A stretch of DNA of 64,000 bases, taken from assembly GCF_023712425.1 (NCBI RefSeq), contig NZ_JAMAYG010000002.1, positions 372,001 through 436,000 of the forward strand, given 5' to 3'. Source of the DNA: Rothia sp. P100 (lineage in GTDB: Bacteria > Actinomycetota > Actinomycetes > Actinomycetales > Micrococcaceae). Below the pieces are notes generated by a model. It saw only the letters and a list, made by a program, of their open reading frames with translations, had not been told where the DNA came from and did no database searches. This document shows positions 1 through 64,000 of this stretch, piece after piece. Positions within the stretch are counted from its first letter, which is position 1; each line of letters opens with the position of its first letter. The translations under genes were made by a program, and so were the position numbers.

Positions 1-822
1 AGCGTAAGAATCAACCTTTTTCAGCCCCTCAGAAGAGTTGGAAAGCCTAATTTCTTTACTCTTAGGGCTATATTCAAGCGTGTGAGTGACCCCGCTGACC
101 GTCATCTGCAGGCGCAGAGTGTCCGAATCATTCGAGGCGCGGCCCATCATAACCAGAATAGGGTGACGGCGTGCCCTAGTGGTGATGCGCAGTGTCATAT
201 CTGCGCTATTTAACCCATAGTTCCCCACCCCGACACCATAGCCAATTCCAGCATCAGATTTCTCTCCCACTGAATCCCACATGCCGCCCTGCATACCATT
301 ATGGTAAATCGCATTAGTATTCACCGGGGGTAGCACCCCCAGCCCGCACTCTTCCAAAGCCCGCATGACTTGGAAATGAGAGCGCGCATAAGAATTACCG
401 AAAACCAGGGGTGGCAAGGAAACGATTCGCTCAAGGGTATCACCCAACCCATCTGTAATCGGTACGGTGATTATGCCAGTGGTTAGGTCAGTGCTGGGCG
501 TCTTTAGGTAGCCTGTGAAGCGGCGGAAAGTTTTCCCGCCGACCTCAGCATCAATTACCACACGATCCCCCGCCGTAGGTGGCCACCCATCATTACGGCG
601 TACCGGTAGAGGCTGATGTGATGTAACCGCCTGAATGGGAGCGAAAGTGATAGACCCAGTTCGTGAACGCACCTCAGCACCGGCATTCACTAGATTAGCA
701 GGCAGACCCCCGCTAGATTCAATAGCCCAGGACGCCGAGGTATGCAAACGCTCGATACCATTGATATAAACGCGTAGGCGGGTCTCAATGACAGGACCAG
801 GTTCGTAGGGTAGTTGCTGCAT
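1..822 (-). CDS. phage minor tail protein, 3' end cut by window edge
   Basis: An open frame runs from an ATG at 822 to the window's left edge without a stop (274 codons seen), so the C-terminus is missing. The start overlaps the stop of the upstream tail gene (TAATG), which indicates translational coupling in the late operon. It follows the tape measure gene and one other tail gene, the place where actinophages encode baseplate or tail-tip proteins. The visible part is rich in beta-type segments and glycine (for example YGVGVGNYGLN near residue 200). No catalytic motif was recognised. The tail role is inferred from position. Confidence 0.7.
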   Translation of the reverse strand, partial: MQQLPYEPGPVIETRLRVYINGIERLHTSASWAIESSGGLPANLVNAGAEVRSRTGSITFAPIQAVTSHQPLPVRRNDGWPPTAGDRVVIDAEVGGKTFRRFTGYLKTPSTDLTTGIITVPITDGLGDTLERIVSLPPLVFGNSYARSHFQVMRALEECGLGVLPPVNTNAIYHNGMQGGMWDSVGEKSDAGIGYGVGVGNYGLNSADMTLRITTRARRHPILVMMGRASNDSDTLRLQMTVSGVTHTLEYSPKSKEIRLSNSSEGLKKVDSYA

Positions 823-1598
823 TAGCCCACCTCCTTGATGGTTAGAGTCATTTCCCGCCAGAAATCGCGGCTGTAAAGCTCAAAATTATGGAAGCTAGAA
901 GATCCGTCTAATAGAATCACCGAATCAGCCCCGCCACCCACATCCCAAGGACTAGGCCGCTCAGCCCACACCACCTGGGGACAAGCCAGCTGGTTAAAAC
1001 CCTGGGCACTAATCGTGATGGTGCGGGCGGTAGCCGGCATGGAGGGAATGAAAGCATGAATACGCTGCATCAAATCACCGGCAGCCCTTACAGACTTCGC
1101 CCCGCCGGCATTCGCACCGGTTACCGTTCGCGGCTGAATAATAAGCTCAGTAGCCCCCGAAGCATCCACAGAAACCGTCACCGGCGCCCCAGGGAGCACC
1201 GGAACCTTATCGGCAAGCACCGTCAAACCCCCACCAACCAGCGAAGCCGGAGAATGCCCACCGTCAGCCGTGGCCACCGCGCCACCATTACTAACCCCGG
1301 AGAGTAAAGACTGCGCCGGGGTCAAGGCATTAGTCAAAGATGCCGCTTCAGAGATGAAGTGGAAAGGCCCAGGCCCATAGGCACCATACAGAAAAGAGCG
1401 GATTACCGCCGAATCTGCATTTGTGCCATCCAACTCCACCGACCACTCACGATTGCGAGTAGCCGGTGGAGAGGTCACAAACGCCCAGGACTTCGCCGCG
1501 GCCTGCTGAATCGAGTACCGAGTCGGTATGCCCTCCTTGAGGCTGACCGGCCAGAGAAATTCATGCATTTTGGCAGGTGTGCCAATCCAACCTGTCAT
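822..1598 (-). CDS. phage minor tail protein (distal-tail-like)
   Basis: A 258-residue protein directly downstream of the tape measure gene, whose stop it overlaps by one base (shared base 1598). In siphoviruses this slot usually encodes the distal tail protein that joins tail tube and baseplate. The N-terminal half (IGTPAKMHEFLWPVSL, then REWSVELDG) resembles the start of actinophage minor tail proteins, and a glycine/alanine-rich stretch near residues 95-125 looks like a linker before a C-terminal beta-rich, carbohydrate-binding-like region. The function is inferred from gene order and general character, not from a diagnostic motif. Confidence 0.65.
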   Translation of the reverse strand: MTGWIGTPAKMHEFLWPVSLKEGIPTRYSIQQAAAKSWAFVTSPPATRNREWSVELDGTNADSAVIRSFLYGAYGPGPFHFISEAASLTNALTPAQSLLSGVSNGGAVATADGGHSPASLVGGGLTVLADKVPVLPGAPVTVSVDASGATELIIQPRTVTGANAGGAKSVRAAGDLMQRIHAFIPSMPATARTITISAQGFNQLACPQVVWAERPSPWDVGGGADSVILLDGSSSFHNFELYSRDFWREMTLTIKEVG

Positions 1599-4500
1599 TA
1601 GACCAACCTTTCTGCGCGGCGCTTCATCATCATGAAGCTACGCGGATCTACTTCTTCCAGACGATTCAGAACTTCAGCAAGAGACGCGAGCGCGTTACCG
1701 TTGTCGTAGCTGGATGCGGTGTTCATTCCACCCGTGCCTGTTGCCGTTGTGGCTGAGTGGTTGATGGGTGGGATGTTGGCGGTGGGGACTGCGACCATGT
1801 TTTCTACGGCGGTTTGTGCTTTGCCGGTCATTTTTTCGATGCCTTGGGCGAAGCCTTCACCGGTGTAGACACCGATTTGGCGGAAGACGCGTGAGGGTGA
1901 TTTGATGCCGAGGAGGTTTTTGGCTCTTTGTTTGACATCGCCTACTACGCCGCCGATTGCGTCAGCGACGCCCCCCGCCATTCCTTTGATGCCGTTGATC
2001 ATGCCGCGGATAATATCTGCTCCCACGTTGTAGAGCATTTGCGCAGCGTTTCCTATGGCGCTCACGATTTTTCCGGGGAGTTCTCGGAAGAACCCGACTA
2101 CTTCTTGGATTTTTTGTGAGACTGCTTGGGCGAGCTGGCTGACCATATCGGTTGCAATTTGTTTGGCGGTGGTGAAGCCGTTGGTGATGAATGTTTTTAT
2201 ATTCTCGATTGCATTTGATACGCCATCCCGTAGTGCGTTGAATGCATTCACCGCCATATCGCGTAGCGAGGTGACTGCGGTGATGGCCATGTCTTTTGCG
2301 GTGTTGAAGCCGTTGACGACGCCGTCTTTGAGTCCGTTGACTGCGTCGATAGCGAATTGCTTGGCGGCTTCGAAACCGGCAGTGATCATGGTTTTGAGGT
2401 TCTCTACGGCTTCGCTTACGCGGGCTTTGATGATTTCCCATGCGGCAGCGATAAGGATAGGTAGGGCTTCCCAGATAGCCTGGGAAGTTGACCTAATTGA
2501 TTCCCAACCGGAGGTCACAAATTCAATAGCGGCCTGGATTCCATTAGCAATGGTGGTTTTTATCCATTCCCATCCAGCGGCAATGAGCTGGGGAATCGCT
2601 TCCCAGGTGGCTCTCGCTGTTTCGGTGATGAATGCCCATCCCTCAACGAAGAAGGTTTTGATGTTTTCAATACCTTCAGTAACGGTTTGGACGAGCCAGG
2701 TGATGCCCAGAATCATGCCCGCTAGGACGAGGGCCATGCCATTCACTACAAGGTCATAGAGTGTCTGTGGTAGGTCTATGAAGAACTGGACCACAGCTGC
2801 TATACCTGCGCTGACGGCCTCGGTGATGAAGGTCCATGCTAGCTGGATTGCTAGCCCGATGTTTTCCCAAGTGGTGGTCACGAACGCGACTAGCGCGGCC
2901 CAGCCATTAGTGAAGAAATCAGAAACAGCCTGGATTCCAGTTTGGACGAAGAGAACGATGTTCTCCCACGCTGTTTGGATAGCTAGGCCGATGTTCTCCC
3001 AAGTGGTAGTCACGAACTCGACTAGCGCGGCCCAGCCATTAGTGAAGAAATCAGAAACAGCCTGAAGGCCGGTGCTGATTGCTTGCACAATCCATTCCCA
3101 GGCGGCGGTAATAGCTTCGACGATGGCATTCCAGGTGCTGACCGTCCACTCTTTGATTGTGTCCCAGTTAGCGACGATGGCGACTACCAGCGCGATGACA
3201 GCGGCCACGATGGCAATACCGGCAGCAATCCACCCAGCCGCCACAGCGGCGGTAACGCTCAGAACAGCTGCAAGAGCAGTAACGATTGGCGCTAGCGCTG
3301 ATACAACCGGTGCAACTGCTGTAACAATTCCAATGAAAGCAGCGATGAACAACCCGACCGCTGCAACAACAATCAAAATGGTTGCGCTAAGCCCAGGAAA
3401 TTGCTCCATGAATCCAGCTACCCACGTAATTACGTTCTGGATAATCGGAATCAGAAACTCAAGAGCCCCGCTGAGCTTACTAGTCAGAGCCGTGATGACT
3501 GGCTCCATAGCCTGCACCAGCTGAGTAAAAGCAGGTGCCAACCCTGAAATAATCTGAGCGATAACCGGTGCTAGCTGAGAAACCACCTGACCAATGGCCG
3601 AGGCGAGCGCTCCAAACACTGGCCCGAGTTCCGTGAAAGCGGGGGCTAGTGCATCTACGGCTACCAGAATTCCTGCGAAGAGGGCTTTGATGCCTGCTCC
3701 AAATGCTGGATTTGAGAGTGCGCTGGATATTCCGCCCAGTGCTATGCTGACGGTTTTACCGGCAGTTTCCATCGCGTATGCGATAGTGGGGGCTAGGGCC
3801 TCGAATGCTCCGCCTATTGCTTTGATGCCTGGCATTAGTGCAGAGGTGCCAGCTGCTGCACCGGCGAAAAAGGTAGTTAGGGCGCCTTGGAAGGCTGGCC
3901 CTTTCATCACTTCGTTGATGGCCTGAAGATTATCGGCCAGAGCTTTTAGGCCGCCGCCACCAGCTGCATTAGCTGCACGGGCGATGCTGGCGAAAATGCC
4001 CCCCACTGCGCCTAGTGCTGAGCCTAGATATTTGAGTTGCTGGAGTCCGCTATCAATCCAGGCGAAGATTTGACCAGAATCAGTGTTCTTATTAATCCAT
4101 GCCTCAAAAGAGTAGGACATCTCGTTGAAAGCACTAGCCAAACCAGGCAGGTAAGCAGAACCAACACCGGCCAGGCGGACCATGGCAGCGGTGAATGAGC
4201 CGAAGCCGTCTCCCGCGATGTTGATGGAGTCGCGTAGGTTTTGCAGTGCTCCGTCTAGTACCTTGAGAGACGTCTCTTCGGCTGCGGCGTTGGATACTGC
4301 GGCGAAAACTCCACCTAGTTCTGATCCTATTTCGGTGAGCCGTTGTGAGAGTACGGGCAGAACGCTTTGGACTAGGTTTTGCAGAGGCTCTGCAGCGCGT
4401 TCCCAGAAAGCTCCAGAGATGGAGTCTTGAATGGCTGAGAAGTCTTCCTTGAAATGCCCCAGGTAGGTGCCTGCATCTTTGAGCGCTGCGACCATGACGC

Positions 4501-5116
4501 CTACACCTACGCCTACACCAGCGAAAATACCCGGTAATGCTAGGGCTGCTGGTGCCATCGCGGCGAGAGATGACCCCAAAGTGAAGAGGCCGCCAGCGGC
4601 TGAACCAGCTACTGCCAGAAGAGAAGTCAGCGCGGTGCCCATAGTTGCTGTGCGCATAGCTATGGTGTCGAAGTTGGTGAAGAGATCTTTGATTCCTGTA
4701 CCGAATTTCTTCAGCACGTTGCCGCCGGCGAGCGCCATGAGAGCGGTGTTAGCGGCAGTTAGCCCTGTGAGATTTACTCGGATGTTAGCAATGCGGTCTC
4801 GGGCTAGACGCATCAAGGAGGCATTCGCGGCTCCTGTGTCAGCGTCGGCGTTGACGGTTACATCCAAGTCTTCTTTGAGTTCTTGCAGTTTGTCTTTTGC
4901 ATGGCGGATGTCAGCTTCAGCGTTGAGATGGATGACCTCATTGAGTGCTTTAAGAGTGGCCCGCATTTTGGCCAGGGAGGCGCGGTCGAGTTCGACTTCG
5001 ACGTTTACTTTTCCCTTGACCTTGTTCTCGATGCGTTCGAGGGAGGTTTTGAGTTCGCTACGGAGTTTTGAGGTGTCTGGAAATACTCGTATCGAGATTT
5101 TGCCGACAGTTGACAC
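1598..5116 (-). CDS. phage tail tape measure protein
   Basis: At 1172 residues this is the longest gene of the prophage and lies directly after the tail chaperones, as tape measure genes do. It sets tail length and is probably packed in the tail tube. A coiled-coil N-terminus (residues 1-120) is followed by long hydrophobic alanine/glycine/isoleucine-rich stretches (about 130-230 and 570-680). Tryptophan-rich repeats follow (WENIGLAIQ, FFTNGWAALV), and the C-terminus has the common LLGIKSPSRVFRQIG motif. The start is GTG, with AGGAG eight bases upstream. At the usual 1.5 angstrom per residue the tail would be near 175 nm. A 132-bp DNA repeat lies inside the gene. Confidence 0.93.
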   Translation of the reverse strand: MSTVGKISIRVFPDTSKLRSELKTSLERIENKVKGKVNVEVELDRASLAKMRATLKALNEVIHLNAEADIRHAKDKLQELKEDLDVTVNADADTGAANASLMRLARDRIANIRVNLTGLTAANTALMALAGGNVLKKFGTGIKDLFTNFDTIAMRTATMGTALTSLLAVAGSAAGGLFTLGSSLAAMAPAALALPGIFAGVGVGVGVMVAALKDAGTYLGHFKEDFSAIQDSISGAFWERAAEPLQNLVQSVLPVLSQRLTEIGSELGGVFAAVSNAAAEETSLKVLDGALQNLRDSINIAGDGFGSFTAAMVRLAGVGSAYLPGLASAFNEMSYSFEAWINKNTDSGQIFAWIDSGLQQLKYLGSALGAVGGIFASIARAANAAGGGGLKALADNLQAINEVMKGPAFQGALTTFFAGAAAGTSALMPGIKAIGGAFEALAPTIAYAMETAGKTVSIALGGISSALSNPAFGAGIKALFAGILVAVDALAPAFTELGPVFGALASAIGQVVSQLAPVIAQIISGLAPAFTQLVQAMEPVITALTSKLSGALEFLIPIIQNVITWVAGFMEQFPGLSATILIVVAAVGLFIAAFIGIVTAVAPVVSALAPIVTALAAVLSVTAAVAAGWIAAGIAIVAAVIALVVAIVANWDTIKEWTVSTWNAIVEAITAAWEWIVQAISTGLQAVSDFFTNGWAALVEFVTTTWENIGLAIQTAWENIVLFVQTGIQAVSDFFTNGWAALVAFVTTTWENIGLAIQLAWTFITEAVSAGIAAVVQFFIDLPQTLYDLVVNGMALVLAGMILGITWLVQTVTEGIENIKTFFVEGWAFITETARATWEAIPQLIAAGWEWIKTTIANGIQAAIEFVTSGWESIRSTSQAIWEALPILIAAAWEIIKARVSEAVENLKTMITAGFEAAKQFAIDAVNGLKDGVVNGFNTAKDMAITAVTSLRDMAVNAFNALRDGVSNAIENIKTFITNGFTTAKQIATDMVSQLAQAVSQKIQEVVGFFRELPGKIVSAIGNAAQMLYNVGADIIRGMINGIKGMAGGVADAIGGVVGDVKQRAKNLLGIKSPSRVFRQIGVYTGEGFAQGIEKMTGKAQTAVENMVAVPTANIPPINHSATTATGTGGMNTASSYDNGNALASLAEVLNRLEEVDPRSFMMMKRRAERLV
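2846..3069 (-). repeat. 132-bp tandem direct repeat within the tape measure gene
   Basis: The segment from about 2846 to 2937 recurs at about 2978-3069 with few mismatches (offset 132 bp, 44 codons). Both copies encode the WENIGLAIQ plus VSDFFTNGWAALV(E/A)FVTTT unit. Because the offset is a multiple of three, gain or loss of a copy would change tape measure length in frame. Confidence 0.8.
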
Positions 5117-5132
5117 AGGTGGCGCTCCTTAA

Positions 5133-5160
5133 ATAGAAAAGGAGCACCACCTGGTGCTCC
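5133..5160 (-). terminator. intrinsic terminator or attenuator between tail chaperone and tape measure genes
   Basis: On the minus strand an 8-bp perfect stem (GGAGCACC / GGTGCTCC) with a 4-base loop is followed at once by TTTT. It lies 8 bases after the chaperone stop and just before the tape measure start, so it could lower late transcription into the tape measure and minor tail genes. Confidence 0.6.
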
Positions 5161-5167
5161 GCAGCAT

Positions 5168-5904
5168 TTACACATCGTCGGGGAAGAGTCTTCCGAGATG
5201 CATATTTCGGACGCCATTATGGCGGTCGAATTCCTCTTTGCGTTTGGGTTTGATGACCTTTGGTCGGGGGACGGTCTCGGTGGGGCGTAGCTTCTTTCCC
5301 TTGTTGCGGGCTGAGAGGCCGTCAACGAGGTTTGCTAGGAGATACGCTTCGAGGGTCCACCCGAAGTGGGTGTCAGTGCCAAGTTGCTTTGCTCTCCAGA
5401 GGGAATTAGCTTCGTAGCGAAGCCTTTCCATGAGGGCGGTGATGTGGTCGGTAGATGGTGCCCACCAAATTTCTGTGAGGGGATTGAGGTTGTAGAGGGC
5501 GATGAAGTCTCCTACTGCCTCGGGGCTCTCCTCAAAGAATTCGGCTAGCTTAGACCTTTTGACATTTCACCGACGTAGGCCATGATGAGTTCGAGGGAGG
5601 GCTTGAGGTTATTCATGCGAGTGAACTCTTCGAAACCTGCCTTATCTGCGATGAAGTTGCCTTCTCGGACGGCGCGGAAGATGGAGCCGATTTCCTTGAT
5701 TTCCATATCGCCGTCGTTTTCGATGATGGGTTCAAGGGCAGCGAGTAGGCCGATGCCATCTTCAATGCGGATTTCGCTCAAGGGGATGAGCAGCTCGTGG
5801 CCCTCGATGGAGGTGAAAGGTACTTCTGCTGCTTTGTAATCGGCGGGCATTTTTGCGCCTGCTGCTTTGGCCTTTGCCTTGGTGGAAGTGTTCTTCTTGG
5901 TCAT
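5168..5904 (-). CDS. tail assembly chaperone GT, -1 frameshift fusion
   Basis: The downstream frame (5168-5566) has no convincing start of its own: it is open from just after a TGA at 5569-5567 and overlaps the end of the upstream chaperone. Reading gene G to Lys codon AAA (5559-5557) and slipping back one base gives AGG TCT AAG and then an open frame to the stop at 5168. The predicted fusion is about 245 residues (116 from G plus 129). The relative frame is exactly -1, as in lambda gpG/gpGT and most siphoviruses. The junction sequence TCAAAAGG allows P-site re-pairing on AAA but is not a perfect X XXY YYZ heptamer. The T part (LAEFFEESPEAVGDF, ITALMERLRYEANSLWRAKQLGTD) fits chaperone T domains that contact the tape measure protein. 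Confidence 0.82.
5545..5904 (-). CDS. tail assembly chaperone G (unshifted product)
   Basis: A 119-residue protein starting at the ATG at 5904, with AGGAGA six bases upstream. An in-frame ATG further up at 5979 lies inside an inverted repeat and is not preferred. The N-terminus is lysine/alanine-rich (MTKKNTSTKAKAKAAG), and the rest is an acidic helical domain (IPLSEIRIEDGIGLLAALEPI, FTRMNNLKPSLELIMAYVGEM). Position between major tail protein and tape measure identifies it as the shorter tail chaperone, which coats the tape measure during tail assembly and is absent from the virion. Its last codons carry the predicted slip site for the longer GT product. Confidence 0.85.
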   Translation of the reverse strand: MTKKNTSTKAKAKAAGAKMPADYKAAEVPFTSIEGHELLIPLSEIRIEDGIGLLAALEPIIENDGDMEIKEIGSIFRAVREGNFIADKAGFEEFTRMNNLKPSLELIMAYVGEMSKGLS

Positions 5905-5954
5905 AGTGGGTCTCCTAAAGTAGATGATTTTGTGGGTCTCAAGGTGAGGGGTGA

Positions 5955-6001
5955 CCCTTCCCCGTCTTCTGAGACCCACTCAGAGATAAGACGGGGAAGG
6001 G
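5955..6001. other. long perfect inverted repeat between major tail and chaperone genes
   Basis: Two 14-base arms (CCCTTCCCCGTCTT at 5955-5968 and its complement at 5988-6001) enclose a 19-base loop that contains a smaller CTGAG/CTCAG stem. There is no T-run on the minus strand, so it is more likely an mRNA-stabilising or processing hairpin at the 3' end of the highly expressed major tail message than an intrinsic terminator. Confidence 0.65.
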
Positions 6002-6010
6002 AGTTATTGG

Positions 6011-6604
6011 TTAGCCGGCAGGGGTGACCGCTGGTGCCTTCTTGCGAGGCTCAAAGTCAGCTTTGATGCGATTCTGAGAATCAGCGCTGATGGCTACAGA
6101 AACCGGGACTTCCTTGAAATTTTCAAGGTCGGTTTTAGCGAATCCCGAGAGTAGAGAAACTTTGTAGAGCCCTAGCCCTGAAATCCATTCGCCGTCCTCT
6201 TCTACGATGAGCATCATGCATTCCTTGGCGTAGGAATCAGACTTGGTGATGAATGCCTTCTTAGCTTCATCCCACTCACCGCCGCCAACGGTCGCTTCAA
6301 AGAACTCCTTATTACGCACTACTGCGTTGAAGGTGCCGGTGTAAGTGCGATCGGCGCGTTGATTACGCTGGCCCTTACGGTCGAAAGTGCGGCGTGAAGT
6401 AACCTCGCCGCCTTCGACCTCAAACTCAGGTAGATTCTCAGCAGAAGTATCACCGAACCACTTAAAAGCGCCGTAGGTCGATTCCTGACCAAAAACGAAC
6501 TTGGAAAGGTCAGGGAATTCGCTATCTAGCGGAGCCAGCAGAATGTGCCCCACATCAGTCAGGGTGAGGTCTTCGGTTGCATCCTTAAGAGACACATTTT
6601 CCAT
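6011..6604 (-). CDS. phage major tail (tube) protein
   Basis: A 197-residue protein between the tail terminator and the tail chaperones, the fixed position of the tail tube subunit. The sequence (LTLTDVGHILLAPLDSEFPD at the N-terminus, TYTGTFNAVVRNKEFFEATVGGG in the middle, PVSVAISADSQNRIKADFEP at the end) has the alternating beta pattern expected of the tube fold. The C-terminus is a short lysine/alanine/proline tail. The ATG at 6604 has AAAGGAG upstream. The following 14+14 base hairpin is consistent with a strongly expressed structural gene. Confidence 0.85.
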   Translation of the reverse strand: MENVSLKDATEDLTLTDVGHILLAPLDSEFPDLSKFVFGQESTYGAFKWFGDTSAENLPEFEVEGGEVTSRRTFDRKGQRNQRADRTYTGTFNAVVRNKEFFEATVGGGEWDEAKKAFITKSDSYAKECMMLIVEEDGEWISGLGLYKVSLLSGFAKTDLENFKEVPVSVAISADSQNRIKADFEPRKKAPAVTPAG

Positions 6605-6678
6605 AGGAAAACTCCTTTAAATGAAAAAGGCCCCGCCACAGATGGAGGGCCAGGAAATAATTTATTAAGGCTCAAGCT

Positions 6679-7074
6679 CTACTTGCGCATAAAGCATTGA
6701 ACAGCGGCGGTGTATTGAAAGAGATCGCCAGCAGCAAGCTCAGAACTAGACAGGAACGGCGCCTGCACCTCAACCAACCTGCTCACCCATCCCCACTTAG
6801 TCACCCGATTCTTTGACTCCCAAAGCGCCGAATAAGCAGAATCAGCGAGCGTGAAAGCCACTTCGTCATCTTCAGCTATGGCGCTGATGGTCACCGTGGC
6901 CACCGCCCCATGGCCTGGGTTACGGTGGTTCTGGATCATCAGTGGAGCTGAGGCTTCGATGATGAGTGCTGGTAGTCGTGTAGCGATATCGGATGGTGGT
7001 GAGGTGGTGACGAAGGCGTCTTGGTCTTTGAGCAGGTCGTAGAAGAGGTTCAGGGTGTTGAATGATTTACTCAT
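6679..7074 (-). CDS. tail terminator protein
   Basis: A 131-residue protein starting at the ATG at 7074 (AAAGGGAGA upstream). A longer frame to 7137 would begin inside the upstream gene and lacks a site. The sequence MSKSFNTLNLFYDLLKDQDA followed by a beta-rich middle (VATVTISAIAEDDEVAFTLADSAYSAL) and a C-terminal QYTAAVQCF strand matches the character of tail terminators that cap the tube and join it to the head. The call rests mainly on its place just upstream of the major tail protein. Confidence 0.65.
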   Translation of the reverse strand: MSKSFNTLNLFYDLLKDQDAFVTTSPPSDIATRLPALIIEASAPLMIQNHRNPGHGAVATVTISAIAEDDEVAFTLADSAYSALWESKNRVTKWGWVSRLVEVQAPFLSSSELAAGDLFQYTAAVQCFMRK

Positions 7075-7085
7075 GGGTTCTCCCT

Positions 7086-7388
7086 TTACCTGAAGGCGTC
7101 TTTTGCGCGGGTGAAAGCGAAGTGGCCTGGAATCCAATTCCCGGCGCGGCTCATATACCCGAATTCGATGCTCATCGCGCCTTCGTTTTCGGAGTAGATG
7201 AGTCGGTCTCTTACCCCTCGCGGCGTCCTGACGGTTTTCCGCTTGATTGAGTGCACGAAGTCGCCTCGTTCCACTGGGGCGAGGCCTACCACGTAGGATT
7301 CGGCTAAGGCCGCCACTCTGTCCATTTCTGGGTCGTGTGAGGCAGCCTTAGCGAACTCCAGTTCGAGGTTTTGGAAGAGCGTGGACAT
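7086..7388 (-). CDS. HK97 gp10-like / neck protein
   Basis: A 100-residue protein of the connector group. It overlaps the stop of the upstream gene by one base. The pattern of an N-terminal helix, VAGL-type core (VVGLAPVERGDFVHSIKRK) and basic middle followed by FGYMSRAGNWIPGHFAFTRA resembles small neck proteins (DUF5403/HK97 gp10-like) found between head closure and tail terminator proteins in actinophages. Assignment is by synteny plus weak sequence character. Confidence 0.6.
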   Translation of the reverse strand: MSTLFQNLELEFAKAASHDPEMDRVAALAESYVVGLAPVERGDFVHSIKRKTVRTPRGVRDRLIYSENEGAMSIEFGYMSRAGNWIPGHFAFTRAKDAFR

Positions 7389-7744
7389 TACTTCACCGTC
7401 GAGCTTCTTGCTTTCATGAGAATTTTTACGTGACCGGTTCTGGGTGACCTACTGGAGATCAGCCCTTCACCGATTTGTTCGAATTCTCTTCCATCCCAGG
7501 TGATGCGCGAATAGGCCCCGCCTGCCCACGGTTTACCGCCGTGGGCTTGAGGGAAGTATTTGATGCGGTAGACGGTCTCAACCGTTACTCCTACCGCTTC
7601 GCGCTCATCAGTGGAGGCAGGCTTTACATTGCACTGAAACTTCTGGGGCTGACCGAAAGACTGGACGATGGCACCTCGCGGGCCAATGGTCTCAATCCGA
7701 GGTGTGACGGTGACGGTGTGCACGCCCTTGGTGAGGCGGCTCAT
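7388..7744 (-). CDS. phage head closure / head-tail connector protein
   Basis: A 118-residue protein overlapping its upstream neighbour by four bases. A proline/basic N-terminus is followed by a beta-barrel-like stretch (ETVYRIKYFPQAHG, YSRITWDGREFEQIGEGL). Length and position after the adaptor gene and before gp10-like and tail terminator genes fit the head-closure protein (SPP1 gp16-like) that seals the portal after packaging. No catalytic residues are expected. Confidence 0.6.
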   Translation of the reverse strand: MSRLTKGVHTVTVTPRIETIGPRGAIVQSFGQPQKFQCNVKPASTDEREAVGVTVETVYRIKYFPQAHGGKPWAGGAYSRITWDGREFEQIGEGLISSRSPRTGHVKILMKARSSTVK

Positions 7745-8175
7745 CGAACTACTCCGTGCCAGGCGGTGCCTTTAGTCAGTGATGCGGCGCGGGGCAGCAT
7801 GTTTGCTGAGGCTGAGGGGCCGCACCCCAGAAGAGCGAGGTCTTTGTCAGGAAACCAGAGGTTACCCGCCTTGGTGAGCGGGTCAACGGTGTAGGAGTAA
7901 CCGTCTTCGGATTCTGATTTGAGACCTACTTCTTCGGGGTGCATGCGCGCCACGCGGGCAACTGCTTCCACCACGATATCTTTTGCTATCTCGCGCAGAT
8001 GCGGGTTGTTAGCTAGGCGATTTCGTAGGGTGGGGCAGGTTGCCAGCAGGCGGCGCTCAGCCTTAGCGATTTGGCCGCTTAGGTAGTCATGGGTGGGGCC
8101 ATCGACGGTGTCGATGGTATCTCTGACTTCCAGTGCTACATCATCTGGCGTTGCCCCAATCAGGGAGTCATTCAT
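7741..8175 (-). CDS. head-tail adaptor (Gp19/Gp15/Gp42-like)
   Basis: A 144-residue protein. The ATG at 8175 lies eight bases after AGGAGG and is preferred over the GTG at 8184. The helical N-terminus, the RNRLANNPHLREIAKDIVVEAVARVAR segment and the later SEDGYSYTVDPL and DLALLG motifs match the phage Gp19/Gp15/Gp42 connector family, which attaches below the portal ring. It follows the capsid cluster and precedes the head closure gene, in agreement with that role. Confidence 0.75.
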   Translation of the reverse strand: MNDSLIGATPDDVALEVRDTIDTVDGPTHDYLSGQIAKAERRLLATCPTLRNRLANNPHLREIAKDIVVEAVARVARMHPEEVGLKSESEDGYSYTVDPLTKAGNLWFPDKDLALLGCGPSASANMLPRAASLTKGTAWHGVVR

Positions 8176-8190
8176 GGGGCTCACCTCCTG

Positions 8191-8478
8191 TTACTCGTCG
8201 TCGAAGGTTTCAGCGGAGTCCTTGATGGTCTCTGCCTCAGCGGGGTTAGTCGCGTCAGCTGCCGGCTCAACCGGCTCAGTCGCGGCAGGAGCTACCACAA
8301 CCGGCTCAGTCGCGGCAGCCGCTTCTTCGAGCTGTTTAGCCGTGGCAGTCAGCGAACTATCAATGACCTTAGCCAGGTCATTGGGCACCTGGGTGCCTTC
8401 AGCCAGGAAAAGCGGCTCACCGCTCTTCGGGTCACGGACGGTCACCCCGGTCAGTAGGAACTTCTTAGCGGCCGCCAT
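8191..8478 (-). CDS. small alanine/proline-rich protein of the head gene cluster
   Basis: A 95-residue protein between the major capsid and adaptor genes. Its N-terminal 45 residues (FLLTGVTVRDPKSGEPLFLA) look folded. The rest is a low-complexity acidic alanine/proline/threonine tail with a short internal repeat (ATEPV three times), which at DNA level is a near-perfect direct repeat around 8265-8320. Small proteins of this type are common after the capsid gene in actinophages and have no agreed function. Confidence 0.6.
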   Translation of the reverse strand: MAAAKKFLLTGVTVRDPKSGEPLFLAEGTQVPNDLAKVIDSSLTATAKQLEEAAAATEPVVVAPAATEPVEPAADATNPAEAETIKDSAETFDDE

Positions 8479-8480
8479 GA

Positions 8481-9512
8481 TTAGAGCACCTTCGCAACGT
8501 AGGACAGGTTCGCGTTAGCGAGCACAGGCAGCGCATAGGCGTCCATGACCACTTCCAGGCCCACGGGGGGCTTGTCATTGGCGAAGAGCGCGGCCACGAT
8601 ACCTGAGCGGTCACCCTCGCTGATACCCCAGGAATCCTGGTAAGAGGAGGCAGTGGTACCCCAGGCGGTGCCGCCAAGGGTGCCATCCTCGATTTCCTGG
8701 GTGAAGCGCTCACCAGCTTCAGGCAGGAGCAGGATGCGGTCAGCAGGGATCAGGCGGCCAGTTGCGTTGGCGCGGTCGTAAACGGTCACGGAGGGCAGAC
8801 CCTGACCAATGAGGACGTCGTTGACATCCTGGAGACCAGCGGGGCGGGAGCCTCCACCAGCAAGCACAGCAGCGAACTGAGGGCTCTTGGCGATGGTACG
8901 CAGCACCTGAGTTGAAAGGAGCAGAGTGCCAGGCTCAGCGCCGTTGTTAGCCGCCTTGTAGGCGTCTACAAAGGTCGCCAGGGACTCAAGGATGTCGGTG
9001 CCAGCGGCAGACCACAGCGCAGGGGCGGTAGTGGTGTTGCCGGCGGCGCGGCCGAAAGATTCAGAAATTCGCACATCGCCAGAGTCGACGTTCAAATTTC
9101 CGGTCAGCAGCAGTGAAGCGCGAACTCGTTCCAGTGATTCGACGTATGCTTTAGCGATTCCATTCACACGGCGCTCAGCAAAGGAGCGCTTACGCTCATC
9201 AGAATCACCGAGGTTGGATGAAATCGCCTTTTCACCGAACTTACCTTGCTCAGAAAGAGCGAGGAGACCGATGTTGCGCTTGACCATCGGCACATCATCA
9301 CCGAAGCCGGGTTCAGCATCAAGGGCACGGAACTTAGCCTCACGGGTAACTGCGCCGCCTTCAACAGTCACTTCAACGGTGTTACCGTCAACATTGACAT
9401 TGGGAAGGAAGGCTGCCAACGAGGGCTTTGCCTGCTCAGCGTTCTGGTAGGCAACACGAGCAAATTCAGTCAGAGCGGAAGGCTCGTAAATATCAGTCAG
9501 TACAGATGACAT
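8481..9512 (-). CDS. major capsid protein, HK97 fold (lambda E-like)
   Basis: A 343-residue protein downstream of a decoration protein gene, as in lambda D-E. Family character is seen in the N-terminal arm (MSSVLTDIYEPSALTEFAR), the GGAVTREAKFRALDAEPGFG segment, the long spine helix region around residues 100-140, and PGTLLLSTQVLRTIAKSPQ followed by GLPSVTVYDRANATGRLIPADRILLLPEAGE. This is the usual order in major capsid proteins of this group. There is no N-terminal delta domain or separate protease gene nearby, so assembly probably uses the upstream scaffold protein. Confidence 0.88.
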   Translation of the reverse strand: MSSVLTDIYEPSALTEFARVAYQNAEQAKPSLAAFLPNVNVDGNTVEVTVEGGAVTREAKFRALDAEPGFGDDVPMVKRNIGLLALSEQGKFGEKAISSNLGDSDERKRSFAERRVNGIAKAYVESLERVRASLLLTGNLNVDSGDVRISESFGRAAGNTTTAPALWSAAGTDILESLATFVDAYKAANNGAEPGTLLLSTQVLRTIAKSPQFAAVLAGGGSRPAGLQDVNDVLIGQGLPSVTVYDRANATGRLIPADRILLLPEAGERFTQEIEDGTLGGTAWGTTASSYQDSWGISEGDRSGIVAALFANDKPPVGLEVVMDAYALPVLANANLSYVAKVL

Positions 9513-9530
9513 TTTTTATTGTCCCCTTTC

Positions 9531-9896
9531 TTAGAGGTAAGTAATGGTGGTCTGCTTCTGCGCTGCAGGAGCAGTGAAGGTGCCCGGAACATTCGCGGCA
9601 ATGACAGTGCCGTGGTAAAGGACGCCTACTGGCTCCTTGGATGCGGTGCCGGCGGTGACCACGGGGAAATCGTCCAGCAGGTGACCAGCGATATTAGTGC
9701 CGTCGTAAGGCACTGCGTAGCCATCAGTGATGGAAAGGGGAGTGCCGCCGGGGATGTAACCCTGGGGGTAGTGAGTGGCCTGGGTGAACTTTGAGACGTC
9801 CAGAGTCAGAGTTCGACCATTCCAGATGCCGTGAGCAGAACCGAGCCAGCGCTGGTTACCGCCGTTGTTGGAGATGGTTTCAGTAATCAGAGGCAT
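9531..9896 (-). CDS. capsid decoration protein (lambda gpD-like)
   Basis: A 121-residue protein just upstream of the major capsid gene. Small beta-rich proteins here usually bind the three-fold sites of the expanded capsid. Visible features are WLGSAHGIWNGRTLTLDVS, then a proline/glycine-rich YIPGGTPLSI segment and a PVGVLYHGTVIAANVPG core, similar in kind to gpD-family decoration proteins. Gene order scaffold-D-E supports the call. Confidence 0.7.
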   Translation of the reverse strand: MPLITETISNNGGNQRWLGSAHGIWNGRTLTLDVSKFTQATHYPQGYIPGGTPLSITDGYAVPYDGTNIAGHLLDDFPVVTAGTASKEPVGVLYHGTVIAANVPGTFTAPAAQKQTTITYL

Positions 9897-9899
9897 GAT

Positions 9900-10703
9900 T
9901 TACTTCCTATTCTTGTAAAATTGCTCGGCACGAGAAGCGCCGAATTCCTTGCCGGCAAGCGGCTCGGTCCCCCGGTAACCCCCATGCTGGGAGCCCCGGT
10001 TGATCTTGGGAGCAGAGATACCAGAAACCTCGAAAAACTCAGAGATATTGGCATCGGTCTGCTCGTAGCTCTCACCCATAAGCGCCGACGGGTTGACTGT
10101 GCCAAGAAGCTTGGACGCCGCCTCATCGGTCAGCTTGCGGGCGAGCGCGGTTTCTTTGAAGCGTTGGGTGAAGTAGGCGGTGTTTTGCTCGGTGAGCACT
10201 TTGTCGCGTTCTTCTTGGCGTGCTTTGGTTAGGAGCTCTTCGATGGTGGGCTCGCTGGGGGCGGTGTCCTGGCCTGTATCTGCTGGGTCAGCAGCTGGTT
10301 CGCCGTCTAGTGCCAGGGTTTCTTCGCCTTCGTTGGCCTTGAAGTTCTTCCACCACTCATCGATGACCTGGTGATTGGTGTCGGCGCCGTCGCGCTCTAG
10401 GACTCGCTTCTTAGAGACCTCTGGGGAAGTCAGGAGTGCTACGGTGCTTTCAGCTCCTAGACGCTTAGCTACCTCAGCTCGCTCAACAGGGTCAGCGAGG
10501 GTGCGCACCACATAGTAGTCGGCGTCTGATGCTTTGGCGGCTTCCTCTGCCTGGTCGCGCCAGCTCTTGGCGGTTTCTTCATCAGGGGCGATGGAGCGGA
10601 AATCGTCGAGGTCAATGACCTTGCCTTTTTCCCCGGCCAGCTCGCGGGCGTAGGTGGTTTTACCGGCGCCTGGGGCACCAGTAATAAGTTTCTTGATGGT
10701 CAT
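9900..10703 (-). CDS. capsid scaffold protein fused to an N-terminal P-loop kinase-like domain
   Basis: A 267-residue protein. Residues 1-130 look like a small nucleotide kinase/AAA domain: Walker A GAPGAGKTT at residues 8-16, a DLDDF motif near residue 31 (Walker B-like Asp), and a REL/LLTSPEVSKKRVLERD helix. Residues 150-267 are the usual acidic, coiled scaffold: a charged linker (EPAADPADTGQD), IEELLTKARQEERDKVLTEQ helix, and a tail ending in AGKEFGASRAEQFYKNRK. It sits between MuF and decoration genes, the scaffold slot. The domain fusion is unusual; whether the P-loop domain acts in assembly or on nucleotides cannot be told from sequence. Confidence 0.72.
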   Translation of the reverse strand: MTIKKLITGAPGAGKTTYARELAGEKGKVIDLDDFRSIAPDEETAKSWRDQAEEAAKASDADYYVVRTLADPVERAEVAKRLGAESTVALLTSPEVSKKRVLERDGADTNHQVIDEWWKNFKANEGEETLALDGEPAADPADTGQDTAPSEPTIEELLTKARQEERDKVLTEQNTAYFTQRFKETALARKLTDEAASKLLGTVNPSALMGESYEQTDANISEFFEVSGISAPKINRGSQHGGYRGTEPLAGKEFGASRAEQFYKNRK

Positions 10704-11764
10704 GCTGCTTTGAGCTCCTTGGTGTAGGAAAGGACATTTTTGCGTTCACGCTGCAGTCCGTAGACGTAACCGCGTATCGAGATGTCATCAGGTGACTTGC
10801 CGGCGGCTTTAGCCTCATCAATCGCCTTTTGGTAAGCGTCAAGTTTCTTCTGAGAGGTATCGAGCAGACGCTGGGTTTCAGCGGCATTGCGATTCTTCTT
10901 CTTGCGCAGGTCAGTATCAGAGTTCACTGCCCGTAAGTGACGCTTGGGTGGACGCTTGCGTGCGGCGGCTTCTTCAGGGCTGAGGTAGCTTTGCCCAACC
11001 CTCACCAGGGTGGGGCCAAGCTCCCCATGCTCGTAACTGGTCACGCGAAGACGTGCCAGGTCTTCCCTGCGGGTACTACCTCCAGCGGCTGAGTAAAGCT
11101 CTTCAATATCCTGCTGGTTGAGCTTGAGCCCCGGGTCGCTCCGGGCGGTCACCGGAGCTACCGTGCAATTACACCCATCATGCAAAGGCATCAGCTCTTT
11201 AAGGGAGTAGAGACGGTCAGCGGCCACAATGCACAGGCCGCAGACCCCGGATTTGGAAAGCTCAGGATGAATCACACGCCGATACCCCTTGACCTTCTCA
11301 CTACGCCTGAATTCACGAATCTGCGCATCCCTAGCAGTGATAGCCACATCAGCCTTAGCGATATGACCAGCACGGTTCATCGCTGCAGCGAGCGCTTCCG
11401 TGTCGTTTTTCCCTTGCGAGATGGCGTAGCGGTAGGCTTCTGCCGGGCGTTCCCAGAGTTCTAAGGGGTCCACCCCTCGGGGGTGTTCAAGAGCTTCTAG
11501 CGGGTCAACGGTGATGTTTTCACCGGTTTGCCGTAGTAGCTCGCGGGCGGTTGAGGAGGCGGTACGGCGCACCTGCGTGAGGGCTGCCGCTTCGGCTTCA
11601 GCGGCCAGCTTGGCGGCGCGTTGAACGCCGTCTGGCTCGTACCAATCCTCGAAGCCTCCCCAGATGCTGGCTAGCATTTCCATGAGTGCTGCTATGAGCT
11701 GGGCTTGCATACCAGAGGACGCGAGCACGGTTTTCATGAGGGAGGTCGTGAGCTTATCAGCCAC
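10700..11764 (-). CDS. MuF-like minor capsid protein
   Basis: A 354-residue protein between portal and scaffold genes; its stop overlaps the scaffold start by four bases. The middle carries the Mu gpF-type zinc knuckle, SGVCGLC near residue 180 followed by HDGCNC near residue 200, preceded by a helical portal-contacting region (RRTASSTARELLRQTGE). The C-terminal 80 residues are lysine-rich and coiled. Such proteins bind the portal and are packed in the head. No toxin domain is recognised at the C-terminus. Confidence 0.85.
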   Translation of the reverse strand: MADKLTTSLMKTVLASSGMQAQLIAALMEMLASIWGGFEDWYEPDGVQRAAKLAAEAEAAALTQVRRTASSTARELLRQTGENITVDPLEALEHPRGVDPLELWERPAEAYRYAISQGKNDTEALAAAMNRAGHIAKADVAITARDAQIREFRRSEKVKGYRRVIHPELSKSGVCGLCIVAADRLYSLKELMPLHDGCNCTVAPVTARSDPGLKLNQQDIEELYSAAGGSTRREDLARLRVTSYEHGELGPTLVRVGQSYLSPEEAAARKRPPKRHLRAVNSDTDLRKKKNRNAAETQRLLDTSQKKLDAYQKAIDEAKAAGKSPDDISIRGYVYGLQRERKNVLSYTKELKAA

Positions 11765-11774
11765 GGTGCACCTC

Positions 11775-13196
11775 CTAGTTAGTAACGCCTAGGTTCTGGG
11801 CGTTGAGCAGGTTACTCAGCGCATCATCAGCACGGTGAGAGAGCATTTGCTGGATCTCGGCCGGTGACATCTCAAAGAACTTCTCCGCCACGGTTTGCAA
11901 GGGAATGCCTGCTGCGGTGGCAAACTGCCCAGCTTGGGCTCGTTCCATGAGGGAAGAGCGGCGGGTCGGTGCCCAAACAATACGCATCTGGCTTCGGTCA
12001 GCCCGCTCTTCATCACCAGAGACCTTGAGCATGTGCGAGACCGCGGCGGCGAAGCGGGGGGTCAGCCGTTTTTGCAGGTCCTCAGCCTTGAAGATTTGCC
12101 CCTCACGCATGAGCTCAGCAGAAGCGGCTGCTTGCTGCGCTGCATCAGATGAGAGAGCGTAGAGCGGAGCCTGAGCGGCAATCGCCAGGCGCTCCACATC
12201 CTTCGAGACAGAGGTGATAATCGGGTTGATATCAGCCTGCCCAGATTCCCAGACCTTGGCCGCTTCTGGCATAATCCACAAAGAACCGGGGTCAGATGTG
12301 AAAATCGAGTCGTAATCGATAGGCTCACCGGTGCTGGGGTCAGCATTGGGTACACCTGAGACGGCGCGCTGTTTGAAGGATTGAAGGGCTATAAGAATCA
12401 TCTGCTGCAGGATGGTGTGATTGATGCGCTGCATGTGGGGGATATGCTTCTCAAATTCCCCCACGCCGAAGCGATTCAAAAGCGTAAAGACCGGCACACC
12501 AGACACCGAATTCTCTATCTGGCCAGGTACCTCAGCATCTTCTTCCTCTTCATCCCACACAAACTCCCCAAGGTTGGGGGTAGCGTTACGCATGATGACT
12601 GACCGTCCGTATTTATAGGCGGTACGCGTGTAATCCTGGCGGTAAATCACCAGAACATCACGGTCAAGGGCATCATCACGGTAGAGCTTGATGGCCGCAA
12701 CATTCTTGGAAGGGTCTTGCGGATCAGCTGCAGCATTAACCTCTAGCGGGTGCTCAGCGGTAATCCGCCCCTCAATACCGCCATCAGCGTCAACCGGGCG
12801 CACCAGCAGATAGCTGACCGAGAGGGCCAGCATCCACTCAATAGCCTGCCTAAACTGGCTAGCGGCATCAGAAGAGAGCAACAGACCGTTCACGACGCTG
12901 TCACCTTCAGGGTCGCTGTCCTGGACGGTACGCACCGTTTCAACCTGCACCCGGTAGAGAGTCGAAGAAACAATCAGCTCAGCCAGGTTTAGTGAAGCGA
13001 TTTTGACCAGACGCTCATAGGCTGCCCGATCTGACTCCTTCTTCATTTCCCAGGGAGCCGGCGGGGTGCCATCGAGCCAAGATTGCAGCTCTTCCACACG
13101 CTTACGGCGGCCCTGAATACCTTTAGCTAGGCGCAGAGCCCACCACTCATCAGAGCCAGGGGCTTTCTTGGCGGTTTCCATGCTGAAATGTTTCAA
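11775..13196 (-). CDS. phage portal protein (SPP1 gp6-type)
   Basis: A 473-residue protein directly after the large terminase. The preferred start is TTG at 13196, eight bases after AGGAGG; the ATG at 13181 has no site at a normal distance. Portal character: N-terminal clip/wing region (YERLVKIASLNLAELIVSS), stem-like FLEKHIPHMQRINHTILQQMI stretch near residue 250, and the common QAPLYALSSDAAQQAAASAELMREG motif near residue 360. It forms the dodecameric ring through which the terminase packages DNA. Confidence 0.9.
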   Translation of the reverse strand: MKHFSMETAKKAPGSDEWWALRLAKGIQGRRKRVEELQSWLDGTPPAPWEMKKESDRAAYERLVKIASLNLAELIVSSTLYRVQVETVRTVQDSDPEGDSVVNGLLLSSDAASQFRQAIEWMLALSVSYLLVRPVDADGGIEGRITAEHPLEVNAAADPQDPSKNVAAIKLYRDDALDRDVLVIYRQDYTRTAYKYGRSVIMRNATPNLGEFVWDEEEEDAEVPGQIENSVSGVPVFTLLNRFGVGEFEKHIPHMQRINHTILQQMILIALQSFKQRAVSGVPNADPSTGEPIDYDSIFTSDPGSLWIMPEAAKVWESGQADINPIITSVSKDVERLAIAAQAPLYALSSDAAQQAAASAELMREGQIFKAEDLQKRLTPRFAAAVSHMLKVSGDEERADRSQMRIVWAPTRRSSLMERAQAGQFATAAGIPLQTVAEKFFEMSPAEIQQMLSHRADDALSNLLNAQNLGVTN

Positions 13197-13208
13197 GTTT
13201 CCTACCTC

Positions 13209-14891
13209 CTATCGGGCTTTCACCGGCACGAAGCTGGCTTTATCGGGCTTTTTCTTCTCGTCTTTGACCATCAGGTACTTAGCGCGAGCCTCATGCGCCA
13301 AAGTGGCCGCAATAGCGCCGTCAATCTTGCGAGGTGAGTTCTTCGATTCCTTACCAATGACCTCAAGGCCGCGAGCGCGGACCCATTTCTGGGCGTTTTG
13401 CAGGTGGCGGATGAGGCGGCGGTTGGGAATGATTTTCAGCCGCTTGTCATAGAGGGCAATTTTGAAGCGCTGTAGGGCGTGCGCCATCGCTGAGTCGCGG
13501 TTGGTGTAGAAGGAAATCTTTGATTCGCGTGAGCCTGAAACCATGAGCCGCTCACCGAACTCTCGCTCCCATTTATCGACCCAATCGAGCCAGTAAGGAG
13601 GATCAGCGAAGAACCCGACGACTTCGAAGCGCTTGAAAGCCAGGCAAACTGCGGCGTCGAACTTTTTGTCGTTGACCCGCCAGTTTTTAGCTTCGGGGCC
13701 GTCCGGGCGCTCCTGAATCAGCAGGGGAAAGATGAGGTTATCCTTGACTCTGCAACCGACCAGGGCGGTGGCATCGTTGGTGAGCGAGCCGTCAAAGCCG
13801 AGGGTGATTTGGTCGCCGTCCTTGATGATGTCACCCCACTTCTCTGGGTAGCCCAGAGTCGCATTGGTAATAGCTTCAAGGGTCAGCCAGGAGTTGGAGC
13901 CTTCCACCAGGGCGTTGAGGAAGTAGCGGCGGGAGTCCTGGATGGTTGACCGGGGGTCAAAAATTGAATCGATGATGCCCTCAACCGAATTCCACAGCAT
14001 CGCCTCACCGTAGGCTTCTTCGATGGCTTCAGCCAGTTTCTCGCGGTCTGATAGATCTACCAGGTTTGAGCCGCGGTGGTCGTAGAGCAGACGCTTGCGG
14101 CCACGGAATTTGCCGTCAAGGATGTTGCCGGCCAGTTGGTAGGTGGATTCAGCAATGGATTCCTCACCGGGGGCGTACATTGTGGTGGTTTCCAGGTACC
14201 AGGTGCCCGCCCCCTTCTTACGCTTGGCCAGGTTGCGGCTTACAGTGGAAAACATGTTGCGTAGGCGGGGGATGTTGTAGAGGTGAGTCTCATCAAAGAC
14301 CACGAAGGTTTCCTTGCCACCGTCCTTAGACGCTGCACCGGAGGTCGTGGGCACGATATCGCCACCATCAGGCAGCTTTACCCGTGTCAAACCAGCATCC
14401 ATGCCCTGTGCTTTGAGCACTGAGAGAGGGCCTTCGGTCAGATTCACGTACACGGTGTCATACGTGTTCCCCGTCTGCCCCTCTTCGGTGGCCATGATGC
14501 GCACCATGGGGTCAACCACGCTGCGCCCCATGGGTTCGCCGGGCTCGTAGACGTAGGTTTGACCAAGGAACTCGTATTTTTCCCCGCCTTGAGCCCAGCC
14601 AGCGAACCGGCAAGGCCCAAAAGCTTCAAAGAGAGCAAGGCGAGCGCCCAACCCTGATTTATCGCAGCCTTTGGGGCGTGAGAAGAAAGCAGAATCAACC
14701 AGACGGTCACCGGTTTCATCCAGCAAGTAGCAATCGACGATGAAACCGCCGAACTCATCACCAATTTTCACTGGCTCACCACGAACATCGCCTGGGCCGT
14801 GGACTAAAAAGGTTTCCATCCACCACAGGGCAATCCAGCCAAGTGATTGGGAGCGGTCAGCGCCATCAGGGCGAATCAGAGTGCGGGGCAC
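13209..14891 (-). CDS. terminase large subunit
   Basis: A 560-residue packaging motor protein. The ATPase half has a deviant Walker A, SRPKGCDKSG near residue 72, and Walker B FVVFDETH near residue 195, followed by a coupling motif in WYLETTTMY. The C-terminal RNase H-like nuclease half has the expected acidic residues in LGFDGSLTNDATALVGC near 365, FADPPYW near 430 and KIDGAIAATLAHEA near 535. It precedes the portal gene and follows the small subunit. It hydrolyses ATP to drive DNA into the prohead and cuts the concatemer. Confidence 0.92.
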   Translation of the reverse strand: MPRTLIRPDGADRSQSLGWIALWWMETFLVHGPGDVRGEPVKIGDEFGGFIVDCYLLDETGDRLVDSAFFSRPKGCDKSGLGARLALFEAFGPCRFAGWAQGGEKYEFLGQTYVYEPGEPMGRSVVDPMVRIMATEEGQTGNTYDTVYVNLTEGPLSVLKAQGMDAGLTRVKLPDGGDIVPTTSGAASKDGGKETFVVFDETHLYNIPRLRNMFSTVSRNLAKRKKGAGTWYLETTTMYAPGEESIAESTYQLAGNILDGKFRGRKRLLYDHRGSNLVDLSDREKLAEAIEEAYGEAMLWNSVEGIIDSIFDPRSTIQDSRRYFLNALVEGSNSWLTLEAITNATLGYPEKWGDIIKDGDQITLGFDGSLTNDATALVGCRVKDNLIFPLLIQERPDGPEAKNWRVNDKKFDAAVCLAFKRFEVVGFFADPPYWLDWVDKWEREFGERLMVSGSRESKISFYTNRDSAMAHALQRFKIALYDKRLKIIPNRRLIRHLQNAQKWVRARGLEVIGKESKNSPRKIDGAIAATLAHEARAKYLMVKDEKKKPDKASFVPVKAR

Positions 14892-14897
14892 AGGTCA

Positions 14898-15362
14898 TCA
14901 CTCCTCCTGCAGCAAGCGGCTCCTTCGGCTTCGATGCGCGGACATGGAGACGATATCGGTATCAGATACTTCACCGACCTCGGGCACCGTGATAATTTCG
15001 GCGCGTAGGCGGTTACGGTCATCAGGGGTAGCACCAAACTTTGCGACACGCAGGCGCACTTCAGAAGCAAAATCCCAGCGTCCGTTGTGCCACATGTTGT
15101 GGTGCATCAAGGCAGTGTCAAGCAGGTAATCCCAGTCAGGGGCAGAGAGCATGCGCGTGGACTGAGGCGAGCGCCGCCAGTTATCCCACCAGCGCCGGGT
15201 GACCTCGTGCCACTCGATGGGGTTTCCCTCTTTGTCTTCGCCCAGTACGCCAACAGGTAGCTCAGGGCCACGCAGCGTCCCATCCTCCACCAGCTGGGTA
15301 AATTCGGGGCGTTTATTGCGCCGGATGGCGTTTTTATCAGGCGCAGGACCAGCACCAGCCAT
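14898..15362 (-). CDS. terminase small subunit
   Basis: A 154-residue protein just upstream of the large terminase (6-base gap). The N-terminus MAGAGPAPDKNAIRRNKRP is a hallmark of actinophage small terminase subunits, followed by LPVGVLGEDKEGNPIEWHEVT and a WWDNWRRSPQS motif and an RAEIITVPE C-terminal segment. It would recognise the packaging site and present DNA to the large subunit. No classical HTH is evident, as in relatives of this group. Confidence 0.82.
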   Translation of the reverse strand: MAGAGPAPDKNAIRRNKRPEFTQLVEDGTLRGPELPVGVLGEDKEGNPIEWHEVTRRWWDNWRRSPQSTRMLSAPDWDYLLDTALMHHNMWHNGRWDFASEVRLRVAKFGATPDDRNRLRAEIITVPEVGEVSDTDIVSMSAHRSRRSRLLQEE

Positions 15363-15503
15363 AACGAAAACACCCCCAAGACAGAAGCCAAAAAGTATTA
15401 ATGATTAGGTGAAACGTATTCCCCGAGACCCGTACACACAGCGAGAGGCAGAACCAAGCGGGCTAGGGGAAACGTAGGGCGGGGGAGGGCCCCCGACCCC
15501 CGG

Positions 15504-15803
15504 TCAATCAGAAACCAGACCGGGGTGAGACACAGATTTTTTGCCGGAACGAGCCCGGCTTCCACCTTGTCTCGCGGTTTTTTGATTGTGATGCCACGAG
15601 CAAAGAGAGCGAAGCATTTCAATACGGTGGTCATGAGCTTCACCGATGTGGTCAACGTCCGTCGCCTTCTCAGTGCAACGACGTCCGGTGTCCTCACGGA
15701 TGTGAGTGCACTGGTAACCATCACGCTTGAGCACGATAGTGCGACGCCGCCACCAGTCAGCAGGCAGCGGTGCAGTGCGTGAGCTTCTAATCCCCCAGGG
15801 CAT
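15504..15803 (-). CDS. HNH endonuclease
   Basis: A 99-residue protein with one HNH domain: YQCTHIREDTGRRCTEKATDVDHIGEAHDH, then SLCSWHHNQKTARQGG. It has the DVDH first histidine, the following N/H residues, and paired cysteines that may bind zinc. A free HNH gene immediately upstream of the terminase genes is typical of cos-type siphoviruses, where it is needed with the terminase for specific cos cleavage. Its start overlaps the upstream small gene by 17 bases. Confidence 0.85.
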   Translation of the reverse strand: MPWGIRSSRTAPLPADWWRRRTIVLKRDGYQCTHIREDTGRRCTEKATDVDHIGEAHDHRIEMLRSLCSWHHNQKTARQGGSRARSGKKSVSHPGLVSD

Positions 15804-16014
15804 TGTAGGGATCCACTGCCCTGGTCAGGAAATGAGCAAGGCCGACTCGAGTAGCTGAGTGAGAAGTCGGGCTAGAAGTAAAGGACATCGACCCGAAGTC
15901 GTCATCAAGGTTGGAAACAGATAGCCCTACCAGCGCATCAGTAACAACGTCTCCATCATCAAAGTCGCAAGAGTTCAAAGGAATCTCAGTGCCATCATCA
16001 AGAACCAACTTCAC
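15787..16014 (-). CDS. small hypothetical phage protein
   Basis: A 75-residue acidic protein (MKLVLDDGTEIPLNSCDFDDG) starting at GTG, with AGGGG upstream. It overlaps the HNH gene start by 17 bases, suggesting coupling at the head of the late operon. No family is recognised. Confidence 0.5.
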   Translation of the reverse strand: MKLVLDDGTEIPLNSCDFDDGDVVTDALVGLSVSNLDDDFGSMSFTSSPTSHSATRVGLAHFLTRAVDPYNALGD

Positions 16015-16114
16015 AGGTACACCCCTAATCTATAAAAGCTATAAGTTGAAGCGCGCTACTTATGCTTGATCCACGATGGTTCAGAACAAGAATCGAAAAG
16101 GAAGCAGCGCGCAG

Positions 16115-16186
16115 CTGGGCTACTAGGACTCGAACCTAGAACACCGGGACCAAGGCCCGGGGAGTTGCCAATTACTCCATAACCCA
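16115..16186 (-). tRNA. tRNA-Gln-like gene (anticodon UUG), with unusual C33
   Basis: The minus strand folds as a complete cloverleaf: acceptor stem TGGGTTA pairs with TAGCCCA (one G-T pair), D arm GAGT/ACTC, anticodon stem CCGGG/CCCGG, T stem CTAGG/CCTAG with loop TTCGAGT. The start T1-A72 and the D arm resemble bacterial tRNA-Gln. The seven-base loop CCTTGGT places TTG at 34-36 (glutamine), but position 33 is C instead of the almost invariant U. The 3' CCA is not encoded. It lies in the gap between late and early operons. Function is uncertain because of C33. Confidence 0.72.
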
Positions 16187-16335
16187 AAGAACAGACCAGC
16201 GGCGGCCATCAAAGACAACAAGAAGACGACCGCCACTAAGCCTCGCTCGTACACAGAAAGCACCAACACCAAATGGAAAGGAGAAAGATCCGTAAGCCCA
16301 AACCAAAGCGATGTGAATGCACAGCTGTTAAATGA
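16187..16335. other. intergenic stretch with no recognised gene
   Basis: About 150 bases between the tRNA-like gene and the terminator hairpin. No supported ORF, RNA fold or repeat was seen. As it separates two leftward operons, it may contain the late promoter, but no convincing -35/-10 pair was identified. Confidence 0.3.
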
Positions 16336-16367
16336 CGAAAGCCCCTTGCACTAGCAAGAGGCTTTCG
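16336..16367. terminator. terminator hairpin at the end of the early operon
   Basis: CGAAAGCC and GGCTTTCG form the outer stem, with CTTGC/GCAAG continuing it after one mismatch and a short loop. It lies 60 bases beyond the last early gene (stop at 16430, leftward), where the early transcript is expected to end. The T-run is poor, so efficiency is uncertain. Confidence 0.5.
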
Positions 16368-16429
16368 AACCGGCTAACCGTATTTAGATACAGTAAACCA
16401 CAGCAACAACAGCATAACAGCAAAAATAG

Positions 16430-17140
16430 CTAACGCGCAAGCAACCGGGCAGAAAGATTCGGATCAACCAAACCACCCAACTCCCAGAGCTTATGCCTCG
16501 GCCACACCTCAAAACAGCAATTACACATCACCGATTCAATCTGCTCACCCTCCCACAAAGCCACCATCGCAGGAGCCACCAGGCGGCCACCGTCCTCATC
16601 GTAGGTAAACCACTCCGAAGCCCCACACTCAGAAGAAGGACACTTACCCTGAATCGGCGTCCGACGCTCAGGAGCAAGGTAGGTCTGAATCTTCACTACC
16701 CACGAACGCCATCGCGGACCACGAACCGCCAACACCTCAGCCGGCAACTCATCAACCCGACCCAACACAGCCAGAGCATCAGCAAATAAATCCTCCTTCG
16801 CATAAGGGTCACACGCCAGAAGCTCAACAGCATCCCAATGCAACTCACGGCTAATAGAACCCAACAGCTCAACCGCCACCAAATCCACGGGGACACCAGA
16901 CCGAGAAGCACCAGCACTAGACCCCTCAGACCCCTGACGCTCAGCCGCCATCCGCAACTGCTCCAGCAACGGCAACTCAACCGGGGGAGCAATCACACCC
17001 AGCTCATCAGCCGCCACCAAATCAACCCGCACCCGCTCCTCAGCAAGAAGCTTCAAAGAATCACGGGCAACCGACCGAACCTCCCAATCAGAGATACAAC
17101 CCCAGCAACCACAGTTCACATCATCTACATGCTCAGGCAT
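16430..17140 (-). CDS. hypothetical phage protein with two cysteine pairs
   Basis: A 236-residue protein at the end of the early operon; its start overlaps the VRR-NUC gene end. Cysteines occur near the N-terminus (NCGCWGC), in GKCPSSECG near residue 170 and in VMCNCCFEVW near residue 210. The last two could form one zinc ribbon. The middle is leucine/valine-rich with repeated VDLVA(A/V)ELLG-like segments. No enzyme motif was recognised; a DNA-binding role is only a guess. Confidence 0.6.
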   Translation of the reverse strand: MPEHVDDVNCGCWGCISDWEVRSVARDSLKLLAEERVRVDLVAADELGVIAPPVELPLLEQLRMAAERQGSEGSSAGASRSGVPVDLVAVELLGSISRELHWDAVELLACDPYAKEDLFADALAVLGRVDELPAEVLAVRGPRWRSWVVKIQTYLAPERRTPIQGKCPSSECGASEWFTYDEDGGRLVAPAMVALWEGEQIESVMCNCCFEVWPRHKLWELGGLVDPNLSARLLAR

Positions 17141-17564
17141 TAGTAGCCCCTCTCAAATCGTTATGAATGCGCTCGCTGGCCCAATCCTTCGGGTACCAGA
17201 AAGCATGGTCAGCACCGGCCTTGCGTAGGCCATCAGCCCACTGCTGCTGTTCCTTGCTGATAACTCCCTTGGCTGACTTCAGCTCGCGGAAGAGTACGCG
17301 CTCGGTTCGCGGGTTCACCAGCACCAGGTCAGGGAAACCAGGCTGAGACCGACGCGAATCATGCGTGTGATAAATCAAGATGTAACCAAACCCCGTCGCT
17401 AAGGAAATAACGTTGTCCTGAAACAACTTCTCTGACCAGGAATTGATTTCACGGGCGCGAAGCTCAGCAGCGGTCATGGTAAATGATGATGGGGTAGTGC
17501 CCTTGGGTATCTTGGTTTTATGAGTAACCCACTCTTTAGGGATCACTGCTTTACTTCTAGTCAT
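17133..17564 (-). CDS. VRR-NUC domain nuclease
   Basis: A 143-residue protein beginning at the ATG at 17564, inside the end of the upstream gene; a longer frame to 17702 has no good site. It shows the PD-(D/E)xK core of VRR-NUC nucleases: helix NSWSEKLFQDNVISLATGFGY, then SQPGFPDLVLV with the catalytic Asp, LFRELKSAKG with the Glu-x-Lys pair, and SKEQQQWADGLRKAGADHAFWYP. Stand-alone VRR-NUC proteins in phages process replication or recombination junctions, which fits its place in the replication region. Confidence 0.82.
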   Translation of the reverse strand: MTRSKAVIPKEWVTHKTKIPKGTTPSSFTMTAAELRAREINSWSEKLFQDNVISLATGFGYILIYHTHDSRRSQPGFPDLVLVNPRTERVLFRELKSAKGVISKEQQQWADGLRKAGADHAFWYPKDWASERIHNDLRGATNA

Positions 17565-18822
17565 TGCTTTTACGCTTCCTTCTTCTCTTACGCTTTCTGG
17601 GTGTAGGTGATTCAGTTTCTCTTTGCTCTTCAGCTTTTGTTTTTGGGTAGGAGGTTTCCCGACCCGACCCGTCCCGACCCGGAACTTCCAGACTCTCCCC
17701 ACTTCGTTTCTGTCTGTTTCTGCAGAAGTCTGGCTGAACTCTGCCAGAGTGCCTTTTCACGCGTCCTGGAGCCTGCTTCAGCGGCTCTACAGGTGCACGG
17801 CGGGCACTTGGCGCAGACGCTTCTACCGACTCCGTTACGAAGTCAGGAGCGCCCTCTAGCTCACTGTCCTGCAAGTCCTTTTCGAACTGCGCGATCATGG
17901 CGCTGTGGTCATCAACAGGAACCTGTGCATCAGGAGTCTCAACCTGCGGAGCCTGTGAGGGCTCAACGCTGGGAGACTCAGATGCCGGCTCAACCGGTGT
18001 CCATTCAGAGTCGCCATAGAAGGGAACCTGTGCATCAGGAATCTCTACCTGCGGAGCCTGTGAGGGCTCAACGCTGGGAGACTCAGATGCCGGCTCAACC
18101 TCGGCAGTGAAAATAGGCGGGGTGGTGGGCTGCACGTTGAATCCCCACTTACCCAGCTGCTCCACGGTGGATTCGCTGTAGTAGGGGTTAGCGGGTGCGG
18201 GTCGGAGTTTCTTAGTCCAGTTCTTTCCGTTTCCTCTCTGTTGATTGCACTGGCGGCATGAGACGTAGAGCTTGCTAGGGTCGCCGTTGGCCACAACCAT
18301 GCTGGTTGCGTGGTCGTAGGTGCCGGCGCGGCCGCCGTTGCGGGCATCGAAGTTGACGACGATGCCGCACCAGCGGCACTGGTCACCGTCACGTAGGCGG
18401 ACTTTGCCGCGCAGGATGGGGTCATTCAGATCCTTATCGCGGCCCTTGTTCCAGTCGGCTTCGGATTTCAGGATGATGTTCACGAAGTTATCTGGGTCAG
18501 CAAGGAGCCTGTAGCCCGTGCGCCCTTCCTTGTTGTGGACCACCTGGGTGAAGAAGCCTGTGAACAGCGCAGCGTCAACTAGACGCTCCCAATTCATGCG
18601 AAAGCGGCCGCCACCAAGGACGTCCTGCTCCATGCCGCCTTCCTTCTTAGCCACACCTTCCTCAATGATGTAGTCAGTGAAGTAGAGGGCGCTGTGGGAG
18701 GCGCAGAAGAAGAGGAAGCCCATTAGCTCCCGCTTCAACTCGGGGCTGTAGTAGTCAAGGTCGAAGAGGCGGGCGAAGTTGGGGTGATCCCCTGCGGTGT
18801 CTGACCATTTATGCCATGCCAT
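17557..18822 (-). CDS. phage HNH-containing replication-type protein with repeat linker
   Basis: A 421-residue protein. Residues 1-125 (MAWHKWSDTAGDHPNFARLFD, then FRMNWERLVDAALFTGFFTQVV) resemble replisome-organiser-like N-domains. Residues 140-205 form an HNH-like zinc domain: CRWC, YDHATS and SCRQCNQQRGNGKNW. The region from 235 to 305 has two copies of a proline/serine unit (PASESPSVEPSQAPQVE, 35-residue period), and the C-terminus is extremely basic (KRKRRRKRKSND). It probably acts on DNA in replication, but the exact function is unknown. Part of its HNH domain is echoed by the small gene at 26724. Confidence 0.68.
   Translation of the reverse strand: MAWHKWSDTAGDHPNFARLFDLDYYSPELKRELMGFLFFCASHSALYFTDYIIEEGVAKKEGGMEQDVLGGGRFRMNWERLVDAALFTGFFTQVVHNKEGRTGYRLLADPDNFVNIILKSEADWNKGRDKDLNDPILRGKVRLRDGDQCRWCGIVVNFDARNGGRAGTYDHATSMVVANGDPSKLYVSCRQCNQQRGNGKNWTKKLRPAPANPYYSESTVEQLGKWGFNVQPTTPPIFTAEVEPASESPSVEPSQAPQVEIPDAQVPFYGDSEWTPVEPASESPSVEPSQAPQVETPDAQVPVDDHSAMIAQFEKDLQDSELEGAPDFVTESVEASAPSARRAPVEPLKQAPGRVKRHSGRVQPDFCRNRQKRSGESLEVPGRDGSGRETSYPKTKAEEQRETESPTPRKRKRRRKRKSND
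17918..18100. repeat. two 78-bp direct repeats, 105-bp period
   Basis: Positions 17918-17995 and 18023-18100 are almost identical (a few differences) and encode the repeated proline/serine linker of the HNH protein. The period is in frame (35 codons), consistent with recent tandem duplication. Confidence 0.85.
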
Positions 18823-18887
18823 CTATCTGCCACCTCCTTTCACTTGCTGTGCTTGTAGTTTTTCTCATGTAGTGAGCTTTCAGGTTG

Positions 18888-19697
18888 TTAGAGCGTGCGC
18901 TCTTCGAATACGGTCAGTTGCTCACGTACCGTGTGCTGAGGGAAGAACTCGGAATTCGAGAAAACGTCCTCTGACCATTCATCAATAGAACGTGTGTACG
19001 ACTGCTTGGACTCGTCGCGGGGGCCCTTCACTCTGCAGCAGGCCACGAAGAAATCACCGAAGCGGGCCACCAGGTTGAACCCGCGCATGCTCATCACTGG
19101 GGAGCCAAACATTTTGCAGGCCTTATCCAACGCCGCAATGCCGTTAGGAGTCAGGCTGAACTCGCGGAATTCCTGGCCGGCAACCATTGCCTCAGAAGCA
19201 ACCGTGGCCCACTTCTGCGCGATAGCCACATGGCGGTTATCAGCTCCGGCAAATTGGCTAGCGCGAGCCCCAAAGAGCTGCCCTTCCTCATTGACGCGCA
19301 ACATGGTAGATCGCGTGTACTCAATGTAAGTACCGGTCATGTCCTTGCCGTGGGCCTGGCTCTCGGTGTGCTCAACTTCGATTTTCAGCAGGTTCTCACT
19401 GTTTTTGCGAGGCTTGAAAGTGCCCAAGAAGAGCTGCGCTTCTTCACGCGTAATAGCGAAATCAGTCACCTCACCCTCATAGTCGGTGAGCGGCATGGTG
19501 TAGATAGCCCAAGCGCCGTCAGCATCAAAGGCCGAGATGGCCAGTTTGCCCTGGTTGGTGATGTTGAGGTTCACCAGCTCGTGAGGGGCGTAAGTGCCGT
19601 TGACGCGGTCATCTTCCTTAGCCTTGCTGGTAAAAGGGAGTAGTGCAGTGAAAGCCTGAGCAAGCAGCTCACCTTTGACAAAAATTTCGTGCGTCAT
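18888..19697 (-). CDS. hypothetical phage protein, possibly sliding-clamp-like
   Basis: A 269-residue protein in the replication part of the early operon. It has two regions that read like DNA-clamp half-domains: residues 1-105 (EIFVKGELLAQAFTALLPF, KLAISAFDADGAWAIYTMPL, ITREEAQLFLGTF) and residues 170-225 (REFSLTPNGIAALDKACKMF, FNLVARFGDFFVACC). This is like beta-clamp or phage clamp proteins, but it is shorter than bacterial DnaN. The resemblance is by pattern only. Structure prediction would settle it. Confidence 0.5.
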   Translation of the reverse strand: MTHEIFVKGELLAQAFTALLPFTSKAKEDDRVNGTYAPHELVNLNITNQGKLAISAFDADGAWAIYTMPLTDYEGEVTDFAITREEAQLFLGTFKPRKNSENLLKIEVEHTESQAHGKDMTGTYIEYTRSTMLRVNEEGQLFGARASQFAGADNRHVAIAQKWATVASEAMVAGQEFREFSLTPNGIAALDKACKMFGSPVMSMRGFNLVARFGDFFVACCRVKGPRDESKQSYTRSIDEWSEDVFSNSEFFPQHTVREQLTVFEERTL

Positions 19698-19924
19698 TAG
19701 AAATCTTCCTTTCCAGCGTTTTCTAGTGCGTCTTGATGTACGTCGGGGTAGTAGCGGGCGATGTAGCCCAGCCGGCGGTTCTGCATCTGTAGCTTCTTTT
19801 CCAGATTTAGGACTGCTCGCATAAGTTCTGCGCCGATGGCGGCCGTCTTTTGAAGTGCTGGTGCTGCTTTAGACACCAAGGACTCAGCAGCAGTTAGTTC
19901 AGCCGGTTCATTCTTCTTTTTCAT
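19697..19924 (-). CDS. small helical hypothetical protein
   Basis: A 75-residue, mostly helical charged protein (ELMRAVLNLEKKLQMQNRRLGYIARYYPD), starting at the ATG at 19924 within the end of the antirepressor gene. Its stop touches the start of the clamp-like gene. No family is recognised. Confidence 0.5.
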   Translation of the reverse strand: MKKKNEPAELTAAESLVSKAAPALQKTAAIGAELMRAVLNLEKKLQMQNRRLGYIARYYPDVHQDALENAGKEDF

Positions 19925-19931
19925 AGCTTCA

Positions 19932-20693
19932 TCAGCTCGCAATCTGGGTCAGTTCTTCAATGGAGGGGAGCAGGATCTCTCGCAAGCGGGTCAAGCCCTT
20001 GGTTGTCACACGTACTTGCGGGGCAGCCATCTTGCGGACGCCGGCGTTCTGGTCAAAATAGCTTTGGGCTTTGGCGGTCAGGTAGCCCCGCTCGATAGCG
20101 GCCTGCATAATATGACGTTCTCCACCGCGCAGGTAGGTCCATTTCAAATCGTCTAGCTTCTTGAAAAGCCGTAGCGGGCCCACCTCGATTCCAGCTCTCT
20201 GCAGTACCTTGGCAGCCTCACCCACAGCGTAAGACCCCTCAGCGCTCAGGAAATCATCAAACTGCTCAGCCTTGGGGCGTACCACCTCAAGCTCAGCCCG
20301 CTGCTGTTGCACTACGGCCGTGAGCTCACCCATAAGAGCCAGCGAGCGCTGTTCGAGGGTTTGTGGGGTTTTGTATTCGCCGGTTTTGCGGATGGTGGGT
20401 AGGACGTCGTTGGTTACCCACTTTTTGAATGCTTTGGCTTCTGGTTTCCTGGAGCGCATGATGGCTGAGTAGAGGCCAGATTCGTTGATTATGCTGACTT
20501 TTTGTTCACCGCCGAGGGTATTCATATTGTGAATACCCTTTTCTTCTGGGTCGAGGTTTCGGCTCATGTTGGTAGCAAGGTCGTACCCTAATAGGTTTGC
20601 GACGTCGGCTGCTACGAACCAAGGTTCTCCATTGATGAGCAGTGCTCGGAGTTGTAGGCCGTTGAAGTTGAAGGGTTGGATTTCCTGGTTCAT
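19932..20693 (-). CDS. phage antirepressor, BRO-N plus KilAC (ANT) domains
   Basis: A 253-residue protein. Residues 1-105 are a BRO-N domain (FNFNGLQLRALLINGEPWFVAADVANLLGY, then INESGLYSAIMRSRKPEAKAFKKWVTNDVLPTIRKTGEY), clear family hallmarks. Residues 140-253 are an ANT/KilAC domain (AEQFDDFLSAEGSYAVGEAAKVL, YFDQNAG, TTKGLTRL). Such proteins bind repressors or DNA and promote lytic growth. It starts at an ATG with AAAGGAAAAAC upstream and overlaps the preceding gene's end by four bases. Confidence 0.9.
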   Translation of the reverse strand: MNQEIQPFNFNGLQLRALLINGEPWFVAADVANLLGYDLATNMSRNLDPEEKGIHNMNTLGGEQKVSIINESGLYSAIMRSRKPEAKAFKKWVTNDVLPTIRKTGEYKTPQTLEQRSLALMGELTAVVQQQRAELEVVRPKAEQFDDFLSAEGSYAVGEAAKVLQRAGIEVGPLRLFKKLDDLKWTYLRGGERHIMQAAIERGYLTAKAQSYFDQNAGVRKMAAPQVRVTTKGLTRLREILLPSIEELTQIAS

Positions 20694-20932
20694 TGTTTTT
20701 CCTTTCTGGTGGTGAATGGGGTGGTGAAGAGTTTGAGGAGGCTGGTGAGGGTGATGTAGAGGATGGGGATGGGCCAGATGAGGGAGCAGCCTAGTAGGGT
20801 TTTGAAGGTTTTAGCGGCGTTCTTGTCGTCTTTTTTGGTGGCTTCTAGTTGTAGGCCGCCTACGATGGCCGCGAAGAGGAGTACCGAGGCTAGGTAGATG
20901 ATGCTGAGGGTGATGATGAGCCAGGTGGGCAT
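20690..20932 (-). CDS. small two-TM membrane protein
   Basis: An 80-residue protein from the ATG at 20932 (an earlier start at 21004 would overlap the upstream gene). It has two hydrophobic segments, TWLIITLSIIYLASVLLFAAIV and LLGCSLIWPIPILYITL, separated by a lysine-rich loop (EATKKDDKNAAKTFK). No family is recognised; small early membrane proteins in phages may affect superinfection or the host envelope. Confidence 0.55.
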   Translation of the reverse strand: MPTWLIITLSIIYLASVLLFAAIVGGLQLEATKKDDKNAAKTFKTLLGCSLIWPIPILYITLTSLLKLFTTPFTTRKEKQ

Positions 20933-20963
20933 TGGGGATCTTCTTTCTACTTCTCGTAGGGGT

Positions 20964-21248
20964 TTAGTCGGTGTCCCACCGGACAATGACGTAGGGGCCG
21001 TCAATTGCTCTTTCGAAAATCTTGGTGGTGTACCCTAATTCCCTCAGACGCCTATCAATCTCATTTAAGATATTCAGGTTATCGTTATGATGGATAACTC
21101 GTCTTCCACCACGTTCCGCCGCTTTATACGCTTCTCGCGTCACCGTTGCGAGAGCATAGTCAACTTTTTCTTCGCTAATACCTACGCTTGCGACTTCTGC
21201 GGCGGTGTAGATTTTTGGGTCGGTGGTCATAGCAGCTTCCGTAGTCAT
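20964..21248 (-). CDS. hypothetical early phage protein
   Basis: A 94-residue protein overlapping the upstream DUF4326 gene by four bases. The sequence (IYTAAEVASVGISEEKVDYALATV, then NILNEIDRRLRELGY) is alpha/beta with a C-terminal YVIVRWDTD. No family is recognised. Confidence 0.55.
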   Translation of the reverse strand: MTTEAAMTTDPKIYTAAEVASVGISEEKVDYALATVTREAYKAAERGGRRVIHHNDNLNILNEIDRRLRELGYTTKIFERAIDGPYVIVRWDTD

Positions 21249-21640
21249 TTCGTTTCTCCATTCGCTATTTCTAGTAGCACATCAGCGTGGCAGGGTTGGT
21301 CTAGTGGGCACCAGCAGGCAAGATTCTTGCCAGCCAGAGCGTCTCGGATAGTTTTTTTATCAGCGGGATATTTCGGCATTGCACCCAAAAAATCATCACC
21401 AGAAACAGTGAAAAGTTGGGTGAAGTAATCAACAGCGCATTGCCTGTCAGCGATATATTCCGTATCCGTGTAAAGAGATACGGTGAAAGGTTCAGCAAAG
21501 TCCGAGCAGGGCTTGAAAACCCAGCACATCGCACCAACAACGTAGGGGTTTCCCCACTTGCTGCCGCGTCCCACGTAAACGGTGTTATCGGGCATGCGCC
21601 AGCCCTTGGCTCGCTTCCGCTGCACTCTTACTGGTGTCAT
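21245..21640 (-). CDS. DUF4326 domain protein
   Basis: A 131-residue protein with the DUF4326 signature VQRKRAKGWRMPDNTVYVGRGSKWGNP at the N-terminus and LAGKNLACWCPLDQPCHADVLLEIA at the C-terminus, including a Cys-Trp-Cys and a later Cys-His. Domains of this kind are widespread in actinophages; the conserved Cys/His residues suggest metal binding or catalysis, but no activity is established that I can name. Its start overlaps the upstream gene stop by four bases. Confidence 0.82.
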   Translation of the reverse strand: MTPVRVQRKRAKGWRMPDNTVYVGRGSKWGNPYVVGAMCWVFKPCSDFAEPFTVSLYTDTEYIADRQCAVDYFTQLFTVSGDDFLGAMPKYPADKKTIRDALAGKNLACWCPLDQPCHADVLLEIANGETK

Positions 21641-21942
21641 AGCAGCACTCTCTTTGGTGTGTAGTAGTCAGGCTCGAAATAGATGAACGCTGCGGAAAGT
21701 ATGTTATTGGCGAAGTCCTTCTTGAGTTTCCGGGGTATGCGCTGCTCCTCGATAAAATCAGGGGTGTCAAAGAAGATATTTTCGGGGAACTCACCGGGGG
21801 CATAGTGGGTTTCGATATAACGCTGGCACGGGTCGCACCGCTGTAAATGGTCACGGTATTCTCGCCATGCGTTTCGCAGGGCGTTGTCCACGTATGGGTG
21901 CCCGGTGGTGGGGTGGGATGGTGGTTGAATACGGCGGGTCAT
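21637..21942 (-). CDS. hypothetical early phage protein
   Basis: A 101-residue protein, coupled by four-base overlaps to both neighbours. A Cys-x-x-Cys (RCDPCQRYIETHY) near residue 38 suggests a small metal site. The rest is basic and aromatic-rich. No family is recognised. Confidence 0.55.
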   Translation of the reverse strand: MTRRIQPPSHPTTGHPYVDNALRNAWREYRDHLQRCDPCQRYIETHYAPGEFPENIFFDTPDFIEEQRIPRKLKKDFANNILSAAFIYFEPDYYTPKRVLL

Positions 21943-22205
21943 TGGTTATCCTTTTCATGTTCTGCTGCGGCGAGCGCGGCTTCTTTGGTGTCGGGGCTGG
22001 TATGCAGCGCCGCGGTGCTATGGTTTTTGCCGCAGCGCCATATGCTGTAGTGGCTTAGAGCCGCTTTCATGGCTAAGGGGTGCGAGTAGTAGAGCCTGAT
22101 GAACGAGCAGCGCCGACAGTGTGCAATCCAGATAAATTGGTCCGTCCTGTATACGAGCAGAGGACGCTCGGGGCGGGGCCTTGGGTTCGTTTTCTTGGTT
22201 TTCAT
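21939..22205 (-). CDS. hypothetical basic protein with Cys/His residues
   Basis: An 88-residue basic protein starting at an ATG seven bases after AGGA. HCRRCSFIRLYYSH and WRCGKNHS could form a small zinc site. It overlaps by 188 bases, in another frame, the membrane-anchored ORF that starts at 22371; both have good starts and operon-type junctions. Confidence 0.5.
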   Translation of the reverse strand: MKTKKTNPRPRPERPLLVYRTDQFIWIAHCRRCSFIRLYYSHPLAMKAALSHYSIWRCGKNHSTAALHTSPDTKEAALAAAEHEKDNQ

Positions 22206-22371
22206 TCGGTATTCCTAAAAATCGTTGGAGCCAGTGGGTAACCGGCTGGGGGAAAGGGGCGGCGGGGCTGATTATGTAAGCGGTGGAGCCGGCGGCCACA
22301 GTCGTTAGGAGGGCCAAGACCAGCACCACAGCGAACCCGTCAGCCAGAGCGGCCAGCAACGGGGCACTCAT
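22018..22371 (-). CDS. small membrane protein overlapping the next gene
   Basis: A 117-residue ORF whose ATG overlaps the preceding stop by four bases, as elsewhere in this operon. Residues 7-37 form one transmembrane segment (FAVVLVLALLTTVAAGSTAYII), followed by a proline-rich tail. Its last 62 codons overlap the 21939-22205 gene in a different frame. The N-terminal half is probably real; the tail may be incidental coding. Confidence 0.45.
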   Translation of the reverse strand: MSAPLLAALADGFAVVLVLALLTTVAAGSTAYIISPAAPFPQPVTHWLQRFLGIPNENQENEPKAPPRASSARIQDGPIYLDCTLSALLVHQALLLAPLSHESGSKPLQHMALRQKP

Positions 22372-23060
22372 TTGGGTGTTGGGGTGAAGACCAGTAGGTT
22401 CACTGCCCGGTTCAGCACGGCGGCGCGTTGCTCGTAGGTGGAGCCTTCAGCCAGGTGCCCGTGCATGCTCACCCCGTCATCGGTAATGGTGGCTATTAGC
22501 CCGGCTTCCGTATCGGCTGCTTGGCTGCGGGCTTCTTCACGCTGCTCCCTAGCGCGCTTTAGCTCTTTGCGTGCTTGCGCAAGCTGTACCCTGAGCTGGT
22601 CACGTTCCTCAATCAGGGCTTCACGTGCCTTAGTGAGTGATTCACGGGCTTTAGTGAGTGCTTTTCGTTCCTCGGTCAGAGCCTTGACCGCGCTGGGGTT
22701 TTCTACCTGCACCAGCTTGGCGCGAAGCTCATTGATCGTGCGCTCTTGCACCTGGTGAAGGGTTTTCAGGCTTTGATTAGCGTCCACCAGCGAGTCACGC
22801 TCTTCTAACAGTGCGTCACGCTCAGCGGTTAGTTCGGTGAGCTGAGCAGCAGGAGCCTCAGCAGATGCTTTAGCCTTACGCGCCTCGGTCAGCTCAGCGC
22901 GCAAAGTGGCCTTGCAAGCCTTGGTCTTTTCATGAGCGGCCTGCTCTTCCTCAAGGCGGCGCTGGGCCCGCAAGAGTTGAGCGCGAAGCTGATTTAGCTG
23001 CCTGCTGGGATCAATGGTCTGATTTTGGTAGGCAGTAGCCCGATACACATAACCGGCCAT
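22368..23060 (-). CDS. coiled-coil protein of the early operon
   Basis: A 230-residue protein, nearly all heptad-rich coiled coil from residue 15 to 195 (LRAQLLRAQRRLEEEQAAHE, then repeated ALTKARESLTKAREALIEER units), with a short folded C-terminus (ITDDGVSMHGHLAEGSTYEQRAAVLNRAVN). It begins one base into the ParB-like gene's stop. A scaffold or DNA-organising partner of the ParB-like protein is conceivable but unproven. Confidence 0.6.
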   Translation of the reverse strand: MAGYVYRATAYQNQTIDPSRQLNQLRAQLLRAQRRLEEEQAAHEKTKACKATLRAELTEARKAKASAEAPAAQLTELTAERDALLEERDSLVDANQSLKTLHQVQERTINELRAKLVQVENPSAVKALTEERKALTKARESLTKAREALIEERDQLRVQLAQARKELKRAREQREEARSQAADTEAGLIATITDDGVSMHGHLAEGSTYEQRAAVLNRAVNLLVFTPTPK

Positions 23061-24517
23061 TAGAAATTCACCTCATCCTCAACCTGAGCAGGAGCATGTG
23101 CGTCACCGGTGTCAGGTAAAGCAGGCTCCCAATACTCACGCGCCAGACGTAAGCCAGTGCTCTCTTCCAGTCCGTAAACCTCCGAGAGAAGCCCGAGCTT
23201 TGACTGCTTCAGCTTGAAATCCCAGGCGGTGGGGCTAAGCTCGTCGAGCTGGAATAGGCGCTTGAAACCGGTGCTAGAACCGATTACTTCAAGAGCCATG
23301 GCGGTTGCTAGCTGGTCGGTAGTAAAGGCGAGGAATACATCGAAATAAGCTTCACGGCGCTCTACAAAGCTCAGGTCTGAATCATTCAGCTCTGCACCCA
23401 GAAGACGGGCATACTCAGTTGTTTCGGTGAGAGAGTTAGCTAGGAAAAAAGCCAAAGCCTTATGCACTGTCCCCTTGATCTTGGTAGGGGACTGAATCAG
23501 TCCTTCAAGGTACTTCTGAGCCGCAGCGCGGTCGATACGCAGAGCTGTCTCAGCCCTCTCGCGTGCTGCCTTTTCTGCGAGTTCTTCGGCTGTGGGTTCA
23601 GGTGCTGAAACCTTCTCTTTTTTAGGTGCCGGCACGCACCACTGCACGGACTGCGTGCGGTGATTGAGGCTAGGGCGCAGACCATCCTTACCATGTTCCG
23701 CAAGGATGTCAGCGGGGATAATGCGGCTAGTTACCTTCAATAGCTCCGAGGGCTTCCAAGAAAGACCTGGTAGGTCAATCGGACGGACGTCCTTGAAAGC
23801 GTTGCTATCTGCTTCTTCCTCATCAATGAAGTCATAGCCAAGCTTGGTCAAATGCTCGTAAACCTTGGGGTATTCCTGACGCCACTGCAAGGTTTTCTCA
23901 GCACGTGACTTGGCGCTATCCCACTTCCAATCCTGACCGCTCTCAGCAGCGGCGGTAAGATCCTTCACTAAATCGTCTTCACCGGCGTATTTAGCGATTT
24001 CCTCAGCCTGGAACAGGTCAATCTTCTGCTCCTTGACCGCATCAAGCACCTGCTCACCTGCGGCCAGCAGAGCAACCCGGCGGCGCACGGTGGAAGGTGA
24101 ACGGCCGGTCTTCTTAGCGATTTTCTCAACCGTGTAGCCGGGAAAGTCCAGAAGCTGCTGGTAAGCATCAGCCTCTTCAACCACCGTGAGGTTAGAGCGG
24201 TGCGTGTTTTCAGAGAGCATCGCCTCAATCTGCTCAGGCAGACTCTCAAAGCCCTCAGCGACCATGCAGGGCACCGTGAGCAACCCTGCAGCGGTAGAGG
24301 CGGCTAGGCGGCGGTGGCCACCAATCACCAGGTAATCACCCTCAACCTCGGGGTGAGGTGTCACCAGCAAGGGCTGTAGGAGCCCCTGGGCTTTGATAGA
24401 GTCAGCGAGCTCTTCGATATCTGTTAGCTCGGTGCGGATGTTGCTCTTATTAGCGCGGAGCTGTGAAAGCTCCAGCTGCTTGAAAGTTGTCTGGGGTGCC
24501 ATGGTGTTGTCTTTCAT
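23060..24517 (-). CDS. ParB/Spo0J-like nuclease-domain protein
   Basis: A 485-residue protein. Residues 10-85 form a ParB/sulfiredoxin-type domain (ELSQLRANKSNIRTELTD, ADSIKAQGLLQPLLV, VIGGHRRLAAS, where GGHRR replaces the usual GERR). Residues 95-160 contain the central helices with an HTH (YTVEKIAKKTGRSPSTVRRRV). The long C-terminal part (300-485) is unique, with a helical AERAETALRIDRAAAQKYLEGL stretch. No ParA is visible in the prophage, so partition is unlikely. Stand-alone phage ParB-like proteins may bind DNA or cut it. An ATG at 24502 is an alternative start. Confidence 0.8.
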   Translation of the reverse strand: MKDNTMAPQTTFKQLELSQLRANKSNIRTELTDIEELADSIKAQGLLQPLLVTPHPEVEGDYLVIGGHRRLAASTAAGLLTVPCMVAEGFESLPEQIEAMLSENTHRSNLTVVEEADAYQQLLDFPGYTVEKIAKKTGRSPSTVRRRVALLAAGEQVLDAVKEQKIDLFQAEEIAKYAGEDDLVKDLTAAAESGQDWKWDSAKSRAEKTLQWRQEYPKVYEHLTKLGYDFIDEEEADSNAFKDVRPIDLPGLSWKPSELLKVTSRIIPADILAEHGKDGLRPSLNHRTQSVQWCVPAPKKEKVSAPEPTAEELAEKAARERAETALRIDRAAAQKYLEGLIQSPTKIKGTVHKALAFFLANSLTETTEYARLLGAELNDSDLSFVERREAYFDVFLAFTTDQLATAMALEVIGSSTGFKRLFQLDELSPTAWDFKLKQSKLGLLSEVYGLEESTGLRLAREYWEPALPDTGDAHAPAQVEDEVNF

Positions 24518-24554
24518 GGGTATTGGTTTTTATGAATAGGGGGGCGGGGCGGTT

Positions 24555-24863
24555 TTATTGCCCTGCCAGGTCGCCGCGGTGCCGGCCAAGGAATGGGCGG
24601 GTACGGCGTTCGGAGCGGATTTGCTCGCTGGTGAGGTTGTGCTCACGGCGGTAAGAGCGAATCACCCGGTCCACGTCACCGTTTTCAGCTCTCTTACTGG
24701 CGGCAATCTCTGCTAGCTCACCAGCAAGGTGCTGGGCGCTAATACCGCGCTGGCTCCTAGCCTCTGCCAGTAGGCCCTTGAAGCGGTGGTCAGAGCGCAT
24801 AGGCTCATTTGCCCAGAACCTCACCTCGGTGATGCGTGCGGGGCGGAAGTAGCCAATAGTCAT
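24555..24863 (-). CDS. hypothetical basic protein
   Basis: A 102-residue arginine-rich protein (FKGLLAEARSQRGISAQHLAGE, VIRSYRREHNLTSEQIRSERR), overlapping the upstream start/stop by four bases. The C-terminal helix pair might bind nucleic acid; no family is recognised. Confidence 0.5.
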   Translation of the reverse strand: MTIGYFRPARITEVRFWANEPMRSDHRFKGLLAEARSQRGISAQHLAGELAEIAASKRAENGDVDRVIRSYRREHNLTSEQIRSERRTRPFLGRHRGDLAGQ

Positions 24864-25048
24864 GAGGTCACCTCAGCTTTAGCTGAGAGCAGGTCTTTGA
24901 GCCATAGACCGCCATAGACCGCAAGGCCGATGCCGGCGAGGTGTTGGCCGTTGAATATGCGCCCTGCTAGCCTTACCTCAATGAGGAGAACCAGACCGAG
25001 AAGTGTCATGGCCACGGCTAGGCCGCTTCGAGTACGGGTGCTTCCCAT
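24860..25048 (-). CDS. small membrane protein
   Basis: A 62-residue protein with two short hydrophobic segments (VAMTLLGLVLLIEVRLAG and LAGIGLAVYGGLWLKDLL). It overlaps the upstream gene by 31 bases. No family is recognised. Confidence 0.45.
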   Translation of the reverse strand: MGSTRTRSGLAVAMTLLGLVLLIEVRLAGRIFNGQHLAGIGLAVYGGLWLKDLLSAKAEVTS

Positions 25049-25344
25049 TCCTCTTCCACCTCTTCCTTCTGGTAGGGATCAATGATGAAGGACGCTACCT
25101 GCACGGTTGAGCCGGCGATGGGGGCAAAAACTTGCTGCGTGGACCAATCAATCTCGATGGGAGTAACGGTGGCCAGCACGCGTGAAATGGCATAGTCCAC
25201 TTCCTTGCGCATTGCTTCTTGTGTGGCCCGTTTTGAGGTGTACTCGCGCCAGCTCACCTTCTTGTTAGCGATACGCCGGTTAGTGCCGTCGCGGGTCTCT
25301 ACGATGCCCACGATGGCGTGGGCGATACGGGGTGGCTTAGCCAT
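25018..25344 (-). CDS. hypothetical early phage protein
   Basis: A 108-residue protein. An N-terminal beta-type region (HAIVGIVETRDGTNRRIANKKVSW) is followed by a helix and VTPIEIDWSTQQVFAPIAGSTVQVASFIIDP. It overlaps its upstream neighbour by eight bases. No family is recognised. Confidence 0.55.
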   Translation of the reverse strand: MAKPPRIAHAIVGIVETRDGTNRRIANKKVSWREYTSKRATQEAMRKEVDYAISRVLATVTPIEIDWSTQQVFAPIAGSTVQVASFIIDPYQKEEVEEEWEAPVLEAA

Positions 25345-25525
25345 CGGCTTCTCCTTGGGGTTCAGGGGTTTTGAGTGAGTTGGGGTGCACCTTAGCCAGG
25401 TGCTCAGCTGCTACCAGCTCCAGGGCTTCTTCATCGGCCATCAGAGCGAGCTGGCTGGTCGCTAGGCGTGAGATGTGCCAGTCGCAGTATTGGCAGGCGT
25501 ATTCGGTGACATAAGCGCGTTTCAT
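25337..25525 (-). CDS. small zinc-finger-like protein
   Basis: A 62-residue protein with YACQYCDWHISRL and a later AAEHLAKVHP, a C2H2-like spacing that suggests one zinc finger. It overlaps its upstream neighbour by four bases. A similar arrangement occurs in many small phage proteins of unknown role. Confidence 0.55.
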   Translation of the reverse strand: MKRAYVTEYACQYCDWHISRLATSQLALMADEEALELVAAEHLAKVHPNSLKTPEPQGEADG

Positions 25526-25932
25526 GCGGTCACCGCGAAATCGTCCTGAGAGCTTTTATCTGCTGCATCCCGCATCTGGGCGAACCCTTCGGCGAAAGCC
25601 TCAAACGCTTTGACCAGGCCGCTGAAAGCTTCTCCGTAAACCTTGCCCACCGCGGCAAATGAAGCCGTCAAATCCTGGAAAGCTTCTGGGTTATAGTGGT
25701 CTGCCATAACCTCGCTGACCGGCTTGCCTGGGTGGCTTCTGGGTAGCTCTTTGGCTTCTTCGTAGCCCAGGCCGGTGAGTTCCATCAGCATCAAGGTATT
25801 AGCCCGGTAGAGGCTGTACCCCTCGGTCTGGCACTGGCTAGCAGTGACGAAATGGCCGTCACGCTTGATGCGAGGTACTGCTTCCCAGACCTGCTGGGTG
25901 AGAGGCTGTGGGGTTTTTACGCCGTGGCTCAT
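25522..25932 (-). CDS. hypothetical early phage protein
   Basis: A 136-residue protein with an N-terminal QVWEAVPRIKRDGHFVTASQCQTEGYSLYRANTLML segment and an amphipathic helical C-terminus (VYGEAFSGLVKAFEAFAEGFAQMRDAA). It overlaps its upstream neighbour by four bases. No family is recognised. Confidence 0.55.
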   Translation of the reverse strand: MSHGVKTPQPLTQQVWEAVPRIKRDGHFVTASQCQTEGYSLYRANTLMLMELTGLGYEEAKELPRSHPGKPVSEVMADHYNPEAFQDLTASFAAVGKVYGEAFSGLVKAFEAFAEGFAQMRDAADKSSQDDFAVTA

Positions 25933-26240
25933 GCCGCCTTCCTTCCGTGAAGTGCCCGTGAGCGGGCGGTAGTCCTAAAGGGTTCAGGTGCTTCTGCTCG
26001 CTCTGCCAGCTCCACCATGGGATGCTTAGCCGGCTCTGCAGGTGTGGCAAGCTGCTCCATGATGAAATCCAGGTCAGCCTGGCTGAAGCCCAGCGGAATT
26101 CTCTTGCCAAAGACCGTTTTCATGCCGTGGTGGGGGATTAGACCCTTTTTGGCTAGATCGGTGAGGCCGGTGGGCTTGATAATTCCACCCAGAATGGCGG
26201 AGGCCGCTTCGGGGTTGAAGAGCTTAGGTTCGAGTTCCAT
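25929..26240 (-). CDS. small helix-turn-helix DNA-binding protein (excisionase/MerR-like)
   Basis: A 103-residue protein from the ATG at 26240, with AAGGAG upstream; a longer frame to 26411 crosses a gene on the other strand. FNPEAASAILGGIIKPTGLTDLAKKGLIPHHG followed by RIPLGFSQADLDFIMEQL has the helix-turn-helix plus wing pattern of excisionase/AlpA-like binders. In an early operon it could be a transcription regulator or recombination directionality factor; sequence alone does not decide. Confidence 0.62.
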   Translation of the reverse strand: MELEPKLFNPEAASAILGGIIKPTGLTDLAKKGLIPHHGMKTVFGKRIPLGFSQADLDFIMEQLATPAEPAKHPMVELAERAEAPEPFRTTARSRALHGRKAA

Positions 26241-26334
26241 TGCTGGGCTCCTTTCTTGAGTAAATTGGTGAGTCTTATGCGCTTTGCCAGTTAATGAGAG
26301 ACTGGTTTTGTCGTCTAAAGAATTGAGGAATGTG

Positions 26335-26727
26335 ATGGCGCAAGGATCACTGGTGTTGGTAAATCCTGACCAGAGTGAAGAAATAGTTTTAGAAGCACCG
26401 ATGGAAGTCATTGCAACTGTCCATAACTTCTATGAACAGCTTTCTGAGGATGAAACGTTGCAGGTTAACGTCATGGACACTTGGTATCGTGGCCGAACTT
26501 ACTTATTGAGCAAGGACGATGAGTACCGCTTTGAGTACCGGCCTTATTGGCATGAAACGGCACCGCTGAGACGGGATTATGCAGAGATGCTCAGGCTTGA
26601 CTCAAACCAAGAATTCAGGTCTAAGGGTTCGATTTCGTTTGATACCTGGAGGCATGGGATTTGGATTCCCTTTGCGGGTCCTGCTGAGCACGCCACTCAA
26701 TATGACCGGTTCTGGGGTACTGACTAA
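26335..26727 (+). CDS. unknown acidic protein, opposite strand insert in the early operon
   Basis: A 130-residue protein on the plus strand between two leftward early genes. The ATG at 26335 has GAGG six bases upstream. It is acidic and aromatic-rich (VIATVHNFYEQLSEDETLQVN, WYRGRTYLLSKDDEYRFEYRPYWHE, FDTWRHGIWIPFAG), without recognised domains. Its stop shares bases with the opposite stop of the HNH-like gene (CTAA at 26724-26727). The orientation suggests a later insertion with its own expression, like a moron gene. Confidence 0.55.
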   Translation: MAQGSLVLVNPDQSEEIVLEAPMEVIATVHNFYEQLSEDETLQVNVMDTWYRGRTYLLSKDDEYRFEYRPYWHETAPLRRDYAEMLRLDSNQEFRSKGSISFDTWRHGIWIPFAGPAEHATQYDRFWGTD

Positions 26728-26927
26728 GCTGCGACCGGCTCACGGCGCTCCTGCTCGCAGTGCCTGCATGAGACAACTGTGTTTTCTTCGGTTGCCCGTG
26801 TTCTTTTGCCGTTGTCGATGAAATCGAAGCATCCTGCTTTACCTCCGTGACGGTTCTCGAAGTTGACTGGTTCCTTGCACCAGTGGCAGGTGTCTTTGTC
26901 TCTGCGCCGGATGTTGTCTGTAATCAT
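26724..26927 (-). CDS. small degenerate HNH-like zinc protein
   Basis: A 67-residue protein starting at the ATG at 26927 (AAAGGA upstream). CHWCKEPVNFENRHGGKAG and SCRHCEQER align by eye with CRWC.VNFDARNGGRAG and SCRQCNQQR of the HNH domain in the gene at 17557. The DH of that domain is replaced by DF here, so nuclease activity is doubtful; the four cysteines could still bind zinc. It is the first gene after the Cro-like gene, behind the second copy of the phage operator. Confidence 0.62.
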   Translation of the reverse strand: MITDNIRRRDKDTCHWCKEPVNFENRHGGKAGCFDFIDNGKRTRATEENTVVSCRHCEQERREPVAA

Positions 26928-27080
26928 TGTTTTTCCTTTCGGTTGTTGTTTGGTTGCCCCTTCTGCCCGCGGCGTGCGGGGGAGGGGCTTTCTTTTTTGT
27001 TTGCTGTCTCTATGCGGTTGTGAATGAGCGTGTAGCCGTTGGCTAGAAGTTGTGGGGCCACCCGCAATCAGCGAGCGCAA

Positions 27081-27098
27081 ATATTCTAGGTAGAATAT
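27081..27098. promoter_or_regulatory. phage operator, second copy
   Basis: A perfect 8+2+8 inverted repeat (ATATTCTA GG TAGAATAT). It shares the 14-base core ATTCTA-GG-TAGAAT with the operator at 27370. It lies in the 184-base leader between the Cro-like gene and the small HNH-like gene, so it can regulate the rest of the early operon. Confidence 0.82.
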
Positions 27099-27111
27099 CG
27101 GGTTTAAAAAA

Positions 27112-27345
27112 TTAGGCAGCCATAGGGACGAGCTGGAACCCATCTCGTAGTTGGCTGGGGGTGACTTCGAAGTAGTCTGCAAGCGTAAAGAGCTGTTCGA
27201 TTGAGAATGCCGCTTTGCCATTCATAAGGAGGCTCATTCGCGACTCGCTGACGTTCAGCATGTCTGCAAGCTCTTTGTTGGTGATGCCTGAGTATCGGGC
27301 TAAGAGGTCTACGCTCTTAGCTACCGATTCTGCTGTGTTGGACAT
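27112..27345 (-). CDS. XRE-family HTH regulator, Cro-like
   Basis: A 77-residue protein consisting almost only of an XRE helix-turn-helix (ITNKELADMLNVSESRMSLLMNGKAAFSIEQLFTLADYFEV). It is first in the leftward early operon, divergent from a second XRE gene, as cro is from cI. Its promoter (TTGCAG-17-TAATAT) overlaps the palindromic operator, so it is probably repressed in the lysogen. A good site (AAGGGAGG) precedes the ATG. Confidence 0.82.
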   Translation of the reverse strand: MSNTAESVAKSVDLLARYSGITNKELADMLNVSESRMSLLMNGKAAFSIEQLFTLADYFEVTPSQLRDGFQLVPMAA

Positions 27346-27367
27346 GATGCCCTCCCTTCTTTCCTCA

Positions 27368-27396
27368 ATATTATTCTAGGTAGAATAATTCTGCAA
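27368..27396 (-). promoter_or_regulatory. early leftward promoter with embedded operator
   Basis: On the minus strand TTGCAG (27396-27391) and TAATAT (27373-27368) are separated by exactly 17 bases. The 20-base perfect palindrome at 27370-27389 (ATTATTCTA GG TAGAATAAT) fills the spacer and enters the -10 box, so a bound repressor would block polymerase directly. Confidence 0.8.
27370..27389. promoter_or_regulatory. phage operator, first copy (20-base palindrome)
   Basis: A perfect 9+2+9 inverted repeat with core ATTCTA-GG-TAGAAT between two divergent regulator genes. The core recurs at 27083-27096. It is the probable binding site for the divergent repressor and/or the Cro-like protein. Confidence 0.85.
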
Positions 27397-27436
27397 TGTG
27401 TTTTCTAAAAAACTTTTTTATGTCATACTTTGTTGC

Positions 27437-27784
27437 ATGGGAGTAAGTAGAACCTCGGCGCCGGCAACGCGTTTCAGTGAGCTAGTAAATGAAGAACTTC
27501 GTGCCCTTATGGGGCGACGGGGTATGACGCAGCAGCAGCTTGCTGAGGCATTAGGCATAAGTCAAAGTAGAGTCTCAAAGATGATTTTCAAGAACGAATC
27601 ATCTCTATCTGTTTCTCACTTAGACATGGCATGTAACGCGTTGAATGATGATCCTTCAGAGGTGCTGCGGCGAGCTGAGCGAGCTCTTGCTGCAGAACAG
27701 AACTCGCGCCAGTCGTCCTTCGGGCTTGCGGCTAAGCATGACCCTGGTGTCGGCGCGGACATTAACGATGAAGACTACTTCTAA
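27437..27784 (+). CDS. XRE-family immunity repressor
   Basis: A 115-residue protein with an XRE HTH (MTQQQLAEALGISQSRVSKMIFKNESSLSVSHLDMACNAL) and an acidic C-terminal tail. Start ATG at 27437; a longer frame to 27398 includes the promoter. CATACT at 27424-27429 lies seven bases before the ATG, with a weak TTTTCT 17 bases further up, so the message is probably leaderless. It is transcribed away from the Cro-like gene and followed by an ImmA-type metallopeptidase, so it is the likely lysogeny repressor. No LexA/S24-type self-cleavage domain is present. Confidence 0.82.
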   Translation: MGVSRTSAPATRFSELVNEELRALMGRRGMTQQQLAEALGISQSRVSKMIFKNESSLSVSHLDMACNALNDDPSEVLRRAERALAAEQNSRQSSFGLAAKHDPGVGADINDEDYF

Positions 27785-27831
27785 ACTCTTCTAAGCCCAT
27801 CTAAATATTTTCTTCTACCTCCCTGAAGGCG

Positions 27832-28281
27832 GTGAGCCCCCGCATGGCCTATGACCCATACCAGCACGCAGATCACCTAGGGCTCACCGTGCATTACGGC
27901 AACCCAGGCACGGGGCTTCTAGGGCTTTACATCCATAGGAGCCGCGCTATCATCCTGCGTGCCGGCCTATCAGCCCGCGTAGAGCGCTGCGCCCTAGCCC
28001 ATGAGATCGTGCACGCCGAATACGAGGACGAGCCGACCAGCGACGGCGCATGGTCAGCCAAACGTGAGGCCAGGTGCGACCGTATCGCAGCAGAACGCCT
28101 CATCGACCGCGAAGCCCTGCTCAGCACGGCGAGCGCGTATGAGGATGTGGGGGAGTGGGCGGCTGCTCTGGAGGTTACTGGGTGGATTCTAGGTGCTTAT
28201 CTGGCTGCCCACCCGTTGCCGGTGAGATATGGGTCTATGGCTCAGCAGAACCATCAGCCTGGCTTCATCATGTCCTCCTAA
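27832..28281 (+). CDS. ImmA/IrrE-family metallopeptidase
   Basis: A 149-residue protein with zinc peptidase motif CALAHEIVHAEY (HExxH) near residue 57 and a downstream acidic/CDRIAAERL helix, as in ImmA/IrrE. It lies 47 bases after the repressor gene in the same direction. In ICEBs1 and many phages the paired peptidase cleaves the repressor to induce the element; the same role is inferred here. Start is GTG at 27832 or ATG at 27844; neither has an ideal ribosome site. Confidence 0.82.
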   Translation: MSPRMAYDPYQHADHLGLTVHYGNPGTGLLGLYIHRSRAIILRAGLSARVERCALAHEIVHAEYEDEPTSDGAWSAKREARCDRIAAERLIDREALLSTASAYEDVGEWAAALEVTGWILGAYLAAHPLPVRYGSMAQQNHQPGFIMSS

Positions 28282-28326
28282 GTGGATAACTGGCGAGCGC
28301 TGAAGACCCTTCATGGAACGAAACAA

Positions 28327-28358
28327 AGCCCCGGCGCTGATGAAGTGCCGGGGTTTTT
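28327..28358 (+). terminator. intrinsic terminator after repressor-peptidase unit
   Basis: Stem CCCCGGCGCT/AGTGCCGGGG (one G-T pair) followed by TTTTT. Nearly the same hairpin recurs at 29970. Confidence 0.85.
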
Positions 28359-28406
28359 CGTGTCATAAAGCCAGCTTGGAGCTGTGTATACCCGTATCTT
28401 TTAACC

Positions 28407-29354
28407 ATGACCTCCACTCCCTTTACCGCTGAGCAAATCCTAGCGGCTTTCAGCAACGGATCTGATAGCTCGCGCATCAACGCTATGGCCCAGGAAATAG
28501 CCGGTTTGGCGAACGAAAATGCTGCACTCAAAAGAGAAATAGCGGACCTTCAGAGCAGGCCGATTCCAACCGTAGCTGACCTTGCTAATGAAGAAGCTGC
28601 ACGGATCCTTGACGAAGCTAGAGCCCAGACGTTCGCTGAAGCTAATAAGACCTGGATTGAGGGTCATGAGCGGTGGCGTGAAGCGCATGATTTGGGTACC
28701 TTCATCCCGGCCCCAATCAGTGCTGCAGCGATCGACCTCAGCGAAGCACTTTCACAAATCGGTGAGTTCTGGCCGGTCGACCGTAGGCTCCGCCTGTTTG
28801 GCGATGCGCACGAGGCCGCAATCTCAGTGGGCAAAAAGGAAACAGTCGACTCTTATACCCAACTGCTAAGCCAGCCTGCCAACGGGGAAAGCGTCACCAA
28901 GACAATGCAAGTGAAGCTCGTAGCTGCACGAACCTCCAACGAATCAGAGGCATCGTTCACCAAACTTGTATTCGTCTATGCTGATGGGATGTTGCTGGGT
29001 GGGCTAACCCCGTCCTTCTCGGTGTCCTACGTTCCCTTCCTGGACGCCATGCACGCCATGGGGATCGACGTCTACGCCAATGCCCAGCTCACACTCACAG
29101 CGAGCGCTGCTAAAGGGGCATTGAGCAACAAGGGCCTTGTTGGCTTGCCTGACCGATTTGAGATGCGAGATACGTTGCCTCAAATTAGGCGCATCGCAAA
29201 AGCCTTGACCAGTGCCTATGCAACCAATACAGCTATAGATCAAGGTACCGAAGCATGGCTGAATGGCTTCGGAAAGATCATGGCTGAAACAAGGGAAGAG
29301 GAAGCGCAAGCACGGGAACTGGCCAAAGAGCGGCGTTTGATGATGGGTAGATAG
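28407..29354 (+). CDS. unknown 315-residue lysogeny-region protein
   Basis: A cytoplasmic-type protein with no recognised family. Residues 25-50 form a short coiled coil (AGLANENAALKREIADLQSRP). The middle and C-terminal part are mixed alpha/beta (FWPVDRRLRLFGDAHEAAI, ASFTKLVFVYADGMLLGGLTPSFSVSYVPFLDAMHAMGID, ALTSAYATNTAIDQGTEAWLNGFG), ending in a charged helix. It is an independent unit: its own upstream region (TATACC/TATCTT boxes close to the ATG, possibly leaderless) and its own terminator. This is typical of a gene expressed from the prophage, for example for immunity or defence, but that function is only inferred from location. Confidence 0.68.
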   Translation: MTSTPFTAEQILAAFSNGSDSSRINAMAQEIAGLANENAALKREIADLQSRPIPTVADLANEEAARILDEARAQTFAEANKTWIEGHERWREAHDLGTFIPAPISAAAIDLSEALSQIGEFWPVDRRLRLFGDAHEAAISVGKKETVDSYTQLLSQPANGESVTKTMQVKLVAARTSNESEASFTKLVFVYADGMLLGGLTPSFSVSYVPFLDAMHAMGIDVYANAQLTLTASAAKGALSNKGLVGLPDRFEMRDTLPQIRRIAKALTSAYATNTAIDQGTEAWLNGFGKIMAETREEEAQARELAKERRLMMGR

Positions 29355-29359
29355 CGAAA

Positions 29360-29387
29360 AGCCGACACTTGAATAAGTGTCGGGGCT
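29360..29387 (+). terminator. intrinsic terminator after the 315-residue gene
   Basis: Hairpin AGCCGACACTT/AAGTGTCGGGGCT followed by ATTTT, six bases beyond the stop. Confidence 0.75.
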
Positions 29388-29468
29388 ATTTTGTGCGTAT
29401 TGCTCACCAATTAGCCCACAAGGTTCTAGACTTAAGTAACCCCGCACACAACGAGCATGGAGAATACC

Positions 29469-29933
29469 GTGAAGAAAACACTCGCCCTCACCGCTGCAGC
29501 CGCCCTCATGCTAGGACTGACCGCATGCGGCGCCTCAGAAGACAGCAATACTGGTTCACCGGCCGCCCAAGCCGAAACCTCATCCGCCCCGGCCGTAGAG
29601 GAAGCCCCTTCACTTGATGGAACCTGGAAGCAGACCAACTCCGAATCTGAAGACTCCTACCAAGAAGCTACCATCGAAGGTGACACCATCACCGTCAACT
29701 GGGTATCTAACAACGGCGATACCAAGTCCCTCTACTGGGTCGGAACCTTCCCAGCGCCCACAGAAGGTGGCAAGCAAACCATCACATCCGAAGGCGATGT
29801 CGACCAGATGAGCACGGCGATGATGGCTTCCACCGACGAAACTAAGGAATTCACCATCGATAACGGTGAACTCTCATACGAGGTCGGCATGATGGGCACC
29901 ACCACTGTGGTTCGCCTGGAAAAGCAGGACTAA
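29469..29933 (+). CDS. prophage-encoded lipoprotein
   Basis: A 154-residue protein from GTG at 29469, with GGAG six bases upstream; an ATG at 29457 is less well placed. A type II signal peptide (MKKTLALTAAAALMLG) ends in lipobox LTAC, so it is anchored outside the membrane. The mature part has a serine/proline/glutamate linker and then a beta-rich domain (SLDGTWKQTNSE, ATIEGDTITVNWVSNNGDTKSLYWVGTF). A single lipoprotein with its own terminator in the lysogeny region is a good candidate for superinfection exclusion, as known for lipoproteins of some Gram-positive phages; here this is inference. Confidence 0.78.
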   Translation: MKKTLALTAAAALMLGLTACGASEDSNTGSPAAQAETSSAPAVEEAPSLDGTWKQTNSESEDSYQEATIEGDTITVNWVSNNGDTKSLYWVGTFPAPTEGGKQTITSEGDVDQMSTAMMASTDETKEFTIDNGELSYEVGMMGTTTVVRLEKQD

Positions 29934-29969
29934 CACCCAACCTTCCTGGTAGCTCGCGAGACAACAGAA

Positions 29970-30000
29970 AAGCCCCGGCACTGATGAGGTGCCGGGGCTT
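29970..30000. terminator. bidirectional terminator between convergent units
   Basis: Perfect 12-base stem AAGCCCCGGCAC/GTGCCGGGGCTT, with T-rich sequence on both sides (ATTTGTTT rightward, TTTTCTGTT leftward). It serves the lipoprotein gene and the converging DUF3037 gene. Confidence 0.85.
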
Positions 30001-30006
30001 ATTTGT

Positions 30007-30867
30007 TTACACAGCGATAAAAGCAAGCTGCTGTTCAAGCTGGCCAGCATGGGCTTCAAGCCAATCTGGTTTGACTATCTCTATGTTGTAATCAACCCAG
30101 TCCGCAGTAACCCTATTGTACATTTGGCGTTGTTTATCAGTCCGTGGTTCATCAACTAAAACAGTAATCGGAACATGAGGAGATACATCTAATGTAGTAG
30201 CGCCCTTGCTGAGATGACCACCAGTTTTACGAAGCTTGGACATCGAAAATGTCCACGCCTGAACACGATTTTCTAGATTGCTATCAGCCCTGCTCTGGAA
30301 GGAAAATGTACTGTTAATTTCCAGAATCTCATCCGTGGCAACCGCCAAATCAAGACGCTCAACTGCATTATGAACAGAAAGGGTTGGCCTAATCAAAGTA
30401 TGCTCTTTCAATCGAGCATAAGTGCTACTTGTATAGTAGCTGCGTGCCTGTTCGCGAAGCCTACTCACCAGGTGAGGTCTTGTGGAACTTTCACGGTGAA
30501 TCAACCTCTGGTAGAGGGCATCAGCAGCTACCTGTGCCGACTCATCAACAATTTGCCCGGGCGCATCAATTCGCATTACACCGTAATTCTGTCGACGGGC
30601 GCGCTCTACTACCTGGCGAAAATCCCTGTGAGTTCCCAGGGAGAGCGCGTCCTCAGAAGCAAAAAGAGCGATTTCGTCTTCCAGAGCATCTAAGGCCTGC
30701 AGAGCATACTGGGGGTTGCCGCCTAGCTGAGGAATTTCGGATACTGAATTTACAAAACGGTAAGCGTGGTCGCCGTGTTCTTTACCTACCACGATGACAC
30801 CGATACCAGCTGTATCTGGACGTAACGAATCAGGTACATAGCGAACTATCCAATAGTTATAAAGCAC
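30007..30867 (-). CDS. DUF3037 domain protein
   Basis: A 286-residue protein starting at GTG 30867, eight bases after AAAGGAGG; the frame extends further up to 30957 without a site. The N-terminus YNYWIVRYVPDSLRPDTAGIGVIVVG is the DUF3037 signature. Later parts are charged (LEDEIALFASEDALSLGTHRDFR, STRPHLVSRLREQARSYYTSSTYARLKEHTLI). It lies 16 bases after a HipA-like kinase gene; this pairing recurs in bacteria as far as I recall. The biochemical role is unknown; a toxin-antitoxin or defence function is inferred. Confidence 0.8.
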   Translation of the reverse strand: MLYNYWIVRYVPDSLRPDTAGIGVIVVGKEHGDHAYRFVNSVSEIPQLGGNPQYALQALDALEDEIALFASEDALSLGTHRDFRQVVERARRQNYGVMRIDAPGQIVDESAQVAADALYQRLIHRESSTRPHLVSRLREQARSYYTSSTYARLKEHTLIRPTLSVHNAVERLDLAVATDEILEINSTFSFQSRADSNLENRVQAWTFSMSKLRKTGGHLSKGATTLDVSPHVPITVLVDEPRTDKQRQMYNRVTADWVDYNIEIVKPDWLEAHAGQLEQQLAFIAV

Positions 30868-30883
30868 CAGAAATCCCTCCTTT

Positions 30884-31660
30884 CTAGAGACTATATCTTT
30901 GTTTATAGGATTCAAGTATCTCAATAGTGTAAGGCACGCGGCTAACCGCGTAGTCAACCATCTGCATGATTTCCGACTCCTGAAAATCCCACTCTGATGG
31001 AATCATAGAGGGAATGTACCTCACAGTAGACCCAGTAAGCGCTGTCAGGCTAGATTTAGCTTGCTCCCAATCGTCGACTGGGATTCGACCTCTTAAAGCT
31101 GGAAGAGGTTCGTAGAGCGTCATTCCCTCACTAAAATCACGGGCACCCTCCCATGAGCCAAACCAATAACCGTGATCAAGAGAATAAATCTTGGCGTCAG
31201 CTTCAAGGTCATAAATCAGCTGGGTGTCATCTGCGTTGCAGAGGTGCCACAGTGCAATAAGCAGTGGTATACGACTGTAGTTACCGTCTCTGTCAGCCCA
31301 GATGATTTGATCGTTGGGTGAGTTGTTGGGAATGTGGAGAGACCCGAACATCGGCAAGCTGGAAAAGAATTGGTTTGAACCCAGAACCCTACCAGTGAAG
31401 TCTGAAGGAACATATATGACAGCCCAGTCTCGGACTGGCGCCCCGATTATTTTCCCAATTTCGCTGGCTACAATTTCATTAATTACTGTAATGCCTTGAG
31501 CATCATGGTCATATTTCTTGCACCAAAAATCTCTTCCATCCGTTGTGGTTGCAAGAAGCGGATGCTCACCAGTGTTGGCGACCTCTTTCACGAAGTGGAT
31601 GGTCGCCTGGTCTGGGCGGCGCATTTGCAGGACGGGGGCTAATGAATCGTTCATGGGCAT
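30884..31660 (-). CDS. HipA-like kinase domain protein
   Basis: A 258-residue protein starting at the ATG at 31660 (or 31654). HipA-like features: HPLLATTTDGRDFWCKKY with a candidate ATP-binding lysine, the NEIVASEIGKIIGAPV helix, and a catalytic-type loop HLCNADDTQLIYD followed by AKIYSLDHGYWFG. The usual NxDRHxxN motif is altered (NADDTQLI), so the second metal-binding Asn is absent; activity is uncertain. It lies upstream of the DUF3037 gene and downstream of an XRE gene on the same strand. It lacks a separate HipB-type partner unless the XRE gene plays that part. Confidence 0.78.
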   Translation of the reverse strand: MPMNDSLAPVLQMRRPDQATIHFVKEVANTGEHPLLATTTDGRDFWCKKYDHDAQGITVINEIVASEIGKIIGAPVRDWAVIYVPSDFTGRVLGSNQFFSSLPMFGSLHIPNNSPNDQIIWADRDGNYSRIPLLIALWHLCNADDTQLIYDLEADAKIYSLDHGYWFGSWEGARDFSEGMTLYEPLPALRGRIPVDDWEQAKSSLTALTGSTVRYIPSMIPSEWDFQESEIMQMVDYAVSRVPYTIEILESYKQRYSL

Positions 31661-31708
31661 TCGGGGTTTTAGGTGACAATATTTTCTTAACTCTATGATT
31701 AAACACAG

Positions 31709-31745
31709 AGAAGCCTCGGCGACCAACACGGTTGCCGAGGCTTCT
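31709..31745. terminator. hairpin between XRE gene and HipA-like gene
   Basis: Perfect 12-base arms (AGAAGCCTCGGC / GCCGAGGCTTCT) with a 13-base loop, 20 bases beyond the XRE gene stop. The T-run is weak on both strands, so termination may be partial. The HipA-like gene probably has its own promoter after it. Confidence 0.65.
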
Positions 31746-31764
31746 GCTTTACCTGCCTGTGGGC

Positions 31765-32067
31765 TTATTTACCCGCTGGAGCTACCTGGATGCCGTCAGG
31801 GGTCCACTCGACCGTGAGCTTGCCATGCAGGGCGCTAGGGGAGGCGCTGGGGTCCTCTGAGTCTGCATAGAACCATTCGATAGGTACTCCAGTAGCTTCA
31901 GCGAGCGCTTGGAGGTTTTTTTCGGTGGGGGTGTGGCTGCCGTTTTCCCAACGTCCGAGGGTTTGGCGGGTGGTGTCTAGCTTTTGTGCTAGTTCGTCTT
32001 GTTTGAGCCCTGCGTGTTCGCGGGCTTTTCGGATGCGGTCTTGGAGTGTCCAGGTGGGGAGTGGCAT
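31765..32067 (-). CDS. XRE-family HTH regulator near the right prophage end
   Basis: A 100-residue protein with a classical XRE HTH (RIRKAREHAGLKQDELAQKLDTTRQTLGRWENGSHTPTEKNLQALAEATGVPIEWFY) and a short C-terminal beta-type tail (LTVEWTPDGIQVAP). It is separate from the repressor at 27437 and has its own direct-repeat operator region upstream. It may regulate itself and the HipA-like/DUF3037 pair that follows on the same strand, as HipB does for HipA. Confidence 0.85.
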   Translation of the reverse strand: MPLPTWTLQDRIRKAREHAGLKQDELAQKLDTTRQTLGRWENGSHTPTEKNLQALAEATGVPIEWFYADSEDPSASPSALHGKLTVEWTPDGIQVAPAGK

Positions 32068-32115
32068 GGTTTTAGTTTACCTGGGTTGTTACATATGTTC
32101 TATGTTTTAGTGGTT

Positions 32116-32177
32116 TTACATTGCTTATGTTCCTTATGTAATGTATCGTGAACCTTGAAACGTTACTTATGCAATGT
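32116..32177. promoter_or_regulatory. direct-repeat operator region of the second XRE gene
   Basis: GTTCCTTATGTAATGT (32129-32144) and GTTACTTATGCAATGT (32162-32177) are 33 bp apart (three helical turns) and share 14 of 16 bases. The first copy also forms an inverted repeat with TTACAT at 32116-32121. The region is A+T-rich and lies 50-110 bases upstream of the XRE start, as expected for autoregulation. Confidence 0.7.
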
Positions 32178-32764
32178 TTCCAGGAAGTCATTCTTACTTT
32201 ACGGTTCTTGAATCCTGACCACGGCAGCTTGCAACTGCCAGGTGAACACAAGCAACCGCCTGGATAGACCCGCTGGAGCTGGGTCATTTGAGATAGGGCC
32301 ATTACCGGGATTGGCATACAAAGGAATCATTCACTGGGTAGCTCCCAGCGTTTGATGCATACGATAAGACTGCCTTGATCTTTCATACGGAAGAAATAAG
32401 GGGTCTAGTTGTCGTATCACCAGGAGGCTCTGGTGCTCAAAACCTCGGGTTTCTTTTGGAGGATGGGATTACAAAGCCCCCGCGTAGCGCAAGCCCTAGC
32501 CTCTTCCTGCGTAGCAGGCTAACCAACTAACCCTCCGTCAACTAGCCCTCACCTGATACCCTGAATCTCAAGGTAGCGGTGGGGGTTTCTTCATTCCCAG
32601 ATAGTGCAGTGACACCGTCAACCAGAACAGTGCTTCACCTAGCTCATCAATAGAACAATTGCCTGTTGACGCTGTCAACATCTCCAATGAATTAGAATCT
32701 GTTTCATTCGCCTTTATCGCGGTAAATCAAGGATTATTAACCAATTATTACAGTGATTGGGGTT
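32178..32764. other. right-end non-coding region of the prophage
   Basis: About 590 bases with no supported gene. It holds a small hairpin (CCTGC/GCAGG near 32505-32520), two copies of CCGTCAAC (32535-32542, 32615-32622) and a perfect 7+3+7 inverted repeat TGTTGAC GCT GTCAACA (32664-32680), whose right arm resembles those copies. Being next to the attachment core, these are candidate arm-type integrase or excisionase sites. Confidence 0.55.
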
Positions 32765-32786
32765 TTCAAGTCCCCCCTCGCGCACA
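32765..32786 (+). other. prophage right attachment site (attR), 3' end of tRNA-Leu
   Basis: TTCAAGT followed by CCCCCCTCGCGCACA equals the T loop, T-stem 3' arm, acceptor 3' strand (CTCGCGC) and discriminator A of an actinobacterial tRNA-Leu. The T-stem 5' arm is disrupted and no GCGCGAG acceptor 5' strand occurs upstream, so only the 3' part of a tRNA is present. Phages integrating at tRNA 3' ends leave exactly this remnant at the distal end. The intact tRNA should lie at the other prophage end, outside this window. Confidence 0.8.
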
Positions 32787-32792
32787 GAGATC

Positions 32793-32824
32793 ATCCCCGG
32801 TTCATAAGAACCGGGGATTTTTTT
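32793..32824 (+). terminator. intrinsic terminator downstream of the tRNA remnant
   Basis: Perfect 11-base stem ATCCCCGGTTC/GAACCGGGGAT, loop ATAA, then TTTTTT. It was probably the native terminator of the tRNA-Leu gene, left on the chromosomal side by prophage integration. Confidence 0.9.
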
Positions 32825-32840
32825 ATATCTCACCCTAAAA

Positions 32841-32881
32841 GCTTGAGGAGGGCTACCCAACTGTGGGGAACCCTCCTCAAT
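32841..32881. terminator. terminator hairpin downstream of the efflux gene
   Basis: TTGAGGAGGG pairs with CCCTCCTCAA across an imperfect inner stem. It lies 35 bases beyond the leftward transporter gene. Confidence 0.7.
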
Positions 32882-32915
32882 ATTTCTACTACCTCCGTGT
32901 AGTCGCTCTAGCTAT

Positions 32916-34949
32916 TTACTCCGATTTACCGCGACGCGCGGCGTCCGCAGATTCTTGAAGGCCGGAGGCGTTACGTAGTGGTGGGGTCTTGAAGAAGAGC
33001 GCCAACACAAAGGCCAGTAGGGTAGCAATCAGGCCCACCCAGTAAACAGACAGCGCCGATTGCGTAAAGCCCACCATAAAGGGGCGTGTAAGGCGGCTGT
33101 CGGCACCGTTGAGATATGAGGTATCTGACGTGGATGCTGAGTCGTTTTGCTCGCCCTCCTCGCTAGACTGCTCATTGATAGACTCAGCAATCTTGGGCGC
33201 CAGCAGATCAACCCAATAAGTTCGTTGCTCTTCATCTGACCAGTCGACGGCAAGCGACCCGTCTCTAATCGTAGCGTGAGCCTGCTCAGCGGCAGTGGTT
33301 AAAGCTTGCTCTTCTGCAGACGGGGTAGCTTGTGCAACCTGGTCGTCAACGAAAGTCTGCAGTGACTCAGCAGGGATCGCACCTGCATCTACCTGTGCTT
33401 GAGCGGCAGCAAAAACCTGCTGACCTACAGCATCGGTTGCAGCAGTGAGAGCCTGCTGGGTGACCTGATCTAGTTGCTCTTGAACTTCAGTCTGTAGGGG
33501 GTCAACTATGGGACGCCATATTTGCTGCATAACCCCCTGATTCTCTGAAGCTTGAGCTACAGAGGGGGTGAGGGCTGCGTCCAGGCCGTTCTTGAGATCA
33601 TGCTCATTGGACATCGCTGAAGTGATATTTGCCGGCATAGCGGTGAAAAGAATGGACAAAAGCACTGCGGTGCCCATGGTGCCACCCATCTGTCGGAAGA
33701 AGGTAGCACCTGATGATGCGACGCCCATATAGGCAGGGGAGACCGAATTCTGGGCGGCAAGAGTGATGGACTGCATCAGCTGACCGAGCCCCAGACCCAT
33801 GATGAACATGCCTACGATGAGGAACCAGAAGGGGCGGTCAGCCGTGAGGAAGGTCAGATAGAAGTAGGCGCTTGCCATGAGGGCGGTACCTACAATGGGG
33901 AAGATACGGTACTGGCCGGTGCGTGCCACTATTTGCCCAGAAACTATCGAAGCAATCATGATTCCGAGTGTCATGGGCAAGGTGGCGAAGCCTGATTCAG
34001 TGGGGGTTAGACCAACGACAATCTGTAGATAGAGAGGAATGGTCATCATGGCACCGAACATGCCAAAACCAACCAGGAAACCGAGGATGGAGGACATGCT
34101 GAATGCCCCTGCTCTGAATAGGTTCAGCGGCAAGATGGCGTCCGGCCCCATCTTTGACTCGATGGTAATAAAAGCAGCAAGGCCGACCGCCGAGATCGCA
34201 AAGCAGGTAACGGAGATAGCGGAGCTCCAGCCCCACTCGCGCCCCTGCTCTGCTACCAGAAGAAGAGGTAGGAGGGCGATGATGATGGCGGTTGAACCCC
34301 ACCAGTCCACCCGAGGCTTAGTAGAGGGTGCTGCTCGGTGGGGGAGATGCAAGAATTTCCACACCATTGCCAGAGCGATGAAGCCAATCGGTACGTTGAT
34401 CAGAAAGACCCAGCGCCAGCCGGTGACCCACAGGATTTCTGAAGCTCCTGCAAAGAGGCCGCCGGTCAGCGGGCCCAGCACAGAAGAAACACCAAAGATT
34501 GCTAGAAAATAGCCCTGATATTTTGCGCGTTCACGAGGGGCTAGCATATCGCCCATAATTGCCATAGGGAGTGACATCAGGGCTCCAGCGCCGATACCCT
34601 GAAATGCTCTAAAGGCAGCCAGCATAGCCATGGAACTTGAGAAAGCCGAGAGAAACGATCCCACAATAAAGACAGCGATGCCAAAAATATACAGAGGTCT
34701 TCTGCCGAAGAGATCCGATAGCTTTCCGTAGATGGGAGTGGTGATCGTCGATGTAATCATATAAGCAGTAGTGACCCAGGCCTGTTGTTCAAGGCCGTGC
34801 AAATCATCGCCAATGGTGCGAATCGCAGTTGAAACAATCGTCTGATCGAGTGAAGACAGGAACATGCCTGCCATCAGGCCCGCAATGACCAACATAATTT
34901 GCCGTCGGGTCATCAATGGGGCAGTGAGTGGTATAGAGGTAGCAGTCAC
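32916..34949 (-). CDS. DHA2-family MFS multidrug efflux transporter
   Basis: A 677-residue integral membrane protein with the 14-TM drug:H+ antiporter pattern. Motif A-like GKLSDLFGRRPLY is near residue 70, LDQTIVSTA near residue 30 (motif D1), and GAGALMSLPMAIMGDM near residue 125. An unusually long, acidic, alanine/glutamine-rich insert of about 170 residues (roughly 460-630) separates the last two TM segments and should face outside. It is the first chromosomal gene after attR. Substrates cannot be deduced; no adjacent TetR gene is seen. Confidence 0.9.
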   Translation of the reverse strand: MTATSIPLTAPLMTRRQIMLVIAGLMAGMFLSSLDQTIVSTAIRTIGDDLHGLEQQAWVTTAYMITSTITTPIYGKLSDLFGRRPLYIFGIAVFIVGSFLSAFSSSMAMLAAFRAFQGIGAGALMSLPMAIMGDMLAPRERAKYQGYFLAIFGVSSVLGPLTGGLFAGASEILWVTGWRWVFLINVPIGFIALAMVWKFLHLPHRAAPSTKPRVDWWGSTAIIIALLPLLLVAEQGREWGWSSAISVTCFAISAVGLAAFITIESKMGPDAILPLNLFRAGAFSMSSILGFLVGFGMFGAMMTIPLYLQIVVGLTPTESGFATLPMTLGIMIASIVSGQIVARTGQYRIFPIVGTALMASAYFYLTFLTADRPFWFLIVGMFIMGLGLGQLMQSITLAAQNSVSPAYMGVASSGATFFRQMGGTMGTAVLLSILFTAMPANITSAMSNEHDLKNGLDAALTPSVAQASENQGVMQQIWRPIVDPLQTEVQEQLDQVTQQALTAATDAVGQQVFAAAQAQVDAGAIPAESLQTFVDDQVAQATPSAEEQALTTAAEQAHATIRDGSLAVDWSDEEQRTYWVDLLAPKIAESINEQSSEEGEQNDSASTSDTSYLNGADSRLTRPFMVGFTQSALSVYWVGLIATLLAFVLALFFKTPPLRNASGLQESADAARRGKSE

Positions 34950-35242
34950 GAGAACCTTTGAGATAGGAGTGTTGAGTTTTTTGAGGGACCTACCAATACT
35001 ATTTGCAGTTCTGCAGAAAAATTCACGTTGGTGGTTTGTTGTTGGTCACGATGGACGCAGTGTGACCTTCAACAAAGGGTCAGGATGTACATATTTGTTT
35101 TTGTGGGCTTTATTTGGTTATGGTAGGGAAAACCCAAAGTTAACCACAGGTAAAACAACGGAAACCATCATTTTTTAGTGGCATACTGGAGAAGTACCGA
35201 ACACAATAATTCGACTACTAAAGTCCCCTTGAAAGGACCATC
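34950..35242. promoter_or_regulatory. divergent intergenic region of efflux pump and ldh
   Basis: A 293-base A+T-rich gap between divergent genes. It contains TGTGACC-type and TTTGTT-rich stretches, TAGTGGCATACT at 35177-35188 as a possible -10 region for ldh, and GAAAGGA before the ldh ATG. No gene is supported here. Confidence 0.5.
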
Positions 35243-36205
35243 ATGGCTCTCGATAAGAAGCACACCAAGCTCGGCGTAATCGGCGCTGGTGGTGTTGGAT
35301 CAGCTACAGCGTACGCAGCAACCTTGCGCGGTGCGGCAGACGAAATCGTCATTTACGATATCGCCGGTGATCGCGCTGAAGCTGAAGGGCTGGACATTGC
35401 CCACGGCACTATGTTCGCTCATGAAGCTCAGGTTGCCGGTAGCGGTGACGTTGAGATTCTTCGTGACGCTGATCTGATTATCGTCACTGCTGGTGCTCGC
35501 CAGAAGCCTGGTCAACCGCGTTTGGAACTAGCAGAAGCCAACGTCAATATTTTCAAGGCTATGCTTCCCCAGGTTATGGAAGTGGCCCCAAATGCCATTC
35601 TTATGATTGTTACCAACCCCTGCGATGTGCTTGCAGTAGTTGCCCAAAACATCACTGGTCTGCCCACTGAGCGTTGCTTCGCATCAGGTACCGTCCTTGA
35701 TTCATCACGCCTGCGCTGGCTCATAGCTAAAAAGGCCGGTGTTTCCATCAAATCAGTTCACGCCAATGTTGTCGGCGAACACGGTGACTCAGAATTCCCG
35801 GTGTGGTCAGCAGCTAACATCGGCATGGTTCCTCTCAATGATTGGACCAACGAAGCCGGCGAAAAAGTATTTACCGATGAGGTCAAGGAAGAACTTGCTG
35901 AGCAAGCGATGCGAGCGGCCTACAAGGTGATTGAAGGCAAGGGCTCAACCAACTACGCCATCGGTATCTCAGCTACCCGAATCGCAGAGGCTGTCCTCAA
36001 GGGTGAAGATGCTGTGCTCAATGTCGCCACCCAGATTAGGGGACGCTACGGCATCGAAGGCGAAGCAGCTCTCTCACTACCTTCAGTCGTCTCGAGAGAA
36101 GGCGTCAAGCGCGTCCTTGATGTCCCCATGGACGAAGCCGAAGTAGGGCGCCTGCGTGCATCAGCTGAGGCAATTAATAACTCACTCAAGACGCTGGGTT
36201 TCTAA
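35243..36205 (+). CDS. ldh: L-lactate dehydrogenase
   Basis: A 320-residue NAD-dependent enzyme that interconverts pyruvate and L-lactate. NAD-binding motif GAGGVGSA is at residues 14-21. The substrate loop is QKPGQPRLEL near residue 92, with Gln at the specificity position, as in lactate rather than malate dehydrogenases. Catalytic GEHGDSEFPVWS (His) is near residue 180 and DSSRLRWLI carries the Asp/Arg pair. Start ATG with GAAAGGA upstream. It is monocistronic, with a strong terminator after it. Confidence 0.93.
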   Translation: MALDKKHTKLGVIGAGGVGSATAYAATLRGAADEIVIYDIAGDRAEAEGLDIAHGTMFAHEAQVAGSGDVEILRDADLIIVTAGARQKPGQPRLELAEANVNIFKAMLPQVMEVAPNAILMIVTNPCDVLAVVAQNITGLPTERCFASGTVLDSSRLRWLIAKKAGVSIKSVHANVVGEHGDSEFPVWSAANIGMVPLNDWTNEAGEKVFTDEVKEELAEQAMRAAYKVIEGKGSTNYAIGISATRIAEAVLKGEDAVLNVATQIRGRYGIEGEAALSLPSVVSREGVKRVLDVPMDEAEVGRLRASAEAINNSLKTLGF

Positions 36206-36229
36206 GACAACAGAGATTTCTGGCGATAG

Positions 36230-36267
36230 AGGTGGAGGTGTAGCTAGCTACACCTCCACCTTTTTTG
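36230..36267 (+). terminator. intrinsic terminator of ldh
   Basis: Perfect 16-base palindromic stem (AGGTGGAGGTGTAGCT and complement) followed by TTTTTT, 25 bases after the ldh stop. Confidence 0.93.
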
Positions 36268-36309
36268 TACGCGGAAACTCTGAGCTAACGCAAAAGAAGC
36301 TGTAAGAAT

Positions 36310-36552
36310 CTAGACAAAATGAACTGTCTTCTGCAGCTTCATTACCCGCCGCCGTAACCAGTACTTTCGGCGGCCGCCGTAAAGAATAACGGACCGTGCT
36401 AATTCCCACCGACCGTATTCAGAGTGCTCCAGTAACCTTGCCCGTGCGTCCTTGAGATTTTCGTGAGACTCGACCGTTACGATCATGTACTCAAAGCGTT
36501 GCTGGGAGCCAGCAACCTGCTCTTCTGCATAGCCAATGGTGTGTTCCCTCAA
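36310..36552 (-). CDS. DUF5703 family protein
   Basis: An 80-residue basic protein found throughout Actinobacteria. Signature QQRFEYMIVTVESHENLKDARARLLEHSEYGRWELARSVILYGGRRKYWLRRR covers most of it. The function is not established. It is divergent from the acidic small protein at 36608, a common neighbour in Micrococcales. Confidence 0.85.
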   Translation of the reverse strand: MREHTIGYAEEQVAGSQQRFEYMIVTVESHENLKDARARLLEHSEYGRWELARSVILYGGRRKYWLRRRVMKLQKTVHFV

Positions 36553-36607
36553 AATTAACCTCCCGGGATATTTCGCGGAATAGACTTTTCACGATAACGT
36601 CTATTGT

Positions 36608-36892
36608 ATGAGTAATGATCCTCGCGCCGAACTGGCACTTCTGACGTCCGCTCTCGAAGAGCACCTTGCCGCCATCACAAACAGCCGAGGTGAGCAGGAT
36701 GCCACTATTGAAAATGCATATGTTGCTATCGCTAACGCCTTCGAACGGTATGAAGAGGCCCTATTTGAAACCTTTGAAGAGGTAACTCCTCTTGAGGTAT
36801 TCATTGAGGATGATGATGAGGAAGAAGAGTTTGACTACGACTTCGAGGATGAAGACGACCAAGACTTCGAGGCTCAGGACGCAGAAAACTAG
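36608..36892 (+). CDS. conserved small acidic actinobacterial protein
   Basis: A 94-residue protein with a helical N-terminal half (RAELALLTSALEEHLAAITN, NAYVAIANAFERYEEALFETFEEVTPLEVF) and a highly acidic tail (DDDEEEEFDYDFEDEDD). Relatives in Arthrobacter-type genomes are often labelled as primosomal proteins, without evidence that I can see. It is probably a DNA-mimic-like or regulatory small protein; function unknown. Confidence 0.65.
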   Translation: MSNDPRAELALLTSALEEHLAAITNSRGEQDATIENAYVAIANAFERYEEALFETFEEVTPLEVFIEDDDEEEEFDYDFEDEDDQDFEAQDAEN

Positions 36893-36957
36893 ACCTGTTA
36901 ACTGACCTCTCATCTAGCTCTGTGGGCTGTTTGAGGGTCTGGTTCTTCTGTTATTCC

Positions 36958-36996
36958 CGGCACAGCACCCTTTTGGGTGCTGTGCTTTCCTTTTTT
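36958..36996 (+). terminator. intrinsic terminator
   Basis: Stem GGCACAGCACCC/GGGTGCTGTGCTT with a 4-base loop and then TTCCTTTTTT, between the acidic protein gene and uppP. Confidence 0.85.
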
Positions 36997-37016
36997 CTCC
37001 CGTAGAGTTTTCAAAC

Positions 37017-37847
37017 GTGGAATGGTTACAAGCGATAATCCTGGGTCTAGTCCAGGGTCTAACAGAATTTTTGCCGATCTCTTCATCGGGGCACATCAGA
37101 ATCGTGGGGCAGTTCCTGCCGCACAACGAAGATCCTGGTGCTGCTTTTACTGCGATTACCCAGCTAGGTACTGAAACTGCGGTACTGGTGTTTTTTTGGA
37201 AAGACATCATGCGCATTATCAAGAACTGGTTTGGCTCACTGACCGGTAAGGTCGATAAGAAGGATCCAGATGCTCGTATGGGCTGGTTCATTATTATTGG
37301 TTCTTTACCCATCGGTATCCTCGGAGTCCTGCTAGAAGACTACATAGACACTTCCTTCCGTAGCCTATGGATCACTGCCACTATGCTGATTGTCTTTGCG
37401 ATCATTCTTGGTGTTGCAGACCGTATTGGCAAAGAGCAGCGAGAGCTAAAAGAACTCACCGTTAAGCACGGTATTCTTTTTGGTTTCGCGCAGGCTCTGG
37501 CGCTGATTCCAGGTGTCTCCCGCTCAGGCGGCACCATCACCGCTGGCTTATTAATGGGCTACACCCGTGAAGCTGCAGCGCGCTATTCCTTCCTGTTGGC
37601 TATCCCGGCAGTCTTTGCCTCTGGCCTCTACAAGCTGGTTGGCAGTATTGGAGATGGCTTCACCGGCTATTACGGTTTTGGTTCGACCATGCTTGCAACG
37701 GCAGTTGGTTTCGTTGTTGCCTACTTCATCATTGGTTGGTTCTTGAAATTCGTTTCTAACAACAGCTACAGCCTCTTTGTCTGGTACCGTATTGCGCTCG
37801 GTCTAGCGCTTTACATCCTGCTGGGCACTGGCGTCCTCGCCGCTTAA
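37017..37847 (+). CDS. uppP: undecaprenyl-diphosphate phosphatase
   Basis: A 276-residue polytopic membrane enzyme that dephosphorylates undecaprenyl diphosphate to recycle the lipid carrier for peptidoglycan synthesis; loss of it gives bacitracin sensitivity. Motif [14 protein letters not shown] is at residues 15-27 and motif [13 protein letters not shown] near residue 162, both complete. About eight TM segments. Start is GTG at 37017 in the conserved position just before [10 protein letters not shown]. Confidence 0.93.
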
Positions 37848-37863
37848 TCTCGCTCACCTTTTC

Positions 37864-37898
37864 ACCCGCTCGGAATGATTACCGGGCGGGTATTGTTT
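37864..37898 (+). terminator. terminator of uppP
   Basis: Imperfect stem ACCCGCTCGG/CCGGGCGGGT followed by ATTGTTTTAT. Confidence 0.7.
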
Positions 37899-37937
37899 TA
37901 TATAACTGTTTTATAGAGAATCATCGTTAGGAAGTCC

Positions 37938-39230
37938 ATGAGAGCCTGGAATCAGCCCACTATTCCATCATTGCCGGGGGCAGCCCCTCTACCTCACATT
38001 TTTGATACAGCTGCCCAACAGCAGGTGGAACTTGAGCGTGAGCAGCAGGCGGGGCTTTATGTCTGCGGTATTACACCGTACGATGCAACTCATATGGGTC
38101 ATGCTTCAACTTATGTTGCTTTTGACGTGCTCAATAGGGCCTGGCGCGATGCTGGGATACCCGTAAAGTTTGTGCAGAATGTGACTGATATTGATGACCC
38201 TCTGCTTGAGCGCGCTGCAGCGACGGGTGTTGACTGGGCGGAGCTAGCTGAAGAGCAGACTGAACTTTTCCGCACTGATATGGAAGCGCTCAATATCATT
38301 GCTCCTGACCATTATGTTAGCGTTGTCGATTCAATTGCGCTGGTGGTAGACGCTGTTGAAAAGCTGATGCAACAGGGCTATGCCTACCGAGTCCCGGGTT
38401 TTACCGCTGAGGATGGCACGGTGCACCCTGATGGCGATATTTATTTTGATTTGGAGGCAGCAGCGCAGCTCAATGAGAGACTGGGCTCGGGCTGGACTCT
38501 CGGCCATGTTGCGCATATGAGTCATGAAGAGATGCTCACGGTTTTTGGGGAGCGCGGTGGTGACCCTCAGCGCCCCGGAAAGAAAGATGCCTTAGATCCG
38601 CTTCTGTGGCGGGTAGCGCGTGACGGTGAGCCCTCCTGGGAAGGGGGAGAGCTGGGTGCTGGGCGTCCTGGCTGGCATATCGAATGTACCGTCATCTCCC
38701 AGGAGTTTTTAGGCTCGCCCTTCTCTGTGCAAGGCGGAGGTTCTGACCTCCAGTTCCCTCACCACGATTTAGGGTCCAGCCACGGTTTCGCTCTGACCGG
38801 GCGTCCCATGGCACGGCATTATGCCCATACTGGCATGGTGGGCTTAGACGGCGAGAAGATGAGCAAGTCACTAGGTAACCTGGTGTTAGTCTCTAAACTT
38901 CTGCAAGAGGGAATCGATCCAGCTGTCCTACGGCTTGCCATTATGGATAACCACTATCGCACCGACTGGTTCTGGACCGAAGATTTACTAGAGAAAGCGC
39001 AGGGACGCTTTGACACCTATGTTGCAGCTCTGGAACACGCTGACACACAGGAAGATGAAGCAGCTCTTAAGCTTTTGGCATCGGTGCGAGAACTTCTTGC
39101 CGATGACCTCAACGTCCCTGCTGCCTTGATCGCTATCGATCAGTGGGCCTTTTCTGTGCTAGAGCACGGTGGTGGCGGTAGCGAGCTGGTTGGTAATCTG
39201 CTGATGGCTCGGCTTGGTCTAGCTATATAG
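37938..39230 (+). CDS. mshC: cysteine--1-D-myo-inosityl 2-amino-2-deoxy-alpha-D-glucopyranoside ligase
   Basis: A 430-residue enzyme of mycothiol biosynthesis, ATP-dependent ligation of cysteine to GlcN-inositol. It is a paralogue of cysteinyl-tRNA synthetase: zinc-cysteine CGITPYD at residues 43-49, HIGH variant THMGHASTYV just after, and KMSKSLGNLV near residue 315. The shortened C-terminus without an anticodon-binding domain distinguishes it from CysS. The gene marks the host as an actinobacterium. It is followed by a terminator. Confidence 0.95.
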   Translation: MRAWNQPTIPSLPGAAPLPHIFDTAAQQQVELEREQQAGLYVCGITPYDATHMGHASTYVAFDVLNRAWRDAGIPVKFVQNVTDIDDPLLERAAATGVDWAELAEEQTELFRTDMEALNIIAPDHYVSVVDSIALVVDAVEKLMQQGYAYRVPGFTAEDGTVHPDGDIYFDLEAAAQLNERLGSGWTLGHVAHMSHEEMLTVFGERGGDPQRPGKKDALDPLLWRVARDGEPSWEGGELGAGRPGWHIECTVISQEFLGSPFSVQGGGSDLQFPHHDLGSSHGFALTGRPMARHYAHTGMVGLDGEKMSKSLGNLVLVSKLLQEGIDPAVLRLAIMDNHYRTDWFWTEDLLEKAQGRFDTYVAALEHADTQEDEAALKLLASVRELLADDLNVPAALIAIDQWAFSVLEHGGGGSELVGNLLMARLGLAI

Positions 39231-39251
39231 GTTTAACTCAAGAAGAGATAG

Positions 39252-39282
39252 AGACGCCGGTGGTTGAACCACCGGCGTCCCT
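39252..39282 (+). terminator. hairpin between convergent mshC and PAC2 genes
   Basis: Stem GACGCCGGTGGTT/AACCACCGGCGTC with a tiny loop, in the gap between convergent genes. Confidence 0.8.
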
Positions 39283-39298
39283 AACGTTTCACCTAAAT

Positions 39299-40189
39299 TT
39301 AGGAGTCATCTCTGCGTTTGAGAAATTTTTCAAACTCAGCTGCAATATCCACATGGTTAAAGGTTGCGAGGTCGTCCTCAGCCTCGGCGGAGCTTTCGAG
39401 TTGCTGGACGTAGGAGCGTAGCTCGGGTTCTTCTTCAAGGAGTTCGGTAGCCCCTCGTTCCCAGGCCAAGATGTCTTCAGCCAGTTGATCTACAGGTAGC
39501 GAGATCCCCAGCATGCTTTCCAGAGCGCTCATGAGGGTGAAGACCGCCTTAGGATGGGGCGGGTGGCTAATGTAGTGGGGGATTGATACCCAGAGCGATG
39601 CGGCGGTTAAGCCCCGCTGCGCTGCCTCGTGAGCGGTGACCCCAATCATCCCGGTAGGTCCGCTGTAGGTTACTTTCTCCACTCCTTCAACGGCGAGAAC
39701 ATCGGGGTTCATACTGGTGATATTGAGCGGAAAGGGGCGAGAGTGGGGGACTTCATCAAGAAGGGCACCGCATTGCAGGATGAGGTCAACGCCCTGCTCT
39801 TGGGAGAAGTTGAAGATGTTATCAATAAAACTCTGCCACCTGAGGGAGGGCTCTGGTCCGGTGATAATCAGTAATCGGCGCTCTGGGCTTTTGAGGTTAA
39901 CTTCTGAAAAGGTGATGGTCGGCCATCTAACCGTCCCGGTTCCATCGCTGAAGGATTCAAACATGGGGCGGGTGTTCAGATAGCTAAAGTAATCAGAGGT
40001 CTCAAACCCTGGGAGAGGGGAGGCGCCGTAGTGAGATGAAATCAGCCTCAAGGTCTCCGTTGAGGCTTCACCAGCATCATTCCACCCTTCGAAAGCGATG
40101 AGAAGTGCAGTTAAGGGCTTATCGTCTAGGATTCCCTGACGGGCGCTCATCTGGGCAAGAATGTCTTGAGGTATTTGCTGGTGTATCAC
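39299..40189 (-). CDS. PAC2 family protein
   Basis: A 296-residue protein of the PAC2/proteasome assembly chaperone-like family common next to mshC in Actinobacteria. Visible family features: LTALLIAFEGWNDAGEASTETLRLI near the N-terminus, SPERRLLIITGPEPSLRW, GALLDEVPHSRPFPLN, and GPTGMIGVTAHEAAQRGLTAASLWVSIPHYI near residue 180. The C-terminus is an acidic helix. A true role in proteasome assembly is not shown in bacteria. Confidence 0.88.
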   Translation of the reverse strand: MIHQQIPQDILAQMSARQGILDDKPLTALLIAFEGWNDAGEASTETLRLISSHYGASPLPGFETSDYFSYLNTRPMFESFSDGTGTVRWPTITFSEVNLKSPERRLLIITGPEPSLRWQSFIDNIFNFSQEQGVDLILQCGALLDEVPHSRPFPLNITSMNPDVLAVEGVEKVTYSGPTGMIGVTAHEAAQRGLTAASLWVSIPHYISHPPHPKAVFTLMSALESMLGISLPVDQLAEDILAWERGATELLEEEPELRSYVQQLESSAEAEDDLATFNHVDIAAEFEKFLKRRDDS

Positions 40190-40274
40190 CGTTATATGCT
40201 ACGCCAAAAATCCACAGCAATCACCCGTAGACTGATGGAGCAAGTAAACGAAACCCTGGGAAGGTAACTCACCA

Positions 40275-41408
40275 GTGAATCAGCATTCGGGACTGCAGAT
40301 TGGCTCTTATCGCGGGGCTCCCATTTATCTCAAAGCATCGTGGTTCATATTCATGATTCTTCTTATTGTGGGGTACGGGTCTCATCTCTCCGCCTGGCCC
40401 GCTCTTACCGTTGCTGATGGGTTTACGGCTGCAGCGGTGGTGGCAGTAACACTAGCGATGGGTGTCTTTTTGCATGAGCTGGCTCATGCGGTAGTTGGTG
40501 CTCAAAGGGGGCTAGAGGTCAGGTCCATCTCCTTGACAGTTTGGGGCGGGCAAACCAGCATGAGTACCGGTACGCCCATGACGTCGCTCATGGTGTCTTT
40601 AGTGGGGCCACTAGCGAATTTTCTCATGGCCGGAGTCTGTCAGCTCGTGTGGTCTCTCACTGGAACAGCTGATTTCTTGGGTTTTTCAATAGCATCCCAG
40701 GTCAATGTGGCGATTGGAGCCTTCAACCTCATCCCTGCTTATCCGTTGGATGGCGGACACGCACTTGAAGCAGCTGTGGCACACGTTTCAAGAAGCCGCA
40801 GCCTAGCCATGCGTGTGACTTCCTACACCGGTATTGCAGTGACTGCTCTGATGGTTGGAATTGTTGTCTTCCTAGGGCTGTGGAATTCACCGGTGATCGT
40901 GGTAGCTACCTTGGCGTTAGCTTATTTCCTCTGGAGTGGCGCTTCTCGGTCCCTTAAAACCCTCTCCCAGGAGAGGAACCCTCATAATCCGTTGACCGCG
41001 GTCTCCCTCATGAGACCCGTTCAATACTTTGACTCCGAAGTAAAGATTGGCGAGGTCTTAGCGAGATGGGACGGAAGGTCATACCTGCTCCTGAACGATG
41101 GATCTGCCGCCTCGCCGTCGTCTGTTGTAGAACCTATCGTTCTACAATCTGCTCTCAGTCTAGCCAACCAGCCATTGACATCGATAGCTAGCCCCCTTGC
41201 TCCTGGTTACATTCCCGGTTCAGCATCATCGGTAGACATCATGGATGCTTATAACGGTTACCGCTACCATCAATTGCCGGCACACTACCGGCAGAATGCT
41301 CCCCTGTGGGCGGTTACAGATCGGGGAGCTACGATTGGCGTGATTAGCCATAAGGATATTACCGAGGTGCTTCTTGCCTCTGTGAAGCGCCCACCGCACC
41401 CCGCTTAG
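40275..41408 (+). CDS. site-2 protease family (M50) membrane metalloprotease
   Basis: A 377-residue membrane protease, start GTG. Zinc motif FLHELAHAVVG (HExxH) is near residue 67 and the second site NLIPAYPLDGGHALEA near residue 155; both are complete. About six TM segments cover residues 15-220. The C-terminal 150 residues are a cytoplasmic region with CBS-like ends (AVSLMRPVQYF and WAVTDRGATIGVISHKDITEVL). Resembles Rip3-type proteases that cleave membrane substrates such as anti-sigma factors; substrate unknown. Confidence 0.88.
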   Translation: MNQHSGLQIGSYRGAPIYLKASWFIFMILLIVGYGSHLSAWPALTVADGFTAAAVVAVTLAMGVFLHELAHAVVGAQRGLEVRSISLTVWGGQTSMSTGTPMTSLMVSLVGPLANFLMAGVCQLVWSLTGTADFLGFSIASQVNVAIGAFNLIPAYPLDGGHALEAAVAHVSRSRSLAMRVTSYTGIAVTALMVGIVVFLGLWNSPVIVVATLALAYFLWSGASRSLKTLSQERNPHNPLTAVSLMRPVQYFDSEVKIGEVLARWDGRSYLLLNDGSAASPSSVVEPIVLQSALSLANQPLTSIASPLAPGYIPGSASSVDIMDAYNGYRYHQLPAHYRQNAPLWAVTDRGATIGVISHKDITEVLLASVKRPPHPA

Positions 41409-41492
41409 TCGGGCAATATCCGCTGGTGTGCCTTACATGGTGCAATCTGAGATAATGTAGAAAACATATTTTTGACGGAAGATAATAACCCT

Positions 41493-42509
41493 ATGACCAC
41501 CCCTACCGGCAGCATCAACCGCCGAGGCCCCTTCCGCGCTGGTGAGCGCGTACAGATTACTGACGAGCGTGGACGCATCACCACCATCACCCTCACTGAA
41601 GGCGGTGCCTATCACTCACACCGCGGTTTCTTTAACCACAGCGAGTTGATCGGCAACGTTGAGGGTACGGTCATCGAGAACTCTGAGGGCATTAAGTTCC
41701 AGGCCCTGCGCCCCCTCTACAAGGACTTTGTACTGTCTATGCCTCGCGGCGCCGCTGTCGTTTACCCTAAGGACGCCGGCCAGATTGTAGCGATGGCTGA
41801 TATCTTCCCTGGGGCCCGCGTTATTGAAGCCGGCGTTGGCTCTGGGGCTCTATCAATCGCTCTGCTTCGTGCGGTTGGTGACTATGGACACCTGCGTTCT
41901 TTTGAACGTCGTGAAGAATTTGCCGATATTGCCAGAGGAAACATCGAAACTTTCTTTGGTGGCGAGCACCCCGCATGGTCACTCACGCTGGGGGACTTAG
42001 CAGAAGAGCTGGGCTCTGTTGAGCAGCCAGGCTCAGTAGATCGAGCTGTGCTTGATATGCTCGCCCCTTGGGAGTGCTTAGACGCGGTAGCTACAGCGTT
42101 AGCACCCGGCGGTGTAGTAATCTGCTACGTTGCTACCGTTACCCAGCTCTCACGTGTGGCTGAAGCCCTGCGAGCTGATGGTCGTTTCACCGAGCCTGAG
42201 TCCCACGAGACCATGGTGCGTGGCTGGCATGTAGAAGGTCTTGCAGTTCGCCCCGACCACCGCATGGTGGCCCATACCGGCTTTCTTATTACTTCTCGTC
42301 GTCTTGCTGACGGTGCGGAGCGGCTAGCTCCCAAGCGCCGAGCTTCCAAGACTGACTTTTCGGAAGAAGATATGAATGCTTGGACTCCGGCATCACTAGG
42401 TGAGCGAAATGTATCGGATCGTAAGTTGCGCCGTGCTGGGCGCGATGCCCAAAATCTAGCGGTGAAAGCTGCTCAGGCAACCGAACAGGCTCAGACGGGC
42501 GAACAGTAA
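41493..42509 (+). CDS. trmI: tRNA (adenine(58)-N1)-methyltransferase
   Basis: A 338-residue S-adenosylmethionine-dependent enzyme that methylates A58 in the tRNA T loop. N-terminal RRGPFRAGERVQITDERGR is typical; the Rossmann motif is IEAGVGSGALSIALLRAVG near residue 110, followed by SFERREEFADIARGN and DRAVLDMLAPWE. Start ATG at 41493 is preferred over TTG at 41472 because family members begin near there. The gene precedes arc, the standard order in Actinobacteria. Confidence 0.9.
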   Translation: MTTPTGSINRRGPFRAGERVQITDERGRITTITLTEGGAYHSHRGFFNHSELIGNVEGTVIENSEGIKFQALRPLYKDFVLSMPRGAAVVYPKDAGQIVAMADIFPGARVIEAGVGSGALSIALLRAVGDYGHLRSFERREEFADIARGNIETFFGGEHPAWSLTLGDLAEELGSVEQPGSVDRAVLDMLAPWECLDAVATALAPGGVVICYVATVTQLSRVAEALRADGRFTEPESHETMVRGWHVEGLAVRPDHRMVAHTGFLITSRRLADGAERLAPKRRASKTDFSEEDMNAWTPASLGERNVSDRKLRRAGRDAQNLAVKAAQATEQAQTGEQ

Positions 42510-42519
42510 CGAGAGCTTT

Positions 42520-42558
42520 GCCCTGTACTCACTGTGAGTGCAGGGCAGTAGGTTTTTA
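42520..42558 (+). terminator. hairpin between trmI and arc
   Basis: Stem GCCCTGTACTCAC/GTGAGTGCAGGGC with two-base loop (one mismatch), followed 5 bases later by GGTTTTT. Confidence 0.75.
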
Positions 42559-42593
42559 CCGGGGTCGTGGAGAAGAGAGAAGGCAGGGGTTTC

Positions 42594-44279
42594 ATGAGCG
42601 AGAATAATGAGCAACGAAATGTATCGCAGCAGGACTATGACAGGATACTACGACAGCTTAATATCGCTAATGATAATCGCCGCAACATGGACCGTCAGCT
42701 ACGGGTTGCAGGGGAGCGCAACCAAAAGCTGGTGAATGCTCTGACGAAAACCAAAAACGAGATGGAGCATTTGCGCCTAGCTCTCTCCCAGGATGTTGCA
42801 CCCCCGCTAAACTCTGCCCTGGTGATATCGGTGCAGGATGGCGCCATAACGTATCAGGATTTAGCGGAAGGTAAGACCCCGGCTGAAATTGAGAAGCACC
42901 TTGACGTACTGCTGGGAGGACGATTGGTGCGTATCACGGCCTCTCCACTCCTTTCACTGTCTAAGGTCAAGCCGGGGATGACCGTCCTGCTCAATGAGAA
43001 CACCCAGGCGGTGCTCTCTCTAGGCTTTGAAGGTTATGGGGATGTTGTTACGATCCGGGAGGTGCTCGATACAGAGCACGTTGTGGTCGATATGCCTAAT
43101 CAGCTGAAAGCCGTAGCTCGTATTTCAGGTGCTCTGGACGCCGATACCCTGACGACGGGGGATTCGGTGACTTATGACAGCAGGCTGCAAATGGTTACCT
43201 CCCTGGTTCCAACTACTGATGCTCAGGAGCTAGTTCTTGAAGAAGTCCCCGATATCACTTATTCAAATATTGGTGGTCTTAGTTCTCAGATTGCTCTGAT
43301 GAGGGACGCGGTCGAGCTTCCCTTCTTGCACCCTGAAGTCTACCGAGAGCACGAACTGACTCCTCCCAAAGGCATTTTGCTGTATGGCCCGCCCGGCAAC
43401 GGTAAGACCTTGATCGCCAAAGCAGTGGCCAACTCGTTAGCTACACGCGCTGCTGAACTTTCCGGAAAGAGTAAGAAGACTGGCTACTTCCTGAATATCA
43501 AGGGCCCAGAACTTTTAGATAAGTATGTAGGGGAGACCGAGCGGCAGATTCGCGATATCTTCTCAGCAGCGCGCGAAAAAGCTCAAGCAGGCAACCCGGT
43601 GGTAGTCTTCTTCGATGAGATGGAATCCCTCTTCAGGACCCGTGGCACCGGCCGGTCCTCTGATGTTGAGACAACAATCGTCCCACAGCTTTTAGCGGAG
43701 ATTGACGGTGTCGAGTCCCTAGACAACGTGATTGTCATTGGCGCGACCAACCGCGAAGATATGATTGACCCCGCAGTCCTTCGCCCGGGCCGCCTTGATG
43801 TGAAGATCCGCATCAACCGCCCTGATCGAAAGGGCGCTACCGAAATTTTTGCTCTCTATCTCACCGAGGGTCTCCCCATCAATGATGAAGAAGTAACACG
43901 TGCCGGTTCCAAGCAGGCTGCGATCGAGACCATGATTGAAACGGTTGTTGAGGCACTCTTTTCTGCTGATCCTAAGAACCGCTATATTCGCGTTAACCTT
44001 GAAAATGGGGTGAGCCGTTGGCTGACCCGCGGTGATTTCCTCTCGGGCGCTGTCGTGCGAAATATCGTAGATCACGCCAAGAAGCAAGCGATTAAGTCGT
44101 TCCTAGCCGGCAGGGCCAAAGGTATTACCACTCAGCACCTATTGGAGGCTGCCCGTGTTGAGTTTGAAGACCAGGTTGAGGTTCCTCAGATTTCTGAAAT
44201 TGAAGATGTTCTCTCCACTCTCAACGTTCGTCAACGAGTCATTAACGTTGCGCCGGCTAAAGCTGTGAGCGAGGTTTAG
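42594..44279 (+). CDS. arc: ARC/Mpa-type AAA+ ATPase (proteasome-associated family)
   Basis: A 561-residue hexameric AAA+ protein, start ATG at 42594 (AGGGG seven bases upstream). Order: N-terminal coiled coil (residues 8-60) that binds Pup in relatives, tandem OB folds (75-215), and the AAA module with Walker A LYGPPGNGKT near 265, Walker B VVFFDEME near 340 and RPGRLDVKI near 400. The C-terminus ends in KAVSEV and has no GQYL-type motif, the residues that open the 20S gate in M. tuberculosis Mpa. This suggests it unfolds pupylated proteins without a proteasome. Confidence 0.92.
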   Translation: MSENNEQRNVSQQDYDRILRQLNIANDNRRNMDRQLRVAGERNQKLVNALTKTKNEMEHLRLALSQDVAPPLNSALVISVQDGAITYQDLAEGKTPAEIEKHLDVLLGGRLVRITASPLLSLSKVKPGMTVLLNENTQAVLSLGFEGYGDVVTIREVLDTEHVVVDMPNQLKAVARISGALDADTLTTGDSVTYDSRLQMVTSLVPTTDAQELVLEEVPDITYSNIGGLSSQIALMRDAVELPFLHPEVYREHELTPPKGILLYGPPGNGKTLIAKAVANSLATRAAELSGKSKKTGYFLNIKGPELLDKYVGETERQIRDIFSAAREKAQAGNPVVVFFDEMESLFRTRGTGRSSDVETTIVPQLLAEIDGVESLDNVIVIGATNREDMIDPAVLRPGRLDVKIRINRPDRKGATEIFALYLTEGLPINDEEVTRAGSKQAAIETMIETVVEALFSADPKNRYIRVNLENGVSRWLTRGDFLSGAVVRNIVDHAKKQAIKSFLAGRAKGITTQHLLEAARVEFEDQVEVPQISEIEDVLSTLNVRQRVINVAPAKAVSEV

Positions 44280-44281
44280 TA

Positions 44282-45871
44282 ATGGGTGTTTCACGCATTA
44301 TGGGAGCCGAAACTGAATACGGGGTTTTTGCACCCCAGAAACCAAGCGCTAACCCCACGGTTCTTTCAGCTTTCGTTGTTAACACTTACGACACTCTCTT
44401 TAAACAAGAGCTAGCTGCCCAGGTTGAAGCCCAGTGGGAGTATTCTTCAGAGACTCCCTTGGACGATGCCCGCGGCTTTAGCGTGGCACGTCAGGACGCC
44501 CACCGGAGCCAACTCACTCACGAATCTAAGGTGCTCACCAGCGAGGACATCGCGGCTGAGGCTCTGAGTCAGGCCGGTCACTTCGCCGAACGCATTGACT
44601 GGGATGCTGTCACTATGAACTCCATTTTGCCCAACGGTGCACGGTTTTACGTGGATCATGCCCACCCTGAGTACTCCTCTCCCGAGACCAGTAACCCTCG
44701 GGACTGTGTCCTGTGGGACGCTGCGGGAGATTATATTGCGGCGCGAACCGTGGCTACGATTGAAGGCGTAGCGGCCACCGAGCAGTCGGCTATGCCAGTG
44801 GTTAACCTTTATAAAAATAACACCGATGGTAAGGGCCAGTCCTACGGTTCGCACGAAAACTACCTCCTGCCCAGAGATATAGACTTTGAGGCTCTAACTC
44901 AGGCTCTCTTACCCTTCTTCGCCACTCGTCAAATCATGACTGGGGCCGGCCGGGTGGGCATCGGCCCAGCTGGTGAAAAAGCCGGGTTCCAGATTTCCCA
45001 GCGGGCGGACTTCTTTGAACGAACCGTTGGTTTAGAAACAACCATTCGCCGCCCCATGGTTAACACGCGCGATGAACCGCACGCATCCAGCGAAAAGTAT
45101 CGGCGACTTCACGTGATTTCTGGGGACGCTAATTTGGCGCACTCTTCTAATCTGCTGAAGTTTGGAACGATGTCGCTGGTACTCAATCTCATTGAAGCGG
45201 GGGCAGCGCCCGTTATTATCCTGGCTGACCCGGTTTCAGCTATGCATACAGTTAGCCATGACCTCACCCTAAGAGCCACACTGCCCCTAGCTGACGGGGG
45301 AGAGACGACTGCGCTGAATATTCAACGCAGTTACCTACAGGCTGCTCGAGCCCTGGAAGAAACCCCAGATACTGCTACGGCCGAAGTGTTGGATCTGTGG
45401 GAAAACATTCTGGACGCGCTCGAACATGATCCCCTATCACTGGCTGGCACCCTCGACTGGGTGGCCAAGTATTCACTGATGCTGGGCTACATAAAGCAAG
45501 GCCTGGAGTGGAGTGACCCCAAACTTGCAGCCATTGATCTGCAGTATTCAGATGTCCGACCCGGAAAGGGGCTCTACCATAAGCTGGTCGCTCTGGGGCG
45601 GCTTAGCACCATCTTTGACGAGTCACAGATTGCTGAGGCCGCTGCCAACCCACCGCGTGATACCCGCGCTTTTTTGCGCGGCAAACTGATCACTACCTGG
45701 CCGGACGAGGTGGTGGGCGCGAACTGGGATACGCTTTCAGTACGTAACCCTCTTTCGGTGGACCTGCACCGCTTACAGATGGGCGAACCTCTTGGCTTCA
45801 ATGCTGAGGTGGTAGAACCTCATCTCGGCTTAGAGCATGCTGACCAGTTATTTGAAATCCTCAACGGCTAA
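44282..45871 (+). CDS. dop: Pup deamidase/depupylase Dop
   Basis: A 529-residue member of the carboxylate-amine ligase-like family, three bases after arc. N-terminal MGAETEYGVFAPQKPSANP carries the catalytic Glu and the Asn/Ser-rich loop; YGSHENYLLPRD, NTRDEPHA and HVISGDANLAHSSNLLK are conserved nucleotide/Pup-binding segments. Since Pup here already ends in Glu, deamidation should not be needed, so removal of Pup from substrates is the likely main function. Confidence 0.92.
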   Translation: MGVSRIMGAETEYGVFAPQKPSANPTVLSAFVVNTYDTLFKQELAAQVEAQWEYSSETPLDDARGFSVARQDAHRSQLTHESKVLTSEDIAAEALSQAGHFAERIDWDAVTMNSILPNGARFYVDHAHPEYSSPETSNPRDCVLWDAAGDYIAARTVATIEGVAATEQSAMPVVNLYKNNTDGKGQSYGSHENYLLPRDIDFEALTQALLPFFATRQIMTGAGRVGIGPAGEKAGFQISQRADFFERTVGLETTIRRPMVNTRDEPHASSEKYRRLHVISGDANLAHSSNLLKFGTMSLVLNLIEAGAAPVIILADPVSAMHTVSHDLTLRATLPLADGGETTALNIQRSYLQAARALEETPDTATAEVLDLWENILDALEHDPLSLAGTLDWVAKYSLMLGYIKQGLEWSDPKLAAIDLQYSDVRPGKGLYHKLVALGRLSTIFDESQIAEAAANPPRDTRAFLRGKLITTWPDEVVGANWDTLSVRNPLSVDLHRLQMGEPLGFNAEVVEPHLGLEHADQLFEILNG

Positions 45872-45921
45872 AATTTATAACCGATACCATCCAGAGTAAG
45901 AACTTATAAGGAGATTCCACC

Positions 45922-46128
45922 GTGGAACGTCAGCAACAGCAAGCTCAACAGCAGATGAGCTCCAGCGCACCCCTTGAGCAGAGTCAGCTTCAAATTTCTC
46001 ACCAGACCGCAGAGGTTAATCAGAACCTAGTGTCAGAAGTCGATGACATTCTGGCTGAAATTGACGGTCTTCTGGAAGAAAATGCTGAAGACTTCGTCAA
46101 GGGATTCGTTCAAAAGGGCGGCGAATAA
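45922..46128 (+). CDS. pup: prokaryotic ubiquitin-like protein Pup
   Basis: A 68-residue, mostly disordered protein with GTG start and AAGGAG eight bases upstream. The glutamine-rich N-terminus (MERQQQQAQQQ) is followed by the conserved helix VSEVDDILAEIDGLLEENAEDFVKGFVQKGG. It ends in GGE, not GGQ, so it is ligation-ready without deamidation. It sits directly between dop and pafA. Confidence 0.95.
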   Translation: MERQQQQAQQQMSSSAPLEQSQLQISHQTAEVNQNLVSEVDDILAEIDGLLEENAEDFVKGFVQKGGE

Positions 46129-46168
46129 AATACTGCCCTCATCGAAGAGGACGTAAAGAAGGGCGATA

Positions 46169-47602
46169 ATGGAACGTAGAATTTTTGGTGTTGAAACCGA
46201 ATTTGGGATTAGATATATCCCACGCGGGCTAGGGCCTCTTGCACCGGAGGAGGCGGCCCGTAAGCTCTTCAAACCTGTGGTTGATAGTTGGCGCTCCACC
46301 AATATCTTTCTGCCCAATGGCGGTCGTCTCTATCTTGATGTTGGCTCTCACCCTGAATATGCAACGGCCGAAACCGCTACCCTGCGTGATTTACTCGCTC
46401 ACGATAAAGCTGGTGAATACCTCTTCAACGATTTGGTGAACCAGGCTCAGGATAACCTCGAAGCTGAAGGCTTCGACGGGCGGATTTTCCTTTTCAAGAA
46501 CAACGTGGATTCAGCGGGTAACTCCTTTGGGTCGCATGAAAATTACATGCTTGAACGAAAAGTGGAATTTAGCAGACTGGTACGCTCGCTCATCCCTTTT
46601 CTGATTACACGTCAGATTATGGTCGGGGCGGGCAAAACTCACCCTTCCGGCCCGCCAGAGTGGTCCGGTCGTCCGCTGGGACCTCAGAATGAACCTAGTT
46701 TTTCTTTCTCTCAGCGTGCCGACCATATCTGGGAAGGCTCCTCAACGGCGACAACGCGTGCCCGCCCCCTGATTAATACCCGTGATGAACCGCATGCTGA
46801 CGCCTCACTCTACCGCCGTCTGCACGTGATTAACGGCGATTCGAATATGTCTCAGGCAACCACTATGCTCAAGGTCGGTGCTACTGATCTTGTGCTGCGG
46901 ATGCTTGAAGATTATTACCCCTTAGCTGACTTTGAAATCAGAGATGCTGCAACAGCTCTGCGGGTTATCTCGCACGATTTGACCGGTAGCGCCCGTTTTA
47001 GTCTTGCCGATGGTAGCGAGCGAAGCGCTGTAGAGATGCAACGTCATTACCATGCTGCGGCCTGTCAGTACGTTGAAGCTAAAGGCCCGCACCACGAGGA
47101 TGTGCCTTATATCCTAAATCTGTGGGATCGAGCTTTGACAGCCATTGAGACCGGGGATAGCAGCGGTATCGATACAGAAATTGATTGGGCCATTAAGAAA
47201 AAGCTTCTGGATGCCTATATCAGCCGAGGCGCTAGCGGGTATGATGACCCCAAAATCCAGCAACTCGACCTTGCCTATCACGATATTGACCCTGACCGCG
47301 GGATTTATAATGTGCTGAATCGCAAGGGTCTCATTAAAACAGTGATATCGGAGTCTGAAATTGATCGGGCAGCGATTGAGCCACCGGCGACTCGGGCTCG
47401 TATTAGGGGTAGTTTTATCAGCGCAGCCCGCGCGGCTGGTGAGCCTTTCACCGTAGACTGGGTACATCTTAAGCTGAATAGTCGGCCCCAGCTCAGCGTG
47501 ATGTGTAAAGACCCCTTTGCCGTGGAAAACGCAGAGGTAGCTTCCCTCATCGAAGAATTACAGCAAAAGAAATCTACAGTTTGGGCTCCTCCCTTTATCT
47601 AG
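46169..47602 (+). CDS. pafA: Pup--protein ligase PafA
   Basis: A 477-residue ligase joining the Pup C-terminal Glu to substrate lysines with ATP. The start MERRIFGVETEFGIRYIPRGLGPL has the catalytic Glu; FGSHENYMLER, INTRDEPHADASLYRRLHVINGDSN and TEIDWAIKKKLLDAY follow as in the family. It is homologous to Dop but lacks the Dop loop. It lies 40 bases after pup; the prcB-prcA genes often found nearby in proteasome-containing actinobacteria are not at this locus. Confidence 0.94.
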   Translation: MERRIFGVETEFGIRYIPRGLGPLAPEEAARKLFKPVVDSWRSTNIFLPNGGRLYLDVGSHPEYATAETATLRDLLAHDKAGEYLFNDLVNQAQDNLEAEGFDGRIFLFKNNVDSAGNSFGSHENYMLERKVEFSRLVRSLIPFLITRQIMVGAGKTHPSGPPEWSGRPLGPQNEPSFSFSQRADHIWEGSSTATTRARPLINTRDEPHADASLYRRLHVINGDSNMSQATTMLKVGATDLVLRMLEDYYPLADFEIRDAATALRVISHDLTGSARFSLADGSERSAVEMQRHYHAAACQYVEAKGPHHEDVPYILNLWDRALTAIETGDSSGIDTEIDWAIKKKLLDAYISRGASGYDDPKIQQLDLAYHDIDPDRGIYNVLNRKGLIKTVISESEIDRAAIEPPATRARIRGSFISAARAAGEPFTVDWVHLKLNSRPQLSVMCKDPFAVENAEVASLIEELQQKKSTVWAPPFI

Positions 47603-47698
47603 AAAAGGGCCTCATAGCCGGCACCCAGCTTCCTCAGCTATGATAAACGGCGAGAAGTCCTGCGTCCGACGGGCGCTTCAACAATGAAAGAGATGTAC

Positions 47699-48724
47699 GT
47701 GAAAAAGAAAACGACATATATCGCTACTGGTAGCGCTGTCCTTGCCCTGCTACTCAGTGCTTGCGGTGGCGGCTCGGGCGATAAGCTTGAAGACGTTGAT
47801 TACTCCCTCAACGGGGCAACCGCTCAACCCTCAGCTTCCTTCGCGACTCCCTTCGCGGCATCCGGTACCGAAGCCCGCATTGTTGAAGAGGGCACTGGCG
47901 ATGAGATTGTAGATGGAGATACCATCCTCGTTGATGCAACCGTATTCAACGGTGCAGACGGTAGCTCTGTTGGTACTACTTATGCTGACGCTCCCATGGT
48001 CATTCCGGTCACTGATCAGCTCAAAGAAGCTGCACCGGAACTCTACGAAATACTCGCTGGGGCAAAAGTAGGAACTACTTTCTCCTACACCACCAATATT
48101 GATCAGGCGTCTACCTCAACAGCCGAGGCAACACCTACCGTATCTCCAGGAACCGCAACCAACGTTGAGGTTTACACCGTCACCAGCAAGCTCCTGAAAT
48201 CAGCAGAGGGCGTGGAGAACGAAAAGAAGTCTTCAGCTCTGGAAGAATTTAGCGTAGGTGATGATGGTGCACCTACCCTCAAGCTGGCGGAGGACCGTGG
48301 CGATGCGCCCACCGAGCTCTACACCGAGGATCTTATTACCGGTGAAGGCGCCGTCCTTGGTGAGAACGACACCGTTTACGCTAACTATGTAGGTGTCACC
48401 TGGTCAGACGGTGCTGTTTTTGATGAAAACTTCAGCACTCAGCCTCTTAGCTTCTCCCTCAACGGAGTTATTGAAGGCTGGAAGGAAGGCCTGAAGGGTA
48501 AGACCGTGGGCTCCCGAGTCCTGCTTCAGATTCCCAGCGAGCTAGCCTACGGTGAGGACGCTGCGGACTCAGGTGCTCCCGAAGGTGCTCTGGTGTTCGT
48601 GGTAGATATCCTTGGTTCATCACAGGCTCGTACCGCGGAGGCTACCTCATCAGCACCTGCCGAGTCCAGTGATAACCCTGAAAGTACGCAGTCACCTGAG
48701 GCAACTGCCTCAGCTTCGGAATAG
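47699..48724 (+). CDS. FKBP-type peptidyl-prolyl isomerase lipoprotein
   Basis: A lipoprotein of about 341 residues. GTG at 47699 gives a clean signal peptide (KKKTTYIATGSAVLALLLSAC) with lipobox LSAC; the ATG at 47684 is an alternative. Residues 60-170 look like a degenerate FKBP domain, and residues 205-305 form a complete one (NDTVYANYVGVTWSDGAVFDEN, GVIEGWKEGLKGKTVGSRVLLQIPSELAYGED). The C-terminus is a serine/glutamate-rich tail. It folds proteins outside the membrane. The cytoplasmic FKBP follows. Confidence 0.88.
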   Translation: MKKKTTYIATGSAVLALLLSACGGGSGDKLEDVDYSLNGATAQPSASFATPFAASGTEARIVEEGTGDEIVDGDTILVDATVFNGADGSSVGTTYADAPMVIPVTDQLKEAAPELYEILAGAKVGTTFSYTTNIDQASTSTAEATPTVSPGTATNVEVYTVTSKLLKSAEGVENEKKSSALEEFSVGDDGAPTLKLAEDRGDAPTELYTEDLITGEGAVLGENDTVYANYVGVTWSDGAVFDENFSTQPLSFSLNGVIEGWKEGLKGKTVGSRVLLQIPSELAYGEDAADSGAPEGALVFVVDILGSSQARTAEATSSAPAESSDNPESTQSPEATASASE

Positions 48725-48743
48725 AAATACCTAAGGAGTTTAT

Positions 48744-49142
48744 ATGTCATTTGGACAGCGAAACCTTGATCGCAGTAAGCCCGAAATCGACTTCCCTGAG
48801 GGTGGGGTTCCCCATGAGCTAGTGATTATCGATGAAATTGAGGGCGCGGGTGAGACCGTAGAACGCGGATCCACGGTATCTGCACACTATGTTGGGGTAG
48901 CTTTCTCCACTGGTGAAGAATTCGATTCATCATGGAACCGCGGTGAACCTCTCCGTTTCCAGGTGGGTGTTGGAATGGTTATCCAGGGCTGGGATGAGGG
49001 TCTGTTAGGTATGAAGGTTGGTGGGCGACGTCGTCTGGAGATTCCTTCGGAGATGGCTTACGGCTCACGTGGCGCTGGTGCAGCTATTGGCCCCGATGAA
49101 GCTCTCATCTTCGTGGTTGACCTAGTTGATGTCAGCAAGTAA
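48744..49142 (+). CDS. FKBP-type peptidyl-prolyl cis-trans isomerase
   Basis: A 132-residue cytosolic single-domain FKBP. Motifs: TVSAHYVGVAFSTGEEFDSSWNRGEPLRF, VGMVIQGWDEGLLGMKVGGRRRLEIPSEMAYGSRGAG and ALIFVVDLVDV, with the aromatic pocket residues in place. It lies 19 bases after the lipoprotein FKBP, with AAGGAG before the ATG, and precedes pafBC, as in other Micrococcales. Confidence 0.92.
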   Translation: MSFGQRNLDRSKPEIDFPEGGVPHELVIIDEIEGAGETVERGSTVSAHYVGVAFSTGEEFDSSWNRGEPLRFQVGVGMVIQGWDEGLLGMKVGGRRRLEIPSEMAYGSRGAGAAIGPDEALIFVVDLVDVSK

Positions 49143-49163
49143 TTAGAATGCTCAGCGTGTTTA

Positions 49164-49192
49164 GTCCCCGGTTCTTATGAACCGGGGACTAT
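49164..49192 (+). terminator. intrinsic terminator after the FKBP genes
   Basis: Perfect stem AGTCCCCGGTTC/GAACCGGGGACT, loop TTAT, then ATTTT. The stem is nearly the same as that at 32793. Confidence 0.88.
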
Positions 49193-49203
49193 TTTAATGA
49201 GTA

Positions 49204-51120
49204 ATGACTTCTAAAGCAGTTGAACGCGCTATTACGCTTCTTGATGTGCTGGTATCAGCCCCGCATGGTCTTGACCGTAACCAAATTCGCCACCGTGTAC
49301 CTCAATACTCACAAGCTTCCAGTGAAGCAGCTTTTGAGCGTATGTTCGAAAGAGATAAGGATGTGTTGCGGTCGGTGGGGCTTGACCTTATCTCTCACCG
49401 TGTTCAACATTCGGAAGTAGGCTTTACCTATCGTGTTGAGACCGGTGACCGCCCCTCCCTAACGCTGGGACCAATTGATGTCTTACTTTTGTCCCATCTC
49501 AGCACGGCTTGGCAGGGCACGAGCCTTGAGCGCTACGCTTCATCAGCGATGCTTAAAGTGGGAGCTAATGCCGGGCTTAAGATAGGCGAACTACTGGGAG
49601 ATACCCCTCGGTTCTCTGACGAAATTGGTCTCGTTGAATGCCTTGAAGCGACCGCTGAAGAAAAGGGTCTGAGCTTCCTGTACGGCACCTCTGCTCAGGT
49701 CCGCAAAATATCCTGCTGGGGTTTGGGCCTTAGATTTGGGCACTGGTACGTTTATGGCTGGGATAGAGACCGTAGAGCAGAACGTATCTTTCGGCTAGAT
49801 CGTATGTCCGGCACCAAAATCCTTGCTGCCAGTAGCTTTCCCGCACCCCCAGATTTTTCGATGCAAGAGGCATTGAGCCGTATCGGTTTTGCTGAGCTTC
49901 CGCTCGTGGCATCTCTGCCGCTCAAACATATTCATTCTTCGGAAGCCTGCACGGAGCTACCCTCTTACTCACCGCTAGAATCTGCTGAGCACGCTGTTCT
50001 CAACGGTGCAACTCATGAGCTCACTGAACAGCAGCTAGCTTCGGTTAATGTTGATCGGAGTCAGCAGAGCCTTGTGATCGAAGCTGAAAGAAACCTGCGT
50101 ACTGCTCTTGACCAAGCACCTGAAGAAACACTAGGTGCGCTGCCCCACGGTTTAGTGTGGAAGCCCGTCAGCGCGCAGCGCGAGCGCGAAACAGCCTCTC
50201 AACAACTCACACGAACTTTTATCATGCTCTCGCTCATCAGTTCCCGCGGTGGCATGGCGCTCTCCGATCTTTCTGATTACTTTGATCTGCCTCCGTCTAA
50301 AATACGGTCCAACTTGGAGGCTGTTGCTGCAAGCGTTACCTTCGGAGCCCTATTCGTCACCATCGATAGCGATGACTGGGTAACGGTCGATGGAAAAGTA
50401 GAAATGACCGGCGGGGCGCCACTAACAGCGGTAGAGACCGCAACACTTTTACTAGCCATTAACCTCAACCATAGTTCTGAGCAACAGCTAATGCTTGACA
50501 GTTTAGCCATCAAGCTCAATGAGAGCTCTGTACAAACACAGCACTTTTGTCACCGGTTTTCTGTGTACTCAAATGACACGGTGGGCGTGTTTCAGGAGGC
50601 AATAGCTTCAAAGGTTCCCTTGGAACTTACCTATAGTTCTTATCACGGGGTCAGTCAGAGAACGGTTGAGCCTCTCTCCTTAGTTAATAGAGACGGCCCT
50701 CGCTACCTTCGTGCTTGGTGCCGTTCAGCACAGGACATACGTCATTTCAGGCTAGACCGCATCGGTGCTGTGCACGTACTCACTGATGATGCTTTCCAGT
50801 CTGAGCCTGTTGATGATACAGACTCCAGCCTTCACAGCTGGCGTCACCAGCTGGTCAATCAGCCTCATCGTGAAGCAACTTTGGTCGTCCCAGCTCATTT
50901 GACGGCCACTTCACGCGCCAAAACTCAGTGGATTCTCGAGCAGTATGCCTCTCATATAGCCCAGCAGGCTGGAAACCACTTTTATAAGCTGCCGCTAGTA
51001 AATGAGATCTGGCTATTTGAGCTCATCATCTCTCTAGGGGGCTGTGCTCAATTGCTTCAGCCATGCGACGTACGGCGGCACTTTCAGCTGAGATTGGCTG
51101 GCAGAGAAGAAGACAGCTGA
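49204..51120 (+). CDS. PafBC, fused WYL-domain transcription activator
   Basis: A 638-residue protein with two complete halves, each HTH plus WYL domain. First half: N-terminal HTH (AVERAITLLDVLVSAPHGLDRNQIRHRVP) and WYL-like segment FGHWYVYGWDRDRRAERIFRLDRM near residue 190. Second half: HTH (LISSRGGMALSDLSDYFDLPPSKIRSNLEAV) and WYL segment VPLELTYSSYHGVSQRTVEPLSLVNRDGPRYLRAWCRSAQDIRHFRLDRI near residue 480. In mycobacteria these are separate PafB and PafC, which activate the RecA-independent DNA damage response. Fusion is known in Arthrobacter. The start has no clear ribosome site. Confidence 0.9.
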   Translation: MTSKAVERAITLLDVLVSAPHGLDRNQIRHRVPQYSQASSEAAFERMFERDKDVLRSVGLDLISHRVQHSEVGFTYRVETGDRPSLTLGPIDVLLLSHLSTAWQGTSLERYASSAMLKVGANAGLKIGELLGDTPRFSDEIGLVECLEATAEEKGLSFLYGTSAQVRKISCWGLGLRFGHWYVYGWDRDRRAERIFRLDRMSGTKILAASSFPAPPDFSMQEALSRIGFAELPLVASLPLKHIHSSEACTELPSYSPLESAEHAVLNGATHELTEQQLASVNVDRSQQSLVIEAERNLRTALDQAPEETLGALPHGLVWKPVSAQRERETASQQLTRTFIMLSLISSRGGMALSDLSDYFDLPPSKIRSNLEAVAASVTFGALFVTIDSDDWVTVDGKVEMTGGAPLTAVETATLLLAINLNHSSEQQLMLDSLAIKLNESSVQTQHFCHRFSVYSNDTVGVFQEAIASKVPLELTYSSYHGVSQRTVEPLSLVNRDGPRYLRAWCRSAQDIRHFRLDRIGAVHVLTDDAFQSEPVDDTDSSLHSWRHQLVNQPHREATLVVPAHLTATSRAKTQWILEQYASHIAQQAGNHFYKLPLVNEIWLFELIISLGGCAQLLQPCDVRRHFQLRLAGREEDS

Positions 51121-51207
51121 GCGTAAATTAACTAAAGGAACCGTGATAAGCCCGGTTCTAAGCAAGTCCACAGCCCAATATGTTCATGGCATCTCCATAA
51201 CCGGATA

Positions 51208-51220
51208 TATAATTGGTCGT
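51208..51220 (+). promoter_or_regulatory. promoter -10 box for a leaderless transcript
   Basis: A perfect TATAAT (51208-51213) ends seven bases before the ATG at 51221, so transcription should begin at or next to the start codon. A possible -35 (TTCATG) lies about 19 bases further up. It would express the small membrane protein and tatA. Confidence 0.6.
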
Positions 51221-51586
51221 ATGCCTTGGTGGTTTTGGATAGTTTTATGGAGCGTGCTCGTGTTGAGCTCGCTATCCTTTCTAGCCTGGCTGCTGTGGCG
51301 CGTCCTGCGTAAGGGGTTAGCTACTTTCAAAGCTGCTGAAGAATGGGAGAATCTCATTAGTTCACAGTTAGGCGACACCGCTGTGTCAACCGCTGTCAGA
51401 GGCCCGCAACCTGTGGCACTTTTTCAACCGGTGTCTGTTACAGCCCGCGAATTTACTCAAGGCGCACACCAACGAACGCTTGACCGTGCCAAGAGGCGTA
51501 TTAAGCGCCGCGATCAGCTAGGTCAGCCCCAACTCATCGGAGATTTACTCAGTAAATCTCAGAAAGGTGACGAACGTGCTCGGTAA
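51221..51586 (+). CDS. small single-TM membrane protein preceding tatA
   Basis: A 121-residue protein from the ATG at 51221; the frame extends to GTG 51143, but a TATAAT box lies between. An N-terminal TM helix (WWFWIVLWSVLVLSSLSFLAWLLW) is followed by a basic cytoplasmic domain (RTLDRAKRRIKRRDQLGQPQLIGDLL). It overlaps tatA by 11 bases. Such proteins occur upstream of tatA in Micrococcales; function unknown. Confidence 0.65.
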   Translation: MPWWFWIVLWSVLVLSSLSFLAWLLWRVLRKGLATFKAAEEWENLISSQLGDTAVSTAVRGPQPVALFQPVSVTAREFTQGAHQRTLDRAKRRIKRRDQLGQPQLIGDLLSKSQKGDERAR

Positions 51587-51836
51587 CCTCGGCCCCGTCC
51601 ATCTGCTCATTCTCCTCATCATTATTATTCTTCTTTTCGGTGCACCTAAGCTTCCCGGTATGGCCCGTAGCCTGGGGCAGTCCATGCGTATCTTCAAATC
51701 TGAGGTTGATGGCCTCAAGAATGATGGCAAAAAAAATACTTCATCAACTACCACCAACGATGGCGTGGTTTCAGGTGAAGTTATTAATAATCCTTCATCC
51801 ACTGACCAGAACACCGGGTCACACCGCGCCGACTAA
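51576..51836 (+). CDS. tatA: Sec-independent translocase protein TatA
   Basis: An 86-residue protein with a single N-terminal TM helix (VHLLILLIIIILLF), the hinge GAPKLPGMARSLGQSMRIFKSE and a polar, disordered tail, the complete TatA pattern. GTG at 51576 lies eight bases after AAAGG; GTG at 51567 is an alternative. TatA oligomers form the pore for folded twin-arginine proteins. It lies upstream of tatC. Confidence 0.92.
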   Translation: MLGNLGPVHLLILLIIIILLFGAPKLPGMARSLGQSMRIFKSEVDGLKNDGKKNTSSTTTNDGVVSGEVINNPSSTDQNTGSHRAD

Positions 51837-51874
51837 ACAGCCTCGGCGCTCCATTTCAAGCGTTCGGATTCCCT

Positions 51875-51909
51875 GAACCCGTGCTCCTTTGTCTAGGAGC
51901 ACGGGGTTC
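51875..51909. terminator. hairpin between tatA and tatC
   Basis: Stem GAACCCGTGCTCC/GGAGCACGGGGTTC (one bulge). No T-run follows, so partial termination or message processing is more likely than full termination. Confidence 0.55.
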
Positions 51910-51944
51910 TGGGGCTCTAGGTACACCGCTCATAAAAGGTAGGC

Positions 51945-52802
51945 ATGGCTAAACCAAACAGTCGAAAGAACAACCCCCAAGCAACCATGGCTTTGGGCGA
52001 ACACTTTCGTGAATTTCGCAACCGGCTCATCAAAGCTGCCCTTGCAACTCTTCTGTGTGCCATCGCAGGTTTTTTCCTCTATGACCCTTTCATTCAGGCC
52101 ATTAGTGAACCTTTCACCGCAATCAATGAACAAGCGGGCCGTAACGCTACTCTCAACTATGCTTCTGTAGCTTCCCCCTTTGACCTGTTGGTTAGAATTT
52201 CACTCTATATAGGTCTTGTGTTGGCCTGCCCAGTATGGCTGTATCAGCTGTGGGCATTCATCACTCCCGCTTTGTATAAGAGAGAAAAAATATACGCACT
52301 CAGCTTTGTGTTCAGCGCGGTCCCGATGTTTTTCTTCGGTATCTGGCTAGCCTGGGTTTGTCTGCCTACAGCTATTAGCACCCTACTGATGTTCAACCCA
52401 GAGGGCACTGATAATATCGTTGTAGCTGATGTCTATATTGGCTTCGTCGTCAAATTCATGCTGGTCTTCGGCATAGCTTTTGTGCTCCCTGTCCTTCTCG
52501 TAGGCCTTAACTTCATGGGTCTTTTGAGCGGTAAGACCATCAAGAAATCGTGGCGCTGGGTCATTGTACTCGTGGCCTTCCTCGCTGCGATGGCTGCTCC
52601 GGGCACAGATATTATGACCATGTTCTACCTCATGGCTCCTCTGCTCATTTTCTTCTTTGTTGCTGTTCTGATCTGCCTTTGGAACGACAAACGTCGAGCC
52701 AAAAAGCAAGCAAAACTTGCTGGTGGGCTCAGCCCGGACGAGCTGGACCAAGCTACCAGTTTTGAGGACCTTCAGCATATGGGCAATACCAACCGCTTAT
52801 AA
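51945..52802 (+). CDS. tatC: Sec-independent translocase protein TatC
   Basis: A 285-residue six-TM protein. N-terminal ATMALGEHFREFRNRLIKAAL carries the conserved twin-arginine receptor segment; EPFTAINEQ and VASPFDLLVRISLYIGLVLACPVWLYQLWAFITPALYKREK are the conserved periplasmic and TM2-3 segments. LPVLLVGLNFMGLLSGKTIKKSWRW and the final VAAPGTDIMTMF-type segment complete the family pattern. It binds signal peptides. The C-terminal tail is charged. Confidence 0.94.
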   Translation: MAKPNSRKNNPQATMALGEHFREFRNRLIKAALATLLCAIAGFFLYDPFIQAISEPFTAINEQAGRNATLNYASVASPFDLLVRISLYIGLVLACPVWLYQLWAFITPALYKREKIYALSFVFSAVPMFFFGIWLAWVCLPTAISTLLMFNPEGTDNIVVADVYIGFVVKFMLVFGIAFVLPVLLVGLNFMGLLSGKTIKKSWRWVIVLVAFLAAMAAPGTDIMTMFYLMAPLLIFFFVAVLICLWNDKRRAKKQAKLAGGLSPDELDQATSFEDLQHMGNTNRL

Positions 52803-52814
52803 AGCGCTGCCATT

Positions 52815-52849
52815 TACCCCAGTACCATTCGGTGCTGGGGTTTACTTTG
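52815..52849 (+). terminator. terminator of tatC
   Basis: Stem ACCCCAGTACC/GGTGCTGGGGT (one mismatch) followed by TTACTTTGTT. Confidence 0.7.
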
Positions 52850-52905
52850 TTCGCGGTGAGGAGGAAACAGCGGGAGAGAGGGCATCTGACGACTAGGATG
52901 GATGT

Positions 52906-55728
52906 ATGGCAAGTTACGCTGAACAATATTTTGAAGCAAGAAAACGCAATGAGTATTCAAAGACTGAACTCTCAGTTTTTGAGAAGACCCTCGATTTTTC
53001 GATAGACCCATTCCAGCGTGATGCCTGCTCGTCAGTTGAACAGGGCAGGGGAGTTCTTGTAGCGGCTCCAACTGGCGCTGGTAAAACAATCGTTGGTGAA
53101 TTTGCCATACATCTCGCTTTGAAACAAGGGAGAAAAGCTTTCTACACCACCCCCATCAAGGCTCTCAGTAACCAGAAATACAACGATTTAGTCGAGGTGT
53201 ACGGCAGCGAATATATCGGGCTGCTGACGGGGGACACTTCCATCAATTCTGAGGCTCCCATTGTCGTCATGACAACTGAAGTGCTTCGCAACATGATTTA
53301 TGCTGAGTCAACCACCTTGAATAATCTTGGCTACGTTGTCATGGACGAGGTCCACTACCTGGCTGACCGTTCCCGTGGTGCTGTGTGGGAAGAAATCATC
53401 ATCCACCTTCCTGAACATATTTCAGTAATTGCTCTTTCCGCGACTATTTCTAATGCCGAAGAGTTTGGTGCTTGGCTCGATACAGTGCGCGGGAAAACTG
53501 ACATTATTGTTTCTGAACATCGCCCTGTTCCCCTGTGGCAGCACGTGATGGTGGGCAAGTCTCTACTCGATCTCTTTGACGGTGATACAACCGTTCAGGA
53601 CGCCGCAGAATCTTCCGAGATGCCGGAAGTAAACCCTGAGCTACTAAGGATTGGGCGTGGGCGACCTTCCCGAGCCCGTCAGGAAAAGTCCTTCTCCCGC
53701 ATGGGGCGGGGCAAGCAACGTCGTACCCAGGAATACCAGCGTGGTCGCGAGCGCGATAGCGGCTTCTCTGCCCCATCGAGAGGCTCTAGGGTGAGCCGGC
53801 CGGAGATGATTGCTACCCTGGATAAGAACGGTCTTCTACCCGGAATTTGCTTTATTTTTTCCAGGGTAGGGTGCGACGCTGCGGTAACCCAGTGTATTGA
53901 TGCTGATGTGCGGCTTACTACCGATGCTGAAGCGCAGACTATCCGCGCCTATGTGGCTGAGGCGACGGCGTCCTTAGATATCAAGGACTTAGCGGTACTG
54001 GGGTTTTATGAGTGGCGTGAGGGGTTAACTCGGGGTATTGCTGCTCATCATGCGGGCCTTTTACCAGTTTTTAAAGAGGTAGTCGAAACCCTGTTTTCTG
54101 AAGGTCTGGTACGTATGGTTTTCGCTACCGAAACCCTTGCATTGGGTATCAATATGCCAGCTCGTTCAGTGGTACTGGAAAAACTGACTAAATTCAATGG
54201 CGATACCCACGTCGATATAACCCCCGGTGAGTACACTCAACTGACTGGCCGAGCGGGGCGCCGGGGAATCGATATTGAAGGTCACGCTGTGGTGATGTGG
54301 CGGCCCGGACTAGAGCCTCAACAGGTTGCAGGTTTAGCGTCCAAGCGAACCTATCCACTGAATTCTTCTTTCAAACCTACCTATAATATGAGTGCAAATT
54401 TGCTGGCTCAATTTGGTGCTGAGCGTACCAAAAAAATTCTTGAGTCGTCCTTTGCCCAGTTCCAGGCTGATAAATCTGTAGTGGGAATTGCGCAACGGGT
54501 TAGAAAGAATGAACGTGCTTTAGCCGGTTTCGAGGAGGCAATGACCTGCCACCTGGGTGATTTTACAGAGTACGCGAGGATCCGTAGGGACCTGAAAGAC
54601 CTAGAAAAAAAGCTTGACAAGGGTCGCAATAGGTTGCGGCAGTCCCAGGCGCGTGCTTCGCTGCTTGATCTGATGCCCGGAGATATCATCGATATACCTC
54701 ACGGGCGCAACAGCGGCCCGGCAGTGGTGCTGGCACGAGCTGAGTCTTTTGACGATCCTAAGCCGTCCATCCTTACGATGGACGCTCATTTACGCAGGCT
54801 TGATTCTCGTGACCTTGAAGGCCCCCTTCTGCCCATCTCAAAAATCAAGGTCTCTAAAAGGTTCACTGGGAAGACAGCTAAAGATCGTAGGGATATGGCG
54901 TCGCGAATGCGGGAGGCCTTGTACCAGGGGTTGCCTGCTCGCGAGAAATCTCAAAAGCGATACTTTACTGAGCGAGAAGATGGTGAGACAGTCCGGCTTG
55001 AAAACCTGAGAAAACAGCTGAGGCAGCACCCTTGTCATGGCTGTTCAGACCGCGAGCATCATGCCAGGTGGGCTGAACGCTGGTATAAATTATCGCGTGA
55101 TACCGACGGTCTGCGTCAGCAGATTGAGCGTCGGACCAACACCATTTCTCAAATTTTTGAGCGAATCACGGCTCTTCTTACGGCCTATAACTATGTTGAG
55201 GTAACTGAGCAGGGGAGCCGCCAGCTTACTAAGCAGGGGAGTACCTTGCGCCGTATCTATGGCGACAAGGATTTGTTGACCGCCCTTTGCCTGGCAGATG
55301 GCTTTTTGGATGAATTGGATCCCGCAGCAACGGCTGCCGCTATTTCGGTCATGGTCTTTGAGGCTAAGAGGGATGAGCAGAACATTCTTCGGAAGTATCC
55401 CACCAGAGAGTTGGAGCCTGCGTTGATGAAAGTGGTGAAGCACTGGAGCAAGCTGACCGATGCTGAGAAACTTCACCGACTGCCTCAGACTACTACACCT
55501 GACTTTGGCATGGTGTGGCCGATCTATAAGTGGGCTCGTGGGCAGTCACTAGCTTCGGCTATTGATGGCACAGACCTGGCCGCAGGTGATTTTGTCCGGT
55601 GGACTAAACAGGTCATTGACTCACTAGACCAGATAGCGCACGTATCAACGGCTGAACCCCAACTTCGCACACAGTGTGAAGCAGCCATCAATCTCTTACG
55701 ACGCGGCGTTATCGCAGACCAGATTTAA
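52906..55728 (+). CDS. helY: DEAD/DEAH-box helicase, HelY/Ski2-like
   Basis: A 940-residue helicase with DEAD motifs in order: Q-like region DPFQRDAC, Walker A APTGAGKT (residues 58-65), PIKALSNQKYNDL, DEVHYLADRSRGAVWEEI (DEVH), LSATISN (motif III), FATETLALGINMPARSVV and QLTGRAGRRG (motif VI). A glycine/arginine-rich insert lies at about residues 250-300. The C-terminal half has DSHCT-like character (AALCLADGFLDELDPAATAAAISVM). It is the actinobacterial HelY, probably an RNA helicase, commonly near tat and paf genes. Confidence 0.92.
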   Translation: MASYAEQYFEARKRNEYSKTELSVFEKTLDFSIDPFQRDACSSVEQGRGVLVAAPTGAGKTIVGEFAIHLALKQGRKAFYTTPIKALSNQKYNDLVEVYGSEYIGLLTGDTSINSEAPIVVMTTEVLRNMIYAESTTLNNLGYVVMDEVHYLADRSRGAVWEEIIIHLPEHISVIALSATISNAEEFGAWLDTVRGKTDIIVSEHRPVPLWQHVMVGKSLLDLFDGDTTVQDAAESSEMPEVNPELLRIGRGRPSRARQEKSFSRMGRGKQRRTQEYQRGRERDSGFSAPSRGSRVSRPEMIATLDKNGLLPGICFIFSRVGCDAAVTQCIDADVRLTTDAEAQTIRAYVAEATASLDIKDLAVLGFYEWREGLTRGIAAHHAGLLPVFKEVVETLFSEGLVRMVFATETLALGINMPARSVVLEKLTKFNGDTHVDITPGEYTQLTGRAGRRGIDIEGHAVVMWRPGLEPQQVAGLASKRTYPLNSSFKPTYNMSANLLAQFGAERTKKILESSFAQFQADKSVVGIAQRVRKNERALAGFEEAMTCHLGDFTEYARIRRDLKDLEKKLDKGRNRLRQSQARASLLDLMPGDIIDIPHGRNSGPAVVLARAESFDDPKPSILTMDAHLRRLDSRDLEGPLLPISKIKVSKRFTGKTAKDRRDMASRMREALYQGLPAREKSQKRYFTEREDGETVRLENLRKQLRQHPCHGCSDREHHARWAERWYKLSRDTDGLRQQIERRTNTISQIFERITALLTAYNYVEVTEQGSRQLTKQGSTLRRIYGDKDLLTALCLADGFLDELDPAATAAAISVMVFEAKRDEQNILRKYPTRELEPALMKVVKHWSKLTDAEKLHRLPQTTTPDFGMVWPIYKWARGQSLASAIDGTDLAAGDFVRWTKQVIDSLDQIAHVSTAEPQLRTQCEAAINLLRRGVIADQI

Positions 55729-55760
55729 ACGTTTCCACATTTTCTTTGAAGGAGGGCCTT

Positions 55761-56837
55761 ATGGCTGCTCAAGTATTTCTAGATGGTTCTGTCTATAGCC
55801 CCGTGGATCCCTTTGCCACAGCCCTAGTAATGAACGAGGGCGCGGTTGAATGGGTTGGGCAGGACGCTGGGGCCCGTTCCATTCTTGATGAAAGCATGCA
55901 AAGCATCGAACTAGGGGGAGCACTTGTCGTTCCGACCTTTTCATTAGCTGCAGCGTCCGTAGCATCGGTAGAAGATGCCAAGGCGCTTCTGTCCGTTTGC
56001 CGGTCACAGGGCTATGGGGAAGTCAACCTCTTTAGTAAGCACAATTTTCTGAGCGAGAATGCTGCTGGTTCGGAGCTTAAGATTAACACTTATCTTTCGG
56101 CAGAAGCACTGCTAAACCCCTCAGAGCTACCGACCAATATCAAAGGTGTGTATTTCACTGAGGATTCTTTGAAACACCTGTCCCTGCTAACCGTAGCGGT
56201 GGAACATCAACTGATCGTGTCAGGAGCTTTCACTACCAGCAGCTCTGTCAGAGTATTTCTAGACAAAGTTTCATCTCTCGAACCTCTCGACCGTCTGCGA
56301 ATCGCCCCGCGCCTGGACGGCATCTTTTCTCTCGAGGATGATCTCATTGACCTAGCACGGTCCCTCCATGTGACCTTGGGCTTTTCATCAGATTACACTT
56401 CGGCAGGTGATAGCCTCTCGAGAGCTCTATCCAGCGGTGCTGCTATTACCCTGGGCTCTGATCCTTTGGCTAAGACTGCGGCGTTTGGCTGGGACTTAGT
56501 CAGCGATGCTGTGAACGCCCCTGAACATCAGGCAATCTCGGCACGTGCGGCCTTCCAGGCACTGACCCGTGGCGTTCAACGCGCTAACGGTGTATCTTCA
56601 CCCTTGGCAGGTCAACTTGTACCGGGTGCTCCAGCTAACTTTGCCCTGTGGAATGTGACTGAGCTGATGGTGCAGACTCCGGACTCGCGTATCTCAGCTT
56701 GGAGTACCGACCCCAGGGCCAGAACACCGCTGTTGCCAGCGCTATCGTCTGATGTTGATCGTCCAGTTCTATCATCTGTTTACCTAGAGGGTAAAGCTCT
56801 TAAAAACATAGGTCCAACTGAGCTATGTAAGGATTAA
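55761..56837 (+). CDS. amidohydrolase-like protein, metal sites missing
   Basis: A 358-residue protein starting at the ATG at 55761, with AAGGAGGG five bases upstream. The overall layout is amidohydrolase-like: N-terminal beta domain (VFLDGSVYSPVDPFATALVMNEGAVEWVGQDAGAR), TIM-barrel-type middle, and the typical C-terminus AITLGSDPLAKTA, then RAAFQALTRGVQRANG...GQLVPGAPANFALWNV. The usual HxH after the first strand is VPTFSLAAAS, and later histidines are absent, so metal-dependent hydrolysis is unlikely. A 17-kb core locus gene next to helY in relatives; function unknown. Confidence 0.78.
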   Translation: MAAQVFLDGSVYSPVDPFATALVMNEGAVEWVGQDAGARSILDESMQSIELGGALVVPTFSLAAASVASVEDAKALLSVCRSQGYGEVNLFSKHNFLSENAAGSELKINTYLSAEALLNPSELPTNIKGVYFTEDSLKHLSLLTVAVEHQLIVSGAFTTSSSVRVFLDKVSSLEPLDRLRIAPRLDGIFSLEDDLIDLARSLHVTLGFSSDYTSAGDSLSRALSSGAAITLGSDPLAKTAAFGWDLVSDAVNAPEHQAISARAAFQALTRGVQRANGVSSPLAGQLVPGAPANFALWNVTELMVQTPDSRISAWSTDPRARTPLLPALSSDVDRPVLSSVYLEGKALKNIGPTELCKD

Positions 56838-56921
56838 TGTAAAGCTCGACGGTAACTATATAATGAGAAGTCGGTTGATGAAACCGTGCAGCCCGCCCAA
56901 AGGGATTAACCAAGGAGAACT

Positions 56922-57665
56922 ATGCGAGTCTTGACGATCATTCCTACCTACAACGAGAAGGAAAACCTTCCGCGTGTGGTAGAAAGGCTCCGTGCTGCTG
57001 TACCCGACTGCGATATTCTCGTCGTTGATGACAATAGCCCCGATGGAACAGGCAAGCTTGCTGATGATATGGCTGCCTCAGATTCACAGATTCATGTGCT
57101 ACACCGCACCACTAAGGACGGTTTGGGTGGAGCCTATCTAGCAGGTTTTGACTGGGGTTTGGCTGAGGGGTATGACGTCTTAGTAGAAATGGACGCGGAC
57201 TGTTCACACCAACCCGAGCAACTTCCCTTGCTGCTGCGCGCAATTGAGAATGGAGCCGATCTAGCAATTGGGTCAAGGTATGTTCCCGGCGGTAAGACCA
57301 AGAACTGGCCAGCGCATCGTCTGCTTCTTTCACGAGGAGCTAATCTTTACACCCGCCTTATTCTGGGCACCACAATTAAAGACATCACTGCTGGCTATCG
57401 TGCTTACACCCGAGAAGCCCTGCAGCGTCTTAACCTTGACGGCATCGACTCAAAAGGCTACGTATTCCAGGTAGATCTGGCATGGCGTTCAGAAAAAGCC
57501 GGCCTAAAGATTGAGGAAGTTCCGATTACGTTTATTGAGCGAGAAATTGGTAGTTCAAAGATGGATGGCAACATCATTTTTGACTCCATGAGTAAGGTGA
57601 CACGCTGGGGTCTATCCTCTCGTTTTGAAGGAGCAAAGAGCAAAATCTCAAACCTGAGAAAGTAA
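56922..57665 (+). CDS. ppm1: polyprenol monophosphomannose synthase
   Basis: A 247-residue GT2 glycosyltransferase transferring mannose from GDP-mannose to polyprenyl phosphate for lipoglycan and glycoprotein mannosylation. Motifs: [18 protein letters not shown] at the N-terminus, [14 protein letters not shown] (Asp for nucleotide), [18 protein letters not shown] (DxD) near residue 88, and [16 protein letters not shown]. No fused acyltransferase domain is present; it is the catalytic domain only. ATG with AAGGAGAA upstream. Confidence 0.9.
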
Positions 57666-57690
57666 GCTGTTTAGCTTCTCCATGAAAGCT

Positions 57691-57727
57691 TGAAGCCCCT
57701 TACCTGTTAGGTAAGGGGCTTCAAACG
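57691..57727. terminator. bidirectional terminator between ppm1 and rbpA
   Basis: Stem GAAGCCCCTTACCT/AGGTAAGGGGCTTC with a loop of four, between convergent genes. Confidence 0.85.
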
Positions 57728-57744
57728 TATAAAATTACCGATTT

Positions 57745-58083
57745 CTAGATGGCGTGACGCTCACGGTAGATATCTAGACGCTGCTGCAGAGTCTCTTCTA
57801 ATTCCTCGATACTCCGGCGTTCCAGAAGCATATCCCAGTGAGTACGTACTGGCTTTTCGTTGCTTTCCTCAACCTTGCCGTCTCCAGAGACAAGGAAGGC
57901 TTCCTTGCCTGACTTAGCGGGCCATGTTGCCGGGATTTCAGCTTCCTGAGCGAAGGTTACAAATAGACGTTCGCCATCTTCAGTGCGGTACTCCACGCGC
58001 TGGCGAGGTGCCGGCTCAACGCCAGATTCGGTTTCCATCGACTGAGAACCAAGACGCATTCCGCGAAGGCTGCGATCGCTCAT
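57745..58083 (-). CDS. rbpA: RNA polymerase-binding protein RbpA
   Basis: A 112-residue actinobacterial transcription factor that stabilises holoenzyme and promotes open complex formation. N-terminal MSDRSLRGMRLGSQSMETE, core RQRVEYRTEDGERLFVTFAQEAEIPATWPAKSGKEAFLV and sigma-interacting C-terminus RTHWDMLLERRSIEELEETLQQRLDIYR are all present. The zinc cysteines of the Streptomyces type are absent, as in M. tuberculosis. It is expected to be strongly expressed. Confidence 0.95.
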   Translation of the reverse strand: MSDRSLRGMRLGSQSMETESGVEPAPRQRVEYRTEDGERLFVTFAQEAEIPATWPAKSGKEAFLVSGDGKVEESNEKPVRTHWDMLLERRSIEELEETLQQRLDIYRERHAI

Positions 58084-58190
58084 TATTTTCCTCCAAAAAG
58101 ATGACTGTATGTCTGAAGTGCATAACGGGTATGCAGCACGGGTTTATTCCCGTTTAAGACCAAACTCTAATTATAGCCGGGCGAACAGTT

Positions 58191-59291
58191 TTAGCGAGTC
58201 GAATCATCGAGAGCGTTAGTCGTTTCTGTTGCAGTGTCAGTAGGTATTTCAATTCCTGAATCTAGCTTATCCAGATTAGGGTTGAGATCCTCTTCAGTAA
58301 TCCGAACAACTGGAGTATCAACGATGGGGGAGACCGGTGCTGATTCGTCAGTCTGTTCCTCTACGTCTGGTCCTAGGTTGCCAGGGGTGAAAGCATTCCC
58401 GATGCCGCGCAGAGCGTCACCAAGTTCGGTGGGGATGAACCACAGCTTATTAGCATCGCCTTCAGCAAGCTTGGGTAGAGTCTGCAGGTACTGGTAAGTC
58501 AGCAGTTTCTGGCTGGGATTAGATGAGTGAATGGCATGGAAGACCTTTTGAATGGCCTGCGCTTCACCGTCTGCACGGAGAATAGCTGATTTAGCGTCAC
58601 CCTCTGCAGTTAGGATCTGAGACTGCTTTTCACCTTCAGCACGCAGAATGGCTGCACGAGAATCACCCTCAGCGGTTAGAATCTGTGACTGCTTCTGACC
58701 TTCGGCAGTAAGGATAGCTGCACGACGATCTCGTTCAGCGCGCATTTGCTTCTCCATGGAATCCTGAATGGAATGTGGAGGCTGAATTTCTTTAATATCA
58801 ACGCGGGAAACGCGGATGCCCCAACGTCCGGTCGTAGTATCAAGTACGCCGCGAAGTTCAGTGTTGATCTTGTCTCGTGAAGTCAGAGTTTCTTCAAGGT
58901 TCAGTCCACCGACGACGTTACGGAGAGTAGCGCTGGTGAGTTCATCTACAGCGTGAATGTAGTTGGTGATTTCATAGGTTGCTGCTTTGGGATCAGTGAC
59001 CTGAAAGTAGACGACAGTATCAATACCTACGACGAGATTATCTTCAGTAATTACTGATTGGGCTGGGAAAGAGACAACCTGCTCACGCAAATCGATGAGG
59101 GGAAGTACTCGGTCAACAAAGGGAACTGTCACGTGGAAGCCGGGGTTCAGTGTTGTGTGGTATTTACCCAAACGTTCAACGATTCCAGCGCGAGCCTGGG
59201 GGATGATACGTACCGCTTTGAGCAAGACGGTAATCACCAAGATGATGAGGGCAATCAGTATGATTGCAACCGTTAGATTAATGATTGACAA
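58191..59291 (-). CDS. SPFH/Band 7 membrane protein (stomatin/paraslipin-like)
   Basis: A 366-residue protein with an N-terminal TM helix (IILIALIILVITVLL) and SPFH domain (AGIVERLGKYHTTLNPGFHVTVPFVDRV, ISVLIDLREQVVSF-type, RWGIRVSRVDIKEIQPPHSIQDSMEKQMRAERDRRA). Residues 195-255 contain alternating ILTAEG/ILRAEG units, a coiled-coil repeat typical of this family but longer than usual. It is paired with NfeD 24 bases away and probably forms membrane microdomain scaffolds. Confidence 0.88.
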   Translation of the reverse strand: MSIINLTVAIILIALIILVITVLLKAVRIIPQARAGIVERLGKYHTTLNPGFHVTVPFVDRVLPLIDLREQVVSFPAQSVITEDNLVVGIDTVVYFQVTDPKAATYEITNYIHAVDELTSATLRNVVGGLNLEETLTSRDKINTELRGVLDTTTGRWGIRVSRVDIKEIQPPHSIQDSMEKQMRAERDRRAAILTAEGQKQSQILTAEGDSRAAILRAEGEKQSQILTAEGDAKSAILRADGEAQAIQKVFHAIHSSNPSQKLLTYQYLQTLPKLAEGDANKLWFIPTELGDALRGIGNAFTPGNLGPDVEEQTDESAPVSPIVDTPVVRITEEDLNPNLDKLDSGIEIPTDTATETTNALDDSTR

Positions 59292-59315
59292 GGGGATTTC
59301 CTTACAAAATGGGGG

Positions 59316-59765
59316 TTAGAGAGCTGTTAGGTAGGCTGTTGCGCCTTTGATGGCCGTAACCCGGGCGTTGGTGCCAGAGGGTATAACCATTTCGGGGCTA
59401 GAGGGCCTGGCGGTCCAGGTATCACCGGCAAGCGTCGCTAAACCCGCTGTTGAAGTTACTGTTTCAATCACTAAAGCAGTCTGGCCCACCAAACCATCGG
59501 CGTTCATCGGAGTATCTGGTGAACTTTGATGAAATTTCTTGATGAGCGGCGGCCTTAGTCCGAGCAAAAGGGCGATGCTAACCGCCGCAAAGATGACAAC
59601 CTGAGCCACAATGGAATCGACCCAAACAGAGCTGCCGGCAGTAGCCAAGGCAGCAACAGCCATCATGAGGAACACGAAGTCCAACATCAAGATTTCGATA
59701 ATGCAGAGAATAATTGCAATGGCCAGCCAAAGAGCCCACAGGTTGTCCGAGAACCATTCGATCAT
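59316..59765 (-). CDS. NfeD family membrane protein
   Basis: A 149-residue protein with two to three N-terminal TM segments (LWALWLAIAIILCIIEILMLDFVFLMMAVAALATAG, VVIFAAVSIALLLG) and a C-terminal OB-fold (GLVGQTALVIETVTSTAGLATLAGDTWTARPSSPEMVIPSGTNARVTAIKGATAYL). It is the short NfeD1b type, without a ClpP-like protease domain. It is cotranscribed upstream of the SPFH gene, the usual partner pair. Confidence 0.88.
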   Translation of the reverse strand: MIEWFSDNLWALWLAIAIILCIIEILMLDFVFLMMAVAALATAGSSVWVDSIVAQVVIFAAVSIALLLGLRPPLIKKFHQSSPDTPMNADGLVGQTALVIETVTSTAGLATLAGDTWTARPSSPEMVIPSGTNARVTAIKGATAYLTAL

Positions 59766-59970
59766 GTATACCTCCTGTGAAGATTAAGGATATTTCTATT
59801 CTCTATTCTCTATGAACTTGATGAAAAGAACCTATGATTGTACCCGTGGTTCAGATGAAATATGGCTATTTCTGGACTATACTGAAACGCCGATAATATA
59901 CATTATGTAAAGTAATGTTTTTGAACGCTCCCCTCACCCCGGGATATGTCAGTGGACTAAAGTAATTAAT

Positions 59971-60357
59971 ATGCCTCTATCATCTTCAACCAAACAGCTT
60001 CCAAATCAGTTTTTACGTTTGTGTATCGACGTGGCGCTCGTTCTAATATTTATTGCTATCGGTCTAATGAGCCACGGCGAAGACCTTAGCGATATCCTCA
60101 GAGCGTCGGCACCTTTCCTGACATCTGCACTTTCTGCCCATATTCTGATCTGGGTCATTAATACCAGGAGAAACCTCCCCTTGATGGCAGAAGCAATTAT
60201 TGTCTGGAGCATTACCCTAGTCGTCGGCATGGCTCTACGAATCAGCTTTGGTGATACCGCAGCAACAGCATTCGTTATCGTTTCTACCCTGACGCTTTTT
60301 GTTTTCTTGGTCGGATGGCGACTCATTATCATTTTCGTTGGGCGTAGTCGTCGGTAG
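59971..60357 (+). CDS. DUF3054 membrane protein
   Basis: A 128-residue protein with four TM segments (FLRLCIDVALVLIFIAIGLM, APFLTSALSAHILIWVI, LMAEAIIVWSITLVVGMAL, AFVIVSTLTLFVFLVGWRLIIIF). The HILIWVINTRR-type and GMALR segments match the DUF3054 family of Actinobacteria. The function is unknown. Confidence 0.8.
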   Translation: MPLSSSTKQLPNQFLRLCIDVALVLIFIAIGLMSHGEDLSDILRASAPFLTSALSAHILIWVINTRRNLPLMAEAIIVWSITLVVGMALRISFGDTAATAFVIVSTLTLFVFLVGWRLIIIFVGRSRR

Positions 60358-60364
60358 TAGTTAT

Positions 60365-60406
60365 CTGAAAAAGGGAGTCCTACGCTGTTGTAAGACCCCC
60401 TTTTTC
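60365..60406. terminator. bidirectional terminator between convergent genes
   Basis: Stem AAAAAGGGAGTC/GACCCCCTTTTT around a loop of 14, giving U-tracts on both strands. Confidence 0.8.
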
Positions 60407-60421
60407 CTTAACTCTCAACCA

Positions 60422-61468
60422 TTACTTGTTTGCGCTATAAGATACCCATTTTTCAAGAACCTGCAGGGCCTTGCCACTATCAATGGCTTCCCTGGCTCTT
60501 CCAATTCCTTCAGCAAACCGCTGGTCGAAACTTATGCCTTCAACCGGGCTGTAGGCAGTAATTGCAGCAGCTGCGTTCAGTAACACAGCGTCCATGATAG
60601 GACCCACGGACCCCTTCAAAGTTTCATGTACTACTTGAGCGTTATGTTTTGCATCGCCACCGCGCAGGTCGCCCATCACACCTAAGGGAAAACCACAATC
60701 TTCTGGGTTTAGTTCGTAAGCAGTAACTTCCCCATCGAAAGTTTCCCATACATATGAGGGGCCAGTAATTGTAATCTCATCCAGTCCATCAGAACCCCGC
60801 ACAATGAGTGCATGGTCCCCTCTTGATGCAAAAACTTGAGCAATACGTTCAGCCATCTCATGATCTGCGACACCAATAGCTGAAGATCTAACCTGTGCAG
60901 GGTTAGTCATGGGGCCAAGGTAGTTAAATGCAGTAGGTACCCCTAGGGCTTTTCGTGCGGGGGCCACATGTTTCATGGAAGGGTGGAATATCTGAGCAAA
61001 GAGGAAAGTGATTCCAACTTCTGATACAGCTTGAGCAACATCTTTAATGCTCATGTTGAGGTTGACACCTAGTGCTTCAAGAACGTCTGCACTACCGCTA
61101 GATGAAGAAGAAGCTCTGTTTCCGTGTTTAATGACAGGAATACCGGCCCCGGCAACTACTAGCGAGGCCATGGTTGAAATATTGACGGTGTTTTGCTGGT
61201 CTCCCCCGGTGCCTACAACATCTACTGCCGATGAGGTCACCTCAATAGGTTCTGCCTTCTCAATCATGCCTTGAGCAAGTGCTTGCAGCTCCTGAGGAGT
61301 TTCACCCTTAACATGAAGTCCAACTAGAAATGCACCAATGATCGCTTCGGGTGTCGCCCCGCTCATAATCTCATCCATAGCCCAAGAAATTTCATGAGAT
61401 GTGAGATCATGTTGGGCGGTGAGACGATTTAGTATGTGTTTCCATGATAGGTCTGTTGAATTAAGCAT
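60422..61468 (-). CDS. trpD: anthranilate phosphoribosyltransferase
   Basis: A 348-residue enzyme of tryptophan biosynthesis that transfers phosphoribose from PRPP to anthranilate. Motifs: SWAMDEIMSGATPEAIIGAFLVGLHVKGET, VDVVGTGGDQQNTVNIST (GTGGD) near residue 85, VIKHGNRASSSSSGSADVLEALG near residue 113 and the HPSMKHVAPARKALGVPTAFNYLGPMTNPA segment. It lies alone, away from other trp genes, as often in Actinobacteria, divergent from ctaE. Confidence 0.95.
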   Translation of the reverse strand: MLNSTDLSWKHILNRLTAQHDLTSHEISWAMDEIMSGATPEAIIGAFLVGLHVKGETPQELQALAQGMIEKAEPIEVTSSAVDVVGTGGDQQNTVNISTMASLVVAGAGIPVIKHGNRASSSSSGSADVLEALGVNLNMSIKDVAQAVSEVGITFLFAQIFHPSMKHVAPARKALGVPTAFNYLGPMTNPAQVRSSAIGVADHEMAERIAQVFASRGDHALIVRGSDGLDEITITGPSYVWETFDGEVTAYELNPEDCGFPLGVMGDLRGGDAKHNAQVVHETLKGSVGPIMDAVLLNAAAAITAYSPVEGISFDQRFAEGIGRAREAIDSGKALQVLEKWVSYSANK

Positions 61469-61636
61469 TCACCCAGTCTATGGCGCTTATAGGTAATCTC
61501 TCCCCCATGACCCGGTTTGTTGACAGGGAGAGCGGCGACTTCTTCGTGCGCTTCGACATAACTGCGTAACACCGCTTTCAAATAGGGCATTTTATGCAGG
61601 ATTTACAACACACCCCACGACAAACAGCCCCGCCTA

Positions 61637-61672
61637 TTGGTTCATGGCGAGTTTTACAGACATAATGTCTAT
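61637..61672 (+). promoter_or_regulatory. ctaE promoter, leaderless transcript
   Basis: CATAAT (61661-61666) lies 6 bases before the GTG at 61673, and TTGGTT (61637-61642) is 18 bases upstream of it, so the transcript should start at the GTG itself. No ribosome-binding site precedes the GTG. Confidence 0.6.
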
Positions 61673-62311
61673 GTGACAACTGCAACCCATACTCCAAGTA
61701 AGTCGGCTCATGCCGCTCTAAATCGACCAAACCAGGTAGCCGTGGGCACCGTGGTTTGGTTGGCTTCTGAGCTCATGTTTTTTGCCGGCCTGTTCGCCAT
61801 GTACTTCACGCTTCGTGCTTCACGCCCCGATATTTGGGCTGAGAACACACCCCTGCTTGAAGTCCCGCTCGCTCTCGCTAACACCATCGTGTTGGTCTTG
61901 AGTTCCGTTACCTGTCAGTTCGGTGTTTTTAAAGCTGAACAGCTAAAGCCCCGTCGTACCGGTTCCATCTTTGACATTCGCCAGTGGGGAATGATCGAGT
62001 GGTTCCTTCTTACCTTCATCATGGGTGCGTTCTTCGTATCCGTGCAGGCTTACGAATATGCCAACCTTGTTTCCGAAGGCATGACTATTGCTTCAAGCGC
62101 TTACGGTTCCGCTTTCTACATCACCACCGGCTTCCACGCCCTCCACGTGACTGGCGGTCTTATCGCGTTTCTGCTGATTATTGGCCGCGCGTATGTTGCC
62201 AAGCGTTTTGGCCATTACGAAGCAACTTCAGCAATCGTTGTTTCTTACTACTGGCACTTTGTTGACGTCATCTGGATCGTATTGTTCCTGGTCGTCTACT
62301 TCCTCAAGTAA
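61673..62311 (+). CDS. ctaE: cytochrome c oxidase subunit III
   Basis: A 212-residue, five-TM subunit of the aa3 oxidase. Start GTG at 61673; the frame's ATG at 61637 lies in the promoter. Hallmarks: [26 protein letters not shown] at the N-terminus with the conserved Glu, [24 protein letters not shown], and [20 protein letters not shown] near the C-terminus, followed by [18 protein letters not shown]. The order ctaE-qcrC-qcrA is the actinobacterial bcc-aa3 supercomplex locus. Confidence 0.95.
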
Positions 62312-62364
62312 GCCAATCGCTAAATTAACCATCCATAACTAGCACACACTAAGGAACAAACAAC

Positions 62365-63159
62365 GTGAAGGCACTTTCTCAAAAGCGGCGCCATCCGCTC
62401 GCAGCTCTTGTGTTGCTTGCCCTTGCTCTGCTTCTCTCCGGTGGCCTCTATGCAGTTGCCACAGCTACTAACGAAGCCCAGGCTGCAACAAGCACCTCCT
62501 ACAGCGCTGAAGATATCGCAGAGGGCCAGAAGCTTTTTGTATCTAACTGCGCAACCTGTCACGGAACCAACGCAGAAGGCTCAGTAGACGGCCCCTCACT
62601 CATTGGTGTTGGTGCCGCTGCTGTTGATTTCCAGGTTGGAACCGGTCGTATGCCTATGCAGATGCAGGGTGTTCAGGCTCAGCTTAAGCCCGGGCAGTTC
62701 AACGACGAGCAGACGATGCAGCTTTCAGCTTATGTAGCTTCACTCGGTGCAGGCCCCACCATTCCTGAGGACGAATACCTCGATGTTTCCAAAGGCGATG
62801 CAGCTAACGGTGCAAAGGTATTCCTAGCAAACTGCGCTATGTGCCATAACGCTGCTGGCGTTGGTGGCGCTCTTACTCGCGGTAAGTTTGCCCCCACCCT
62901 GATGGGCGTATCAGAGAAGCACATCTACGAGGCAATGGAAACCGGGCCTCAGAATATGCCCGTTTTCAGTGATGTAAACATCACCCCTGAAGAAAAGCGC
63001 GATGTGATTACCTACCTGAAGTCTCAGGAAGTAAATACCCCCGTTGGTGGTTTCGCTCTAGGCTCGCTTGGCCCCGTGTCTGAAGGTCTTTTGATCTGGA
63101 CTCTCGGTCTCGTGATTGTCATTGCATTCACCCTGTGGCTCACATCACGAGCTGCATAA
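62365..63159 (+). CDS. qcrC: diheme cytochrome c subunit of the bcc complex
   Basis: A 264-residue membrane-anchored protein with two haem c motifs, NCATCHG near residue 60 and NCAMCHN near residue 157, as in actinobacterial QcrC, which carries electrons straight to the aa3 oxidase. An N-terminal hydrophobic helix (ALVLLALALLLSGGLYAV) and a C-terminal TM helix (GLLIWTLGLVIVIAFTLWL) anchor it. GTG start with AAGGA nine bases upstream. Confidence 0.95.
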   Translation: MKALSQKRRHPLAALVLLALALLLSGGLYAVATATNEAQAATSTSYSAEDIAEGQKLFVSNCATCHGTNAEGSVDGPSLIGVGAAAVDFQVGTGRMPMQMQGVQAQLKPGQFNDEQTMQLSAYVASLGAGPTIPEDEYLDVSKGDAANGAKVFLANCAMCHNAAGVGGALTRGKFAPTLMGVSEKHIYEAMETGPQNMPVFSDVNITPEEKRDVITYLKSQEVNTPVGGFALGSLGPVSEGLLIWTLGLVIVIAFTLWLTSRAA

Positions 63160-63208
63160 GCTTTAGCACACACATAAATTTCGTACCAAGGAAGATTTGA
63201 GGCAACAC

Positions 63209-64000
63209 ATGGGAAACCATAGTGACGGCGTAAAGGCTCATACCTCTGCCGTAGTTACCTCTCAAGAGGCAAGTCAGGAGAGGTTCCCCGATCCGGGGCT
63301 TCCCCCGCACGCTCCACGTCTGACCGACGTGGATTCTAAAAAAGCCAAAGGTGCTGAGCGACAGGTAGTTCTACTATTCGTCATCTCAATACTCGGCTCC
63401 CTGCTGTTCTGGGTTGGATACTTCGGTATCGAGGTCAGCGGCAACTTCTACGATGTCATGAACCCCGAACCTAACAAGATGCTTCGTTTGCAGAACCTGC
63501 TCATGGGTCTTGGCGTCGCTTTCGCGATGTTCGGTATTGGTATCGGCATCGTCCATTGGGCACGGTCACTCATGCCTGACCATGAGATGGTCGAAGAGCG
63601 TCACGCGGTTACTTCTGAAGAGGACCGCGCAGAGGCTCAGGAAATCATGGAAACTATCATCGAAGAAACCGGTATTAAGCGTCGCCCTCTGTTGCGTAAT
63701 ACCCTCATCGGTTCGGTTATCCTCGCTCCCCTGACTTTTGTCACCCTCTTCCGTGATCTGGGCCCTGCTGATCCGTCAGTACTCAAGTACACCATGTGGG
63801 ACGAAGGTGTCCGTCTCGTTCGTGACCCCTCAGGTACTCCTATCAAGGCTGCTGATGTAACCCTTGGATCTGCTTACCACGTTCTGCCCGAGACCCTTTC
63901 AACCCTAACCCACGAAAATGGGTACTTGGAAGAAAAGGCCAAGTCAGTTGTATTGTTGATGCGTCTCGATCCCAGCGAACTCAACGTTTCTGAAGGCCGT
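63209..64000 (+). CDS. qcrA: bcc complex Rieske iron-sulfur subunit, 3' end cut by window edge
   Basis: The frame is open from the ATG at 63209 to the window end (264 codons). It has the actinobacterial QcrA layout: cytosolic N-terminus, three TM helices (VVLLFVISILGSLLFWVGYFGI; LLMGLGVAFAMFGIGIGIVHWA; RRPLLRNTLIGSVILAPLTFVTLF) and the beginning of the external domain (WDEGVRLVRDPSGTPIKAADVTLG). The cysteine/histidine cluster motifs lie beyond the edge. It follows qcrC by 49 bases. Confidence 0.93.
   Translation, partial: MGNHSDGVKAHTSAVVTSQEASQERFPDPGLPPHAPRLTDVDSKKAKGAERQVVLLFVISILGSLLFWVGYFGIEVSGNFYDVMNPEPNKMLRLQNLLMGLGVAFAMFGIGIGIVHWARSLMPDHEMVEERHAVTSEEDRAEAQEIMETIIEETGIKRRPLLRNTLIGSVILAPLTFVTLFRDLGPADPSVLKYTMWDEGVRLVRDPSGTPIKAADVTLGSAYHVLPETLSTLTHENGYLEEKAKSVVLLMRLDPSELNVSEGR

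Follow-up and report, generated by a model that had tools for sequence, protein, structure and literature searches.

A HipA-fold kinase with a clade-specific loop and a long DUF3037 protein form a candidate HipAD-like toxin-antitoxin pair at the right end of a Rothia prophage

We analyzed a 64,000-nucleotide stretch of the 2.40-Mb genome of Rothia sp. P100 (hereafter the window), in which three minus-strand genes lie in the order XRE regulator, HipA_2-like kinase, and a gene for a 286-aa DUF3037 protein. All three open reading frames were confirmed, and Pfam matches to HTH_3, HipA_2 and DUF3037 bear out the gene order and the family assignments proposed in a first-pass annotation. The locus comprises the following features:

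About 29968-30002, no strand assigned: bidirectional terminator hairpin, common to the DUF3037 gene and a convergent lipoprotein gene (from sequence)
30007-30867, minus strand: long DUF3037 protein, 286 aa (Pfam DUF3037, PADLOC, hhalign, fold)
30875-30884: SD-like site GAAAGGAGGG ahead of the DUF3037 gene, at the kinase stop codon
30884-31654, minus strand: HipA_2-like kinase, 256 aa (P0004), of the DxQxxY loop clade (Pfam, PHROG, hhalign, fold, tree)
31709-31745, no strand assigned: strong inverted repeat in the XRE-kinase gap, resembling a terminator, no T run on the minus strand (sequence, gap fold)
31765-32067, minus strand: XRE/HTH_3 regulator, 100 aa (P0003; Pfam HTH_3, 3.3e-19)
32133-32177, no strand assigned: direct-repeat pair CTTATGTAATG / CTTATGCAATG upstream of the XRE gene, possible operator (from sequence)
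32765-32823, plus strand: attR, consisting of a 21-base tRNA-Leu 3' core (32765-32785) and the terminator after the core

The kinase gene has alternative starts at 31660 and 31729, and no SD-like site was seen in the sequence upstream of it. As described previously, 16 bases separate its stop codon (30886-30884) from the GTG start of the DUF3037 gene (30867), and the bidirectional hairpin closes the unit. The XRE-kinase gap of 110 bases folds with -39 kcal/mol on the minus strand; given this very stable hairpin, a common XRE/kinase transcript is doubtful, and the XRE gene is probably transcribed separately. Direct-repeat operators had been assigned to the regulator, and we indeed find one 11-base pair (CTTATGTAATG / CTTATGCAATG, 33 bases apart), but 13 of 200 shuffled sequences contain as many, which makes this a weak candidate for an XRE operator. 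The regulator matches the HipB model weakly (15 bits against a cut-off of 79), and its DNA shows a 73% match to a prophage remnant in a second genome of the genus (G059). The GC content is 0.48 in the kinase and DUF3037 genes and 0.58 in the XRE gene, compared with 0.55 in the prophage part (window positions 1-30000) and 0.52 in the chromosomal part (32916-64000).

Within the prophage, the small lipoprotein-like gene (29457-29933, plus strand), which converges on the DUF3037 gene and shares its terminator, has no Pfam family and is a candidate for lysogenic conversion, for example superinfection exclusion. A 315-aa protein (28407-29354, plus strand) adjoins an ImmA/IrrE-like gene (27832-28281) and an HTH gene (27398-27784). 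It has no Pfam match over the cut-off, no PHROG and no NCBIfam match, and among PADLOC models only OloB was returned (E 0.038).

The location near the right end of a prophage, also part of the first-pass annotation, is borne out by phage gene families (terminase, portal, major head, tape measure, anti-repressor, endolysin and integrase), by the att sites and by an empty site. attL lies in tRNA-Leu(GAG), next to the integrase gene, in the stretch left of the window, about 40.8 kb from attR by coordinates. In G717, a close relative of the window's genome (98% in UppP), both flanks join at the 21-base tRNA-Leu core. The att cores at both ends and this empty site place the XRE/kinase/DUF3037 unit inside the prophage, about 0.7 kb from attR. 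We had considered that the pair might belong to the chromosomal flank, as G059 carries the same locus and no prophage; this was rejected since attR is located beyond the unit in the window, and an attR-like copy is likewise located beyond it in G059. The integration site has tandem tRNA-Leu(GAG) copies in the window's genome (L041:11627-12036), in G717 and in G727 (L047, L048); the sequences after the two G727 copies resemble each other and differ from the terminator found in G717, as if elements came and went.

The kinase matches Pfam HipA_2 in its N-terminal part only (28.6 bits; cut-off 27) and phrog_3162 at 1e-22. A profile of its clade aligns with the HipAD kinase profile at E 4.5e-18 (hhalign; our HipAD profiles consist of HipA and HipD of Escherichia phage PhiR5_1 and three relatives), and the PADLOC model PDC-M66A gave no match to P0004 up to E 10. 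The altered loop highlighted in the first-pass annotation (NADDTQLI) is real and clade-wide, with its register shifted by one: the clade-invariant Asp is D143, the second D of NADDTQ. From D143 the window loop reads D-T-Q-L-I-Y, and the clade pattern is D-x-Q-x-x-[YF] (DxQ clade). Since the whole clade has this loop, we rejected decay of the window copy as its explanation.

We compared 47 kinases, 10 from the DxQ clade, 32 canonical and 5 labeled HipAD. K46, D143 (the catalytic Asp) and D160 (the Asp of DHG) are kept in all 47, including the ten clade members. A Gln at position +2 is found in 10/10 DxQ kinases versus one of the other 37, and position +5 is Tyr or Phe throughout the clade. All 37 remaining kinases, canonical and HipAD-labeled alike, carry NxDR and an Asn further downstream; in the window kinase, the stretch from D143 to D160 contains no Asn. 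In HipA and in protein kinases, magnesium is bound by the Asn located five residues past the catalytic Asp; kinases of the Fam20 type function with an altered loop. The Asn substitution was taken in the first-pass annotation as a sign of altered chemistry, which may be the case, although the catalytic Asp and the DHG Asp remain. We know of no experiment on any DxQ-clade member.

In the tree, DxQ and canonical kinases fall on opposite sides of a branch with 100/99 support, at a split where the program warns of long branches meeting. The five HipAD-labeled rows form no single clade; the Peribacillus kinase (P0017) stands apart from the other four, has no annotated DUF3037 gene beside it and was dropped as a HipAD member. 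The canonical set consists of the 30 best-scoring actinobacterial loci, hence not a random sample of the 169 matching genomes (of 296 in the class) with phrog_3162-type kinases, plus two cyanobacterial loci, and its loop is NxDR[ST]xxNxN in 32/32. Used as a query, a canonical kinase matches 2 phage and 19 plasmid records, of which 2 phage and 4 plasmid records were examined. The structural model of the window kinase (mean pLDDT 68.8, with low confidence in the loop region) resembles PI4KII (Z 11.9), CtkA (11.8), Fam20, CotH, HipA (10.5) and HipT (9.7); Foldseek alone returned weak hits (best E 0.015).

The 286-aa partner matches Pfam DUF3037 (23.9 bits; cut-off 22.6) and PADLOC PDC-M66B (6.1e-8), and its clade profile aligns with the HipD profile at E 4.6e-11 (hhalign). 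No Pfam DUF1829 match was found in this protein. A model calculated from 9 rows (mean pLDDT 81.2, pTM 0.52) predicts, with modest scores, a PD-(D/E)XK-like nuclease fold for residues 131-286. The top matches are BstEII (VIA, Z 9.1, r.m.s.d. 3.5, 129 residues aligned), VC1899 (8.5), PspGI (8.4), Can2 (8.3) and Cdn1 (8.1), followed further down by XPF, Mus81 and NucC, and by a few GTPase rows with Z under 6. With this aligner, best Z values of 7-8 are usual where there is no clear match; the top values here lie slightly above, and one superfamily dominates, as the named nuclease-type proteins share the PD-(D/E)XK fold. D173 is invariant in 9/9 rows. The [DE]xK part reads EVK in 4/9 rows, all cyanobacterial, and EVD in Calothrix; the planctomycete row and the three actinobacterial ones have a degenerate motif, and in the window protein the catalytic D...[DE]xK pattern is replaced by D173...QSR.

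The DxQ clade comprises ten loci from Micrococcaceae, cyanobacteria and a planctomycete, each with a long DUF3037 gene immediately after the kinase gene. An XRE match within 1.5 kb upstream of the kinase is present in two of them (the window and G059), both at the same att site. The regulator is not a conserved part of the module, and we do not retain it as the standing third component that had been proposed. Kinase matches occur in 3 of 61 genomes of the family, the window's own included, and long window-type DUF3037 proteins in 3 of 35 genomes of the genus (its own, G059 and G732). The clade is rare: at 1e-5, profile A1 matched only the window's own genome among 396 genomes from the phylum. 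Scanning species genomes with a profile yielded 8 loci, three of them already found, and a scan of genome contigs with P0002 alone returned no relative. PDC-M66B matches 9 of 244 cyanobacterial genomes and, among the matches listed, one spans nearly the whole profile. Phage sequences gave no tblastn match to P0002, P0006, P0001, P0010 or P0009; on plasmids, P0006 and P0009 matched that of Calothrix only and P0001 none. Scans of viral contigs with A1, A3, A4 and A5 returned one contig each time, a Tersicoccus prophage.

Five of the ten loci have a mobile context: the window, G059, G732, Tersicoccus and the Calothrix plasmid. The G059 pair is flanked by tRNA-Leu and an attR-like copy. Parts of the right arm are 67-73% similar at the DNA level, and inspection by eye showed no phage structural genes in the locus; on these grounds we read it as a 4.5-kb prophage remnant. 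G732 ('Curtobacterium sp. S6') has a phage-integrase gene just downstream of the pair, which is perhaps carried on a small integrase-borne island. At this locus (L046:8071-11985) an unassigned ORF of 200 aa extends over the start of the kinase gene, and between the DUF3037 and integrase genes an ImmA/IrrE-like fragment is seen by eye. We rejected a reading of the overlapping ORF as XRE, since neither Pfam HTH families nor the three HTH proteins of the window match it. The Tersicoccus sp. Bi-70 pair is preceded by endolysin-like and holin-like genes, and an integrase-like ORF is located further on (all judged by eye); IMG/VR classes the stretch as viral. On the mobilizable plasmid of Calothrix, the pair comes after a gene annotated as integrase. 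The HipA_2/DUF3037 neighborhoods thus show a pair that is co-conserved in the clade and often found on mobile elements, and the first-pass reading survives its own refutation test.

Two relatives have defense genes as neighbors. The Hydrococcus pair is located inside DISARM, between drmB/drmA and drmMI (L053:545-12464), and an Oscillatoriales genome encodes PD-T4-6 and an NsnB/AriA-like ATPase within 6 kb of the pair. No defense family was detected at 1e-5 for the two proteins tested at each of the Oscillatoriaceae and planctomycete pairs, or for the window's 315-aa neighbor; this search covered single proteins picked by hand, mostly by size, at the Hydrococcus, Oscillatoriales, Oscillatoriaceae, planctomycete and window loci. 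Two of the ten loci (G059 and Microcoleus) have a frame-broken kinase next to an open DUF3037 gene, as in decaying modules or assembly errors.

Defense by HipAD-type pairs has been shown only recently, in relatives of the window pair. According to PMC12548924, the HipA/DUF3037 pair of Retron-Sda1, named PDC-M66 in PADLOC, defends against Bas51 without the RT, the ncRNA or the HTH gene; deletion of HipA abolishes Bas51 defense, and deletion of DUF3037 is toxic. PMC13092281 (DefensePredictor 2026) describes DS-6, renamed HipAD and attributed to Brenes and Laub 2025, as a kinase paired with a DUF3037/DUF1829 protein; defense is abolished when DS-6A carries a catalytic mutation, and AlphaFold3 predicts an A-B complex. 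Neither trigger nor target of HipAD-type pairs is given in the available portions of PMC12548924 and PMC13092281. 'HipD' together with 'antitoxin' was not found in the papers searched; in Escherichia phage PhiR5_1, a gene pair located between cI and Kil-Gam-Bet is annotated as HipA toxin and HipD antitoxin.

On balance we consider it probable that the prophage carries a HipAD-like toxin-antitoxin pair of the DxQ clade, which protects the lysogen as an abortive-infection module. The HipA-fold kinase would be the toxin, and the DUF3037 protein, whose gene has a visible ribosome site and probably shares a message with the kinase gene, would bind and silence the kinase. During superinfection the DUF3037 protein may sense phage DNA, perhaps via its nuclease-fold C-terminal domain, or may be titrated or lost; the freed kinase would then modify a host target, and growth would stop before the phage spreads. 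That the window copy acts like HipAD, and its trigger and target, we infer by analogy. The earlier view of a defense or toxin-antitoxin module agrees with published tests of such pairs (PMC12548924, PMC13092281) for the kinase and DUF3037, although not in its XRE part. Against a HipAD-like pair stand the missing Asn downstream of the catalytic Asp, the +2 Gln, the lack of a PDC-M66A match, the two frame-broken kinases among ten and the two loci at which the tested neighbors gave no defense family. The DxQ module most likely works like HipAD; we file it as a sister clade because it lacks two HipAD features, the PDC-M66A match and the loop.

A bolder proposal, which we hold to be unlikely, is that the DxQ clade is a defense system of its own. 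It would combine a toxin of kinase fold, whose active site has been rebuilt for another chemistry or nucleotide, with a PD-(D/E)XK-fold antitoxin that reads phage DNA or its modification and acts as a nuclease in the cyanobacterial branch and as a sensor only in the actinobacterial one. We also consider it unlikely that phosphotransfer has been lost altogether, leaving the HipA-fold protein as a nucleotide-binding regulator or scaffold and the nuclease-fold DUF3037 protein as the active part. The absent Asn, the clade-wide +2 Gln and +5 Tyr/Phe, and the partner's predicted fold with D...EVK intact in 4/9 rows would fit such a pseudokinase, but Lys46, Asp143 and Asp160 are kept in 10/10, the nuclease motif of the window protein is degenerate (QSR), and conservation of the new loop argues for a kept function. 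Rather improbable, too, is an active enzyme that transfers a non-phosphate group (e.g. AMP) to protein under the same toxin-antitoxin logic. This is consistent with a clade-wide loop change that spares the ATP-site Lys and both Asp residues and with fold matches to PI4KII, CtkA, Fam20, CotH and HipA at Z 10.5-11.9, but the loop region is modeled with low confidence. We give similarly little weight to addiction only, in which the pair would stabilize the prophage and give no phage defense: the pair adjoins attR and survives with the right arm in the G059 remnant, but two relatives have defense-gene neighborhoods, and the HipAD and Retron-Sda1 pairs defend. Very improbable is a housekeeping chromosomal HipA_2/DUF3037 pair picked up by chance. 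The commonness of phrog_3162-type kinases in the class would fit it, but all 32 canonical kinases examined (30 best-scoring and two cyanobacterial) have the canonical loop and group in another clade, and the window-type DUF3037 protein is confined to 3/35 genus genomes, its own included.

The DxQ pair compares with known systems as follows. Like HipAD (DS-6; the lambdoid-phage HipA/HipD), it consists of a kinase gene and then a long DUF3037 gene, both homologous by profile, and it is located in a phage, the PhiR5_1 pair lying beside lysogeny genes. It differs from HipAD in the loop (DTQLIY versus DRTLTDKGGNVN), in DHG versus DHN, and in a DUF3037 protein that has no DUF1829 match, and from HipAD/PDC-M66 in a kinase that has neither a PDC-M66A match nor NxDR with the downstream Asn. 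The Retron-Sda1 pair, compared here by its published description, is likewise a two-gene kinase and DUF3037 unit; its nearby HTH gene is dispensable, and the window XRE gene may be so too. Unlike the window pair, it resides in a retron operon, and its DUF3037 C terminus is described as resembling the retron type III-A1 DNA-binding protein. Canonical chromosomal HipA_2/short DUF3037 loci share the Pfam families and, in the loci examined, the gene order, whereas their kinases have NxDR[ST]xxNxN (32/32) and belong to another clade, and their DUF3037 proteins are short in the loci examined. HipBA and HipBST share the HipA kinase fold and, in the window, a nearby XRE gene; they differ in that the partner here is DUF3037 and that XRE is not conserved with the pair. 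Actinobacterial prophages and a DISARM locus are among the places where the pair is found, and the DxQ kinase escapes the PADLOC kinase model. In the DxQ clade the constant parts (kinase fold, DUF3037 and gene order) can be told apart from an altered active site and a candidate sensor with a nuclease fold, which makes the chemistry and the sensing step directly testable. Taken together, the kinase/DUF3037 arrangement is one already described (HipAD/DS-6/PDC-M66), and the part that differs is the kinase clade.
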